Source: Luteimonas fraxinea
Lineage (GTDB): Bacteria; Pseudomonadota; Gammaproteobacteria; Xanthomonadales; Xanthomonadaceae
NCBI RefSeq assembly: GCF_021233355.1
Contig: NZ_CP089507.1
Location: forward strand, 868,001 to 932,000
Reading direction: 5' to 3'
DNA length: 64,000 bases
Shown here: positions 1 through 64,000 of the stretch, piece by piece
Numbering within the stretch: the first letter of the stretch is position 1
Layout: each line of letters starts with the position of its first letter
Notes under the pieces: generated by a model
Told to the model about the DNA's origin: nothing
Seen by the model: the letters and a program-made list of their open reading frames with translations, nothing else
Databases searched by the model: none
Made by a program: the position numbers and the translations under genes

Positions 1-2566
<2,566 letters not shown>

Positions 2567-2752
2567 GGGGAGTACGCCTCGTTGGATCGGATGGGATCGA
2601 CTCGCGATCCGGAACATGGAGCTGTCACTGGGTAGTCGCTGGTATTGCCGGCACCAGCACGCCATCTCCCGCTACTACCCACTGACAACTGCGTCAGTTG
2701 TCGTGTTGCGTGTTGCGTGTACGTTCGGTCGCCCGATTTCAGGAACGACCAA

Positions 2753-2778
2753 GGGCCGGGAGCTTTCGCCCCCGGCCC
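2753..2778 (-). promoter_or_regulatory. rplL-rpoB intergenic hairpin (possible attenuator or processing site)
   Basis: The only structure I see in the 251-bp gap between rplL and rpoB. Read on the minus strand it is an 11-bp stem (GGGCCGGG-GGC / GCT-CCCGGCCC, one G-U wobble) closed by a GAAA tetraloop, starting about 40 nt after the rplL stop. It is followed by CTTGG and not a U-run, so it is not a full intrinsic terminator. In E. coli the same gap carries a partial attenuator and an RNase III site; an equivalent role here is inference from position. Confidence 0.55.
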
Positions 2779-2817
2779 CGGTGCATCGCAAGCATGTGCT
2801 GCGATGCCAAGTGCCGC

Positions 2818-3189
2818 TTACTTGATTTCGACGGCCGCGCCTGCAGCCTCGAGATCCTTCTTGATCTTCTCGGCTTCTTCCTTCGTGGCGCCTTCCTTGA
2901 CGTCCTTCGGAGCGCCTTCGACCAGGTCCTTGGCTTCCTTCAGACCCAGGCCGGTGATCGCGCGGACCACCTTGATGACCTCGACCTTCTTCTCGCCGGT
3001 GGCCTTCAGGACCACGGTGAACTCGGTCTGCTCTTCGACAGCGGCAGCCGGGCCGGCAGCAGCAGCTGCGGCAACCGGAGCAGCGGCGGAGACGCCGAAT
3101 TTCTCTTCGATGGCCTTGACCAGCTCCATCACTTCCATCAGGGACTTCTCGGCGATGGCGTCGACGATCTGTTCGTTGGTAAGGGACAT
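2818..3189 (-). CDS. rplL: 50S ribosomal protein L7/L12
   Basis: Stalk protein of the large ribosomal subunit that recruits translational GTPases. 123 residues, normal for the family. The N-terminal dimerisation domain is [20 protein letters not shown]. An Ala-rich hinge lies at about residues 35-50, and the C-terminal factor-binding domain contains [20 protein letters not shown] and [21 protein letters not shown] sits just upstream of the ATG. It follows rplJ with a 57-bp gap and belongs to the same transcript. Confidence 0.98.
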
Positions 3190-3246
3190 TATGATTACCT
3201 TTGAAAAATTTTCTGGGATAGGTTTCGTTGAACCGACAGGCCGGAC

Positions 3247-3786
3247 TTAGGCCGTTTCGGCCGTCTCGGCTGCTGCTTCCGCAGGTGCTTCGTCGCCACC
3301 GCCCTGCTTGTCGCCGACGGCCTTGACGGCACGGGCGAACATCGCAGCGGGTTCGGACAGCACGCGGGCCAGCATGGACAGCGCCTGGTCGAGCGTCGGC
3401 AGCGAGGCCAGCACATCGACATGGCCGGCCGGATACAGCTGGCCTTCCACGACGACGAGCTTGGGCACCAGCTTGCTGTTGTCTTTCGCGAATTCCTTGA
3501 TCAGGCGACCGGCTGCGCCGGGCTCCTCGGTCGAGAACGCATACAGCAGAGGTCCGACCAGCGAGTCCTTGGAGCACTCGTAGCTGGTACCTTCCACCGC
3601 ACGTGCGGCCAGGGTGTTCTTGACAACGCGCAAGTACACACCGGTCTCACGAGCCTTCTTGCGCATCGCGGTCATTTGACTGACCGTGGTGCCCACGTAC
3701 TCGACAGCAATCAGGGAGTGGGCGTTCGCGGCGACTTCTGCCAGCTCGGCGACAACTTCCTGCTTCTGGGACAGATTGAGAGCCAT
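3247..3786 (-). CDS. rplJ: 50S ribosomal protein L10
   Basis: Base of the L7/L12 stalk and, in other bacteria, the translational repressor of its own operon. 179 residues, starting [20 protein letters not shown], with the conserved [11 protein letters not shown] core. The C-terminal helix that binds L7/L12 dimers is followed by an Ala/Glu-rich tail. A clear ribosome binding site (AGGAG) lies 8 nt before the ATG. The 376-bp region upstream carries the structured leader annotated separately. Confidence 0.98.
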
Positions 3787-4119
3787 TAATCACTCCTCAT
3801 TGTGAACTCCGCTCACGGCTCCTGCCGCTTGCGGTCCTGAGCGGCTTCCAATCCATGGAGGCCGGGGATGCGTGGCGCATCCCGGTGGTGGCCTTCTGCC
3901 TGGCTGGACGGATGTCGCACCAGAAAACTTCAGAAAGGCATCACCATCTACGCAGGCCTTTCGGTGCAAGCACCTCGGGATTAAGCGGTCTCGATCATCG
4001 GTGGCGGCGATTCCCTGCCAGTTCGAGCATCCCTGCCCGTCGCCACGTCGATCTCCACCGCGCCTGCGGTCTTTGACGGCGCCGCGCCGGACACAAGGTC
4101 CGTCGCGATGCCCCCAAAT
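3787..4119 (-). promoter_or_regulatory. rplJ leader region with L10-type structure
   Basis: This 376-bp gap between rplA and rplJ has no credible gene. On the minus strand it folds a hairpin at 3859-3894: a lower AGGCC/GGCCT stem, a strongly asymmetric internal loop (6 versus 1 nt), then GGGATGCG/CGCATCCC closed by CCA. The asymmetric loop resembles the kink-turn element of the known L10 leader family. A second long-range stem (CCGCTCA 3838-3844 with TGAGCGG 3809-3815) ends just before the rplJ ribosome binding site. Autogenous repression by L10/L12 is the known role of such leaders; assignment here is by position and shape. I could not pick out a confident promoter in the upstream half. Confidence 0.5.
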
Positions 4120-4147
4120 CGCGCCGCCCCGCGAGCGGGACGGCGCG
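4120..4147 (-). terminator. Terminator-like hairpin after rplA
   Basis: Twelve-bp stem (CGCGCCGTCCCG / CGGGGCGGCGCG, one U-G wobble) with a CUCG tetraloop. It begins about 15 nt after the rplA stop and is followed by ATTTGGGGG. The U-tract is short, so termination may be partial; it separates the rplKA and rplJL-rpoB units. Confidence 0.6.
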
Positions 4148-4162
4148 TTTATTGCGTTGCGA

Positions 4163-4864
4163 TCAGCGCGCGATGCTCAGCGACGACTGGTCGACGGTGA
4201 CGCCCGGACCCATGGTCGAGCTCACCGAGATCTTCTGCAGGTACTGGCCCTTGGCGGTGGCCGGCTTGGCCTTCACCAGGTCGGCCAGCAGCGCCTGCAG
4301 GTTTTCCTTCAGCTTCTCCGCATCGAAGTCGGCCTTGCCGATCGTGCAGTGGATGATGCCGGCCTTGTCGGTGCGGTAACGGACCTGGCCGCCCTTCGCA
4401 TTCTTCACAGCCTCACCCGGGTTCGCGGAGACGGTGCCGACCTTCGGGTTCGGCATCAGGCCGCGCGGGCCCAGCACCGTACCGAGCTTGCCGACGACGC
4501 GCATCGCATCCGGCGTCGCGATCACGACGTCGTAATTGATGTCGCCGGCCTGCATCTTCTCGGCCAGGTCGTCCATGCCGACGATGTCGGCACCGGCGGC
4601 CAGGGCTTCATCAGCCTTGGCACCGGCCGGCGCGAACACCGCGACGCGGACGCTCTTGCCCGTGCCCTGCGGCAGCACGGTCGAACCGCGCACCTGCTGG
4701 TCGGACTTGCGCGCATCGACGCCGAGGCGGACGGCGACGTCCACGGCTTCGGCGAACTTCGCGCTGCTGTTGTCCTTGACGATCTTCAGGGCGTCATCGA
4801 TGCCGTAGTTCTTGCCCGGCTGCACGGCAGCCTGGATGCTCTTCTGTCGCTTGGTCTGTGCCAT
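4163..4864 (-). CDS. rplA: 50S ribosomal protein L1
   Basis: Large-subunit protein of the mobile L1 stalk; in other bacteria it represses translation of the L11-L1 mRNA. 233 residues, typical length. Conserved segments include [21 protein letters not shown], the [12 protein letters not shown] signature and a C-terminal [11 protein letters not shown]. The start lies 4 nt after the rplK stop, so the two are translationally coupled. Confidence 0.98.
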
Positions 4865-4868
4865 GGTC

Positions 4869-5297
4869 TCAGCCCTCCACCGTCAGGCCCATCGAACGGG
4901 CGGAGCCCGCGATGGTGCGCACTGCTGCTTCCAGCTCGGCTGCCGTCAGATCGGCTTCCTTCGCCTTGGCGATCTCTTCGAGCTGCGCGCGCGTCACCTT
5001 GCCCACCTTTTCGGTGTTCGGACGCTTGGAGCCCGAGGCCACACCTGCCGCCTTCTTCAGCAGCACCGATGCCGGCGTGCTCTTGGTGATGAAGGTGAAG
5101 GTACGGTCCGAGTAGGCCGTGATGATGACCGGAGTCGGCAGACCCGGCTCGAGCTTGGAGGTCGCTGCGTTGAACGCCTTGCAGAACTCCATGATGTTCA
5201 GGCCGCGCTGACCCAGCGCAGGACCGACCGGCGGCGAGGGGTTGGCCTGACCGGCCTTGACCTGCAGCTTGATGTAACCGACGACTTTCTTCGCCAT
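4869..5297 (-). CDS. rplK: 50S ribosomal protein L11
   Basis: Large-subunit GTPase-centre protein, needed for RelA-dependent sensing of uncharged tRNA. 142 residues, starting [20 protein letters not shown]; the Pro-rich segment [21 protein letters not shown] is intact. The C-terminal rRNA-binding domain is complete. GGAGAGAAGAAGAC precedes the ATG. It is the first gene of the rplK-rplA unit, with its own promoter upstream. Confidence 0.98.
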
Positions 5298-5393
5298 TGT
5301 CTTCTTCTCTCCGGGTGCAAGCGCCTTGAATCAGGCTCCCCATCGTTCCGGGAATACACGTGTCCCGGATTCACGTTGTCCATCTCGCGCGAA

Positions 5394-5414
5394 AGGCCGC
5401 CCATACGGCGGCCT
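5394..5414 (-). promoter_or_regulatory. Hairpin in the rplK 5' leader
   Basis: Perfect 8-bp stem (AGGCCGCC / GGCGGCCT) with loop GUAUG, followed by UUC, inside the putative rplK leader about 35 nt downstream of the -10. It looks like a weak intrinsic terminator, so attenuation is possible; the leader of rplKA is also where L1 represses in other bacteria. Function is inference. Confidence 0.4.
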
Positions 5415-5450
5415 GTGCGGTTGCCCGGCGCACCGGACAGTGAGCCGCGC

Positions 5451-5479
5451 ACTATAGCAGGGTTTCGCGCGCCCGTCAC
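5451..5479 (-). promoter_or_regulatory. Promoter of the rplK-rplA operon
   Basis: Minus-strand -35 GTGACG (5474-5479) and -10 TATAGT (5451-5456) with exactly 17 nt between them. It lies 150 nt upstream of rplK in an otherwise gene-free gap. The -35 element sits inside the hairpin that follows nusG. Strength is inferred from matches of 4/6 and 5/6 to the sigma-70 consensus. Confidence 0.6.
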
Positions 5480-5490
5480 AGACGGGCGCG
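5468..5490 (-). terminator. Hairpin after nusG, overlapping the rplK promoter
   Basis: Ten-bp perfect stem (CGCGCCCGTC / GACGGGCGCG) with a three-base loop, beginning 7 nt after the nusG stop. No U-run follows, so it may protect the 3' end or terminate only partly. Confidence 0.45.
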
Positions 5491-5497
5491 GCGGGGT

Positions 5498-6070
5498 TCA
5501 GGCCTTCTCGACCTGACCGAATTCCAGCTCGACCGGGGTCGAACGGCCGAAGATCAGCACTGCAACGCGCAGGCGGCTCTTCTCGTAGTTGATTTCCTCG
5601 ACCACGCCGTTGAAGTCGTTGAACGGACCATCGGTCACGCGGACCATCTGACCCGGCTCGAACAGCACCTTCGGACGCGGCTTCTCGACACCTTCCTGCA
5701 CGCGATCCAGGATCACGGCGGCTTCGTCGTCGCGGATCGGCAGCGGGCGGTCGGCGGTGCCGCCGATGAAGCCCATCACCTTCGGCGTTTCCTTGACCAG
5801 GTGCCAGCTCTCGTTGTCCATGCGCGGGATGCCGCCGTCGTCCGACGTCAGGATCTGCACCAGGACATAGCCCGGGAAGAACTTGCGCTCGGAACGGCGC
5901 TTCTGGCCGGAGCGCATTTCGATCACTTCTTCGGTCGGCACCAGCACGTCGCCGAACTTGTCCTGCATCTCGGTGCGCACGATGCGATCGCGCAGCGCCT
6001 GGGCCACCGACTTCTCGAAGCCGGAATAGGCATGCACGACGTACCAGCGCTTGACGCCTTCGGTTTCCAT
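5498..6070 (-). CDS. nusG: Transcription termination/antitermination protein NusG
   Basis: Elongation factor that binds RNA polymerase through its N-terminal NGN domain and Rho or ribosomal S10 through its C-terminal KOW domain. 190 residues: NGN with [17 protein letters not shown] at the start and [10 protein letters not shown] in the middle. KOW is [21 protein letters not shown] near residues 137-160. It follows secE after 16 nt, the usual secE-nusG pair. Confidence 0.97.
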
Positions 6071-6086
6071 CTGAATCGTTACTCCG

Positions 6087-6482
6087 TCACTGCCTCAGAA
6101 CGAGGCGGATCAGCCACTGGATGATCTGGTCGAAGCCGGCGAGGATCAGGCTGATGATCGCCACGGCGATGATCACGATCCAGGTCAGGCGAATCGCCTC
6201 CTGGCGCGTCGGCCAGACGACCTTGCGCATCTCGAAGCGGGTCTCCGAGAAGAAATCACGGGTCTTGTGACCCTTGTCCGTCGTCAGGAAGACCGCGGTG
6301 GCGCCTACGACGCACAACGCGACGATGATGCTGCGCACCGGCGTGGCCAGCTGCGCCTGGAACCAGTAAAAAGCGAAAACGCCGGCGACGACCAGCACGA
6401 TCGCGGCAGCGTATTTGGCGAGGTCCGTCGAAGACGCACCCTTGGATTGTTCAACTCTGCTGTTCAATTCCCGGCGACTCAT
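6087..6482 (-). CDS. secE: Preprotein translocase subunit SecE
   Basis: Essential small subunit of the SecYEG channel. 131 residues from the chosen ATG at 6482 ([15 protein letters not shown]). The reading frame is open further upstream to 6581, but that extension would overlap the 3' end of tRNA-Trp and add non-homologous sequence, so it is rejected. Three membrane segments are visible (about residues 20-38, 46-65 and 103-124), preceded by the conserved cytoplasmic helix [22 protein letters not shown]. No strong Shine-Dalgarno is seen at the chosen start. Confidence 0.95.
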
Positions 6483-6551
6483 CGGTTTGCGACTGCTCGG
6501 TTGACGGGGTGGACCGCAATGCGTCCTCACCCGCGCGGACGATTCCGCGAA

Positions 6552-6627
<76 letters not shown>

Positions 6628-6739
6628 ACGGATTGGAACAACAACCGGCTTCGGACACCCTTAGACGGCGAAGGCGGACCGGGTTGCCGGCCCGCCTTGT
6701 CGCGGTTTTGACGGGGTTGGCACCCTGAGAAAACCACTG

Positions 6740-6761
6740 CATTCCGGCTCGCGCCGGAATG
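6740..6761 (-). terminator. Hairpin after tuf, REP-like
   Basis: Nine-bp perfect stem CATTCCGGC/GCCGGAATG with a four-base loop, 43 nt past the tuf stop. On the minus strand a TTTT run follows 6 nt later. The stem shares its core with the palindrome at 21887-21914, a short repeat type common in this bacterial family, and it probably serves here as the tuf terminator. Confidence 0.5.
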
Positions 6762-6803
6762 AACGTCGACCCGGATGTGCGTGTGCACACCCGGGCCGTC
6801 GGA

Positions 6804-7994
<1,191 letters not shown>

Positions 7995-8073
7995 GGCTGC
8001 TCTGTCTCGAAATCTGGTGAGGTGGTGACTGCGTGCCGCGTCGGATCCGCACTGGAAGCGGAACCGCGGAGGA

Positions 8074-8149
8074 TGGTGCTCACGAAAGGAATCGAACCTT
8101 CGACCTCCTCCTTACCAAGGAGGTGCTCTACCGACTGAGCTACGTGAGC
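8074..8149 (-). tRNA. tRNA-Thr (anticodon GGT)
   Basis: 76 nt with encoded CCA. Acceptor GCTCACG/CGTGAGC, anticodon loop TTGGTAA, T-loop TTCGATT. Third tRNA of the tuf operon, 79 nt before tuf. Confidence 0.97.
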
Positions 8150-8186
8150 AACGATGTGGAACTGGGGTACCGCCTGGAACGTTCAA

Positions 8187-8260
8187 TGGAGCGGGAGAAG
8201 GGAATCGAACCCTCGTAATCAGTTTGGAAAACTGAGGTTCTACCATTGAACTACTCCCGC
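8187..8260 (-). tRNA. tRNA-Gly (anticodon TCC)
   Basis: 74 nt with encoded CCA and the U73 discriminator usual for tRNA-Gly. Acceptor GCGGGAG/CTCCCGC, anticodon loop TTTCCAA. Second tRNA of the tuf operon. Confidence 0.97.
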
Positions 8261-8323
8261 ACCGGGACCCGCATACCGCATTACAACCTGTCGCACTGCA
8301 CTTGTTTCCACCGGCCCGAAAGA

Positions 8324-8409
8324 TGGTGGAGGGAGGTGGATTCGAACCACCGAAGGCGTAAGCCAGCAGATTTACAGTCTGCCCCCGTTGGCCGCTTGGG
8401 TATCCCTCC
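8324..8409 (-). tRNA. tRNA-Tyr (anticodon GTA)
   Basis: 86 nt, class II with a long variable arm and encoded CCA. Acceptor GGAGGGA/TCCCTCC, anticodon loop CTGTAAA. First transcribed gene of the tRNA-tuf operon. Confidence 0.97.
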
Positions 8410-8443
8410 GGCGCTTTCGTCTTGCCGGTGTAAACAGCCCGCG

Positions 8444-8472
8444 ATTTTGGGGCCAGTTCCCGGTTCTGTCAA
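8444..8472 (-). promoter_or_regulatory. Promoter of the tRNA-Tyr/Gly/Thr-tuf operon
   Basis: Minus strand: consensus -35 TTGACA (8467-8472), 17-nt spacer, -10 CAAAAT (8444-8449), then a GC-rich discriminator CGCGGGC. It is 35 nt upstream of tRNA-Tyr. A GC-rich discriminator is the known hallmark of stringently controlled stable-RNA promoters. Confidence 0.7.
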
Positions 8473-8610
8473 CGCTGGAAGGCGTTGGATTTCACCGCAC
8501 CCGTCGCCTGGCCAATGACCTGTGCAGACGGGCGCGCATCTTAACCGCCCCGGCGCCGCGGCGCCATGGTCACGTGCGAATTTCCGTGGATCCTTCGCAT
8601 CCTTTCGCAC

Positions 8611-8631
8611 GAAAGGCGCCCGCAGGCGCCT
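8611..8631 (-). terminator. Terminator after ychF
   Basis: Minus strand: stem AGGCGCC/GGCGCCT with a UGCG loop, directly followed by UUC. It lies 28 nt after the ychF stop and before the tRNA-tuf promoter. Confidence 0.65.
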
Positions 8632-8658
8632 CTCGCAGGATCAACCAGTCGTGACCGG

Positions 8659-9750
8659 TCAGACGTTGAAGCGGAAATGCATCACGTCGCCGTCCTTGAC
8701 GATGTATTCCTTGCCTTCCAGGCGCCACTTGCCCGCCTCTTTCGCCGCGGATTCGCCGTTGTAGCGGATGAAATCGTCGTAGCCGACCACCTCGGCGCGG
8801 ATGAAACCCTTCTCGAAATCGGTGTGGATCACCGCCGCCGCCTGCGGCGCCGTCGCGCCGATCCTGACCGTCCACGCGCGCACTTCCTTGACGCCCGCGG
8901 TGAAGTAGGTCTGCAGCGTCAGCAGGCCGTAGGCCGCACGGATCACGCGGTTCAGGCCCGGCTCGTCGAGGCCGAGATCGGTGAGGAATGCGTCGCGATC
9001 GGCATCGTCGAGCTGCGAGAGCTCTTCCTCGATCGCCGCCGACACCGGCACCACTTCGGCGCCCTCGCCCGCTGCGCGTGCGCGGACGGCATCGAGGTGC
9101 GGGTTGTTCTCGAAACCGTCCTCGAGCACGTTGGCGATGTAGAGCACGGGCTTGGCGGTCAGCAGGAACAGATCGCGGATCGCCGCGTTGTCGTCGTCGG
9201 ACAGCTTCAGTGCGCGCACCGGCTGGCCGTCGGCCAGGCCCTTGTGCACGCGACCCAGCACTTCGGCGCGGATCTTCGCGTCCTTGTCGCCGGTCTTGGC
9301 CGAACGCTCGGCGCGCTGCAGCGCGCGCTCGACGGCATCCAGATCGGCCAGCGCGAGCTCGGTATCGATGGTCTCGATATCGGCGATCGGGTCGACCTTG
9401 TTGTTGACGTGGATGACGTCCGGATTCTCGAAGCAGCGCACCACGTGTGTGATCGCGTCGACCTCGCGGATGTGCGACAGGAACTTGTTGCCCAGGCCTT
9501 CACCGCTGGCCGCGCCGGCGACGAGGCCGGCGATGTCGACGAACTCGACCGCCGTCGGCAGCACCTTCTGCGGCTTGACGATCGCCGCCAGCGCATTGAG
9601 GCGCAGATCCGGCACAGGCACGATGCCGACGTTCGGCTCGATGGTGCAGAACGGGAAGTTGGCCGCGGCGATACCCGCCTTGGTCAGCGCATTGAAGAGG
9701 GTCGACTTGCCGACGTTCGGCAGGCCGACGATGCCGCATTTGATGCCCAT
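8659..9750 (-). CDS. ychF: Ribosome-binding ATPase YchF (Obg family)
   Basis: Obg-like P-loop protein that binds ATP in preference to GTP and associates with ribosomes. 363 residues, typical length. The P-loop GLPNVGKST is at residues 8-16 and switch/G3 DIAGLV in the first third. A helical insert and a C-terminal TGS domain ending [10 protein letters not shown] follow. In related genomes it commonly follows pth, as here. Confidence 0.97.
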
Positions 9751-9976
9751 GTGGAGTCCGTCAGATGGCGGCTGCGCCGCTGGTGAGGGGAGTCAGTCGG
9801 CGGCTGCGCCGCCTGCGTCAGTAGAAGCTGCGGAGCAGCCGAACAGAGAAAACTGCGAATCGACGCCCGGAAGAGGCAGGAATTCTATCGCCAGGCGGAC
9901 CATGGCGCCGAAGTTACTGACGCGACTGACCGCACCGAAGGTGCGCTGACAGCGCGCCACGCGCGCCCTGACGACT

Positions 9977-10555
9977 TCACCGCTGCGTATGCAGCCGCGT
10001 CATCGCATCCATGAAATTGCCGTCCATCGCCAGCGGCAGCACATCGATCGCATCGTCGATCGCGCGTCCGATCAGGATGTCGTCGTCGGCGTTCGCACGC
10101 CCGAGCACCCACGGCGTGACTTTGTCCTTGCTGCCCGGATGGCCGATGCCCACGCGCAACCGGTGGAACTTGCCGTGACCGAGCAGTTGCATCGTGTCGC
10201 GCAGCCCGTTCTGGCCGCCATGGCCGCCGTCGAACTTCAACCGCGCGGTACCGGGCGCCAGATCCAGTTCGTCGTGCGCCAGCAGCGCCTGTTCGGGTTC
10301 GAATTTCCAGAACCGCAGCGCAGCGGTGACCGACTTGCCGCTGAGGTTCATGAAGGTGGCCGGTTTCAACAGCCAGACCGGCTGACCGGCGATGTCGATC
10401 TTCGCGGTCTCGCCGAACAGTTTGCTGTCGAGCCGGAACGACGCGCCCGCCTTGGCGGCGAGTTCGTCGACAAAACGGAACCCGGCGTTGTGCCGGGTCC
10501 GTGCATGCTCGGGTCCGGGATTGCCCAGCCCGACGATCAGTCGCAGTCCTGCCAT
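9977..10555 (-). CDS. pth: Peptidyl-tRNA hydrolase
   Basis: Hydrolyses the ester bond of peptidyl-tRNA released by stalled ribosomes. 192 residues. The N-terminal GLGNPGPEHARTRHNAGF carries the catalytic His22 (H20 in E. coli), and later GGHGGQNGLRD and HPG are intact. It lies 45 bp after rplY, in the usual prs-rplY-pth-ychF order. The 226-bp gap to ychF holds only low-complexity GC-rich sequence. Confidence 0.97.
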   Translation of the reverse strand: MAGLRLIVGLGNPGPEHARTRHNAGFRFVDELAAKAGASFRLDSKLFGETAKIDIAGQPVWLLKPATFMNLSGKSVTAALRFWKFEPEQALLAHDELDLAPGTARLKFDGGHGGQNGLRDTMQLLGHGKFHRLRVGIGHPGSKDKVTPWVLGRANADDDILIGRAIDDAIDVLPLAMDGNFMDAMTRLHTQR

Positions 10556-10600
10556 CGATACGGCAACGCGGGCGCGCCCGAAGGCGCACCCACGCGACGA

Positions 10601-11260
10601 TTACTCGTCGTCCTTCGCGGCCTTGGTGGCCGGGACGTCAGCCGACGCTTCGTCGGTCTCGTCTTCCGGCTCGGCTTCCACGCGGCCATGCTTGGCGACG
10701 ACGACGGCAACGTCGTGGTCCGCGCCCAGCGACAGCTCGGGGATCTCGACGCCCTTCGGCAGCTTGACCTGCGAGAGGTGGACGATATCGCCGACGACCA
10801 TCGCACCGAGATCGATCTCGATGAACTCCGGCAGATCGCCCGGCAGACAGGTCACGGTGACTTCGTTGAGCTCGTGCGTGATCACGACGTCGGCAGCCTT
10901 GCCGGCCGGCGAGGTGTCTTCGTTGAGGAAGTGCAGCGGCACGGCGGTGCGGATCGTCTCGTTCGCGTTCACGCGCTGGAAGTCCAGGTGCATGATCTGC
11001 TGCTTGAAGGGATGACGCTGCATGTCACGCAGCAGCACCTTCTGGACGTCGCCGTTGAGGCTCAGGTCGAGGATCGAGGCGTAGAACCACTCGTGCTGGC
11101 TGGCGAGCCAGACATCGTTGTGGCTCAGCTCGATGCTGACGGGCTTGAGGTCGCCGCCGTAGACGACGGCAGGCACATTGCCGGCAAGACGGAGGCGGCG
11201 GCTCGCACCCTTCCCCTCGTCTTCGCGGCGCTGCACCTTGATTTCATGCGTGGTAGCCAT
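10601..11260 (-). CDS. rplY: 50S ribosomal protein L25 (Ctc-type, with C-terminal domain)
   Basis: 5S-rRNA-binding protein. 219 residues, the long Ctc/TL5 form and not the 94-residue E. coli form. The N-terminal L25 domain (MATTHEIKVQRREDEGKGASRRLR) is followed by a beta-rich C-terminal domain and an acidic tail. It lies 83 bp after prs. Confidence 0.96.
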   Translation of the reverse strand: MATTHEIKVQRREDEGKGASRRLRLAGNVPAVVYGGDLKPVSIELSHNDVWLASQHEWFYASILDLSLNGDVQKVLLRDMQRHPFKQQIMHLDFQRVNANETIRTAVPLHFLNEDTSPAGKAADVVITHELNEVTVTCLPGDLPEFIEIDLGAMVVGDIVHLSQVKLPKGVEIPELSLGADHDVAVVVAKHGRVEAEPEDETDEASADVPATKAAKDDE

Positions 11261-11343
11261 GTTCTGTATTCACTTTTCAGGATTGAAACCGCCTCGCGGC
11301 GGTGAAGCGTCTCGTCCGCGACCAGACGAGACGTTGCAGCAGG

Positions 11344-12303
11344 TCAGTCGACGTAGAGCGAACTGACCGATTCTCCGAACGCGATCCGGCGGATCGTCTC
11401 GGCCAGCAGCTCGGCGACGCTGAGCTGGCGGATGCGCGAGCAATTGCGCGCGGCCTCCGACAGCGGGATGGTATCGGTGACCACCATCTCGTCGAGCTGC
11501 GATTTGTTGAGGTTGTCGATCGCCGCGCCCGACAGCACCGCGTGGGTGCAGTAGGCGACGACCTTGGTGGCGCCCTGCGCCTTCAGCGCGGCCGCCGCGG
11601 CGCACAGCGTGCCGGCGGTATCGACGATGTCGTCGACCAGCACGCAGGTCTTGCCGTTCACGTCGCCGATGATGTTCATCACGGTGGCGACGTTGGCGCG
11701 CGGACGGCGCTTGTCGATGATCGCCAGGTCCGCATCGTCGAGGCGCTTGGCGATCGCGCGGGCGCGCACCACGCCGCCGACGTCGGGCGAGACCACGACC
11801 ATGTTGTCGGTGCCGTGCGCGCGCCAGATGTCGGCCAGCAGCAGCGGCGAGGCGTAGACGTTGTCGACCGGAATGTCGAAGAAGCCCTGGATCTGGTCGG
11901 CGTGCAGGTCGATCGTCAGCACGCGGTCGGCGCCGGCGGCGGTGACCATCTTCGCAACGACCTTCGCCGTGATCGGCACGCGCGTCGAACGCAGGCGACG
12001 ATCCTGTCGCGAGTAACCGAAGTACGGGATCACCGCGGTCACGCTGGACACCGAGGCGCGCTTGAGCGCGTCGATCAGCACCAGCAGTTCCATCAGGTTC
12101 TCGGCCGACGGCGCGCTGGTCGGCTGGATCACGAACACGTCCTGGCGGCGGACGTTTTCTTCGATCTCGACCTGCACTTCGCCGTCGGAGAACGTCGACA
12201 CCAGCGCCTTGCCCTGGCGCACGCCGAGTTCACGGCATACGGCCTTGGCCAGCGGGCGGTTCGAGTTGCCCGAGAAGATCAGGAGATTGCGTTCTTCTTT
12301 CAT
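11344..12303 (-). CDS. prs: Ribose-phosphate pyrophosphokinase
   Basis: Makes PRPP from ribose-5-phosphate and ATP for nucleotide, His and Trp synthesis. 319 residues from the ATG at 12303 ([20 protein letters not shown]), the family length. Another in-frame ATG at 12351 would add 16 unrelated residues and is rejected, although neither start has a strong ribosome binding site. The PRPP-binding loop [13 protein letters not shown] and the flexible-loop region [10 protein letters not shown] are intact. Confidence 0.97.
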
Positions 12304-12393
12304 GTCTGCAGTTCCGCGTCGCTCTGACCGAGCGGATGGAGGAGTGGCCATGCCGGCACGTGGCGATCACCACGCAAATCCCGGCACGGATAT

Positions 12394-12466
12394 CAGGGGC
12401 GGCAGGATTCGAACCTGCGAATGCCGGGATCAAAACCCGGTGCCTTAACCACTTGGCGACGCCCCT
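12394..12466 (-). tRNA. tRNA-Gln (anticodon TTG)
   Basis: 73 nt. Acceptor AGGGGCG/CGCCCCT, anticodon loop TTTTGAT, T-loop TTCGAAT. Unlike the other four tRNAs here, the 3' CCA is not encoded (ATA follows G73). It sits between ispE and prs on the same strand. Confidence 0.95.
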
Positions 12467-12535
12467 AGAAAGCGGTGATTCGTGGGTGTCGACTCGGGAT
12501 AAGCACTCCGAATCGACAACCACCAGCCACCGCCC

Positions 12536-13408
12536 TCAACCTCCCGCTTCGAGCGCATCCAGCAACGGCGAGCGCGCCGCGCCGCCGACCACACGGGACG
12601 ACACCCGCGATGCGGCCTGCACTTGCGCGGCCTCGGCGAATTCGCGCGTGGCGAATTCGACGAAGCAGCCGCTGCCCGTCCCGGTCAAGCGTGGCGTTCC
12701 GACCTCTGACATCACCTCGAACACGGCCTCGACGGCAGGTTCGCGGCGACGCAGGACCGGCTCGAACGCGTTGCCGAGCGATGCACCTGAAACGAAGTCC
12801 GCCATTGTCGCGGGTGCAGCATTTCGCGTCAATTCAGGGCTCTGGAACAGACCCGCGGTATTCACGTGCACACCGGGGTCGGCAAGCAGATACCAGGCCG
12901 GCGGCAGGTCGATCGGGACCAGCGACTCCCCGACCCCTTCCGCCCAGGCGTTGCGGCCGCGGACGAACACCGGCACATCGGCACCCAGCGCAAGGCCGAG
13001 TGTGGCGAGACGGTCCTCGCCGAGATTCGTTTGCCACAGGTGATCGAGGGCGCGCAGGACGGTGGCCGCGTCGGACGATCCGCCGCCGAGGCCAGCCCCG
13101 GATGGAATGCGTTTTTCGACGGCGATGTCGACACCTTGCGCGACATTCGCTTCTTTTTGCAGCAGCCGCGCCGCCCGTATGACAAGGTCATCAGCCTCGG
13201 CCAGACCCGCGACAGAGTCGCCAATGCGCCGGATCCTGTTATCAGCGCGCGGCCGCAGCCGGATCGTGTCACCCCAGTCGAGCATCCGGAACACAGTCTG
13301 CAGCGCGTGGTAGCCGTCGTCGCGGCGGCCGGTGATGCGCAGAAACAGGTTCAGCTTGGCCGGCGCCGGCCAGCTCGACCAGTCGCCAGCGGGATCCGCG
13401 TCGTTCAT
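12536..13408 (-). CDS. ispE: 4-diphosphocytidyl-2-C-methyl-D-erythritol kinase
   Basis: GHMP-family kinase of the MEP isoprenoid pathway that phosphorylates CDP-ME at the 2-hydroxyl. 290 residues from the ATG at 13408 ([25 protein letters not shown]). The N-terminal PAKLNL motif, the ATP loop [14 protein letters not shown] and the C-terminal TGTGSG are intact. Its ATG overlaps the lolB stop in an ATGA arrangement, so translation is coupled. The order lolB-ispE-tRNA-prs is conserved in gammaproteobacteria. Confidence 0.97.
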
Positions 13409-14082
13409 GGTGTCGAAGACAAGCCCGTGGCGTCGCCAAGCGTCCAGCTGTCGACGACGAGACGCACGCGCGCACTGCCGCGCTGGGCGTTGATGCGGGT
13501 CGGCAGCGCCGGCGCTGCGCCCGCGGCTGGCTCGGGCTGCCACTCGAGATAATCGATGGTCCAGCCGTCCTGCTGCACCTGCGCCAGGCGACCGCCGGCG
13601 TCGAACGCGACCTCGGCGGGGCCGGACACCGCGACATCGGCCCGCACGCCCGCGGCCCAGGCCGCCATCGCAGCGACGGGAATCTCGAAGCCGGTGGCCT
13701 CCCGCAGCAACAGACCCACATCGGCGCCTTCGCGCGGGCCGCCGTCGAGGCCGTCGATGCGTGCGCCCTGCGGACCGCCCTGCAGCTGCCAGCTCTGCCG
13801 GGTCACCGGTGCGCTCAATGTCACCCGGTAATCGCCGCCGGTCTGCAGCCATTCGATGCGGCCACTGCCGCCATCGCGCCCGTTGGACATCGCCACACGG
13901 CCGTTGAATGCAAGTTGCGGCAGCGCGCGTACAGAGGCTTCGCGCGCGGCGAGTCGCGCCTGCGCATCGGCGAGTGCGGCGGGCGCGAGATCGACGGTCT
14001 GCAGCGGCGGCCGCACCGGCACGCTGGTACAGGCGGCCAACCCGAACGCCGCGACCGCTGCGAATACGAACCGGATATTCAT
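13405..14082 (-). CDS. lolB: Outer-membrane lipoprotein LolB
   Basis: Receives lipoproteins from LolA and inserts them in the outer membrane; itself a lipoprotein. 225 residues. Signal peptide [18 protein letters not shown] with the lipid Cys at residue 18. The LolB fold follows, with [22 protein letters not shown] near residues 58-80. ATGA overlaps link it to both the upstream TPR gene and the downstream ispE. Confidence 0.93.
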
Positions 14083-15776
14083 GCGCCGGTCTTCTCCAGC
14101 GCGCGGATCAGCGAGCGGTTCTCCGGGTCGATGCCGCGGGCTTCGTCGAAGTACTTGCGCGCTTCGTCATGGCGACCGAGCACCCACAGCACTTCGCCGA
14201 TATGCGCGGCGACTTCGGCGTCCTTCATCATCGAGAACGCGCGGCGCAGTTCGACCAGCGCGTCTTCGTTACGGCCCAGGCGATAGAGCACCCAGCCGTA
14301 GCTGTCGATGATCGCGGCATTGTCGGGCTCGGCCACGCGCGCGCGGTCGATGAGTTCCAACGCTTCGGTGTAGCGCGTGGTGCGATCGGCCAAGGTGTAG
14401 CCGAGCGCGTTGAGCGCGGCGATGTTTTCGGGATCTGCCACCAGCACGCGGCGCAGGTCGGCCTCGGCGCGCGGGATGTCGTCGCGGCGCTCCCACATCA
14501 GTGCACGCGAATAGAGCACCGCCGGATCGTCCGGCATCGCAGCGAGGCCGCGGTTGTAGACGTCGAGCTCGGCTGGATCGTCGCCCTTCTGCCGGAGTTC
14601 CGCTTCCAGCAGATAGGCGTTGCGACGCATGTCCTCGTCGGAGGTGCCATCGGATTGCAGCTCGCGCAGCCGCGCCCAGGCATCGTCCTGACGACCGAGT
14701 TCGTGCAGCACGCGCGCGCCACGCAGTCGGGCCTGCGCGCGTTCGGGGCCGCCGGGCACGGTCTGATACCAGTCCAGCGCCTCGTCGTACTGCTCCAGAT
14801 ACTCGGCCATCTGGCCGAGCAGCAGGCGCTGCGCCGGGTTCGGCGTCAGCGCGACCGCCTTGACCTCGTCATACAGCGCGGCGAGCGCCACTTTGTTCTC
14901 GGCGCGCGCCATCAGCGAGGCACGCAACACATAAGTGCGACCGTCCTGTGGACCCATCGCGAGCGTGCGTTCGGCATCGGCGAGATCGCCCAGCGCCTCG
15001 TATTCGCCAGCGATGCCCATCCGCAGATCAGGGCCGATCAAGGCCGCATCGCCGAGCGCCGCCAGGGCCTGGCGCGCCTCGTCGGGGCGGCCCGATTCGC
15101 GCAACTGGCTCGCGCGCAGCAGCGCGACACGGGGCTCGCCGGGGAAGCGCGCCACAATGTTTTCGAGAATGCGTTCGGTCAGATCGGTGCGGTCCAGCCG
15201 CTGGGCGAGGCCGCCGAAGGCCATCCAGGCCTGCAGCGCATCGGGAATCGCGCCGCTGTCGACGAGCTGGCCGAGCAGACGCGCGGCTTGGGCCTGATCG
15301 CGGGCGCCGCCGCCGAGCACCGTGAAGGCATGGCGCCAGCCGGCCGGATCGTCGCTGCGCAGCAGGGCTTCGAGCTGACGGCGGGCGACGCGGTCGCGAC
15401 CGGCGCGCAACGACAACGTGGCTTCGGCGGCGCGCATCGGCAGCGAATCGGGCGCGTGGCGGCGCCACAGGTCCAGTGCCTGCGCGGCACGGCGGTCGTC
15501 GCCGGCCAGCAGGGCGATGCGGGTGGCGCGCTCGGCCAGTCCGGGATCGCCGTCGGATTGGCGGGCGGCGTCGAGATACCAGTTGGCGGCCTCGTCGAGA
15601 CGACCGGCCTGCACCGCGAACTCGCCGGCGAGCGTCGCGCCCAGCAGATCCTCGTGGAGGGTGTCGGTGCGGTCGAGATCGCCGCGTTGCGCGTGGGCCG
15701 CGTAGGCCAGTCCGAGCAGGGGCACCAGCAGGGCTGCGCGCAGTCGCGCGGTCCGGGGCGGAGAGAAAACGGGCAT
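14079..15776 (-). CDS. Exported tetratricopeptide-repeat protein
   Basis: Unnamed TPR protein of 565 residues from the ATG at 15776; a TTG three codons upstream is possible. An N-terminal signal sequence ([17 protein letters not shown]) predicts export. The rest is a string of helical TPR units, clearest at the C-terminus ([22 protein letters not shown] and [22 protein letters not shown]). Substrate or partner is unknown. Its stop overlaps the lolB start, suggesting a role near lipoprotein or envelope biogenesis. It is divergent from hemA with 92 bp between. Confidence 0.9.
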
Positions 15777-15868
15777 CTGGGGCAACCGGGCCGTAAAATG
15801 GGCGCCTTCGTCCGCAGCTTATCGCAAGCGCCTGAACGGAATCGCCTCTCCGGCAGGCACGCCAGCCC

Positions 15869-17167
15869 ATGAGCCTTTACGCACTCGGCATCAACCACCA
15901 GACCGCGCCGGTCGCCCTGCGCGAACGGGTGGCGTTTGCCGGCGATGCGCTCGACGCGGCGCTCGCGCAGCTGCGTGCGTTGCCGCCCGTGCGCGAGGTC
16001 GCGTTGCTGTCGACCTGCAACCGCACCGAGCTCTACGCCGTGTGCGACGACGATGGCAGCGCGCTGGCGCACTGGCTGGCGACGCATCCGGGCGACGACG
16101 CGGCGCTGGCCGGTGGTTCGCTGCAGGCCTATCTGTACCGGCATCGCGACGCCGACGCGGTGCGACATCTGTTCCGCGTCGCGACCGGGCTCGATTCGCT
16201 GGTACTGGGCGAGCCGCAGATCCTCGGCCAGGTGAAGCAGGCCTGGGCCAGCGCGCGCGCGGCCGGCACGCTCGGCAGCGAACTCGATCGCGTATTCCAG
16301 CACGCCTTCGTCACCGCCAAGCGCGCACGCAGCGAGACCCGCATCGGCAACAGTCCGGTGTCGGTAGCCTCGCTCGCGGTGCGGCTTGCGCAGGAATCGT
16401 TTGCGCGCCCGGCCGATTCGGCGGTACTGCTGATCGGCGCCGGCGAGACCATCGAACTGGCAGCGCGCCATCTCGCGCAGGCCAACGTCAAACGCCTGCT
16501 GATCGCCAACCGCACCTACGCGCACGCGCAGGAACTGGCCGCGCGGCATGGCGGTATCGCGCTGCCACTCGATGAACTCGACCGGCATCTGTTCCTCGCC
16601 GACATCGTGCTGTCGGCCACCGCCAGCCGTACGCCGATCATCGGCCGCGCGCAGGTCGCCGCCGCGCTTGCCGCGCGCAAGCACCGGCCGATGCTGCTGA
16701 TGGATCTGGCGGTGCCACGCGACATCGCGCCCGATGTGGCCGAGCTGCGCGACGTGTTCCTCTACACCGTCGACGATCTGGAACGCACGCTCGACGACAA
16801 CCGCCGCGGCCGCCGCGAGGCCGCCGCCGATGCCGACGCGATCATCGATCTGCAGGTCACCCGCTTTGGCGAGTCGAATGCCGCGCGCGGACGCTTGGCG
16901 CCGATCAAACGCCTGCGCGCGCACGGCGAAGCAGTCCGAGGTGAAGCGCTCGCCCGCGCCCGCCAGCAACTCGCCGCCGGCCAGTCCCCCGACGCGGTGT
17001 TGGAACTGCTGGCGCATACATTGACCAACCGGCTGCTGCATCTGCCGACCACCGCCCTGCGCGACGCCGCGCTGCGCGGCGACGACACGCTGGCCGACAG
17101 CCTCGATGCGCTGCTGCCGCCCGAACCCGAGTCCCGGACACCCGATGCTGCCGACCCTGCGCCGTAA
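15869..17167 (+). CDS. hemA: Glutamyl-tRNA reductase
   Basis: First enzyme of C5-pathway tetrapyrrole synthesis: reduces Glu-tRNA to glutamate-1-semialdehyde with NADPH. 432 residues. The catalytic Cys lies in [13 protein letters not shown] (about residue 50). [13 protein letters not shown] is intact, and the NADPH domain contains [16 protein letters not shown]. It overlaps prfA by 23 bp, the classical hemA-prfA pair. Confidence 0.97.
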
Positions 17168-18227
17168 GCTCGAAGCGCTGGCCGAACGCCGCGAAGAACT
17201 CGAACGCCTGCTGTCCGATCCCGCGACTGTCGCGGACCAGTCGCGGTTCCGTGCGCTGTCGCGCGAGTTCGCCCAGCTCGAACCGCTGTCGAGCGCGCTG
17301 GCCGACGAGCGGCGCGCGCTCGAGGATCGCGAGGCTGCGCGCAGCCTGCTCGACGATGCCGACATGCGCGAGATGGCCGAGGAAGAAATTGCTGCCGCCG
17401 ATGCGCGATTGGAAACATTGGAGGCCGATCTGCTTGCGCTGCTGGTGCCGCGCGACGCGCGCGACGACGGCGGCTTCTATCTCGAGATCCGCGCCGGCAC
17501 CGGCGGTGACGAAGCCGCGATTTTCGCCGGCGACTTGTTCCGCATGTACCAGCGCTACGCCGAGCGGCAGGGCTGGCGCGTCGAAGTGGAATCGGCGAGC
17601 ACGGGCGAACACGGCGGCTTCCGCGAAGTCATCGCCGCGGTCGACGGCAGCGGCGCCTATGCGCGGCTCAAGTTCGAATCCGGTACGCACCGCGTGCAAC
17701 GCGTGCCGGAAACCGAATCGCAGGGCCGCATCCACACGTCGGCCGCGACCGTGGCGATCATTCCGATCGAGGACGCGGGCGAACCGATCGAACTCAATCC
17801 TGCCGACCTCAAGGTCGACACCTTCCGCTCGTCCGGCGCCGGCGGCCAGCACGTCAACAAGACCGATTCGGCGATCCGCATCACCCACGTGCCGACCGGC
17901 GTCGTCGTCGAATCGCAGACCGAGCGCAGCCAGCACGCCAACCGCGACAAGGCGATGAAGCGCCTGCGCGCGATGCTGGCCGACGCCGAAGCCGAGCGCC
18001 GCGCCGCCGCGACTGCCGAAGTGCGCAAGCTGCAAGTCGGCAGCGGGGACCGCAGCCAGCGCATCCGCACCTACAACTATCCGCAGGGGCGGATCACCGA
18101 TCACCGCATCGAAGGACTCACGCTGTACGACCTGCCGAACGTGCTCGAAGGCAGTCTCGACGGCCTGATCGCGCGGCTGTCGCAGGAACACCAGGCCGAC
18201 GAACTGGCGCGCATGACCGCGCAGTAA
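17145..18227 (+). CDS. prfA: Peptide chain release factor 1
   Basis: Terminates translation at UAA/UAG. 360 residues from the ATG at 17145, identical in length to E. coli RF1; an earlier in-frame start at 17106 would lie deep in hemA and is rejected. The stop-codon recognition segment [17 protein letters not shown] is present. The catalytic GGQ is in [15 protein letters not shown], whose Gln is the target of PrmC, also encoded in this window. Confidence 0.98.
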
Positions 18228-18319
18228 GTCGCAACGCGGCCTGAAGTGCGCGGTTTCGATCCGCGCAGCGACCGCGCATCCCGATGCGGCCGTCCACACC
18301 GGTGGGGTACCCTCGCCGC

Positions 18320-18841
18320 ATGAGCAGCCAGACCGATTTCATCCCCCTCCAGATCTGCGTGCTGACGGTGTCCGACAGCCGCACCCTCGACACCGACAGC
18401 TCCGGCGACTACCTCGTCGAGTCCCTGACCGGCGCAGGCCACGGGATCGCCGAGCGCGCCCTGCTGCCCGATGACCGCTACGCGATGCGGGCACTGGTAT
18501 CGAAGTGGATCGCCGATCCCGTCGTCGACGGCATCCTCGTCACCGGCGGCACAGGCTTCACCGGACGCGACTCCACGCCCGAAGCGCTGCTGCCCTTGCT
18601 GGACAAGGAAATGCCCGGCTTCGGTGAACTGTTCCGCGCGGTGTCGGTCGAGGAGATCGGCACGTCCTCGCTGCAGTCACGCGCCTTTGCCGGCCTCGCC
18701 AATGCGACCTTCGTGTTCGCCCTGCCAGGCTCGACATCGGCCTGCCGCACGGCGTGGGAGAAGATCGTCCGCCACCAGCTCGACGCGCGCACCAAGCCGT
18801 GCAATCTGGCGACGATCCGTCCGCGCCTGAAAGAAGCCTGA
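18320..18841 (+). CDS. moaB: Molybdenum cofactor biosynthesis protein B
   Basis: MoaB/MogA-type protein, involved in adenylation of molybdopterin or a related step. 173 residues from [21 protein letters not shown]. The conserved [17 protein letters not shown] motif and the [16 protein letters not shown] motif are present. No other moa genes lie in the window. It occupies the place after prfA where E. coli has prmC. Its stop overlaps the next start (TGATG). Confidence 0.93.
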
Positions 18842-19182
18842 TGGCCCTCGACCAGACGCTGCGCCTGCTCGCCAAGGCCCGCGGCCTGACCGCCGCAGAG
18901 ATCGCCGCCGCGATTCCGCGCGTCGGTGCAGCGACGGTGTCTGCCTGGATGCGCGGCGAAAAGACACCCGGCAGCGCGCAGCTCGATGCACTGGCCCGCG
19001 CGTTCGGCGTCCCCGCCGGCGCGTTGCTGGCGACGCTCGCTGCCACGCTCGACCCGGCGCGCACCAAGGGCGAACATGAATTGCTCGCCGCGTACCGCAC
19101 GCTCAACACGCGCCAGCAGGGCGCACTGCTGGAAGTCGCCCGCACGATGGCGCAGGCGCCACCGCGCAAGTCACGCGACTAG
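18841..19182 (+). CDS. Small XRE-family helix-turn-helix protein
   Basis: 113 residues. Residues 1-60 form a Cro/CI-type helix-turn-helix ([17 protein letters not shown], then [25 protein letters not shown]). A short helical C-terminal part follows ([22 protein letters not shown]). Target genes unknown; likely a DNA-binding regulator co-translated with moaB through a one-base stop/start overlap. It is followed 24 bp later by ppk2. Confidence 0.8.
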
Positions 19183-19206
19183 CGTTCCACCGCACAGGAG
19201 CCCGCG

Positions 19207-19983
19207 ATGAAACCGCTCAAGCGCAAGGCCTACGAGGCCGCCCTCGAACCGATGCAGATCGAACTCGCCGCCGTCGCCCGCTGGCTGCAACACAGCGGCC
19301 GCCGCCTGCTGGTGCTGTTCGAAGGTCGCGACACTGCCGGCAAGGGCGGTGCGATCGAGTCGATTTCCGAGCATCTCAATCCACGCCAGTGCCGCGTCGT
19401 CGCGTTGCCCAAACCCAGCGATCGCGAAGCCGGCCAGTGGTATTTCCAGCGCTACGTGACGCATCTGCCGTCGGCCGGCGAAATCGCCCTTTTCGACCGC
19501 AGCTGGTACAACCGCGCCGGCGTGGAATCGGTGATGGGCTATGCGACACCGTCGCAGGTCGACACCTTCCTCGCCCAGGCGCCTGCGTTCGAACAGCAGC
19601 TGGTCGACGACGGCATCCTGCTGTTCAAGTACTGGCTGGGCTGCGACCAGGCGCAGCAGGAAGCGCGGTTTTCCGAGCGCCTGCACGATCCGCTCAAGCG
19701 CTGGAAGCTGTCGCCGGTCGATGTTGCCGCGCGTACGCGCTACGACGATTACACCCGCGCCCGCGACACCATGCTGCGCGCGACGCATACATCGCACGCG
19801 CCCTGGACACTGGTTGATTTCAACGACCAGCGCCGAGGCCGGCTGACGTTACTCCGTGACCTGCTCGACCGGCTGCCCGACAGCCACGTCGATGCGCCCT
19901 CGCTGCGCTTCCCGAAACTCAAGCTCAAGCCGCGGCCGGAGCGCTACGACGTGCTGCCGCCGCTCGCGCCGTTAGAAGACTGA
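19207..19983 (+). CDS. ppk2: Polyphosphate kinase 2 family protein
   Basis: Transfers phosphate between polyphosphate and nucleotides, usually driving GDP/ADP phosphorylation. 258 residues, a single PPK2 domain. Walker A GRDTAGKGG lies near residues 41-49, the Walker B/lid segment FDRSWYNRAGVE near 97-108, and later WKLSPVDVAARTRYDDYTRARD. The ribosome binding site CAGGAG precedes the ATG. Class I is most likely by length and single domain; nucleotide preference cannot be read from the sequence. Confidence 0.92.
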   Translation: MKPLKRKAYEAALEPMQIELAAVARWLQHSGRRLLVLFEGRDTAGKGGAIESISEHLNPRQCRVVALPKPSDREAGQWYFQRYVTHLPSAGEIALFDRSWYNRAGVESVMGYATPSQVDTFLAQAPAFEQQLVDDGILLFKYWLGCDQAQQEARFSERLHDPLKRWKLSPVDVAARTRYDDYTRARDTMLRATHTSHAPWTLVDFNDQRRGRLTLLRDLLDRLPDSHVDAPSLRFPKLKLKPRPERYDVLPPLAPLED

Positions 19984-19990
19984 GCGCGCC

Positions 19991-20563
19991 TCAGGCTTCG
20001 ACCGCAGGCCCGCCCGCACCAGCGATCAGTGTTTCCAGCCGCTCGGCGGTGACCGGGCCGAGGATCTTCTCGACCACCTGACCTTCAGGGCCAATCAGAT
20101 ACGTCATCGGCAGGCCGGGCGGCGTGTCGAAATCGGCGGGTGGGTCGAAGGTGTCGATGATCGCGATCGGATAGACCACCGGATGCTTCTGCAGGAACGC
20201 GCGCATGTCGTCGGGTTCGATCTCCTCGTAGGCGAGGCCGATCACCTGCACGTGCTCGCGCATCGCGTCGAGCGCCGAGAGTTCCGGCATCTCCTTCAGG
20301 CACGGCGCGCACCAGGTCGCCCAGAAGTTCACGACCACCCACTGGCCGCGATGTGCAGCAAGATCGAAGCGGGCACCGTCGATCGTCTCGACCTGCAACG
20401 CAGGGTGCGTTTTCGATGCGGCAGTTGCCGGCGTATCGGTCGACGTCGCAGGAGGCGTAGACGTCGGCGTTGCGGCATCGGGCGCAGCGGCAGGTGTCTG
20501 GCCATCGGGCTTGCAGGCTGCGAGCAACAGGGCGAGTGCGATGCAGGAGGCGAGGCGGTTCAT
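19991..20563 (-). CDS. TlpA-like thioredoxin-fold lipoprotein
   Basis: Periplasmic membrane-anchored disulfide reductase of the TlpA/ResA type. 190 residues from the ATG at 20563. The lipobox LLAAC puts the lipid Cys at 17, then comes a low-complexity Ala/Thr/Pro linker (21-50) and a thioredoxin fold with the active site WCAPC (Cys85, Cys88). The cis-Pro segment GLPMTYLIGPEGQV follows. It overlaps the upstream membrane-protein gene by 4 bp (ATGA). Likely substrates (cytochrome c maturation or other) cannot be decided. Confidence 0.9.
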   Translation of the reverse strand: MNRLASCIALALLLAACKPDGQTPAAAPDAATPTSTPPATSTDTPATAASKTHPALQVETIDGARFDLAAHRGQWVVVNFWATWCAPCLKEMPELSALDAMREHVQVIGLAYEEIEPDDMRAFLQKHPVVYPIAIIDTFDPPADFDTPPGLPMTYLIGPEGQVVEKILGPVTAERLETLIAGAGGPAVEA

Positions 20564-21834
20564 GCGGAAATCTCCGGAGATTCGTAGAGGCTGCCGACCC
20601 GCCGCTTGAGCAGGTCGCGCAGCGGAATGCGCAATTCGTCGAGGGCGGCCGATGCGGTCACGCCCAGCGCATCGTCGCGACATGGCAGATGCGCCTCGGC
20701 GACAGGAATGCGCAGATCGCAGGCTTCGTAGAGTTCGCCGACGGTCAGGCCGTCGAGATCGCGCGCGAGAATCCACTCGCCGGATTCGGCGCGACGCAGC
20801 AGTGCGATCTCTTCCAGCTGCGCGAGCATCTGCTGCACCAGCGCGTCGGTGAGCATCGGCTCCAGTGTCTGGATTTCGTCACTGTGCAGTCCGCGTCCCT
20901 GGATGCGCGCGGCCGAGAAGCGGCCCAGCATGCGCAGCAGGCCGTAGAGTTCGAAACCACCCGGCAGCCGCATATTCGCAGGCTGGTACCGGAACGCCGA
21001 GATCGACGACGCGAACGACGCGCCGAGCAGGATCGCGACCCAGCTCAGATACACCCACAGCAGAAAGATCGGCAGAAATGCGATCTGTCCGTAAATCTTT
21101 TCGTAGGCATCGAAACTGCCCAGATACAGACCGATCGCCCACTTCACGATTTCCGACAGCAGCACCGCCAGCGTCGCGCCGGCCAGCGCGTGGCGCCATT
21201 GCACCGTGCGATGCGGCACCACGCGGAAGATCGTGGTGAACGCGGCGAGTTCGATCAGCATCGGCGCTGCCCACAGCATCAGGCCACGCAGCAGACGGCC
21301 GGAATCGGTGCTGAAGATTTCCAGCGCGAAGAAGCGCGCCGATACCGCGAGACTCGCCGTCGCCACCAGCGCACCGAGCGTGAGCACCGTCCAGTAGACG
21401 AGGAAGCGCCCGAACGTGGGCCGCGCCGACTTCACCCGCCAGATGCGGTTGAACGTGGTCTCTACGCTGAGCAGTGTGACCAGCACCGAGATCACCAGCG
21501 CGATCACGCCGATCGTCGTCAGCTGGCCGGTGTTAGTGGAGAGCTGCAGCAGCACCTGCTCTACCGCGCGCGCCGAGTCCGGCACGAAGTTGGAGAAGAT
21601 GTAGTCGCTGAGCTGGTCGCGCCACTGGCCGAATGCCGGAAACACCGACAGCACGCCGAACACCACCATCGACAGCGGCACCAGCGCGAACACGGTGGTG
21701 AACGCGAGTGCGCCCGCGGCTTCGAACAGACGGTCGTCGATGAAGCGACGCCACAGGAAGCGCGAAAAGCTCAGCGCGCGTGCACGGTCCGCCATACGGT
21801 CGGTCCAGCGGTTGAAAGTGGCGAGTGGCTCCAT
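20560..21834 (-). CDS. YihY/UPF0761 family inner-membrane protein
   Basis: 424 residues from the ATG at 21834; a GTG at 21885 would overlap the palindrome at 21887. The N-terminal AAGALAFTTVFALVPL and about six membrane segments over residues 30-275 match the family once misnamed ribonuclease BN. A cytoplasmic C-terminal region of about 140 residues with a winged-helix-like character (MLTDALVQQMLAQLEEIALLRR) follows. Function of the family is not established. Confidence 0.88.
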   Translation of the reverse strand: MEPLATFNRWTDRMADRARALSFSRFLWRRFIDDRLFEAAGALAFTTVFALVPLSMVVFGVLSVFPAFGQWRDQLSDYIFSNFVPDSARAVEQVLLQLSTNTGQLTTIGVIALVISVLVTLLSVETTFNRIWRVKSARPTFGRFLVYWTVLTLGALVATASLAVSARFFALEIFSTDSGRLLRGLMLWAAPMLIELAAFTTIFRVVPHRTVQWRHALAGATLAVLLSEIVKWAIGLYLGSFDAYEKIYGQIAFLPIFLLWVYLSWVAILLGASFASSISAFRYQPANMRLPGGFELYGLLRMLGRFSAARIQGRGLHSDEIQTLEPMLTDALVQQMLAQLEEIALLRRAESGEWILARDLDGLTVGELYEACDLRIPVAEAHLPCRDDALGVTASAALDELRIPLRDLLKRRVGSLYESPEISA

Positions 21835-21886
21835 CGGCGAAGCGTAGCAAAGCGGTTTGCTTGGGGATGCATCGAACACGCTCACC

Positions 21887-21914
21887 CGTCATTCCGGCGA
21901 AGGCCGGAATGACG
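21887..21914. repeat. REP-like palindrome between yihY and wrbA
   Basis: Twelve-bp perfect inverted repeat CGTCATTCCGGC / GCCGGAATGACG around a GAAG loop. This is the short intergenic palindrome type scattered through Lysobacteraceae genomes; the hairpin at 6740-6761 shares its core. It sits between two divergent genes, so it is not a terminator of either. Confidence 0.75.
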
Positions 21915-22027
21915 GTATCCATGGAGGTGCTGGGCTTGAGCGACTCCCCACGCATCGCTCACTGCGCGAGAATACAGAGCGCACGACGCGCCCCAGCTCC
22001 TGCCGCTGCAAAAGCGAAACGCTTTAG

Positions 22028-23010
<983 letters not shown>

Positions 23011-23084
23011 ACGCGGCGGCGGCGGGCAACGCGCACGCCGGTATCATGGGCGGCCCGATTCGCTGCCTGCAGGACCGCATCACG

Positions 23085-23573
23085 ATGGACGAACTGCTGA
23101 TCGTCACCACCGGTGGCACGATCGACAAGATCTACTTCGACGACAAGTCGGATTTCCAGGTCGGCGATCCGCAGATCGGTCGCATGCTCGAGGAACTCGG
23201 TGTCGCGTTCCGGTTCCGGGTGATTCCGATCATCCGCAAGGACTCGCTGCACCTCACCGACGACGACCGCGAACTGATCCGCGCGACGATCGCCGCGCAG
23301 CCGGCCAAGCACGTGCTGCTGACCCACGGCACCGACTCGATGGTCGAGACCGCCAAGGTGCTCGCGTCGATCACCGACAAGACCATCATCCTGACCGGCG
23401 CGCTGAGCCCGGCGCGGTTCCGCGGCTCGGATGCGGAATTCAACATCGGCACCGCCGTCGGGGCCGTGCAGTCCAAGCCGCCGGGCGTGTACGTGGCGAT
23501 GAACGGTCGCATCTGGGATCCGCTCAAAGTCCGCAAGAACGTCGAAGCCAACCGCTTCGAACCGCTGGGCTGA
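23085..23573 (+). CDS. Short asparaginase-like protein (N-terminal domain only)
   Basis: 162 residues, about half of a normal L-asparaginase. The catalytic TGGTIDK (first Thr) and HGTDSM motifs of the N-terminal domain are present. The C-terminal domain that completes the dimeric active site is absent, with no remnant downstream before the next gene. A TATCAT -10-like element lies 37 nt upstream. Such short proteins are a distinct family in this lineage; hydrolase activity is unproven. Confidence 0.82.
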   Translation: MDELLIVTTGGTIDKIYFDDKSDFQVGDPQIGRMLEELGVAFRFRVIPIIRKDSLHLTDDDRELIRATIAAQPAKHVLLTHGTDSMVETAKVLASITDKTIILTGALSPARFRGSDAEFNIGTAVGAVQSKPPGVYVAMNGRIWDPLKVRKNVEANRFEPLG

Positions 23574-23577
23574 AGGC

Positions 23578-24027
23578 TCAGTCGACCGCGGGTCCGCGCA
23601 TCCGCATCTCCGGACCCGGACCGATGGTCATGCGACTGTCGGGCTCGGCGTATTCGACGTCGGGCTCGGCATTGAGCGCATCGAGCAGCCGCTGCGCCTG
23701 TGCGGCATCGAGCTGGGGATCGACCGAGACGACATCGGCGCCGACCGCGAGCCGGCGCAGCCAGGTCACCTTGCCGGGCACGCCCTTCCCATCAACCAGA
23801 CCCGCGCTGCGGGCGCTCTGGGCGATGCGGTCGGCGACCAGCGCCGGATCGCGTTCCGGCGCGCTGCCGGGCGTGTAGCGGACGATGAAACGCTGCTGCA
23901 TGGCGCTGACCTCGGTGGACGTGGTGGCAGGCGGATCGCCGCCCATCGCGCAACCAGACAGCAACAGGGCCGGAACGAAGAACGCGGCGCCGAAGCGCCG
24001 CGCGAAATGAGGATGACGTCGGTGCAT
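23578..24027 (-). CDS. Lipoprotein resembling a free-standing subtilase propeptide
   Basis: 149 residues from the ATG at 24027 (GGAG 7 nt upstream). The signal peptide ends in LLSGC with lipid Cys26 and Ala at +2, predicting outer-membrane retention. Residues 45-130 align by eye with the propeptide of the subtilase encoded 2.5 kb upstream: RFIVRYTPGSA versus RFIVKYRDGSA, VGADVV versus LGADVV, AEPDVEY versus ADPNVEF. No catalytic domain follows. It may act in trans as a folding chaperone or inhibitor of the neighbouring proteases; this is inference. Confidence 0.75.
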   Translation of the reverse strand: MHRRHPHFARRFGAAFFVPALLLSGCAMGGDPPATTSTEVSAMQQRFIVRYTPGSAPERDPALVADRIAQSARSAGLVDGKGVPGKVTWLRRLAVGADVVSVDPQLDAAQAQRLLDALNAEPDVEYAEPDSRMTIGPGPEMRMRGPAVD

Positions 24028-24077
24028 GGCGGTCTCCGCGGAGCACGCGTCCGCGTGCGACCCCGCGATCATGCCTC

Positions 24078-24099
24078 CACCCCGGGCGTGCCCGGGGTG
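24078..24099 (-). terminator. Hairpin between the lysyl endopeptidase and lipoprotein genes
   Basis: Nine-bp perfect stem CACCCCGGG/CCCGGGGTG with a four-base loop, 13 nt after the endopeptidase stop. No U-run, so termination is uncertain; it may reduce readthrough into the lipoprotein gene. Confidence 0.4.
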
Positions 24100-24112
24100 A
24101 ACGCGTGCGCCG

Positions 24113-26446
<2,334 letters not shown>

Positions 26447-26460
26447 TCAGTGGTGACCGA

Positions 26461-26494
26461 TAAAAACGGAGCACACCGCGTGCGGCATGCTCCG
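26461..26494 (-). terminator. Intrinsic terminator of the subtilase gene
   Basis: Minus strand: 12-bp stem CGGAGCATGCCG / CGGTGTGCTCCG (two G-U pairs) with a CACG loop, followed by UUUUUAUC. It lies 70 nt after the subtilase stop. A second hairpin (stem CGGACATC/GATGTCCG, 26502-26525) precedes it. Confidence 0.8.
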
Positions 26495-26564
26495 CCGGCG
26501 ACGGACATCACGATCACGATGTCCGCTGCCTGCCCTTCCTCCCCCGGAACTCCCCGAACCCGCC

Positions 26565-28298
26565 TCAGTTGTGGCTGGCGCGCAGCGTGACCCCGGAGAA
26601 CGATGTGTAGCCGCGGACCAGCACGTGGTACGTGCCCGCCTGCGGCGTTGCGAACGCGCAGCTCTCGGTATTGCCGGTGCGGTACGGACGGCAGTCGTAG
26701 GTCGACGTCGTCGGCGCACTGCCGCGGCGCACGTACAAGTCGGCGTCGCCACTGCCGCCAGAGATCGCGATGACCAGGTTGCTGGCGCCCGACGGCACGG
26801 TGAACGTCCACGTGCGCGTGCTGTTGGCCGCACCCGACACGCCGGTGACCGGCACGCCGTTCTGCAGACCGCCGGTGCCGGTGCCCGGATCCGGGTTCGG
26901 CACGGTGCCGCCGGTCGCAGCCGCAACGGCCGCTGCCGCATCGACGATGCCCGCACCGATCGGCTGGGACGGCGTCGACGGGAACGCGCGCGCGGTGCTG
27001 GTCAGCAGGGTCTTGATCTGCGCCGGTGTCTTGGCCGGATTGGACACCGACTGGATCAGCGCGACGACGCCGGCGACATGCGGCGCCGCCATCGAGGTGC
27101 CGTCGTAGGTCGCGTAGCTCTCGCTGCCCGGCGTGGTCTGCCCGCTGTTGAGCGTGGAGACGATGCCCGAACCCGGCGCCGAGATCGTGATGCCGGTGCC
27201 GTAGTTGGAGAAGCTCGAACGCGCGCCGGTGCTGGTATTCGACGCCACCGAAATCACGTTGCTGCAGTTGGCCGGCGAGAAGCCCGAGACATTGGCGTTG
27301 CTGTTGCCTGCGGCGATGACCAGCGTGGTGCCGCGGTTGACCGCGCCGTTGATCGCGCTCTGCATCGCGCTGCCGCAGGTACCGGCGCCGCCGAGGCTGA
27401 GGTTGATGACCTCGGCCGGATTCGCGTTCGCGGGCACGCCGCTGACGGTGCCGCCCGACGCCCAGATCACCGCATCGGCGATGTCGGAGTCGTAACCGCC
27501 GCCGCGACCGAGCACGCGCACCGGCACGACCTTCGAATCGGGCGCGGTGCCCGCGACCCCGACGCCGTTGTTGGTGACCGCCGCAACCGTGCCGGCCACG
27601 TGCGTGCCGTGCCAGCTCGACGCGCGACCGTTGTAGAAGTCGCCCGGATCACTGGGATCCGCATCGCGCCCGCCGCCGTCACCCGACACCGCGGTATCGA
27701 TGATGAAGTCGTAGCCGGGAAGAATGTTCGCGTTGAGATCGCTGTGATTGGTGATGCCGGTATCGAGCACCGCGACGACAGCGCCCGCACCCTTGGTGGT
27801 GTCCCAGGCGGTGGTCGCGCGGATGCCGCCTGCGCCGGTGCCGAAGCCGTACTGGCTGCTGAAGCGCGGATCGTTCGGGGTCCAGAACACCTGGTTGAGC
27901 TTGTCGACTTCGACGAATTCTACGTTCGGGTCGGCGGCGATCTGCCGCATCAGCGATTCGGCGTCCGCGCGGTCGAGCTTGCGGCTGGTGCGCACGACGT
28001 CGGCGCCCAGCGTCATGCGCCGGACGTGTTCGAGGCGCAGCTGCTTGCCGCCGCCACTGACCGCGATCCGGCTGGCGGATGCGCGCAGCGCGGTGTCGAT
28101 CGCGGCCGGGTCGGCCTGGAGCGCCGAGCCGTCGCGGTATTTGACGATGAAGCGGTCGTGGGTGTCGGACGACTGCAGGCCGCCGAGGTTGAGCCGGTCC
28201 GTGGCGTTGAGCGACAGCGGCGCCAGGGCCGCGAGCGCGAGGGACGTGGCGGCGACGAGCAGACGACGGCGCGGCGCGTGATACGGGTGATTCGACAT
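26565..28298 (-). CDS. Secreted subtilase (S8 family) with C-terminal PPC domain
   Basis: 577 residues from the ATG at 28298 (MSNHPYHAPRRR). Signal segment about 11-33, I9-type propeptide about 45-135, and catalytic domain 140-455 with Asp179 (VLDTG), His230 (HGTHVAG), Ser402 (GTSMAAP) and oxyanion Asn332 (AAGNSN). The C-terminal PPC domain (about 480-577) is usually removed after secretion. The 460-bp region upstream holds no gene. A longer frame exists upstream but lacks homology. Likely part of the extracellular proteolytic set of this predatory or saprophytic family. Confidence 0.93.
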   Translation of the reverse strand: MSNHPYHAPRRRLLVAATSLALAALAPLSLNATDRLNLGGLQSSDTHDRFIVKYRDGSALQADPAAIDTALRASASRIAVSGGGKQLRLEHVRRMTLGADVVRTSRKLDRADAESLMRQIAADPNVEFVEVDKLNQVFWTPNDPRFSSQYGFGTGAGGIRATTAWDTTKGAGAVVAVLDTGITNHSDLNANILPGYDFIIDTAVSGDGGGRDADPSDPGDFYNGRASSWHGTHVAGTVAAVTNNGVGVAGTAPDSKVVPVRVLGRGGGYDSDIADAVIWASGGTVSGVPANANPAEVINLSLGGAGTCGSAMQSAINGAVNRGTTLVIAAGNSNANVSGFSPANCSNVISVASNTSTGARSSFSNYGTGITISAPGSGIVSTLNSGQTTPGSESYATYDGTSMAAPHVAGVVALIQSVSNPAKTPAQIKTLLTSTARAFPSTPSQPIGAGIVDAAAAVAAATGGTVPNPDPGTGTGGLQNGVPVTGVSGAANSTRTWTFTVPSGASNLVIAISGGSGDADLYVRRGSAPTTSTYDCRPYRTGNTESCAFATPQAGTYHVLVRGYTSFSGVTLRASHN

Positions 28299-28586
28299 CC
28301 GATAACCCCCAAACCTGTGGGTGAGAGCCGCGCTTGGGCGGCAGATCGGGAGCCGTCGCCGCCGCCTGAACTCCGGGCAACGCCGACTCCGCAACGAATG
28401 CGGACGTGACAAAACTGACCGCAAACTGACGCTACGCGACAGTGCGACCCGTTCGCAACGCAAGAAACCGTTAAAGTTTCATGAATAATGGCGCACACCG
28501 TCACATATTGACGATGTGGGTCATGGTTTCGGGATCGAACGCACGCTGAATGGAGTGGGTCAGCGGACGACAGAGTGGATGCGCCG

Positions 28587-28618
28587 TGTCATCTGGATTC
28601 CATTGACACCGGATGACA
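28587..28618. other. Imperfect palindrome in the gene-free stretch 28299-28758
   Basis: TGTCATCTGG and CCGGATGACA (10 bp, one wobble) flank a 12-nt spacer. No U-run follows on either strand. It lies 289 bp upstream of the subtilase start and 141 bp past the sufT stop, so an operator for the protease or a weak terminator of sufT are both possible. I see nothing else distinctive in this 460-bp stretch. Confidence 0.35.
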
Positions 28619-28758
28619 GCGCGCGCGCCGGCACACCACGAACACAGAGGTTCGCAGGGCGCACTTAAAGACGTTTTCCGGGGACCGCCCTTAGCCAGAG
28701 CAATGAGGCGCGCCGCCGGCAGAAACGCGGCTGACGCGGCAGAAAGCCCGCGAATGCG

Positions 28759-29310
28759 TCAGAGCATGCCGGTTTCGAGGCGCGCGGCTTCCGACATCAT
28801 CGAGCGGTTCCACGGCGGGTCGAACACGAGTTCCACATCGGCCTCGACGACCGTGGGAATCAGCTCCAGCTTGCTGCGCACGTCGTCGACGAGGATGTCG
28901 CCCATGCCACAGCCCGGCGCGGTCAGCGTCATCTTGACCTCGAGCCGGCGCTGGCCATCATCGGTCGGCTGCACCTCGGCCTCGTAGATCAGCCCCAGAT
29001 CGACGACGTTGATCGGAATTTCGGGATCGAAGCAGGTGCGCAGCTGGTTCCAAACCATGCGCTCCACTGCGGCGTCGTCGGCGCCATCGGGCAGTTCCAG
29101 CGGCACCGGCGGCTCCTTGCCGATCGCATCGGCATCGCGGCCGGAGATCCGGAACAGGTTGCCCTCCACGAACAGCGTGTAGCTGCCACCCAGTGCCTGG
29201 GTGATGTAGCCGGCGCTGCCCGCGGGCAGGGTCACGTGTTCGCCTGCCGGCACGAGGACGGCGGCGCAATCGCGCTCGAAACGGACGGGTTCGCTGCTGC
29301 GGGAGTACAT
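28759..29310 (-). CDS. sufT: Iron-sulfur assembly protein SufT-like (DUF59)
   Basis: 183 residues from the ATG at 29310. The C-terminal half is a MIP18/DUF59 domain with CFDPEIPINVVDLGLIYE and the conserved MTLTAPGCGMGDILVDDVR. The N-terminal half (VPAGEHVTLPAGSAGYITQALGGSYTL) is the SufT-specific extension. Known role of the family: Fe-S cluster maturation when demand is high. No suf operon lies nearby. Confidence 0.88.
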   Translation of the reverse strand: MYSRSSEPVRFERDCAAVLVPAGEHVTLPAGSAGYITQALGGSYTLFVEGNLFRISGRDADAIGKEPPVPLELPDGADDAAVERMVWNQLRTCFDPEIPINVVDLGLIYEAEVQPTDDGQRRLEVKMTLTAPGCGMGDILVDDVRSKLELIPTVVEADVELVFDPPWNRSMMSEAARLETGML

Positions 29311-29398
29311 AGGACCATCAGATGGTGGCCAGGGGCGGCCACGACAAGGTCTGTCATTGTATCGCCGCGCGCCGGTATGCTGATCGGCCGTTTCCGCG

Positions 29399-29833
29399 AT
29401 GCAGCCTTCCATGCCGCCAAGGCACCACCCCGCGGGCGCCCGGCGCTGGCCGATGGCGACCGCCCTGCTGCTGCTCGGCAGTTTCGGCATCGCTGCCGCC
29501 TGGATCCTGCTGGCCGACGCGCGTGGCACGCAGACGAGCTGGATGGCGGTCATCGCCGCGTTCGATGCGGCCTGGTTGCTGCGCCTCGCCCGTGCCCGCC
29601 CCGGCGTGTTGCGCGCGCTCGCCGGCACCGTGGCCACCGTGCTGGCGATCGTGATCGCGAACTTCGGCATCGTCGCGTCGCAGCTCGCCCGGCCGATGGG
29701 CATGCTGCCTTGGGAGTCGTTGCTCAAACTCGGCCCGCACCATGCGTACACATTGGCGACGCTCGCCAACTCGACGGTCGATCTGGCCTGGCTCGGTGCC
29801 GCGCTCGTGATCGCGGCAGTGGCGTCGCGCTGA
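29399..29833 (+). CDS. Small membrane protein, unknown
   Basis: 144 residues, with four hydrophobic segments at about 19-37, 47-62, 73-95 and 121-140. No family recognised. It is divergent from sufT with 88 bp between starts and convergent with pntB. Confidence 0.7.
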   Translation: MQPSMPPRHHPAGARRWPMATALLLLGSFGIAAAWILLADARGTQTSWMAVIAAFDAAWLLRLARARPGVLRALAGTVATVLAIVIANFGIVASQLARPMGMLPWESLLKLGPHHAYTLATLANSTVDLAWLGAALVIAAVASR

Positions 29834-29846
29834 ACCGCGCGGCGGC

Positions 29847-31235
29847 TCAGTGGCCGCCGTCGAGGGCCTTGAGTTCCGCGACCAGCGCGCCCGCAGCTTC
29901 GGCGCCGTCGCCATAGAGCATGCGGGTGTTGTCGGCATAGAACAGCGCATTCTCGATGCCGGCGAAACCGGTGCCCTTGCCGCGCTTGATCACCACGACG
30001 TTCTTCGCCAGCACAACATCGAGGATCGGCATGCCGTAGATCGGGCTCTGCGGGTCGGTCTTCGCGACCGGATTGACCACATCGTTCGCGCCGATCACCA
30101 GCACCACGTCGGTGTTCGGGAATTCCGGATTGACGTCGTCCATGTCGACGATCAGGTCATAGGGCACGCCGGCCTCGGCCAGCAGCACGTTCATGTGCCC
30201 GGGCATGCGCCCGGCGACCGGGTGGATCGCGAAGCGCACCTTGACCCCGCGTTCGATCAGCCGCTGGCTCAGCTCCCAGAGCTTGTGCTGCGCCTGGGCC
30301 ACAGCCATGCCGTAGCCGGGCACGATCACCACGCGCTCCGCATACGCCATCTGCGCGGCGACATCGGCGGCCTCGATCGGTTTCTGGCTGCCTTCGATCG
30401 CCGCCGCGGTGCCGCCGGCGCTGAAGCTCGAGAACAGCACGCTTGCGATCGAGCGGTTCATCGCCTTGGCCATCAACCGCGTCAACAGCATGCCGGCCGC
30501 GCCGACCATGGTGCCGGCGATGATCAGCGCCTCGTTGCCCAGCACATAGCCTTCGAACGCGACCGCCAGCCCGGTCAGCGCGTTGTAGAGCGAGATCACC
30601 ACCGGCATGTCCGCGCCGCCGATCGGCAGCGTCATCAGCACGCCCAGCGCGAGTGCCAGCACGAAGAACACCACGATCGCCGGCACGCCCAGCGCGTGCA
30701 CGATCAGGCCGCCGGCGATCAGCGCGCCGACGAACACCGCCAGATTGAAGAGCTGCTGGCCGGGGAACACGTAGCGCTTGTCCATGCGCCCGTCGAGCTT
30801 GGCCCAGGCGATCACCGAGCCCGACAGCGCGATCGCGCCGATCAATGCGCCCAGCACCGCGAGCACCAGCGACAACCTGGCCGGCGCGCCGCCCGCCGCC
30901 GACCAGCGCAGCAGTTCGACCGCACCGATCGCCGCCGCCGAACCGCCGCCCAGGCCGTTGTAGAGCGCGACCATCTGCGGCATGTCGGTGATCGCGACCT
31001 TCTTGCCCGACACCCAGGCGAGGCCGGTGCCCAGCGCGATCGCAACCAGCATCAGGCCGATGTTCGCGAGCCCCGGCACGAAGAACGTCGCCACCGTCGC
31101 CAGCACCATGCCGACGCCAGCCCACTGGATGCCCGAACGCGCGGTGCGCGGCGAGGCCATGCGCTGCAGGCCGAGCAGGAACAGCGTGGCGGCGATGAAA
31201 TAGCTGGCAGCGACGAGCCACTGCAGGCCGCTCAT
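29847..31235 (-). CDS. pntB: NAD(P) transhydrogenase subunit beta
   Basis: Proton-translocating transhydrogenase beta subunit: membrane domain II part plus the NADP(H)-binding domain III. 462 residues. About eight to nine membrane segments cover residues 1-270. The NADP-binding region contains VIVPGYGMAVAQAQ, FAIHPVAGRMPGHMNVLLAEA and LVIGANDVVNPVA. It lies 40 bp after pntAB on the same strand. Confidence 0.97.
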   Translation of the reverse strand: MSGLQWLVAASYFIAATLFLLGLQRMASPRTARSGIQWAGVGMVLATVATFFVPGLANIGLMLVAIALGTGLAWVSGKKVAITDMPQMVALYNGLGGGSAAAIGAVELLRWSAAGGAPARLSLVLAVLGALIGAIALSGSVIAWAKLDGRMDKRYVFPGQQLFNLAVFVGALIAGGLIVHALGVPAIVVFFVLALALGVLMTLPIGGADMPVVISLYNALTGLAVAFEGYVLGNEALIIAGTMVGAAGMLLTRLMAKAMNRSIASVLFSSFSAGGTAAAIEGSQKPIEAADVAAQMAYAERVVIVPGYGMAVAQAQHKLWELSQRLIERGVKVRFAIHPVAGRMPGHMNVLLAEAGVPYDLIVDMDDVNPEFPNTDVVLVIGANDVVNPVAKTDPQSPIYGMPILDVVLAKNVVVIKRGKGTGFAGIENALFYADNTRMLYGDGAEAAGALVAELKALDGGH

Positions 31236-31275
31236 GCGACACGTCCTGCGCGCGCGACCAACGGAATGGCGGCCC

Positions 31276-31575
31276 TCACTCCGGCTTCCCCGGCCGGCCC
31301 GACGGCTTGAACATCTCCAGCATCCGCTCTGTCACCACATAGCCGCCGGCGGCGTTGCCCGCCCCCATCAGCACGGCGATGAAGCCGATCGCCTTCTCCA
31401 GCGTCGTGTCGGCGTGGCCCAGCACCAGCATCGCGCCGATCAGCACGATGCCGTGGATGAAGTTCGAACCCGACATCAGCGGGGTGTGCAGGATCACCGG
31501 CACCCGCGAGATGATCACGTGGCCGGCGATCGCCGCCAGCATGAAGATGTACAGCGCCACGACACCATCGATCAT
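31276..31575 (-). CDS. pntAB: NAD(P) transhydrogenase subunit alpha, membrane part
   Basis: 99 residues, equivalent to the C-terminal membrane domain of E. coli PntA, encoded as a separate gene as in Rhodospirillum rubrum. Three to four membrane helices; HTPLMSGSNFIHGIVL is the conserved motif. It precedes pntB, but the soluble alpha subunit gene lies 1.65 kb away beyond a cassette on the other strand. Confidence 0.93.
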   Translation of the reverse strand: MIDGVVALYIFMLAAIAGHVIISRVPVILHTPLMSGSNFIHGIVLIGAMLVLGHADTTLEKAIGFIAVLMGAGNAAGGYVVTERMLEMFKPSGRPGKPE

Positions 31576-31711
31576 TGCGATTCCCCGGGTCAGTCGCCCG
31601 CATCATAACCGCCGTTGAACGGCGTGCCAGCCGCGCGACACCTGCCACGTCAACCGCCGCGCCGGACGCGCGTTGACCTGTGCACACCCCGCCCCTGGCG
31701 ACGACCCGACG

Positions 31712-32323
31712 ATGGATGGCAGCCACTTTCCCGACCCGCATGCGCACATCGCGCACGGTAGGCTTGGCGACGTGACCGACTCTCCCGTCGCGGCGGACGC
31801 CGCCACTCCCGTGCTGCCGACGACGCTGGAAGGCTTTCTCGCCAGCGTCGAACGCCGCGCCTTCCGCTTCGCCGAACTCGGGCTGCGCCACCGCGACGAC
31901 GCGCTGGACGCGGTGCAGGACGCGATGATCAAGATGCTCGGCTATCGCGACCGTCCGCCGTCGGAATGGACGCCGTTGTTCTGGACGGTGCTGCGCAGCC
32001 GGATCATCGACGTGCAGCGCCGACGCACGTTCCGGCTGAGCTGGCTCAGCGATGCGCGCGCGCCGGACGGCGAAGAGATCGACTGGGCCGATGCCGGTCC
32101 GGACCCGGCCCGCAACCACGACGGGCGCGAGGCCTGGGGACGATTGGCAAAGGCCTTGCGGCAACTGCCGCGGCGCCAGCGCGAAGCATTTTCGCTGCGC
32201 GTGCTCGAAGAATCCGATGTCGAGACCACCGCCCGCATCATGGGATGCGGCGAGGGCTCGGTGAAAACCCATCTGTTCCGCGCCCGCGAAGCGCTGCAGA
32301 AGCACCTGGAGGAATTCCGATGA
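31712..32323 (+). CDS. RNA polymerase sigma factor, ECF type
   Basis: 203 residues from the ATG at 31712; a GTG at 31772 (VTDSPVAADA) is an equally good start and gives 183 residues. Region 2 contains HRDDALDAVQDAMIKMLGY and FWTVLRSRIIDVQRRR. Region 4 contains LRQLPRRQREAFSLRVLEESDVETTARIMGCGEGSVKTHLFRAREAL. A linker of about 30 residues separates them. Its stop overlaps the next gene (ATGA), the usual sigma/anti-sigma coupling. Confidence 0.9.
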   Translation: MDGSHFPDPHAHIAHGRLGDVTDSPVAADAATPVLPTTLEGFLASVERRAFRFAELGLRHRDDALDAVQDAMIKMLGYRDRPPSEWTPLFWTVLRSRIIDVQRRRTFRLSWLSDARAPDGEEIDWADAGPDPARNHDGREAWGRLAKALRQLPRRQREAFSLRVLEESDVETTARIMGCGEGSVKTHLFRAREALQKHLEEFR

Positions 32324-32697
32324 ACCGGTCGCACGACCCGCAGGACGATGCCGCGCTGCGCGCGCTCTACGTCCAGGCGCAGGACACGATCACGCCTGCG
32401 ACCACCACGCGCCTGCATCGCGCACGCCATGCCGCGTCGCAGGCGACCACGCCGGCGCGTCGCGGCTGGGGCATGCCGCTGGCGACCGGATTCGCTGCGG
32501 TGTGTGCGCTCGCGATCGGCGCACGCATGCTGATGCCGGCCTCGGATGCGCCGACGGCCACGCCCGTGCTGGCGGCCGCCGAATCGGCCGCGCACATCGA
32601 CGAAGGCGTCGACGAAGCGCTGGCCGGCTACGACGAATCACCCGACTTCTATCGCTGGCTCGCCGCCAACGAGTCGACCCTGCTTGCCGTGGAATGA
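32320..32697 (+). CDS. Probable anti-sigma factor, single-pass
   Basis: 125 residues: a hydrophilic N-terminal part (1-48), one hydrophobic segment (about 51-72), and an acidic periplasmic tail ending FYRWLAANESTLLAVE. No family recognised. The anti-sigma assignment rests on topology and the 4-bp overlaps with the sigma gene upstream and the exported protein downstream. Confidence 0.6.
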   Translation: MNRSHDPQDDAALRALYVQAQDTITPATTTRLHRARHAASQATTPARRGWGMPLATGFAAVCALAIGARMLMPASDAPTATPVLAAAESAAHIDEGVDEALAGYDESPDFYRWLAANESTLLAVE

Positions 32698-33143
32698 CCA
32701 TGTCACTGACCCGAACCGTTCTCCTCGCCACTGCACTGCCACTGCTGCTCCTGTGCGGCAACGCCGCGATCGCCCAGTCCGCGCCGCCGCCGGCCTGGGA
32801 CCAGCTCACGCCCGCGCAGCGCGAACAACTGATCGGCCCAGTGCGCGAGCGCTGGAACGGCGCCGACGCGCAGGAACGCGGCCGCATGCTCGAGCACGCG
32901 CGACGCTGGCAGTCGATGACGCCGGCCGAACGCGCCGAGGCCCGTCACGGCCTGCACAGCTGGAAGCAGCTGCCGCCCGACCAGCGCGAAGAAGCCCGCG
33001 CGCTCTACAGCAAGTTGCGCACGCTGCCGGAAGCCGAGCGCGAAGCCCTGCGCGAACGCTGGAAGCAGATGACGCCCGAACAGCGCCGCCGATGGGCCGC
33101 GGACAACCCGGCGCCGCCGCGTCGCGAATCGCGCGGCCCCTGA
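32694..33143 (+). CDS. Exported DUF3106 protein
   Basis: 149 residues from the ATG at 32694 (overlapping the previous stop); an ATG at 32700 is the alternative. Signal peptide through NAAIAQS. The mature part repeats a W-x-x-[LM]-[TP]-P-x-[QE]-R unit four times (WDQLTPAQR, WQSMTPAER, WKQLPPDQR, WKQMTPEQR). This pattern is typical of DUF3106, with the general look of a periplasmic stress-sensor or chaperone; function unknown. Confidence 0.78.
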   Translation: MTMSLTRTVLLATALPLLLLCGNAAIAQSAPPPAWDQLTPAQREQLIGPVRERWNGADAQERGRMLEHARRWQSMTPAERAEARHGLHSWKQLPPDQREEARALYSKLRTLPEAEREALRERWKQMTPEQRRRWAADNPAPPRRESRGP

Positions 33144-33228
33144 TGACGGCGGAGCGCTATCCGCAGGATGGGTAGCGCGCAGTGGAACCAATCGCGTCCC
33201 CACTTCACATGCCAGGAAGCCCCCGACT

Positions 33229-34347
33229 TCAGGCCGCAGCGTCTTCCGCGGCAGCGCGCGCCGGCCACACCGTCTTGGCCAGCAGTTCGTCGCTCCAGTC
33301 CGGCGCCAGCGCACCATCGACCAGCAACAGCTGGACGAAATTGAACACGTTGCGCGCGAACATCTCACTCGCGTGCGTGGCGCCCATCGAGGCGAGATCC
33401 AGTGGTCCGGCGACGATGACGCCGCCGACATCCACCGTTTCGCCCGGCCGCGTCGCCTCGCAGTTGCCGCCGCTCTCCGCCGCCAGATCGACGATCACGC
33501 TGCCCGGCCGCATGCCGGCAACCATCGCCGCGGTGACGATCTTCGGCGCGGGCCGTCCCGGCACCGCCGCTGTGCAGACGACGACGTCGATGCCTCTGAG
33601 GTGATCACCGAGACGACGCTGCTGTTCGGCGCGCTCCTCGTCGGTCAGCGCGCGCGCATACCCACCCTCGCCCGCGGCGCTGACGCCGAGATCGAGGAAA
33701 CGTCCGCCCAAAGATTCGATCTGCTCGCGCGTTTCCGGGCGCACGTCGAAGCCCTCGACCTGCGCGCCGAGCCGCTTCGCGGTCGCGACCGCCTGCAGGC
33801 CGGCAACGCCAGCGCCGACGATCAGCACCTTCGACGGCCGGATCGTGCCGGCCGCGGTGGTCAGCATCGGAAAAAAGCGCGGCGCCAGTTGCGCGCCGAT
33901 CAGCACCGCCTTGTAGCCGGCCATGCCGGCCTGCGAACTGAGCACGTCCATCGACTGCGCGCGCGTCGTGCGCGGCAGGCGTTCGAGCGGAAACGCGATC
34001 AATCCGCGCGCGACGATCGCGTCGCCACGTGCGGCATCGGCGTCCGGCTGCAGCACACCGACCAGCGTCGCGCCAGCGTCGAGCTGTTGCAGGCGCCCGA
34101 TCTCCGGCGGCCGCACGCACAGCACGACATCCGCACCCGACAACGCCGCGTGCGCGTCGTCGACCAGGGCGGCGCCGGCATCGGCATAGGCGTCATCGGA
34201 AAAATGAGCAGCGCTGCCAAGTCCACGCTCGACGCGCACCTGCGCGCCGGCTGCCACGAGTTTCTTGCAGGTCTCCGGCGTCAGCGCCACGCGCCGTTCG
34301 CCTACCGCGGTTTCACGCGCCACGCCGATCGTCACCGCCATCGACAT
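33229..34347 (-). CDS. pntAA: NAD(P) transhydrogenase subunit alpha, soluble part
   Basis: NAD(H)-binding domain I, 372 residues. Starts MSMAVTIGVARETAVGERRVALTPET; the nucleotide fold has VLIVGAGVAGLQAVATAKRLGAQVEGFDVRPE. The mobile loop and SVIVDLAAESGGNCEAT are intact. Same strand as pntAB-pntB but split from them by the sigma cassette, so it must be expressed from its own promoter or through an antisense stretch. Confidence 0.96.
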   Translation of the reverse strand: MSMAVTIGVARETAVGERRVALTPETCKKLVAAGAQVRVERGLGSAAHFSDDAYADAGAALVDDAHAALSGADVVLCVRPPEIGRLQQLDAGATLVGVLQPDADAARGDAIVARGLIAFPLERLPRTTRAQSMDVLSSQAGMAGYKAVLIGAQLAPRFFPMLTTAAGTIRPSKVLIVGAGVAGLQAVATAKRLGAQVEGFDVRPETREQIESLGGRFLDLGVSAAGEGGYARALTDEERAEQQRRLGDHLRGIDVVVCTAAVPGRPAPKIVTAAMVAGMRPGSVIVDLAAESGGNCEATRPGETVDVGGVIVAGPLDLASMGATHASEMFARNVFNFVQLLLVDGALAPDWSDELLAKTVWPARAAAEDAAA

Positions 34348-34422
34348 CGTCCTCGCCTGGAGTCGCGCTCATCCTAGGCCATGTCGCCGGTCGCGGCATG
34401 GCGCGCGCCGGCAGCGGATCGA

Positions 34423-36570
34423 TCAGGCTGTGCTGGCTTGCGCCGCGAGTGTCGCCAGCGCCTGGGACACCGCGCCGCCACCGGGACGGGCCTGCAACTG
34501 GCCGGCCTCGATCATCGCGTGCAGTTCGGCCGGCATCAGCAGAAATTCGCGCGCGCCCGTCGCGTTGACCAGCAGGCAGGCGCCACTGAGCGAGCTGCGC
34601 CACGCGAGCCGCAAGGTCCGCCCCGCGCCTGCGCCGTCAGGCTGCACGAAGCGCTGGCCCTCGGCGAAGGTAGTGTCGGCAAGGCCCGCCTGCGGATCGG
34701 CGTCGTCCGGCAACAGCGGGGCGTCGTCGTCGGTCGGCGGCGTCGGCACGTGCACCTGCCGCGCCGTCGGGCTGGCGTGCTCCGCGACCAGGCCGGCCAG
34801 CCGCGCCTCGGTGGCGTTCGCGTCGTTGCCGCATTGCGCGCAGCAGTCGCGCAGCGCGGGCAGGATGCCGAGCAGGCGATCGGCGACCGCACTGCCACCG
34901 TCGTTCGCGGCCAACCCGTCGGATTCGACCAGCGCATCGCCGAGCGACAGCACTTCGCGATAGCGATCCGAAGTGTCGCCATCGCGCAGCCAGGACTGCG
35001 CCAGCGCCTGGCGCCATTCGACATCCAGAAAACCGGCGACCGACGGCAACAGCGGACGACCGTCGAGCCGGCGTGCGAGTTCGATCCGCGACTGGCGTCG
35101 CGCTGCATCGAGGCGTTCACGACCACGCAGGGCCTGCCAGGTGCGGCGCTCCACTGCTTCTGCGCGGCGACGGTTCGCGGCGAGCGCACCGTCGATCTGC
35201 GCGAGCTGCGCGGGGAACACCCGGCCATCGCCCTGCGATCCGTCGAGCACCGCATCGGCGACACGGTCGGCGAGCGCCTGCTGCTCGATCGACTGCGGGT
35301 CGTCGGGATCGATGCCGTCCCACAATTCGACCAGCGCCGACAGCAGCTGCATCGCAGGCGGCGAGGACGGTTCGAACAGATGCGCATCCTCGAGCGCGAG
35401 ATGCAGCCAGGCCACCGAGAGCAGCGCGAACCGCTCGCGCGCCGCAGGCGTCAGTTGATGGCGCGCGGCGATCAGGTCGAACAACGCACCGATCAGGATC
35501 AGCGCCTCGTCCTGCTCGCCGTCGAAGGCGACGGTGTGTCGATCGATGCCGAGACCGCCAGCCACCGCATACAGGCCTTCGCGCAGACGGACCGCGTGCG
35601 TGTCGCCGGGCGGCAGATCGCGTTCGGACTGCAGCAGCGCGAGCGTCGACAGGAATTCGTCGCGGCGGAAGCTGCGTTCGGCGGCGTCGAGCTCCGCGCG
35701 CCGGGCATCGCGCTGGCGCCGCGCGTGTCGACGCAGCAGATTGCCGCGGGGCGCGTCGGCGCGCGCGGCAGGCGAGGCACCCGGGCCCGCCTGCGCGACC
35801 GCGTTGCCCTGCTCCCAGATGCGGGTCTTGTTGGCCGGCAACGTCTCCGTGGAGCCGCCGAGGCCCGCAATCAACGACGCGTGGTCACTGTCGCCCGCCA
35901 GGGCGCAGCCGGCTTCGGCCAGACGTGTGTTGCACCAGCCGTAGAGCCCGCCTAGTTCGGCATCGAGCAGCGCTTCATGCCGACGCAGCAAAGACGCACG
36001 CAGGCGACGACCACAGTCGCCGGCTTCGAAGGCGCGCAGGAAACTCTCGACGAGAAAACGCGCAGCCAACGGATTGGACGGCCGGCCGCGGTACTGCAGC
36101 CGACCGGCTAACGTATGCAGCCGGCGATCGATGATGTCGCGCAGGCTCTCGAATCGCCGATCAAGCGCTTCGGCGACAGGCTGTCCGATCAACTGCGCCT
36201 GCAGTTCGTCGTCCGACAGCAGCGAGAACGCGCTGCGCGCATGCGACGCGGGCGGTTCGGGCCATGCGGCGAACACCTCGCCCAGCGCTTTCTGCCAACG
36301 ATGTTCGTGCTGGATCAGCTCGGCGGCGAGCACGGTCAGGCTGGTCAGATCTTCGGCATCGGCATCACGCGCCAGACTGTCCTGCGTTGCTTCATCGCAG
36401 GCGCGCTGCAGGCGCGCGCGTTCGGCGCGCAGGGTTTCGCCGAGCAGCGGCAACAGCCGCGCGGTGGCCTCGCGACGGATTCCTTCCATCAATTGCGCGG
36501 GCGTTTCCGTCCGCAGGGCATCGCCCGGTCCTTGCGTCGACACGGGCATCGCGCCCACTCCGTCCCCCAT
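34423..36570 (-). CDS. DUF1631 family protein, copy 1
   Basis: 715 residues from the ATG at 36570; a TTG at 36585 is possible. Mostly helical and Ala/Arg/Leu rich. The C-terminal 85 residues form a small beta-rich domain (GQRFVQPDG ... LRLAWRSSLSGACLLVNATG), reminiscent of PilZ by its W-x-S-x-L-x-x-x-x-L-x-V-N spacing. It is related over its length to the next gene upstream, including the FLD-x-x-WR segment. No established function; it lies 59 bp after copy 2. Confidence 0.8.
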   Translation of the reverse strand: MGDGVGAMPVSTQGPGDALRTETPAQLMEGIRREATARLLPLLGETLRAERARLQRACDEATQDSLARDADAEDLTSLTVLAAELIQHEHRWQKALGEVFAAWPEPPASHARSAFSLLSDDELQAQLIGQPVAEALDRRFESLRDIIDRRLHTLAGRLQYRGRPSNPLAARFLVESFLRAFEAGDCGRRLRASLLRRHEALLDAELGGLYGWCNTRLAEAGCALAGDSDHASLIAGLGGSTETLPANKTRIWEQGNAVAQAGPGASPAARADAPRGNLLRRHARRQRDARRAELDAAERSFRRDEFLSTLALLQSERDLPPGDTHAVRLREGLYAVAGGLGIDRHTVAFDGEQDEALILIGALFDLIAARHQLTPAARERFALLSVAWLHLALEDAHLFEPSSPPAMQLLSALVELWDGIDPDDPQSIEQQALADRVADAVLDGSQGDGRVFPAQLAQIDGALAANRRRAEAVERRTWQALRGRERLDAARRQSRIELARRLDGRPLLPSVAGFLDVEWRQALAQSWLRDGDTSDRYREVLSLGDALVESDGLAANDGGSAVADRLLGILPALRDCCAQCGNDANATEARLAGLVAEHASPTARQVHVPTPPTDDDAPLLPDDADPQAGLADTTFAEGQRFVQPDGAGAGRTLRLAWRSSLSGACLLVNATGAREFLLMPAELHAMIEAGQLQARPGGGAVSQALATLAAQASTA

Positions 36571-36629
36571 AAGATCGCCGGACAATAACGCAAGCGTCCG
36601 CCGCGCGTCTTAACGGTAGCGCACAACTA

Positions 36630-38972
36630 TCACGCGGTCGCAGCGTCGCCGGCAGGATCGTTCGCGGCGTTGAGCTGTTGCCAAAGCTGCTTCATCGCTT
36701 CGTCGAACGGCGCATCCACCGCGCGTACGACGGCGCGGCCCGCACCGACCAGCGCCGCCAGTTCCTCCGGCGAGACCACCATGCGACGGATGCCGCGACG
36801 GTTCACGATCAGCAGCCGCTGGGTCAGGGGACTGATCCACGCGACACGCGCCGCGGATTCGCGACCGTTGTCGTCGACCAGTCGCAACCACTGGCCGACA
36901 CGCAGCTGGCGCATGCGCACGGCGATCGTCGGATCGAAGGCCAACGCATCGTGGCCGCCCGCGAGACGCAACGCGGGATCGGGCCCTTCGTCCTCGACCT
37001 CGGGCGACTGCGGCGAATGCACGCTGCGCGGCGTGTCGGGCAGCGCCAGCGCGGCGATGATCCGCGCCACCGCATCGCGCGCAGCGTTCGCATCGAGGCC
37101 GCAGCTGGAATAGCACTCGGCCAACGGCACCTGCAGCGCGAGCAGTTCGTCGGCGACCGCAGTGCCGAGCGCGTGCGCGGCGTCGAAGTCGACCTGGGCC
37201 ATCGCATCGCCGATACCGATCGCGGCGAGGTGCCGCGCCGAGTCCGGTCCGTCACGCAGCCAGGTCTGAGTGAGATGGTGACGCCAATGGCGATCGAGGA
37301 AGAACGCGACCGCGGCCGTGAGCCGGCGCTCGGACAGGCGCGAGGCGACCATGTCGTCGACGCTGCGGCGCGCCTGCTGCAACCGTTCGCGGCCGTGGAT
37401 CGCTTCGGCCGCACGCCGTTCTGCGACGTCGGCGCGTCGGCGCTGCTGGTCGAGGCGCTCGCGCAATTCGCCGGCGGCGAGTTCGAACACCGCCTGGTCG
37501 CTTTCGTATTCGTCGACGACGCGGTCGACGACGCGGCCCGCCTGGTCGAGCAGATCGCGATCCTGCGGGGTATCACCGACGTTGCCGTCGCAGGCCTCGG
37601 TCACCGCGTCGAGCAGCCGGCGTGCGGGATGCGCGCGCTGGTTGAACATCGAGTCGTCGGTCAGCGCGACCTTGAGATAGGGCATCACCAGCCGACCGTA
37701 GATGTCGCGGGCCTGCTGCAGCAGATCGTTGGCGTCGAACAGCGCCTGGAACAGGATGCCGACCAGATCGATCGCGTCCTCGTCCTCGCGGCGGAGCGGC
37801 GTCTGCTCGGTGTCCACGCCCAGCTCGCGCAGGCCGCGCAGTAGTTCGTCGCGGATCACATCCCCGAGGCGGCGGCGGTCGTCGCCGACCAGTGCGCGTG
37901 CGAATGGCGCGGGATCGTCGCCCTGCAGCATCCGCGCGACGCTCAGCAGCTGCGACATGCCCAGCACCGGACCGCCCGCGCCATCGGCGCCAGCGTCCGG
38001 TGTCATGTCATGCGCACGACGTTCGCGCCACTGGTGCAGCTGTTCGCGCACCAGATCACGGTAACCACGTGGCGCAGCCGTACCGGCAGGTGCATGGCCA
38101 TGCGCGGCCAGCACATCCATCAGACCGGCCGACAGCGGCCCGTACGCGGGCGCGTCGGTACCGCCGGTCGTCACGTGACTTTCGGGTTCCGCGTGCGCGA
38201 CCACGCCGCCGTCGGGCACCCAGCTTTCGCCGGCAGCATCGTGGCGCGTGGAGCGCGCCGGCGCAGCGGCATGCACGACCGGCCGGGGCTGCGTCTGCGG
38301 CTGCTGCGAGACGGCGCCAGGGCCGATGCCCGCGGCATCGAGCGATGCGTTCGCACGGGCGTAAACCTCGGCAAGGATGCCGGGTAGACGCTTGTCGAAC
38401 TGGTTGAACACCATCGTGCGCAGGCCGGCCGGCAGTTCGTCGGCTTTGAACAGGCGCATGAAAGCGATGACCGGCACTTCCGGACGCAGCGGATTCGCGT
38501 GTACGCCTTCGATGCCGAGTCGCGCGGCCAGCGCGTCCAGACGATCGCCGAGCGCGGCCAGCGGATGCAGGAACTGATGGTCCATCAGCTCGACGATCTG
38601 CTGCGCAGCCAGATGCACTTCGAGCTCGCCCTCGGACATCAGCGACAGCCCATCGGCCACCGGCGGCGCCGGGCGGTCGGCCAGCCACTGGTCGAATTCG
38701 GTTTCGATCGCCTTGCGGAAGCGCGTGGCCAGTTCCAGCGCGCGCTGGTTGAGCTCCAGCACGGCCATGCGCTCTTCCTGCGCGACCATGTAGTCGTGGC
38801 GGGCGAGCGCGGCGAGTCGCACCTGTTCCTCGATCGCACTCCAGAAGCCCGACAGCACCCCGCCCAAGGCGGTCACGGCGTCGTGGCGCAGCGTCTCGAG
38901 GACGCGCGCAGCGTCGCGGGCGGGACCCGCACGCGAGCCGGAACCGGCACCGATGTCGTGGTGATGCGTCAT
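36630..38972 (-). CDS. DUF1631 family protein, copy 2
   Basis: 780 residues from the ATG at 38972. The N-terminal third has FWSAIEEQVRLAALARHDYMVAQEERMAVLELNQ and LSLMSEGELEVHLAAQQIVELMD. A low-complexity linker covers about residues 230-300, and a helical core follows with FFLDRHWRHHLTQTWLRDG. The end is a PilZ-like module (RVGQWLRLVDDNGRESAARVAW, then LLIVNRRG). A longer upstream frame is an antisense shadow of the divergent genes. Function unknown. Confidence 0.85.
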   Translation of the reverse strand: MTHHHDIGAGSGSRAGPARDAARVLETLRHDAVTALGGVLSGFWSAIEEQVRLAALARHDYMVAQEERMAVLELNQRALELATRFRKAIETEFDQWLADRPAPPVADGLSLMSEGELEVHLAAQQIVELMDHQFLHPLAALGDRLDALAARLGIEGVHANPLRPEVPVIAFMRLFKADELPAGLRTMVFNQFDKRLPGILAEVYARANASLDAAGIGPGAVSQQPQTQPRPVVHAAAPARSTRHDAAGESWVPDGGVVAHAEPESHVTTGGTDAPAYGPLSAGLMDVLAAHGHAPAGTAAPRGYRDLVREQLHQWRERRAHDMTPDAGADGAGGPVLGMSQLLSVARMLQGDDPAPFARALVGDDRRRLGDVIRDELLRGLRELGVDTEQTPLRREDEDAIDLVGILFQALFDANDLLQQARDIYGRLVMPYLKVALTDDSMFNQRAHPARRLLDAVTEACDGNVGDTPQDRDLLDQAGRVVDRVVDEYESDQAVFELAAGELRERLDQQRRRADVAERRAAEAIHGRERLQQARRSVDDMVASRLSERRLTAAVAFFLDRHWRHHLTQTWLRDGPDSARHLAAIGIGDAMAQVDFDAAHALGTAVADELLALQVPLAECYSSCGLDANAARDAVARIIAALALPDTPRSVHSPQSPEVEDEGPDPALRLAGGHDALAFDPTIAVRMRQLRVGQWLRLVDDNGRESAARVAWISPLTQRLLIVNRRGIRRMVVSPEELAALVGAGRAVVRAVDAPFDEAMKQLWQQLNAANDPAGDAATA

Positions 38973-39041
38973 TTGGGAGAGAATCGGGGGAAGGGGCGTA
39001 ATGCCCCGTGCATAAGATTCCCGAACCCCCACGGCAGGTCT

Positions 39042-39638
39042 GTGACCATCTCCGCAAATACTGAACACGAGGCGCTCGCCGCGCTCGACGCACGCCGATC
39101 CGTCCCCGCCAAGCAGCTCGAAGCGCCCGGTCCGGACGACGCCACCCTGTTGCGCATGCTGCGTTCGGCCTCGCGCGTGCCCGATCACGGCAAGCGCGTG
39201 CCCTTCCGCTTCCTGCGCATCGCAGGCGCCGATCGCGACGCACTCGGCGAACGGCTCGCGGCGCGCTCGATGGAACGCGATCCCGACATTGGCGACGGCG
39301 CCCTCGACAAGGACCGCCGGCGGTTCTCGCATGCGCCGCTGGTGATCGTCGTCGTCGCGGTACTCGATCCCGAGGACACCAAGATTCCCGAGGTGGAGCG
39401 CCTGCTGACCGCCGGCAGCGTCTGCTTCGCCCTGCTGCAGGCCGCGCAGGCGCTGGGCTTCGGTGGCTCGTGGCTCTCGGGCTGGCCCGCCTATGATCCC
39501 GAAGTCCTCGCCCTGCTCGGTCTCGATGCGAACGAGCGCGTCGCCGGCTTCATCCACATCGGGACGCCGCGCATCGAAGCGCCGGAGCGTGAGCGTCCGG
39601 ACCCGGCTACCCTGCTGACCGACTGGCACGCGCCGTGA
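39042..39638 (+). CDS. Nitroreductase family protein (YdjA-like)
   Basis: FMN-dependent NAD(P)H oxidoreductase, 198 residues from the GTG at 39042, with GGCAGG about 6 nt upstream. Family features: LLRMLRSASRVPDHGKRVPFRF at the N-terminus, and AGSVCFALLQAAQALGFGGSWLSG with VAGFIHIGTP at the C-terminus. Physiological substrate unknown. Overlaps the next gene by 4 bp (GTGA). Confidence 0.9.
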   Translation: MTISANTEHEALAALDARRSVPAKQLEAPGPDDATLLRMLRSASRVPDHGKRVPFRFLRIAGADRDALGERLAARSMERDPDIGDGALDKDRRRFSHAPLVIVVVAVLDPEDTKIPEVERLLTAGSVCFALLQAAQALGFGGSWLSGWPAYDPEVLALLGLDANERVAGFIHIGTPRIEAPERERPDPATLLTDWHAP

Positions 39639-40591
39639 CCCTGCCGCCGCAGACGCTGCAGGCGACGCCAACGCCGCCCTCCGCGCCGCTGTATCTGGTC
39701 GACGCCAGCCTCTACGTGTTCCGCGCCTGGCATTCGATGCCCGACGAGTTCCGCGACGCCGAGGGCTGGCCGACCAATGCGGTGCACGGCTTCGCGCGCT
39801 TTCTCGCCGAGCTGGTGGAGCGGACGAATCCGCGGTACATAGCGATCGCGTTCGACGAAGCGCTCGACAGCTGTTTCCGCAACCGCATCTACCCGGCGTA
39901 CAAAGCGAACCGCCCGCCCGCGCCCGACGAACTGCGTCGCCAGTTCGCGCAGTGCAAGGCGCTGTGCCGTGCGCTCGGATTCGTGGTGCTGGCCGACACC
40001 GAATACGAGGCCGACGATCTGATCGGCAGCGCGCTGGTTGCCGGTCGCGCCCGTGCGCATCACGGCGTGATCGTGTCGGCAGACAAGGATCTGTCGCAGC
40101 TGCTCGAAGGCGCGGACGAACAATGGGACTACGCGCGCGGCGTGCGCTGGACCGCGGCTGGGGTGCGTGATCGCCACGGCGTCGAGGCGCATCAGATGGC
40201 CGACTACCTCGCGCTGTGCGGCGACACGGTCGACAACATCCCGGGCGTGCCCGGTATCGGCTGCAAGACCGCGGCGAGTCTGCTGCATCACTTCCGGACG
40301 CTGGACGCACTGCTGGAACGCAGCGACGAGATCCAGTTCCTGCGCTTCCGCGGCGCCGGACAGGTCGGGCCGAAGCTGCGGCAACACGCCGATGCCGCGC
40401 GTCTGTACCGCCAGCTGACGACGATCGCCTGCGATGCGCCGCTCGGCGAAGGCACGACCGGATTCGCGCGTCGCAGCGGCGATGCCGCAGCGCTGCACGC
40501 ACTGTGCGAAGCGCTGCGCTTCGGACCGCTGACGCGGCGTCGGTTGCACAGCGTCGCCGGCCTGGATTACGCGCCGCCCGCGATGGCTTGA
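39635..40591 (+). CDS. Stand-alone 5'-3' exonuclease (flap-nuclease fold)
   Basis: 318 residues from a GTG. The domain equals the N-terminal nuclease domain of DNA polymerase I, here without a polymerase. Metal-binding acidic residues lie in YLVDASLYVFRAWHS, AIAFDEALDSCFR, DTEYEADDLIG and SADKDLSQLL. The DNA-binding helix-3-turn-helix is GDTVDNIPGVPGIGCKTAASLL. Likely helps in primer or flap removal. Translationally coupled to the nitroreductase. Confidence 0.92.
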   Translation: MTLPPQTLQATPTPPSAPLYLVDASLYVFRAWHSMPDEFRDAEGWPTNAVHGFARFLAELVERTNPRYIAIAFDEALDSCFRNRIYPAYKANRPPAPDELRRQFAQCKALCRALGFVVLADTEYEADDLIGSALVAGRARAHHGVIVSADKDLSQLLEGADEQWDYARGVRWTAAGVRDRHGVEAHQMADYLALCGDTVDNIPGVPGIGCKTAASLLHHFRTLDALLERSDEIQFLRFRGAGQVGPKLRQHADAARLYRQLTTIACDAPLGEGTTGFARRSGDAAALHALCEALRFGPLTRRRLHSVAGLDYAPPAMA

Positions 40592-40632
40592 GCGCGCTGT
40601 CGGTCGTCACGGCCGCGCGTTAGCATCGGCGC

Positions 40633-41193
40633 ATGACGAATCCATCGATGCGCGAACACACCGAAGTCCTCTATCAGGGCGACTGGCTGCGGCTGGTCCG
40701 CCACGGCAAATGGGAAGCCTGCGAACGCACGCACGGCGGCAACGGCGTGGCGGTGCTGGTGATCGCGGTGACGCCCGACGACGAAGTGCTGTTCGTCGAG
40801 CAGTACCGCGTGCCGCTGGGCGCCCGCACGATCGAAATGCCGGCTGGCCTGGTCGGCGATGGCGGTTCCACCGATTCGCTGGAAGACGCCGCGCGGCGTG
40901 AACTGATCGAGGAAACCGGCTGGTCCGCCGGCCGCGTCGACGTGCTGCTGACCGGACCGACCACCGCCGGCATGAGCAACGAGCGCGTCGCCTTCGTGCG
41001 TGCACGCGAGCTGACGCGGGTCGGCGACGGCGGCGGCGTGGATGACGAAGCGATCATCGTCCACACCGTGCCGCGCGCGACTGCGCCGGCGTGGCTGATG
41101 CGCAAACATGCGGAAGGCTTCGAGCTCGATCTCAAGCTCTGGGCCGGGCTGTGGATGGTCGACTTCAATCCGGATGGTTCGCCGGCGGATTGA
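40633..41193 (+). CDS. NUDIX hydrolase, ADP-ribose pyrophosphatase type
   Basis: 186 residues. The Nudix box reads GLVGDGG, then EDAARRELIEETGW (consensus G-x5-E-x7-REUxEExGU kept). The preceding FVEQYRVPLGARTIEMPAG is typical of ADP-ribose/NudF-like enzymes. It lies 41 bp after the exonuclease. Confidence 0.9.
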   Translation: MTNPSMREHTEVLYQGDWLRLVRHGKWEACERTHGGNGVAVLVIAVTPDDEVLFVEQYRVPLGARTIEMPAGLVGDGGSTDSLEDAARRELIEETGWSAGRVDVLLTGPTTAGMSNERVAFVRARELTRVGDGGGVDDEAIIVHTVPRATAPAWLMRKHAEGFELDLKLWAGLWMVDFNPDGSPAD

Positions 41194-41223
41194 GCGCGCG
41201 TCCGCACGAGCGCTGGCTGCGCA

Positions 41224-41451
41224 TCAAGCTTTTTTGACGAACTCCGTCCGCAGCACCAGACCCTTCACCTTCTCGACGTTGCATTCGATCAGGTCGGGGT
41301 CGTCGGTCAGACGGATGTTCTTGGCCAGCGTGCCGCGCTTGAGCGTGACGCTGGTGCCTTTGACCTTGAGGTCCTTGATCACGGTGACCGCGTCACCGTC
41401 GGCGAGACGGGCGCCGTTGCTGTCCTTGACGACGAGTTCTTCTTCAGACAT
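41224..41451 (-). CDS. PhnA-like protein (short form)
   Basis: 75 residues. This is the C-terminal PhnA/YjdM domain only (VKDSNGARLADGDAVTVIKDLKVKGTS, then LKRGTLAKNIRLTDDPDLIEC). The N-terminal zinc ribbon of the 110-residue form is missing. The name comes from the phn cluster of E. coli, but a role in phosphonate use is not supported. Confidence 0.85.
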   Translation of the reverse strand: MSEEELVVKDSNGARLADGDAVTVIKDLKVKGTSVTLKRGTLAKNIRLTDDPDLIECNVEKVKGLVLRTEFVKKA

Positions 41452-41535
41452 CGGAATTTCCTGTGCGCGACGGACCTGCCGTCGTGCATCGATAGTTTGA
41501 GATGACGTCGCCGCAGATCGCCTGCGGCGCGTGCG

Positions 41536-42477
41536 TCAGGCGAAGCGGTCGGTCGCGCGCACCAGCGCGTCGACGTTCTCGGCTTCGAACGCGGAATGGC
41601 CCGAGGTCGGCGTGACGACGAGTTCGGCCTTCGGCCACACCTGGTGCAGGTCGAACGCGCTCTGCACCGGGCACACCACGTCGTAGCGGCCGTGGACGAT
41701 GACGCCGGGGATGTCGACCATGCGGTAGGCATCGCGCAGCAGCTGGTCGTCGACCTCGAAGAAACCGGCATTGGTGAAGTAGTGGTTCTCGATGCGCGCG
41801 AACGCGAGCGCGAACTGCGCATCGGCATGGCTGTCGGCGAAATCGGCGTCGATGTGCAGGAAGCTCGTCGCGCCTTCCCACACGCTCCATGCGCGCGCGG
41901 CTGCCAGGCGGGTGGCTTCGTCGTCGCTGGTGAGGCGCTTGTGGAACGCGGCGATCAGATCGCCGCGCTCGCTTTCCGGAATCGCGGCGATGTACTGCTG
42001 CCAGGCTTCCGGAAACAGGCGCGACGCGCCTTCCTGGTAGAACCATTCCAGTTCCCAGCGGCGCAGCATGAAGATGCCGCGCAGGATCAGTTCGGTGACC
42101 TGGCGCGGATGCGTCTGCGCGTAGGCCAGCGCCAGCGTCGAGCCCCAGGAGCCGCCGAACACCTGCCAGCGGTCGATGCCCAGATGGGTGCGCAGCTTCT
42201 CGATGTCGGCGACGAGATCCCAGGTGCTGTTGTCGACGAGATCGGCATGCGGCGTCGAACGCCCGGCGCCGCGTTGGTCGAACAGCACGATCCGGTACTT
42301 GGCCGGGTCATGGAAGCTGCGCATCTTCGGGCTGCAGCCGCCACCCGGACCGCCGTGCAGCAGTACCACCGGCTTGCCCTTCGGATTGCCGCACTGCTCG
42401 TAATAGAGCGTGTGGCGGTCGTCGACGGCGAGCGTGCCGGTGTCGAAGGGTTCGATGGCGGGATAGAGCTGGCGCAT
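41536..42477 (-). CDS. pip: Proline iminopeptidase
   Basis: Alpha/beta-hydrolase that removes N-terminal proline, 313 residues. The HGGPGGG oxyanion loop (41-47), DQRGAGRS (67-74) and the nucleophile Ser110 in GGSWGS are present. The cap contains RGIFMLRRWELEWFYQEGA. The family Asp (GRYDVVCP) and His (SGHSAFE) complete the triad. Length and motifs match the S33 family. Confidence 0.96.
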   Translation of the reverse strand: MRQLYPAIEPFDTGTLAVDDRHTLYYEQCGNPKGKPVVLLHGGPGGGCSPKMRSFHDPAKYRIVLFDQRGAGRSTPHADLVDNSTWDLVADIEKLRTHLGIDRWQVFGGSWGSTLALAYAQTHPRQVTELILRGIFMLRRWELEWFYQEGASRLFPEAWQQYIAAIPESERGDLIAAFHKRLTSDDEATRLAAARAWSVWEGATSFLHIDADFADSHADAQFALAFARIENHYFTNAGFFEVDDQLLRDAYRMVDIPGVIVHGRYDVVCPVQSAFDLHQVWPKAELVVTPTSGHSAFEAENVDALVRATDRFA

Positions 42478-42512
42478 GCGCGTGGATCCGGGAAAAACCG
42501 GCCGCCAGTCTA

Positions 42513-43364
42513 TCAGCCGGCCCTTTGGAGCCCGGGCGCACGGCCCAGCGTCACGCGATCCCGCGCCTCCAGATCGCGCTCGGTCGCGACCTCGACAAGG
42601 CCCGCATGTTCGAACAGCGCGCGTACCGCCGCGCCCTGTGCGAAACCGTGTTCGACCAACAACCAGCCGCCCGGCGCGAGGTGCGCAAGCGCACCCGCGG
42701 CGAGAACGCGGATCGCGTCCAGACCATCGGCACCGGACGACAGCGCCGAGGCCGGTTCGAAGCGCAGATCGCCCTGCGCCAGATGCGGGTCGGCATCTTC
42801 GATGTAGGGCGGATTGCTGGCGATCACGTCGAAGTGCGTGCCGGCCAGCGGCGCGTACCAGTCGCCGTGGGCGAAGCGCACGTTCGACACCGCCAGCGCC
42901 TGCGCATTCGCACGGGCGACTGCGAGTGCCTCCACGCTGGCATCGGTCGCCAGCACCGCTGCGTCGGGTCGTTCGCGTGCGATCGCCAGAGCGATCGCGC
43001 CGCTGCCGGTGCCGAGATCCACGAGTCGTGCGTTTTCGGCAGGCAGCTGCGCCAGCGCCAGTTCGACCAGCAGTTCGGTTTCCGGCCGCGGAATCAGCGT
43101 CGCCGGCGTCACCGCCAGATCCAGCCCGAAGAAACCGCGCACACCGGTGAGATAGGCGACCGGCTCGCCCGCGGCGCGGCGCGCGACCAGCAACTCGAAA
43201 CGTGCGGCCACGCCGTCAGGCGCGGGATCGCGTGCGTGCGCGTACAGCCAGGTCTGCGAGCGCCCGGCGGCATGTGCGAGCAGCCAGCGCGCGTCGGTCG
43301 CGTCGATGCGGGCGGCGGCGTCGCGCAGCAATGCATCCAACGCGGGACTCGGATTCGTAATCAT
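42513..43364 (-). CDS. prmC: Release factor glutamine N5-methyltransferase
   Basis: Methylates the Gln of the GGQ motif in RF1/RF2. 283 residues. The helical N-terminal domain ends with [12 protein letters not shown]. The SAM site is [14 protein letters not shown], and the catalytic NPPY is in [12 protein letters not shown]. It is not next to prfA as in E. coli but 24 kb away in this window. Confidence 0.96.
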
Positions 43365-43424
43365 GACTTCACATCGTAGCCGGCCCCCGGCCGGGCATGG
43401 TGTCGCACCTCGAGGAGATCACCG

Positions 43425-44276
43425 ATGCGCCGTTCAATCCACGCCTGTGTCGCCGCCACGCTTGCCCTGCTGGTCTCGGGCTGTCAGAGCGCGTTTTTCG
43501 GCTTCGTCAATCGCGACAGCACACAGCCGGATGCCACTGCGGTCTACGACACCACGCGCGGTCTAGCGCTCGACATCTACCGCCCGCAGAACGCCGCGCC
43601 CGATACGCCGGTGGTGCTGTTCTTCTACGGCGGCTCCTGGCAGTACGGCACGCGCGCGCAGTACCGCTTCGTCGGCAGCCGCCTGGCGCAGAACGGTGTG
43701 GTGGCGATCGTCGCGGATTACCGCACCTGGCCGGCCGCCGGCTTCCCGGCCTTCATGGGCGATGCCGCGCACGCGGTGCGCTGGACCGTCGACCACGCTG
43801 CCGAATACGGCGGCGACCCGAACCGTGTGTTCATTGCAGGCCATTCGGCCGGCGCGCAGATCGCCGCGCTGCTTGGCACGGACGCACGGCACCTGGCCGC
43901 GGTCGAACTCAAGCCGAAGGATCTGGCCGGCGTGATCGGCCTGTCGGGCCCCTACGACTTCGTCATCAGCGGCAAGCTCGAGGAGATCTTCGGCCCGCGC
44001 AGCCAGTGGCCCGAGGCCATGGCGGTGCGGTTCGTCGACGGCGACGAGCCGCCGTTCCTGCTGATCCATGGCGACGGCGACCGCACGGTCGATGTCGGCA
44101 ACAGCCGCAAGCTGGACTTCGCGCTGCGCCGAAAAGGCGTGGACTCGACGCTGGAAATCGTCTCGGGCGGCAACCACTTCGTCACCGCCGCCGCGTTCTA
44201 TGACCCGGAGCGCGCGCCCGAGGTACTGCCGGCGATCCGGACGTTCATCGGTCTGGATCCGACCGAAGCCGAATAG
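43425..44276 (+). CDS. Lipoprotein alpha/beta-hydrolase (carboxylesterase-like)
   Basis: 283 residues. The lipobox LLVSGC gives lipid Cys20. HGG-type oxyanion loop as FFYGGSWQYG (67-76), nucleophile Ser141 in GHSAG, Asp219 (HGDGDRTV) and His251 (GGNHF). This fits the BD-FAE/esterase-lipase group. GAGGAGATCACC precedes the ATG. Substrate unknown. Confidence 0.9.
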   Translation: MRRSIHACVAATLALLVSGCQSAFFGFVNRDSTQPDATAVYDTTRGLALDIYRPQNAAPDTPVVLFFYGGSWQYGTRAQYRFVGSRLAQNGVVAIVADYRTWPAAGFPAFMGDAAHAVRWTVDHAAEYGGDPNRVFIAGHSAGAQIAALLGTDARHLAAVELKPKDLAGVIGLSGPYDFVISGKLEEIFGPRSQWPEAMAVRFVDGDEPPFLLIHGDGDRTVDVGNSRKLDFALRRKGVDSTLEIVSGGNHFVTAAAFYDPERAPEVLPAIRTFIGLDPTEAE

Positions 44277-44285
44277 CAGACAAAA

Positions 44286-44309
44286 TGAAGGCGGCCGAGG
44301 CCGCCTTCA
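44286..44309. terminator. Hairpin after the esterase gene
   Basis: Ten-bp perfect stem TGAAGGCGGC/GCCGCCTTCA with a CGAG loop, flanked by AAAA on the left and AAAATT on the right, 9 nt after the esterase stop. The A/T flanks would give a U-tract only to a minus-strand transcript, so on the plus strand it is a hairpin without a U-tail. The rest of the 346-bp gap to ahpC up to about 44490 shows nothing I can name. Confidence 0.5.
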
Positions 44310-44491
44310 AAAATTCCGTGGACGTGTGGGAGGGAGGTACGGACACGGAATCCGGTACGCAGCCCCGGAGGGCCGCTGGCGCCGCGTGAAACCGCTGCGC
44401 GACGCCTGTTGACCCGATATTGCTGCAGCGCAACAGCGATTGCAAGCCCCTGTGGAACCGTTTCCCGCCGTCAATTCCTGAACGGAAACCG

Positions 44492-44524
44492 ATAGCCCAA
44501 GACTATCGATTGAATTCCTATAAT
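44492..44524 (+). promoter_or_regulatory. ahpC promoter with OxyR-type half-site
   Basis: A perfect ATAG-N7-CTAT element (44492-44506) ends where a -35 would lie. It is followed by a consensus -10 TATAAT at 44519-44524, and no -35 consensus is present. This is the layout of OxyR-activated promoters. The second OxyR half (44514-44528) is degenerate (2/4 and 3/4 matches). CTATCGAT (44503-44510) and ATCGATAG (44536-44543) also form an inverted repeat around the -10. Confidence 0.7.
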
Positions 44525-44622
44525 CGATTTCCCATATCGATAGGCGCCGCCTACTCTATGCGCAGCCGGATTCGCCGGCCGCGATTTTCGAGTCGCCCGC
44601 CTTCCCCCGTCCAGGAGCTTTC

Positions 44623-45186
44623 ATGTCCCTCATCAACACCGAAGTCCAGCCGTTCAAGACCACCGCATTCCAGAACGGCGAGTTCATCGAAGTCAGCAAC
44701 GAGAGCCTCAAGGGCAAGTGGTCGGTCCTGATCTTCATGCCGGCTGCCTTCACCTTCAATTGCCCGACCGAAGTCGAAGACGCCGCCGACAACTACGCCG
44801 AGTTCCAGAAGCTGGGCGCCGAGGTCTACATCGTCACCACCGACACGCATTTCTCGCACAAGGTGTGGCACGAGACCTCGCCGGCCGTCGGCAAGGCGCA
44901 GTTCCCGCTGGTCGGCGATCCGACCCACCAGCTGACCCGCGCGTTCGGCGTGCACATCGAAGAAGCCGGCCTCGCCCTGCGCGGCACCTTCGTGATCAAC
45001 CCGGACGGCGTGATCAAGACTCTCGAGATCCATGACAATGCGATCGCCCGTGATGTCAGCGAGACCCTGCGCAAGCTCAAGGCTGCCCAGTACGTCGCCG
45101 CCAACCCGAACGAGGTCTGCCCGGCCAAGTGGAAGGACGGCGAGAAGACCATCGCCCCGTCGCTCGACCTGGTCGGCAAGATCTGA
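44623..45186 (+). CDS. ahpC: Alkyl hydroperoxide reductase, peroxiredoxin subunit
   Basis: Typical 2-Cys peroxiredoxin that reduces hydrogen peroxide and organic peroxides. 187 residues. Peroxidatic Cys47 (FTFNCPTE), resolving Cys166 (NEVCPAKW), both at E. coli-like positions. The OxyR-type promoter lies directly upstream and ahpF follows after 196 bp. Confidence 0.98.
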
Positions 45187-45239
45187 TCGTTCCGATCTGA
45201 TCGAACGACCCGACGGCGCAGTCCATCGCGCCGTTTCCG

Positions 45240-45309
45240 CCCCCATCCCGCCCAGCGCGGATGGGGGTGGACCGCAGCCGGCACCCTCCCCCGCCGGCTG
45301 CGGTCCACC
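45240..45309. other. Two tandem hairpins in the ahpC-ahpF gap
   Basis: First: CCCCCATCC/GGATGGGGG (45240-45267). Second: a 17-bp perfect stem, arms 45266-45282 and 45293-45309 (GGTGGACCGCAGCCGGC and its complement) around a 10-nt loop. Neither has a U-tail. They share two bases and cannot both be fully formed. Differential mRNA stability or partial termination that lowers ahpF relative to ahpC is a reasonable inference. Confidence 0.65.
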
Positions 45310-45382
45310 CCTCTCCCCCGGTTCCGATGCGCCGCTCAACGGCGTGTCGCGGACGCCCCCACCCGTCGTCAGGAGCGTTGCC

Positions 45383-46966
45383 ATGTTGGAAGCCGATCTC
45401 AAGGCGCAGTTGAAGGCCTATCTGGAGCGCGCGGTGCGCCCGATCCACATCGTCGCCTCGGTCGACGACGGCGCGAAGTCGCGCGAGCTGCTGTCGCTGC
45501 TCGAAGACCTCAAGGATGCGAGCCCGAAGATCACCGTCGACGCCGCCGGCACCGACGCGCGCAAGCCGTCGTTCGCGCTGACCTCGCCGGGCACCGACAT
45601 CGACGTGCGCTTCGCCGGCCTGCCAATGGGTCACGAGTTCACGTCGCTGGTGCTGGCGCTGCTGCAGGTCGGCGGTCATCCGTCGAAGGCGGCCAAGGAC
45701 ACGATCGAGCAGGTCGCGGCGCTCGATGGCGATTACCTGTTCGAAACCTATTACTCGCTGTCGTGCCAGAACTGCCCGGACGTGGTGCAGGCGTTGAACC
45801 TTGCCGCCGTGCTGAATCCGCGCATTCGCCACGTGGCGATCGACGGCGCGCTGTTCCAGTCGGAAGTCGAGGCGCGCGAGATCATGTCGGTGCCGACGGT
45901 GTTCCTCAACGGCCAGAAGTTCGACCAAGGCCGCATGACGCTGGAGCAGATCGTCGCCAAGCTCGACACCGGCGCGGCCAAGCGCGAAGCGTCGAAGATC
46001 GCAGCGAAGAAGCCCTTCGACGTGCTCGTCGTCGGCGGCGGTCCGGCCGGCGCGGCGGCGGCGATCTACGCCGCGCGCAAGGGCATCCGCACCGGCGTGG
46101 CCTCCGAGCGTTTCGGCGGCCAGGTGCTGGACACGATGGCGATCGAGAACTTCATCTCCGTCAAGGAAACCGAAGGCCCGAAGATGGCGGCCGCGCTCGA
46201 GCAGCACGTGCGCGAGTACGACGTCGACGTCATGGATCTGCAGCGCGCTACACAGTTGGTGCCGGCGGGCGATGACGGCCTGGTCGAGATCAAGCTCGAG
46301 AACGGCGCGGCGCTGAAGTCGCGCACCGTGGTGCTGTCGACCGGTGCGCGCTGGCGGCAGATGGGCGTGCCCGGCGAAGACCAGTACCGCAACAAGGGCG
46401 TGGCCTATTGCCCGCATTGCGACGGCCCGCTGTTCAAGGGCAAGCGCGTGGCGGTGATCGGCGGCGGCAATTCCGGTGTCGAAGCCGCGATCGATCTGGC
46501 CGGCATCGTCGCCCACGTCACCCTGATCGAGTACGACGCGCAGCTGCGCGCCGACGAAGTGCTGCAGCGCAAGGTGCGCAGCCTGCCGAACGTGCGCATC
46601 GTGACCAGCGCGCAGACGACCGAAGTGCTCGGCGACGGCGCGAAGGTCAATGCGCTGGTCTACCGCGACCGCATCGGCGGCGACAGCCACCGTGTCGAAC
46701 TGGAGGGTGTGTTCGTGCAGATCGGCCTGCTGCCCAATACCGAGTGGCTCAACGGTGTGGTCGCGCTGTCGCCGCGTGGCGAGATCATCGTCGACGACCG
46801 CGGCCAGACCTCGGTGCCCGGCGTGTTCGCTGCCGGCGATGCGACGACGGTGCCGTACAAGCAGATCGTCATCGCGATGGGCCAGGGCGCCACGGCTGCG
46901 CTCGGCGCGTTCGATCATCTGATCCGCGTGCCGGTCGTCGAGACGGCCGAGGCCGAAGCGGCGTGA
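45383..46966 (+). CDS. ahpF: Alkyl hydroperoxide reductase subunit F
   Basis: Flavoprotein that passes electrons from NADH to AhpC. 527 residues from the ATG at 45383 (AGGAGCG upstream). N-terminal tandem thioredoxin-fold domain with SCQNCPD (CxxC near residues 129-132), then a thioredoxin-reductase-like part: FAD site [12 protein letters not shown], redox CPHCDG, NAD site [12 protein letters not shown] and the C-terminal [13 protein letters not shown]. Confidence 0.98.
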
Positions 46967-47039
46967 TCCCGCGCAAGGCCCGCGCCCTGCACATCCCGGC
47001 ATCGCCTGCGCGATCCGGGACGTGCGTGGAGCGCGCGCC

Positions 47040-47951
47040 GTGAACCTGCGCGACCTGCGCTATCTGGTCGCGCTCGCCGACGAGCGGCATTTCGGCCGCG
47101 CCGCGGCCGCGTGTTTCGTCAGCCAGCCGACGCTGTCGACGCAGATCCGCAAGCTCGAAGAAGAACTCGGCGTCGCGCTCGTCGAACGCGCACCGCGCAA
47201 GGTAATGCTGACGCCGATCGGCGTGCAGGTCGCCGACCGCGCACGTCGCATCGTCGGCGACGTCGAACAGATGAAGGCGCTGGCCCGGCGCAGCATGGAT
47301 CCCGAAGCCGGTTCGATCCGCCTCGGCCTGTTTCCGACGCTGGGCCCGTATCTGCTGCCGCACGCGGTACCGCCGCTGCGCGCGCGGTTTCCGCAGCTGG
47401 AACTGCTGCTGGTCGAAGAGAAGAGCGACGTGCTGCTGACGCGCCTGCGCGACGGTCGCCTGGATGCTGCAATCCTCGCCTTGCCGGTCGACGAGGACGC
47501 GCTGCATGCCGAGTTCCTGTTCGAGGAACCGTTCCTGCTCGCGGTGTCCGACCAGCATCCACTCGCCGCACGCGAACGCCTGAGCATGCAGGAGCTGTCG
47601 TCGCAGAAGCTGCTGCTGCTTGAGGACGGACACTGCATGCGCGAACAGGCACTGGACGTCTGTCGTCTGTCGGGCGCCGGCGAACACGCCGAGTTCCGCG
47701 CTACCAGTCTGGAAACGCTGCGGCAGATGGTCGCCGCGAATGTCGGCGTGACGTTGCTGCCGGTACTGGCGACCAAACCGCCGGTCGCGCCGTCGCCGCA
47801 TCTGCGCCTGCTCGATTTCAGCGACACCCGCCCGACCCGGCGCATCGCCCTGGTCTGGCGCCGCAGCTCGGCCATGCACGCGTTTCTGCTGGAACTGGCG
47901 GGCGTGCTGCGCGATCTGCCGCCCGCGTTGTTCGAGCACGCAACCGTCTAA
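47040..47951 (+). CDS. oxyR: Hydrogen peroxide-sensing transcriptional regulator OxyR
   Basis: LysR-type regulator, 303 residues from the GTG at 47040. The N-terminal helix-turn-helix RHFGRAAAACFVSQPTLSTQIRKLE is present. The two redox cysteines fall at residues 199 and 208 (GHCMREQALDVC), exactly the E. coli numbering. It lies 73 bp after ahpF, the ahpC-ahpF-oxyR order known from Xanthomonas. It should activate the ahpC promoter above when oxidised. Confidence 0.96.
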   Translation: MNLRDLRYLVALADERHFGRAAAACFVSQPTLSTQIRKLEEELGVALVERAPRKVMLTPIGVQVADRARRIVGDVEQMKALARRSMDPEAGSIRLGLFPTLGPYLLPHAVPPLRARFPQLELLLVEEKSDVLLTRLRDGRLDAAILALPVDEDALHAEFLFEEPFLLAVSDQHPLAARERLSMQELSSQKLLLLEDGHCMREQALDVCRLSGAGEHAEFRATSLETLRQMVAANVGVTLLPVLATKPPVAPSPHLRLLDFSDTRPTRRIALVWRRSSAMHAFLLELAGVLRDLPPALFEHATV

Positions 47952-48055
47952 GACGGCAGGCGCCTTGCCGCGGCGCATCGACCCGATCAACATCCGTCCA
48001 GGGCCGTGGAGTGCGGCTGGGGATATCGCATGAAGACTTGGACAGTGCGGGCCGA

Positions 48056-48697
48056 ATGAGCCTGCGCACGATGCTCGCGCTGGCCGTGCTTGTCGCGGTG
48101 GGCTGGTGGTTCTCACCGATGTCACCGCGCGTGCCCGCGCCGCCTGCGCACGCCGACGGGATCTCGAACGCGTGCCCGTTTCCGCCGCGTGTGCAGACCG
48201 GCGCAGTGCCGCTGCAGAGCCCGGTACCGCACGACCTGAAACCGTTTGCGCTGAAGGCCGGCACGCTGACGCCACGCGCGGGCATCAGCATCGAAGCGCG
48301 GCTGCTGCTGCGACGCGACTACCGGGTCGGCCGGGAAGCATCGCTGTCGCCGACCGATCTCGCGCTCGGCTGGGGCCGGATGCGAGAGGACTCAGTGCTC
48401 GATCGGCTCGAACTCGGCCAGGGCGGCCGCTTCTATCATTACCGCTGGCAGGGCGAGCCGCCGTTGCCGCCGGACGAGATCATGCGCAGCAGCGCGAACA
48501 TGCACATGATTCCGGCCAATGCCGGCGTCGCCCGCGCCCTGTCGAAACTGCGTGCGGGCGACGACGTGCGCATCGACGGATGGCTGGTCGACGTCGATGC
48601 CCCGGACGGCTCCCAATGGCGCACATCACTGACGCGCGAGGACAGCGGTGGCGGCGCCTGCGAACTGATCTACGTGTGCGCGATCGGCCCAGGCTGA
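48056..48697 (+). CDS. Exported protein of unknown function after oxyR
   Basis: 213 residues from the ATG at 48056; a GTG at 48011 would add 15 residues. The N-terminal signal/anchor is TMLALAVLVAVGWWF. The mature part has a compact region around DLALGWGRMREDSVLDRLELGQGGRFYHYRWQG and VRIDGWLVDVDAPDGSQWRTSLTREDSGGGACELIYVC, ending in a C-x5-C pair. Family not recognised. Its place downstream of oxyR hints at a peroxide-linked role only. Confidence 0.75.
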   Translation: MSLRTMLALAVLVAVGWWFSPMSPRVPAPPAHADGISNACPFPPRVQTGAVPLQSPVPHDLKPFALKAGTLTPRAGISIEARLLLRRDYRVGREASLSPTDLALGWGRMREDSVLDRLELGQGGRFYHYRWQGEPPLPPDEIMRSSANMHMIPANAGVARALSKLRAGDDVRIDGWLVDVDAPDGSQWRTSLTREDSGGGACELIYVCAIGPG

Positions 48698-48721
48698 TCG
48701 CACAACGCTGTCGATCGCGAA

Positions 48722-49372
48722 CTAAAGCGGCACGCCGACCTGGCAGGCCACGCCGGTACCGCCGATGCCGCAATACCCGCCGGGATTCTTGTGCAGGTAC
48801 TGCTGGTGCTCGTTCTCGGCGTAATAGAACGGCGGCGCTTCGTCGAGGATCTCGGTGGTGATGTCCGGGTAGCCCGCCGCCTGCAGCTTCGCCGCGTAGG
48901 CGTCGCGGCTGCGGTGCGCCAGCGCGGCCTGTGCGGGCGCCGTGCAGTAGATCGCCGAGCGGTACTGGGTGCCGGTGTCGTTGCCCTGACGCATGCCCTG
49001 GGTCGGGTCGTGGCTTTCCCAGAACGTCTGCAGCAGCGTTTCGAACGCGACCTGCGCCGGGTCGTAGACGACGAGCACCACTTCGGTGTGCCCGGTCTGC
49101 CCGGAACACACTTCGCGATACGTCGCGTTCGGCGTCACGCCGCCGGCATAGCCGACCGCAGTCGTGACCACGCCCGGCAGCGACCAGAACTTGCGTTCCG
49201 CGCCCCAGAAGCAGCCCATGCCGAACTGCACCTGCTCCAGACCTTCGAACGCATCCTGCAGCGGGCGGCCGTGCACCGCGTGCGCGTTGTGCAGCGTCAC
49301 CGGCGTATCGCGACCGGGCAGCGCGTCCTGGGGCCGCGGCAGACGCTGTTTCCAGGCTCCGATTCCGAGCAT
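48722..49372 (-). CDS. msrA: Peptide methionine-S-sulfoxide reductase
   Basis: Repairs methionine S-sulfoxide. 216 residues, with catalytic Cys54 in [13 protein letters not shown]. Conserved [18 protein letters not shown] and [13 protein letters not shown] are present. Convergent with the oxyR side, 24 bp from the preceding gene. An in-frame extension of about 40 residues precedes the catalytic motif, as in E. coli-type MsrA. Confidence 0.97.
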
Positions 49373-49444
49373 CGCGATATCTCCGGTTCGCGGCAGATTG
49401 CCGTCCGTTCTGGATGCGGGCGCGCATGCCCGCTTCCAAGGGCT

Positions 49445-50374
49445 TCAGACTTGCTGCTGCGGCATCCGCGTGCGCCTCTTCAGGCTCGCGAGGAAGATGC
49501 CGGTCAGGGTGAAAGCCAGACCCAGCCACTCGCGCGGCAGGGTTTCGCGCTGCAGCACGAGGATGTCGAGCAGGAACGCGCAGACCGGCTGCACGAGCAG
49601 CAGCAGGCCGACCAGTGCGACCGAGAGGTGCTGCATGGCGCGCGAGATCAGGATCCAGCTCAGGCAGTGGCCGAGCGCGGCGAGCAGCAGCAACCAGCCC
49701 AGCGCCTGCCAGGTCGGAATCGCGAACGACACGCCTTCGGCGACGCCCGCCAGCCCCAGCAGCCCCGCGCACAGCAGCGACACCATCGCCAGCACTTGCG
49801 CCACCGGCGCAGAAGTAGCTGCGCTCGACGCGCCGACATTGCCGGCGCGCTGCACATGACGCAGCCCGATGTTGTAGACCGCATAACACAGCCCGGTCGC
49901 GAGCCCGAGCCACACGCCCCAGCGGTAATCGGCCGGCAGCGTCGCCCAGTCCGCGCCGAGCATCAGCCACAGGCCGAAGAACGCCAACGCAATGCCGGCC
50001 ACGAACCGCAGGCCGACGCGTTCGCCGAACAGCAGCACGCCGGCCAGCGCCATGAAGAACACCTGCGCATTGGCAAGCAGCGTCGCCAGGCCCGGGCCGA
50101 TCAGCAGGATGCTCCGGTGCCATAGCCACAGGTCGGCAGCAAATGCGGTGGCCGGCAGCAGCGCCAGCCACCACATGCGTTGCGGCAGCGGACGCCAGTC
50201 GCGGCGCAGATGCACGAACAGCGCCAGCAGCACGCCGGCGAACAGCATCCGGTAGAAGGCCGACACCGTCGGCGGCGTGCCGGCCAGCCGCACCATCAGG
50301 CCGTTGGTGCCGATCAGCGCGGCGCCGGTCAGCATCCACGCGAGGGCGGCGCGACCGGCCGGGGTGTCGTGCAT
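49445..50374 (-). CDS. EamA/DMT-family transporter
   Basis: 309 residues from the ATG at 50374. Ten hydrophobic segments in two repeated halves, starting GAALIGTNGLMVRLAGTPPTVSAFYRMLFAG, with the second half near LATGLCYAVYNIGLRH. Metabolite exporter or importer of unknown substrate. The 68-bp gap to the cyclase gene upstream allows co-transcription. Confidence 0.88.
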   Translation of the reverse strand: MHDTPAGRAALAWMLTGAALIGTNGLMVRLAGTPPTVSAFYRMLFAGVLLALFVHLRRDWRPLPQRMWWLALLPATAFAADLWLWHRSILLIGPGLATLLANAQVFFMALAGVLLFGERVGLRFVAGIALAFFGLWLMLGADWATLPADYRWGVWLGLATGLCYAVYNIGLRHVQRAGNVGASSAATSAPVAQVLAMVSLLCAGLLGLAGVAEGVSFAIPTWQALGWLLLLAALGHCLSWILISRAMQHLSVALVGLLLLVQPVCAFLLDILVLQRETLPREWLGLAFTLTGIFLASLKRRTRMPQQQV

Positions 50375-50442
50375 CGGAGGAACTCGCGTGGGGGACGCGC
50401 AGCGTAGCAGCGCCGCGCGGCGGTTTTCAGCTGCGGCAGACC

Positions 50443-52578
50443 TCAGCTGAAGACGGCGGGTGCGACCTGCACGCAGTTGCGGCCCTGGCGCTTGGCCGCA
50501 TACAGCGCCTTGTCGGCGCGCGCGATCGCCGCGGCCGGCTCGTCTTCGCCGCGCTGCCGCGTGGCGATGCCGATGCTCACCGTCAACCGCACGCGCTGGC
50601 CCTCGTGTCGCACTTCGCAGTTCTCGACCGCGGTGCGCATGCGCTCGCCGACCGCGCGTGCCTCGGCGCCATCGCGGCCCGGCAGCACCGCGATGAATTC
50701 CTCGCCGCCGTAGCGGCCGAACATGTCGGCCTCCGACAGCACGCTGCGCAGCGCGGTCGACACTTCGCGCAGGCATTCGTCGCCGCAGGCGTGACCGAAC
50801 CGGTCGTTGACCGACTTGAAGTGGTCGAGATCGATGAACAAGACGGAGACCGGCCGGCCGCTGCGTTCGGCTTCGGCGAAGGTACGTTCGATCCAGACGT
50901 CGATCGTGCGGCGGTTCATCGTGCCGGTCAGCGCGTCGATCTCCGCCGAGCGGCGCAGCTTGACCGCGGCCGCGGCCTGATCGACATGCAACTGCACGAC
51001 GCGCGCGAGTTCGCCGATCACCGACATCTCGTCGGTCGTGAAGCCTTCGCCGCCGGCGCGGCGCAGCAGCAGCACGCCCCAGCCCGGCGCGCGCACCTGG
51101 AACGGAATCAGCGCTTCCATCGCCACCACCGGCCCACCCGCGGACGGCCGCACCGGCTGCTGCAGGGCCAGGCCCGCGGTCGCCTGCCGGCGCAGGATCA
51201 GCCCGCGGCGGTTGATCTCGTGTTCGACCGACGGCAATGCGTCGGACGGCTCGACCAGTAGATGGTCGCGGCCCTGATAGCCGCGCAGTACCGCGATGCA
51301 GGACTCGGTGGGGACCAGCGGCAGCAGATGGTCCATCAGCAGGCGGAAGCCCTGCCACGGAATCTCGCCCGGATCGAGCCCGTTGAGCTGGGTCTGCAAG
51401 GCCGTCGACAGATCCGCGCGCGCGGCCTCGCGGCGCATCTTGCGCTCGGTGTCCTGGCGGGCAAGCCTGTCCTGGTCACGCTGGTCGCGGTAATCGCCGA
51501 TGCGATGGGTCAGCGCGAGCGCGAGCAGCAGTGCGAACGCGACCGCGGCGCCCTGGTAGCCGTAATGCAGCAGCGGGCCTTCCGGCGCCAGGCCATGCCG
51601 CGCCAGCGCCACCCACACGCCGGCCAGCACCGTCAGCGCGGTCGCCACGGTCAACGCCCAGGCCATGGACACGCCGCGCCGCGCGGCGTCGGCCAGCATG
51701 CCGATGACGGCGATCCCTGCCAGCGTCCAGCCGACCGCACTCACGGCCTGGGAGACCCGCGCCAGCCACGGCAGATTGAGCAGGAACACGGCCGCCAGCG
51801 CGATCAGTCCGATGCCGATGCCGCGCACCAGCCGCGCATGGCGATAGCTTCGCCCGCGCATCGTGTAAGCCTCGATCAGCCACAGCGCGGCGGCCGCGTG
51901 CACCAGCGTCAGCGCTGAAAGACCCTGCAGCTGCCACAGGCCGAAGAACCGCACGCCCGGCAGCCCGTACAGGTGTCCGTTCATCGCCTGCAGCAGCAGC
52001 ACCAGCGCGACGGTGAAACCGAAGAAGCCGATGAACAACCGGTCACGCGACGCGTAGGCCAGCGCCAGTGCCAACGCGGCGAGGGTCAGCAGGCCGCCGT
52101 AGACGGCGCCCGCCAGCGCGACGCCGGAGCGTTCGACCCGGCGGATGTCGGTCGCCTGCGCGAGCACCGGCCGCAGGCTGCCATGCAGTCCGCCGTCGAC
52201 CTCGGCCTCGATCGCCATGGGTCCGTGCGCATTGCGCGGCAGCAGGAACGCGTAACCGGCCGGCAGGATGCCCTCGTCGGCGCCCACGCTGAAGAAGTCC
52301 AGCGCCTCGCTGCGCCAGCCATCGGCGGCGACCAGCTGCAGCCGGTTGACCGGCTCGCGCGGGAACCACAGCGCCCAGCGCGTCGTTGCCTCGACCGGCA
52401 ATTCGAAGCGCAGCTGGACCACGCCATCCGAAGACGGCGCGACCTCAACCGGTCGGGTTTCGCCGGGCCGCAACTGGGTGGCGGACACCAGCGCCGCGAA
52501 CAGGCCCATCAGTAAGAGAAGACATGCAGCCAGCACCCAGCCGTGGCCGGGCATCGCGCGCGACGCGGTTACCTCCAT
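50443..52578 (-). CDS. Membrane diguanylate cyclase (7TM-GAF-GGDEF)
   Basis: 711 residues from the ATG at 52578; M9 is an alternative. Signal/anchor, then a periplasmic beta-rich sensing domain (about 30-150), seven membrane segments (about 160-370, 7TMR-DISM type), a GAF-like domain (about 400-530) and a GGDEF domain (about 545-705). The active site is GGEEF in RYGGEEFIAVLP, so c-di-GMP synthesis is expected. The usual RxxD inhibitory site reads SEAD, so product inhibition is probably lost. Confidence 0.9.
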   Translation of the reverse strand: MEVTASRAMPGHGWVLAACLLLLMGLFAALVSATQLRPGETRPVEVAPSSDGVVQLRFELPVEATTRWALWFPREPVNRLQLVAADGWRSEALDFFSVGADEGILPAGYAFLLPRNAHGPMAIEAEVDGGLHGSLRPVLAQATDIRRVERSGVALAGAVYGGLLTLAALALALAYASRDRLFIGFFGFTVALVLLLQAMNGHLYGLPGVRFFGLWQLQGLSALTLVHAAAALWLIEAYTMRGRSYRHARLVRGIGIGLIALAAVFLLNLPWLARVSQAVSAVGWTLAGIAVIGMLADAARRGVSMAWALTVATALTVLAGVWVALARHGLAPEGPLLHYGYQGAAVAFALLLALALTHRIGDYRDQRDQDRLARQDTERKMRREAARADLSTALQTQLNGLDPGEIPWQGFRLLMDHLLPLVPTESCIAVLRGYQGRDHLLVEPSDALPSVEHEINRRGLILRRQATAGLALQQPVRPSAGGPVVAMEALIPFQVRAPGWGVLLLRRAGGEGFTTDEMSVIGELARVVQLHVDQAAAAVKLRRSAEIDALTGTMNRRTIDVWIERTFAEAERSGRPVSVLFIDLDHFKSVNDRFGHACGDECLREVSTALRSVLSEADMFGRYGGEEFIAVLPGRDGAEARAVGERMRTAVENCEVRHEGQRVRLTVSIGIATRQRGEDEPAAAIARADKALYAAKRQGRNCVQVAPAVFS

Positions 52579-52841
52579 CGGTACGCCCGCCCGTCGACCG
52601 AATGCGATCGCCTTCCGCTGTGTCCGATGCCCCGATGCGCTGGATCGCGCATGCGCCGCCCCCTTGGTCTCACCCTGTCCATCGCAACTCGCGTGCCACG
52701 GTTTCCGTACCGTCGTCACGGAATTATGGCAGGAGCCCATCACAGAAATCGCGACCACCCCGTCACACATGACGCGGGCGCGTCGCATGTGGACCGTCCG
52801 CTACACTGCACGGCTCTCCCGCAGCCGCCGTCCGAGCCTCC

Positions 52842-54605
<1,764 letters not shown>

Positions 54606-54619
54606 CGCTCAGGTGATAC

Positions 54620-54639
54620 GCCCGCGCCGACGCGCGGGC
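54620..54639 (+). terminator. Hairpin after glnS
   Basis: Perfect 8-bp stem GCCCGCGC/GCGCGGGC with a CGAC loop, 14 nt after the glnS stop, followed by TGATTC. No clear U-run; a moderate terminator at best. Confidence 0.5.
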
Positions 54640-54726
54640 TGATTCACCGACGCATCGCGGATCGCTGCCCCCGATCCGCACGCGTCCTCGACGCAGACCC
54701 GCACCGACGGACAGGACGCCCCGCCG

Positions 54727-55380
54727 ATGACGCTGATCTCGATGCTGCTGTACCTGCTCAACCAGCATCCGTTCTGGATGATCCCGGTGTATCTGGCGTT
54801 CGGGATCGGCATGTCGATCTGGCGCCGCAACGCCGGCTGGGGCATCGCCACCTTCGTCGCGTGGATGCTGGCGCTGTTCTGCATGCAGTTCGTCAATGCC
54901 GCGTTTCTCAATGCGGTGGGCACACGCGGCACCGCGGTGCTGATCGACGCGCGCCAGACCAGCTCCAAGCTCAACGAGCAGTACGTCTGGAAATACGAGG
55001 GCGTGCTGCGCACCGAAGACGGGCGCGATGTGATCTTCGGATTCTCCACCACGACGGCGACGCTGTATCCGCTGCGCAACGCGATCGAGATTCCGCCACT
55101 GGGTCAGCGCTTCGAGGTCAAGTACGTGCCCGGCTTCGCGCGCAATGTGGTGATCCTGACCGCCGCGTCCGAACACGGCCGCGACCTGCAACGCCGCGAG
55201 GACGTGCAGGCCGTCATGCGCGCACAACGCCAGTACGACGCCAGCCCCACCAATCCAGCGTTCATCGCCGAATACCGGCTGGCGCTGCGGACCTACTTGT
55301 CGCAGCACCCCGAGGCCGATGCGCCCGACCATGTCCGGTTCCAGCGGGCGCTCGAGGCGCTGGACGCGCTGGAGCGGTAA
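54727..55380 (+). CDS. Membrane protein of unknown function
   Basis: 217 residues. Two N-terminal hydrophobic segments (about 5-32 and 40-60) are followed by a soluble domain. That domain has a beta-rich part (GTRGTAVLIDARQTSSKLNEQYVWKYEGVLRTEDGRDVIFGFSTT) and a helical C-terminus. No named family recognised. The next gene starts 10 bp later. Confidence 0.75.
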   Translation: MTLISMLLYLLNQHPFWMIPVYLAFGIGMSIWRRNAGWGIATFVAWMLALFCMQFVNAAFLNAVGTRGTAVLIDARQTSSKLNEQYVWKYEGVLRTEDGRDVIFGFSTTTATLYPLRNAIEIPPLGQRFEVKYVPGFARNVVILTAASEHGRDLQRREDVQAVMRAQRQYDASPTNPAFIAEYRLALRTYLSQHPEADAPDHVRFQRALEALDALER

Positions 55381-55390
55381 CATCCCCGGC

Positions 55391-55780
55391 ATGATCCGCC
55401 TGCGCGCCCTGTCGTTCCGCCTGTTGCCTGCCCTGCTGTTGCTGGCACTGGTGGCGTGCGCTGCGCCTGCGCCGCCGGTCGCCGAGGCCGCGCCGCCGCC
55501 GAATGCGCCGGTCATCGATCGACCCGTCGCACCGTCGGGCGTGCCGGATCTCGACACCAGCTGCCGCGTCGACAGCGATTGCGCGGTCAAGAACGTCGGT
55601 AGCTGCTGCGGCTACCAGCCGGCCTGCGTCAATGCGAACGCGCAGGTCGATCCGCAGGCGGTGCAGGCCGACTGCGCACGTCGCGGCATCGCCGGGGTCT
55701 GCGGCTTCGTCGAGATCCAGTCCTGCGCCTGCGTCAACTCGCGCTGCGAGGCGCCCGCGCCGGGCAGCCTGCTGCGCTGA
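55391..55780 (+). CDS. Small cysteine-rich lipoprotein
   Basis: 129 residues. The signal peptide ends LVAC, with lipid Cys23. A Pro/Ala linker is followed by a Cys-rich domain with ten cysteines (SCRVDSDCAVKNVGSCCGYQPAC, then DCARR, CGF, SCACVNSRC). The spacing suggests several disulfides. Function unknown. Confidence 0.75.
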   Translation: MIRLRALSFRLLPALLLLALVACAAPAPPVAEAAPPPNAPVIDRPVAPSGVPDLDTSCRVDSDCAVKNVGSCCGYQPACVNANAQVDPQAVQADCARRGIAGVCGFVEIQSCACVNSRCEAPAPGSLLR

Positions 55781-55807
55781 TCCCCCGCTTCTTTTCCGGA
55801 ATTTCCA

Positions 55808-56368
55808 ATGCTGTATGCCCAGGTCCACCTGACCCTGCCCGCGTGGGTGCACGAACACGTCGACGTGTCGCGCGCCTACGTCGGCGATGACGCCAAGGTC
55901 GCACTCGCGATCGATCTCTCGCGGATGAACATCGAGGCGCAGAGCGGTGGCCCGTTCGGCGCGGCCGTGTTCGGCAGCGACGACCGCATCATTGCCGTCG
56001 GCGTGAACCGGGTGATGCCGCATACCTGCTCGGTCGCGCACGCCGAAACGATGGCGTACATGCTCGCCCAGCAGCGCCTGCAGACGCCGCGCCTCAATGA
56101 GCGCGGTGGCCCGATCACCCTGGCGACGTCCTCGCAGCCCTGCTGTATGTGCTACGGCGCGACCGTCTGGGCCGGCATCGACCGGCTGCTGATCGGCGCA
56201 CGCTCGGAAGACGTCGAGGCACTGACGCCGTTCGACGAAGGTCCGTTACCGGAAGACTGGATCGGCGCGCTGAACCAGCGCGGCATCGAAGTCGTGCGCG
56301 ACCTGCTGCGCGACGACGCGCGCGCGGTGCTGCGCACCTATGGCGAAACCGACGGGGCGAAGTACTGA
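55808..56368 (+). CDS. Nucleoside/guanine deaminase-like protein
   Basis: Zinc-dependent deaminase of the CMP/dCMP and TadA superfamily, 186 residues. The zinc-binding HAE (VAHAETMAY) and PCxxC (QPCCMC) motifs are intact, with SGGPFGAAVF in the substrate loop. The N-terminal 30 residues are an extension. The substrate is likely a purine base or nucleoside; not tRNA by its poor match to TadA. Confidence 0.85.
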   Translation: MLYAQVHLTLPAWVHEHVDVSRAYVGDDAKVALAIDLSRMNIEAQSGGPFGAAVFGSDDRIIAVGVNRVMPHTCSVAHAETMAYMLAQQRLQTPRLNERGGPITLATSSQPCCMCYGATVWAGIDRLLIGARSEDVEALTPFDEGPLPEDWIGALNQRGIEVVRDLLRDDARAVLRTYGETDGAKY

Positions 56369-56369
56369 C

Positions 56370-57491
56370 ATGAGCGACATCGACACCGACCACACCGACG
56401 CCGTCGCCGAGCCGGCCGACGCCACCTCGCCGCTGCACGCGATCAGCGGCCTGCTCTGCTATTGCCGCCCGGGCTTCGAGCCCGACCTCGCCGCGGAACT
56501 GACCGAACGCGCCGCCGGCGTGCATGTCGCGGGCTACGCGCAGACCAATCGCGGCGACGGCTATGTGCTGTTCCATTCCGACAACGGCCCGTCGCTGACC
56601 AGCGAGCTGCCGTTCCGCGAACTGATCTTCGCGCGCCAGAAGATGATGCTGCTGGCCGAACTGCGCGACCTCGATCCGACCGACCGCATCACGCCGATCT
56701 TCGAAGTGCTGGCGGGCCGCGGTCGCCACGGCGAACTGATGGTCGAGCACCCCGAATCCGACGAGGGCAAGCAGCTCGCCGGCCTCGCGCGCAGCTTCGG
56801 CAATGCGCTCCGTCCGGCGCTGCGCAAGCGCGGCTTCCTGAGCCAGAAGGACGAGACGCGCTTCCCGCGTCTGCATGTGTTCTTCGTCTCGGGCACGCAC
56901 GCCTACATCGCGCAGTCCGTGGTCGGCGACAGCGCGCCGTGGGCGATGGGCATTCCGCGCCTGCGCACGCACGCCGATGCGCCCTCGCGTTCGGCGCTGA
57001 AGCTCGAAGAAGCCTTCATGGCGCTGCTGACCGAACGCGAGCGCAACGCCCGCATCAAGCCCGGCATGCGGGCGGTCGATCTGGGCGCTGCGCCCGGTGG
57101 CTGGACCTGGGTGCTGACGCGCGAGCACATGCGCGTGGTCGCGGTCGACAACGGCCCGATGCAGGCCGACCTGATGGAGACCGGCCTGGTCGATCACCAC
57201 CGCGTCGACGGCTTCCGCTACCAGCCCGTCGGCGCGGTCGACTGGATGGTCTGCGACATGGTCGAGCAGCCGCGCAAGGTCGCCGAGCGCATGGCGACCT
57301 GGTTCCGCGAAGGCTGGTGCCGCAATGCGGTCTTCAACCTCAAGCTGCCGATGAAGAAACGCTGGCAGGAAACGCTGCTGGCGCTGGACCTGTTCGCCAA
57401 CAACGCCGGCGAGCACGAGAACCTGGTGATCCGCGCGCGTCAGCTCTATCACGACCGCGAAGAGATCACGGTCTACGCCAGCGTCGACTGA
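56370..57491 (+). CDS. rlmM: 23S rRNA C2498 2'-O-methyltransferase
   Basis: 373 residues from the ATG at 56370, 1 nt after the deaminase stop. N-terminal THUMP-like domain ([21 protein letters not shown]). The RrmJ-like catalytic domain has the SAM motif [17 protein letters not shown] (from about residue 232), then [11 protein letters not shown] and [11 protein letters not shown]. Motifs and length match RlmM. Confidence 0.94.
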
Positions 57492-57513
57492 GTCGACAAC
57501 CGGAGCACGCGTC

Positions 57514-57855
57514 ATGGCTGCAGGCTGGATCACCGTCGTCGCCCCGTACCTGCCGGAAATCGTCCGACTGGCGCGGCCGATCTTCACCCGCACGCCGCCG
57601 CCCCTGGTCGACCTGGGGCAGCAGCGCCGCAATGACGTACTCGACGCACAGATCACCGAACTGCAGGACGCCGCGAGCCAGAACGCCGACTCGATCGGCA
57701 AGCTCGCCGCCGACATGCAGAAGACCATCGAAGTGCTGCAGCTGGGCGCGGCACGTGTCGAACAGCGCCTGCTGCGCGCGCAGGTGCTCGCGGTGGTCGC
57801 CAGCACTGTCGCGATGCTGGCCTTCGGCCTCGCCGCCTGGGCGCTCACGCGCTGA
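57514..57855 (+). CDS. Small coiled-coil tail-anchored protein
   Basis: 113 residues. An amphipathic N-terminus ([20 protein letters not shown]), a coiled-coil stretch at about 45-90, and one C-terminal membrane segment ([19 protein letters not shown]). No family recognised. CCGGAG precedes the ATG; it sits between rlmM and the DUF808 gene. Confidence 0.7.
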
Positions 57856-57913
57856 CGCAGCCGCCACATCGGCGCTGCATACTGCGCGCGCCCTCCCCTC
57901 CGGATTGACCCGC

Positions 57914-58849
57914 ATGGCGTCCAGCCTGCTCACCCTGCTCGACGATATCGCCACCGTGCTCGACGACGTGGCCCTGATGACCAAGGTGGCCGCGCGCAAG
58001 TCCGCCGGCGTACTCGGCGACGATCTCGCCCTCAATGCGCAGCAGGTCACCGGCGTGCAGGCCGACCGCGAACTGCCGGTGGTCTGGGCGGTCGCCAAGG
58101 GCTCGGCGCGCAACAAGCTGATCCTCGTCCCGGCGGCACTCGCGATCAGCGCATGGCTGCCGTGGCTAGTCACGCCGCTGCTGATGGCCGGCGGCCTGTT
58201 CCTCTGCTACGAAGGCTTCGAGAAAGTGCTGCACAAAGTGCTGCACAAAGCCGAGGACGACGCCGCCAAGCCGGGTCGCACCGCGGCGCTCGCCGGCACG
58301 GACGTCGATCCGGTGGCGTTCGAGCGCGACAAGATCCGCGGCGCGGTGCGTACCGATCTGATTCTGTCGGCAGAGATCATCGCGATCACCCTCGGCACCG
58401 TCGCCGGCGCCGCATTCGCGACCCAGGTCGGCGTGCTGGTCGGCATCTCTGCGCTGATGACGGTCGGCGTCTACGGCCTCGTCGCGGGCATCGTCAAACT
58501 CGATGACGCCGGCCTGTACCTGAGCAAGCGCGCGTCCGGCGCGGCGCAGGCGATCGGTCGCGGCATCCTGCGCGTCGCGCCGTGGCTGATGAAGACGCTG
58601 GCGATCGTCGGCACCGCGGCGATGTTCCTCGTCGGTGGCGGCATCCTGACCCACGGCGTGCACGACGTGCAGACCTGGATCGACGACGCGGCGACCGGCC
58701 TCGGCGCGCTGCCGGAAGTCGGCATGGTGCTCGGCGCGATGCTGCCGACGGTGATCAACGCGGTGGTCGGCATCGTTGCCGGCGGCATCGTGGTGGGCAT
58801 CATCGCGCTGATCCGCCGCATGCGCGGCAAGCCCGCGCTCGCGCACTGA
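57914..58849 (+). CDS. DUF808 (YedI-like) membrane protein
   Basis: 311 residues from the ATG at 57914. Family start [35 protein letters not shown]. Several membrane segments follow (about 75-98, 148-170, 175-195, 225-245 and 270-300), with an internal [11 protein letters not shown] repeat region. Function of the family unknown. Confidence 0.9.
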
Positions 58850-58858
58850 CGGGCGCGT

Positions 58859-59182
58859 TCAGCAGGGCAGGACGAACGCGCCGAGCCAGATCATCAGGCC
58901 GGCGAGCCACACGCCCAGCATCACCACGCAGGCGCCGAGCAGCCACAGCGCGCGCTTGCTCGGTCGGACATCCCGGGTGCGCCGCCACGTGAACACCGGC
59001 GCGGCGAATCCGAGACATGCGGCGAGCGCGAGCACGCCGTAACCAAGCGCGACGAACCAGCCCGGTTTGACCGATTCGACCGGGCACTGGGTCATCGCGA
59101 ACGTCGGTGCAGCGGCGCACGCCAGCAGCGTGGCGACCAGCAATCGGAACGCCGGACTCAAAGTCCCGCCGCCCGCTTCCAC
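58859..59182 (-). CDS. Small membrane protein, unknown
   Basis: 107 residues from a GTG at 59182, or 100 from a TTG at 59161 that overlaps the upstream stop as TTGA. A signal-like N-terminus is followed by two to three hydrophobic segments (GWFVALGYGVLALAACLGFA and LWLLGACVVMLGVWLAGLMIW). Start uncertain, family unknown. Overlaps the end of the hydroxylase gene. Confidence 0.6.
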   Translation of the reverse strand: MEAGGGTLSPAFRLLVATLLACAAAPTFAMTQCPVESVKPGWFVALGYGVLALAACLGFAAPVFTWRRTRDVRPSKRALWLLGACVVMLGVWLAGLMIWLGAFVLPC

Positions 59183-60336
59183 AGCAGATTGCGCAGCGGC
59201 GGCAAGGCCTGCGCAATGCCGAGCGCATGGCTGCGCAGCAGCACCGGCAACAACGATTCATTGGAATAGGCGCGGTTGATCGATTCGAAGGCGTGCGCGG
59301 CGACCGCGCTTTCGCTGCGTCGCGTGCGTGCCCAGCGCGCGAGCCGCTGCGGCGCATCCCAGCGCGCGCCACGACGACGCGCGTCACCGACGCTCTCGGC
59401 CAGCCCGATCACATCGCGCAGGCCGAGATTCACGCCCTGCCCGGCCAGCGGATGCACGACGTGCGCGGCATCGCCGATCACCAGCACGCGGCCTTGCAGT
59501 TGCGCATCGGCCAGCTGGCGCCGCAGCGGAAACGCGGCGCGCGGCGAGACCGGCGTCAACGTGCCGAGCCGGCCGCCGGACGCGCGCGTCAGTGCATCCG
59601 AGAACGCCGCGTCGTCGAGTTCGCGCATGCGCGTCGCTTCATCGGCGGGCAGCGTCCAGACGATGGAACTGCGGCCCTGTTCGACGGGCAGCAACGCCAG
59701 CGGACCGGTCGGCAGGAAGCGCTGCCACGCGGTGTCGCGATGCGGTCCGGTGCTGTCGACATAGCCGACCACACCGGCCTGCGCGTAGTCGTGCGCACGG
59801 GTGCCGATGCCGGCGAGTGTGCGCAGCGTCGACGCGGCGCCGTCGGCGGCGATCGCCAGACGCGCCTCGATCCGGCTGCCCGCATCGAGGCGCAGGGTCA
59901 CGCCGTCGGCGTCCTGGTCCAGGGCCTCCACCTGCGCAGGCGCCCGCACATCGACACCGGCCGCGGCCAGCCGCGCCCACAGCCGATCGACCAGCAGGCC
60001 GTGCTCGACGATCCAGCCGAGCTCGCGCATGCCGAGCTGGTCGGCGTCGAACACGAGCTCGCTGCCACCGCCCGCATCCCAGACCTGCATGCGCCGGTAG
60101 GGATGCGCACGTGCGGTCCGGACATCGTCCCAGGCGCCGACCGAACGCAGCAGGCGGGCGCTGTCGTGCGCGAACGCATAGACCCGCAGATCGGGACTCG
60201 CCGCCGACCACGCGGCGGGCGCGCGTGCCTCGACCAGCACCACATCGAGATCCTGCGCGGCCAGCGCCAGCGCGCACGCGGCGCCGACCACGCCACCGCC
60301 GACGATCACGACATCGCGTCGCTCGCGGCGGCTCAT
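59158..60336 (-). CDS. UbiH/UbiF/COQ6-family FAD monooxygenase
   Basis: Class A flavin monooxygenase of ubiquinone synthesis, 392 residues from the ATG at 60336. FAD site VVIVGGGVVGAACALALAAQD, the middle-motif equivalent IAADGAASTLR, and the C-terminal GDAAHVVHPLAGQGVNLGLRD. It follows ubiH with an ATGA overlap. It is probably the C5 or C6 hydroxylase (UbiI/UbiF-like); which ring position cannot be read from the sequence. Confidence 0.9.
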   Translation of the reverse strand: MSRRERRDVVIVGGGVVGAACALALAAQDLDVVLVEARAPAAWSAASPDLRVYAFAHDSARLLRSVGAWDDVRTARAHPYRRMQVWDAGGGSELVFDADQLGMRELGWIVEHGLLVDRLWARLAAAGVDVRAPAQVEALDQDADGVTLRLDAGSRIEARLAIAADGAASTLRTLAGIGTRAHDYAQAGVVGYVDSTGPHRDTAWQRFLPTGPLALLPVEQGRSSIVWTLPADEATRMRELDDAAFSDALTRASGGRLGTLTPVSPRAAFPLRRQLADAQLQGRVLVIGDAAHVVHPLAGQGVNLGLRDVIGLAESVGDARRRGARWDAPQRLARWARTRRSESAVAAHAFESINRAYSNESLLPVLLRSHALGIAQALPPLRNLLWKRAAGL

Positions 60337-61556
60337 GCGGCGGCTCCCCGGCACAGCGCCGGCACGTCGCCGCGATAGCCCATCGCACCGCCGGCGAGCA
60401 TCGCCTGCAATGCGGAATCGCGATCGATCGCCAGCAGGCCGAGACTGCGCAGCGGCCGCAGCAGGCGTGCGGGATTGGACGTCACGCGGGCAAGGCCGTC
60501 GGAGAACGCGAGCGTGCGCGTGCGATCGTCCAGGCGACGCGCGGCGTGGCATTCGAGCATCGCCGACGCGCCGGGATCGGCCGCGCCGGCGATGACTTCG
60601 GCCAGGGTGAGCGCATCGCGCAGACCCAGGTTGAAACCCTGTGCGCCGATCGGATGCAGGCTCTGCGCCGCATTGCCGACCAGCACGGCGCGCGTGTCGA
60701 TGCAGCGCGCGGCGACCACGCGCCTCGCCGGATGGCGGCTGCGCGGACCGACCGACAGGAACCGTCCCGCGCGCCAGCCGAACGCCGCCTGCACGCGCGC
60801 GAGAAATGCCGCGTCATCGAGTGCGGCGACGGCATCGGCTTCTTCGCTTGAAACACCGTGGACCAGACCGTAGTGCCGGTCGCCACGCGGCAGCAGCGCG
60901 GTCGGGCCGGTGTCGGTCAGGCGCTCGAATGCGCGGCCATCCGACGCACGCGCCGCGCGCAGACGCGCGATGAACAATGTCTGCGCGTAGTCGTGGGTCT
61001 CGGCGTCGATGCCGAGCGCCTGGCGCACCGCACTGTCGACACCGTCGGCGCCGACCACCAACTGCGCCCGCACGCGGGTTTCGCCGTCTGGCCCGCTCAG
61101 CCGGACCACGCGATGGCCGTCTTCAAACCCGTCGAATCCCGCGAAGCGCGCCGGCCGATACCGCACCAGACGCGGCAGCTCCGCCAGACGCGCTTCCAGC
61201 GCTTCGCCGAAATCGCGCGCGACGACGACTTGGCCGAATGCGTCGCGTGCGTAATCGGCTGCGGCCAGCTTCACCCGGCCGAAGTCGCCGGCGCGGCTGA
61301 CGTGGATCTCGCGGATCGGACCGCCCGGCGCGCGCAGCTTCTGCAGCACGCCGAGGGCGGTCAAGGCGTTGACCGTGGCCTCGGCAAAGCTGAGGTTGCG
61401 CTCGTCGAAGACCGCCGGCATCGACGCCGGCGGTGTGGCTTCGACCAGCGCGGCATCGACCCCCGCGCGGTCCAGCGCAATCGCAAGACTGGCGCCGACC
61501 AGACCACCGCCGACGATGAGGACCGGATGCACCGGCTCTGGATGTGTTTCGACCAT
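60333..61556 (-). CDS. ubiH: 2-octaprenyl-6-methoxyphenol hydroxylase
   Basis: FAD monooxygenase of ubiquinone synthesis, 407 residues. FAD-binding VLIVGGGLVGASLAIALDRAGVD, VVGADGVDSAVRQALG, and GNAAQSLHPIGAQGFNLGLRDALTLAE. Asn replaces the usual Asp in the GDAAH-like motif (GNAAQ), as in UbiH proteins. Translationally coupled to the second hydroxylase. Confidence 0.9.
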   Translation of the reverse strand: MVETHPEPVHPVLIVGGGLVGASLAIALDRAGVDAALVEATPPASMPAVFDERNLSFAEATVNALTALGVLQKLRAPGGPIREIHVSRAGDFGRVKLAAADYARDAFGQVVVARDFGEALEARLAELPRLVRYRPARFAGFDGFEDGHRVVRLSGPDGETRVRAQLVVGADGVDSAVRQALGIDAETHDYAQTLFIARLRAARASDGRAFERLTDTGPTALLPRGDRHYGLVHGVSSEEADAVAALDDAAFLARVQAAFGWRAGRFLSVGPRSRHPARRVVAARCIDTRAVLVGNAAQSLHPIGAQGFNLGLRDALTLAEVIAGAADPGASAMLECHAARRLDDRTRTLAFSDGLARVTSNPARLLRPLRSLGLLAIDRDSALQAMLAGGAMGYRGDVPALCRGAAA

Positions 61557-61645
61557 GGCCGCGATGATACGCGCCGCCCTCTGCGCCCCGCGCTGCGGCT
61601 CCGCTAGAATGCGCGCTCGACCCGACGTTGCACCGGAGCTGTCCG

Positions 61646-62236
61646 ATGACCCTCACCGCCCGCCGCGCCACGATCTTCGCCCTGCTGGCCGCGTTGATGG
61701 CCGCGACCCGGCTGCACCATTTCGCCGCGATTCCCGATGCTTCGTGGGCGGTGTTCTTCATCGGCGGCTTCTATCTGGCCAACTGGCAGCGCTGGGCGTT
61801 TCCGGCGCTGATGGTGCTGGCGGTCGCGGTGGACTGGTTCGTCATCAGCAGCCAGGGCCTGTCGTTCTGGCAGCACTACTGCGTGTCGCCGGCCTACTGG
61901 TGCCTGGTGCCGGCGTATTTCGCGCTGTGGGCCGGTGGCGGCCTGCTGCGTCGTCATCTGTCGGCGTCGGCGCCGGTCGCGATCGGCCAGCTGGTCGTGG
62001 CACTGGTGGCCTCGGTGGCGATCTGCCATCTGCTGGCGCAGGGCAGCTTCTACTGGATCAGCGCTTCCGTCGCCGATCCCACGCTCGCCGGCTGGTGGAA
62101 GAACTACAGCGACTGGCTGCTGCCCTACATGCGCACCGCCGCCCTGTACGTCGGCGCCGCTGCGATGGCCCACGTGCTGCTGACGCGCGTGCTGCCGAAG
62201 CCGGCGACCAGCGTCCGTCCGCTGCACGCCGACTGA
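61646..62236 (+). CDS. btuM: BtuM-like vitamin B12 transporter
   Basis: 196 residues from the ATG at 61646, six hydrophobic segments. Features matching the BtuM family as I know it: RLHHFAAIPDASWAVFFIGGFYL near the N-terminus and a Cys at position 79 (HYCVSPAYW). That residue matches the cobalamin-coordinating Cys80 of Thiobacillus BtuM. It lies 10 bp before a cobalamin adenosyltransferase gene. A TAGAAT -10-like element lies at 61605-61610; no cobalamin riboswitch fits in the 89-bp upstream gap. Confidence 0.75.
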   Translation: MTLTARRATIFALLAALMAATRLHHFAAIPDASWAVFFIGGFYLANWQRWAFPALMVLAVAVDWFVISSQGLSFWQHYCVSPAYWCLVPAYFALWAGGGLLRRHLSASAPVAIGQLVVALVASVAICHLLAQGSFYWISASVADPTLAGWWKNYSDWLLPYMRTAALYVGAAAMAHVLLTRVLPKPATSVRPLHAD

Positions 62237-62246
62237 CGTCGCGCGG

Positions 62247-62798
62247 ATGGGCAACCGTCTTTCGAAGATCTACACCCGCACCGGCGACGACGGCTCGACC
62301 GGGCTCGGCGACGGCGCCCGGGTCGGCAAGGATTCCTTGCGCGTGGCCGCCTACGGCACTGTCGACGAGGCCAACTCGACGATCGGCCTGCTGCTGGCGG
62401 CCGACGTGCCTGACGACATCCGCACCCTGCTGACGACCGTCCAGCACCAGCTGTTCGATCTCGGCGGCGAGCTGTGCATTCCCGGTCACGCCGCGATCGA
62501 GGACGCCGATATCGAGCGTCTCGAGCAGCAGCTCGACCATTACAACGACGATCTGCCGCCGCTGAAGGATTTCATCCTGCCCGGCGGTGGCGAAGCGGCG
62601 GCGCGCTGCCACATCGCCCGCACCGTGGTCCGCCGCGCCGAGCGTGAGTCGGTCGCGCTGGCGCGGGTCGAGGACGTCCGCCCGCAGGCGGTGCGTTATC
62701 TCAACCGACTGTCGGACTTGCTGTTCGTGCTCGCCCGGGTGCTGGCGCGCGCCAGTGGCCACGGCGAAGTGCTGTGGCACCACGAGCGGCGGCGCTGA
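62247..62798 (+). CDS. Cob(I)alamin adenosyltransferase, PduO type
   Basis: Converts cobalamin to adenosylcobalamin with ATP. 183 residues. N-terminal ATP loop KIYTRTGDDGSTGLGDGARVGKD and the conserved VDEANSTIG. The C-terminal helix has ARTVVRRAERESVAL and RYLNRLSDLLFVLAR. It follows btuM, so uptake and activation of B12 are linked. Confidence 0.94.
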   Translation: MGNRLSKIYTRTGDDGSTGLGDGARVGKDSLRVAAYGTVDEANSTIGLLLAADVPDDIRTLLTTVQHQLFDLGGELCIPGHAAIEDADIERLEQQLDHYNDDLPPLKDFILPGGGEAAARCHIARTVVRRAERESVALARVEDVRPQAVRYLNRLSDLLFVLARVLARASGHGEVLWHHERRR

Positions 62799-62801
62799 GC
62801 G

Positions 62802-63755
62802 ATGCACCATCCGGTCGGCTTCGGTGGCAGTGACCAGCGGCGGGTGCCGGTGTTCTCGCATCCGAGTCTGCTGGACCACGACACCGGCCCCGGCCATGCC
62901 GAGCGCCCCGAGCGCCTGGCCGCCGTCATCGAGGCACTGCGGACCGCGTTCCCCGATCTCGATCTGCGCCAGGCGCCGCCCGCGACCCGCGGCCAGCTGT
63001 TGCGCGTCCACGACGCCGCTCTGCTCGCCACCGTGCTCGATTCGCAACCAAGCGGCCGCATTCCGCTCGACAGCGATACCGTGCTGTCCCCGGGCTCGGC
63101 ACAGGCCGCGCTGCATGCGGCAGGCGCCGGCGTCGCCGCGGTCGATGCGGTGCAGGGCGGCACGGAGCGCCGCGTGTTCTGCGCGGTGCGCCCGCCCGGC
63201 CACCACGCCACCGGCGACATCGCGATGGGCTTCTGCCTGTTCAACAACATCGCCGTGGCGGCTGCGCACGCGCTCGACCGCTACGGCCTGACCCGGATCT
63301 CGATCGTCGATTTCGACGTGCACCACGGCAACGGCACCCAAGCGATCTTCGAGGCCGAACCGCGGGTGCAATACGTCAGCTCGCACCAGATGCCGCTGTT
63401 TCCCGACACCGGGCGCCGCGACGAGCGGGGGGTCGGCAACATCGTCAACCTGCCGCTGACCGCGGGCACCGGCAGCCGCCGCTTCTGCGAAGCCTGGCGC
63501 GAACGCCTGCTGCCCGAGATCGATGCCTTCGCGCCGCAGCTGCTGATGATCTCGGCCGGCTTCGACGCGCACTGGCGCGATCCGCTGGCCCAGCTGCAGC
63601 TCGATGCCGAAGATTTCGGCTGGCTGACCGGCGAACTCGTCGCGATTGCCGAGCGGCACTGCGAAGGCCGGATCGTCTCGATGCTCGAGGGCGGCTACGA
63701 CCTGCAGGCGCTGCGCGAAAGCAGCGTCGCGCACCTGCGCGCCCTGGCCGGCTGA
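62802..63755 (+). CDS. Histone deacetylase family protein
   Basis: Zinc-dependent deacetylase fold, 317 residues. The conserved RPPGHHA, zinc ligands in DVHHGNGT (Asp and His) and GFDAHWRDPL (Asp), and the terminal LEGGYDLQAL are present. In bacteria such enzymes act on acetylpolyamines or other small amides. It starts 3 bp after the adenosyltransferase, so probably one transcript; no functional tie to B12 is evident. Confidence 0.93.
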   Translation: MHHPVGFGGSDQRRVPVFSHPSLLDHDTGPGHAERPERLAAVIEALRTAFPDLDLRQAPPATRGQLLRVHDAALLATVLDSQPSGRIPLDSDTVLSPGSAQAALHAAGAGVAAVDAVQGGTERRVFCAVRPPGHHATGDIAMGFCLFNNIAVAAAHALDRYGLTRISIVDFDVHHGNGTQAIFEAEPRVQYVSSHQMPLFPDTGRRDERGVGNIVNLPLTAGTGSRRFCEAWRERLLPEIDAFAPQLLMISAGFDAHWRDPLAQLQLDAEDFGWLTGELVAIAERHCEGRIVSMLEGGYDLQALRESSVAHLRALAG

Positions 63756-63890
63756 CGTGTCTTCAGCCGGTCGCCCAGCCGGCCCGGAATTACTGATATC
63801 GCAGGTGAACAGGATGTCTTCGAGCCGCATTGCCGCTGCCCGGTGGATCGGTCATGCTGGCGCCCGTTTTTCCCGCTGAACGGATCGACC

Positions 63891-64000
63891 GTGCGCACAG
63901 CCCTCCGCTTGCTTCCCCTTCCGTTCTGCATCGCGGTTTCGCTGTCCGCCAACGCCGACGACAGGCTCCGTCCGAACTACTGGGCGCTGTGTCCGATCGA
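63891..64000 (+). CDS. lptD: LPS-assembly protein LptD (5' end only)
   Basis: 36 codons from a GTG at 63891: a signal peptide (VRTALRLLPLPFCIAVSLSANA) then DDRLRPNYWALCPI, cut by the window edge. The signal sequence and early W-x-L-C match LptD of Xanthomonas as I recall it. The fragment is too short to prove the assignment. Confidence 0.6.
   Translation, partial: MRTALRLLPLPFCIAVSLSANADDRLRPNYWALCPI

Follow-up and report, generated by a model that had tools for sequence, protein, structure and literature searches.

A subtilase-propeptide-like lipoprotein of Luteimonas fraxinea as a candidate trans-acting inhibitor of the subtilase encoded beside it

Significance

A small lipoprotein of Luteimonas fraxinea belongs to a family descended from subtilase propeptides and is probably a lipid-anchored, uncleavable decoy that would inhibit the producer's own neighboring subtilase in trans; from sequence comparisons, we put the probability of this reading at roughly 0.68. 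Survival of the passage of broad-specificity proteases across a cell's own envelope is usually credited to propeptides acting in cis, and the family suggests that bacteria may also use an anchored, trans-acting safeguard against the proteases that they export. The feature on which the reading turns, a proline seven residues after the helix-capping aspartate, is a single residue and directly testable with laboratory proteins. We also offer a rule for annotation, by which a propeptide-derived inhibitor may be told from a fragment of a broken protease gene.

Results

A Lipoprotein Gene Maintained in a Protease Island

In the window, the whole 64,000-nucleotide stretch analyzed, three consecutive minus-strand genes encode an S8 subtilase, an S1 protease and the lipoprotein, with gaps of 133 and 85 bp between them (Table 1). 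An asparaginase-like plus-strand open reading frame (ORF) ends 4 bp before the lipoprotein gene; at the other end, upstream of the subtilase, is a SufT-like gene. A terminator scan of the cassette listed none in the 85-bp gap between the S1 and lipoprotein genes. The 133-bp gap holds a weak candidate pair, and one more candidate falls within the lipoprotein gene. Between the S1 stop and the lipoprotein start lies a GC-rich hairpin (24076–24101) with a stable stem, no T-run and a z score of only −1.48.

Table 1. Features of the protease island, in window coordinates
Feature	Position	Strand	Basis
Exported S8 subtilase, N-terminal propeptide of its own and one PPC domain; probable target	26565..28298	-	Pfam and BLASTP; ORF as listed starts at 28463, start at 28298 chosen by us
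S1-type protease (Trypsin_2; lysyl-endopeptidase-like by eye) bearing PKD and two PPC domains; second of the three cassette genes	24113..26431	-	Pfam
Stand-alone propeptide-like lipoprotein, 149 aa and stop	23578..24027	-	ORF, ATG at 24027
Predicted lipoprotein signal peptide to lipobox Cys, residues 1–26 (LLSGC), Ala at +2	23950..24027	-	Sequence and relatives
Propeptide-like domain, residues 44–130, ending in the helix-capping pair E128/D130	23638..23898	-	AlphaFold model and alignments; cap residues named in PMC6993865
C-terminal tail, residues 131–149 (SRMTIGPGPEMRMRGPAVD); P137 at D+7, the inferred P1′	23581..23637	-	Sequence
Asparaginase-like ORF (named by eye), convergent; conserved island border	22833..23573	+	
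SufT-like gene (named by eye), taken from MYSRSSEPV on; conserved opposite island border	28759..29769	-	ORF as listed

The preliminary description of this DNA had reported a 149-residue lipoprotein that lacks a protease domain; its ORF and lipobox (LLSG followed by Cys26, Ala at +2) hold, and Pfam found no protease domain in it. In the +2 rule for outer-membrane sorting of lipoproteins (a rule cited in PMC2873492), the residue after the lipobox Cys matters, and LSGC followed by Ala, not Asp, is the pattern of an outer-membrane lipoprotein; from this rule only, we infer that the protein resides at the outer membrane. A relaxed lipobox pattern occurs in 31 of 36 family proteins when start codons are chosen by us and the window protein is included (30 of 36 after our reclassification of L060), and none of the lipobox bearers has Asp at +2. 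The remaining 6 of 36 resemble ordinary Sec-exported proteins, so the stand-alone propeptide family does not depend on anchoring.

Among about 5.8 billion proteins searched, 37 relatives were found with E up to 0.001, from Luteimonas wherever the organism was given. Most are named "hypothetical protein," some have the UniRef name "Uncharacterized protein," and two (P0035 and P0036) carry the UniRef names DUF3303 and SPOR domain-containing; a precomputed Pfam domain was present in 0 of the 37. PF22148 (Fervidolysin_NPro-like) scores 18.9 bits on the window lipoprotein, under its curated cut-off of 21; with a limit of E 0.1, it also matches 12 of 30 relatives, the best at 0.002. PF05922 (Inhibitor_I9) stays below its cut-off and is absent from the Pfam matches of the window lipoprotein, matches 1 of 30 relatives (E 0.094), and, searched against the whole genome, hit a different locus only; NCBIfam gave only matches below cut-off. 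The dN/dS of the lipoprotein against five relatives is 0.17–0.50 (NG86), and the gene is maintained under purifying selection.

Kinship with Subtilase Propeptides

The protein body had been described as matching, block by block, the propeptide of the subtilase encoded 2.5 kb upstream (26565–28463, minus strand). BLASTP bears this out, with 35 of 92 residues identical (58.9 bits, E 4e-15), a kinship with a subtilase propeptide of the kind that marks I9-type inhibitors. Body identity between the two is 39%, and the named blocks align as RFIVRY/RFIVKY, GADVV and DVEY/NVEF. For wider comparison, we used propeptide-like domains from 75 loci from a named-genome scan, family-search loci and window-genome loci, and called them zymogen where the ORF also held an S8 domain (105 distinct segments) and stand-alone where it did not (39 distinct).

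The preliminary description had proposed a structure prediction, and in the AlphaFold model the lipoprotein is predicted to have propeptide topology (E45–51, H56–59, H61–74, E86–92, E98–103, H108–120 and E124–129). Prosubtilisin propeptides are among the structural matches of the model, the fold itself being common; a sequence-profile search of solved structures turned up RecA arrays, which look like chance, and a weak match to a proteinase K precursor. In subtilisin propeptides, an ExD pair forms a helix cap (Glu69/Asp71 in BPN′; PMC6993865), and the equivalent residues are kept in the stand-alone domains, E128 in 39 of 39 and D130 in 38 of 39.

Distribution of the Lipoprotein and Its Island

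The lipoprotein was found in 36 of 52 genomes of Luteimonas, the window's genus (bit score 129 or more, profile A2). Co-occurrence with S8 proteases, which had been put forward as a check, is complete within the genus: an S8 gene lies beside the lipoprotein in all 36 bearers, as a zymogen match in 33, seen in two (L153 and L154), and as a contig-end fragment in one (L171). The other 16 genomes, some of them incomplete, gave no lipoprotein match at that bit score. In 11 of these 16, an island with the subtilase is present without the lipoprotein (L156, L157, L158, L160, L162–L165 and L167–L169, the far border of L158 being outside view), four of them with S1, and the lipoprotein is therefore dispensable. 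Wherever both borders are in view, the Luteimonas island lies between sufT (with pntB) and asparaginase/wrbA.

Beyond Luteimonas, S8 is in the island of 20 of 20 bearers in g16, a genus of Lysobacter type by its named relatives, and of the single bearer in g48. In g4, a further genus, all six bearers stand alone after sufT and none has S8 beside the lipoprotein; these six genomes hold 2–4 S8 genes elsewhere. Island S8 thus accompanies the lipoprotein in 57 of the 63 bearing genomes examined, and the gene adjacency of protease–immunity pairs is found in Luteimonas, g16 and g48, and in 0 of 6 in g4. Islands in g16 are longer, and of the 20 stretches there 8 show sufT and 1 shows asparaginase. 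In a sample of 395 genomes of the family, 53 genomes in five of 54 genera pass E 1e-33, a threshold that misses weaker copies such as that of G003; the sole match in g38 (G074) is a zymogen by its frame length of 908 aa, leaving four genera.

The Lysobacter-type islands (L172–L178 and L201–L214 without L212) have up to five S8 ORFs in view and one full-length stand-alone propeptide, and a few of these S8 ORFs have no propeptide match. Two islands of this type hold a second propeptide-like ORF, which stops at the end of the domain and has no tail (L204, 15798–16391, minus strand; L205, 1311–1823, plus strand).

A Proline at the Inferred Processing Position

We counted positions without gaps from the helix-capping Asp (D130 in the window protein); D+7 is the inferred P1′ of autoprocessing. 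In proteinase K, the precursor and mature chains place the processing bond between D+6 and D+7; the mature chains of 5yl7, 3ti7, 3ti9 and 9g8v appear to start at D+7 and those of AprV2/AprB2 at D+8, as read from alignment ranges in which chain ends may reflect constructs. Zymogen propeptides mostly have hydrophobic residues at D+6 and D+7 and, in 95 of 105, Pro at D+9; Pro at D+6 or D+7 occurs in 0 of the 105. Gly or Asp occupies D+6 in 23 of the 39 stand-alone proteins and Pro occupies D+7 in 30 of them, and after clustering at 60% identity Pro at D+7 is found in 11 of 16 stand-alone versus 0 of 39 zymogen clusters. Nine stand-alone proteins lack the Pro: two whose chain stops exactly at D+7, six detached copies and one protein from Azohydromonas. 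A further 24 distinct stand-alone proteins, many closely related to the first 39, comprise 20 with the Pro, 2 that end at D+7 and 2 others (L153 and L154).

The residue follows the presence of the subtilase. Beside a window-type subtilase, 49 of 53 distinct stand-alone proteins have Pro at D+7 and 4 end there; where this subtilase is absent or swapped, 0 of 8 have the Pro and 0 end at D+7. This tally covers the 61 distinct proteins of 90 bits or more in loci L048 and above (L100 falls below), with L216 read by eye, 13 short loci counted as linked, and L054 included, where the visible S8 is a fragment only. Losses of the Pro amount to about three or four lineages and the Pro itself to one ancestral trait kept, so these counts are not independent, and Fisher tests on them carry little meaning.

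Tail residues 134–143 have pLDDT under 50 in the AlphaFold model, so the register of P137 rests on sequence, not structure. Among the structure matches, only 3whi_A (model 131 to chain 72) fits D130 as the counterpart of Asp71, assuming no end gap and within a tail of pLDDT under 50. A MAFFT alignment that equated P137 with the Pro of the zymogen TPND motif was rejected; it needs an opened gap, and without gaps the zymogen Pro stands at D+9 versus D+7 in the stand-alone proteins.

In two Luteimonas genomes, the island subtilase has apparently been replaced by a proteinase K-type enzyme (L153, 10601–12592, minus strand; L154, 8023–9960, plus strand). By eye, the neighboring subtilase there is of proteinase K type with a classical propeptide, and the stand-alone propeptides have neither the D+7 Pro nor an evident signal peptide. 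A signal peptide is also missing at L069, where the frame begins right behind the sufT stop.

Proposed Mechanism and Alternative Roles

In the mechanism that we propose, the lipidated mature protein would sit at the outer membrane facing the periplasm, and its domain would dock on prematurely active subtilase in the manner of a cis propeptide; E128/D130 would cap two surface helices, and the tail would occupy the S4–S1 groove. The subtilase would leave the lipoprotein uncut because of the Pro at the inferred P1′ (or P1, if the bond lies one residue later), and the Gly or Asp that often replaces the zymogens' hydrophobic P1 may also help to stop cleavage. Short forms that end at D+7 would be product-like inhibitors. 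The lipoprotein would then be an immunity protein that protects the envelope during transit of the protease. Uncleavable residues at the scissile site are a described device of inhibitors, Gly in staphostatin B and Pro in securin (PMC7863939). The propeptides of Bacillus subtilisins can inhibit other subtilisins, and that of pernisine is selective (PMC10580911).

The preliminary description had suggested a combined chaperone and immunity factor. What strengthens the inhibitor and immunity half is that the inferred scissile position is conserved as a Pro or the end of the chain. The other half, in its strict form a membrane-tethered steric chaperone that folds the exported protease in trans, is unlikely, and we consider a folding helper less likely than a decoy inhibitor. 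Lipase-specific foldases (Lif), which are encoded beside their lipases, provide a comparison for such a foldase, and the gene order, enzyme followed by anchored helper, and the shared fold would suit it. The propeptides of mesophilic prosubtilases serve as both folding chaperones and inhibitors (PMC10580911), and a few extra tandem S8 ORFs have no propeptide match (L175 at 5410, L201 at 2255, L210 at 170 and 5057). Against this, most island subtilases keep a propeptide of their own and the 11 lipoprotein-free islands retain the subtilase. Moreover, a pure chaperone would not explain why the scissile position is a Pro or a chain end beside a window-type subtilase and neither where that subtilase is absent or swapped.

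The six detached copies of g4, five of them with a lipobox, count against the inhibitor reading, as their survival without a neighboring subtilase makes another use possible. They are also what speaks for the lipoprotein guarding against foreign subtilases, of competitors, predators or hosts, instead of the producer's own, since they persist in six genomes of one genus. Such a guard seems to us quite improbable, given the island S8 in most bearing genomes and the state of the detached copies, which have no D+7 Pro and in one case no signal peptide.

The Subtilase as the Probable Partner

The lipoprotein had been proposed as a factor for the protease island as a whole. The S1 protease is very improbable as the partner even though it is the immediate upstream gene in the window and in most Luteimonas cassettes. 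Distance correlations with the lipoprotein, computed on 19 loci, are mixed. Uncontrolled, S1 reaches 0.72, compared with 0.49 for S8, 0.74 for SufT and 0.68 for AspN, and the lower value for S8 counts against the inhibitor reading; controlled for SufT and AspN only, S1 keeps 0.17 (P = 0.03). Once S8 is controlled as well, the S1 correlation falls to 0.09 (P = 0.15), whereas S8 with the others controlled retains 0.33 (P = 0.0005); we take this as weak evidence in favor of S8. No S1 gene is in view beside the linked copies L065, L070, L153 and L181 (about 20 kb each), and the domain of the lipoprotein descends from S8 propeptides.

Origin of the Family

On 85 body columns, without the tail, 38 of the 39 stand-alone domains fall into a single clade (SH-aLRT 99), which in the unrooted tree joins the zymogen propeptides of Lysobacteraceae; in a more careful tree of 45 rows, the stand-alone group has support of 100/99. 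Recent local duplication was rejected, as grouping the window-type proteins with their neighbors' propeptides gave p-AU 0.0004 in the 45-row tree. Few columns and some long branches limit these propeptide trees. The stand-alone lipoprotein family descends from subtilase propeptides through one old origin. That the gene is a recently duplicated propeptide fragment without function is hardly credible, for all the 39% body identity and the eroded-looking versions at L069, L153 and L154, in view of the single clade of 38, the rejected grouping and the dN/dS values.

The exception among the 39, Azohydromonas L100, groups with the zymogens of its own genus and looks like a second origin. This stand-alone propeptide of Azohydromonas australica (11403–11984, plus strand) has a Sec-type signal by eye, lies right behind tandem subtilase genes, and is without the Pro.

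We hold at even chances a broader scenario in which, in the Luteimonas–Lysobacter group, a subtilase propeptide became a lipid-anchored immunity protein by fixing a Pro at the autoprocessing position. The island would then be a toxin–immunity-like unit that retains the block only as long as the matching protease remains, and Azohydromonas suggests more than one bacterial origin.

Comparison with Known Systems

By mechanism, the proposed decoy resembles SpeB–Spi and the staphostatin/Bfi systems, of which it would be a subtilase counterpart; its predicted fold is that of eukaryotic stand-alone inhibitors such as SUB1-ProM. Another comparison is with PopC of Myxococcus, a subtilisin-like protease. 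Its bacterial partner PopD likewise complexes a secreted protease before secretion, but PopC lacks a signal peptide, starvation leads to degradation of PopD, and the cited passages do not mention propeptide kinship (PMC6434023).

In Streptococcus pyogenes, the propeptide analogue Spi is encoded beside the exported protease SpeB, with a suggested protective role; SpeB, however, is a cysteine protease of family C10, and Spi is not described as lipid-anchored in the passages cited (PMC2873492). For staphostatins and the Bacteroides Bfi proteins, the inhibitor gene adjoins the protease gene and binding is substrate-like, the residue at the scissile bond (Gly at P1) being uncleavable, and Bfi1B and Bfi4 are predicted outer-membrane lipoproteins like the window protein. 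They differ in having a lipocalin-like fold directed against cysteine proteases, and for Bfi the same passages give no significant identity to propeptides (PMC7863939, PMC2873492).

Stand-alone inhibitors that resemble subtilisin propeptides include Pleurotus peptidase A inhibitor 1, yeast peptidase B inhibitor, Arabidopsis SPI-1, TgMIC5 and Plasmodium SUB1-ProM, and these share with the window protein a propeptide fold without a protease (PMC6993865). SUB1-ProM comes closer in that its gene adjoins subtilase genes, its capping Glu is kept and it inhibits in trans; all the named examples are nonetheless eukaryotic, and none is described in the cited passages as a lipoprotein or with a Pro block (PMC6993865). 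What sets the family apart from these systems is its bacterial setting, its descent from an S8 propeptide, a lipid anchor predicted for most members, and the D+7 Pro. Our searches of an open-access library listed no report of a bacterial stand-alone propeptide lipoprotein.

Elsewhere in the window genome, one S8 gene (G000:C1:1809212-1810178; L017 and L018) is split over two frames and is perhaps a pseudogene or an assembly error.
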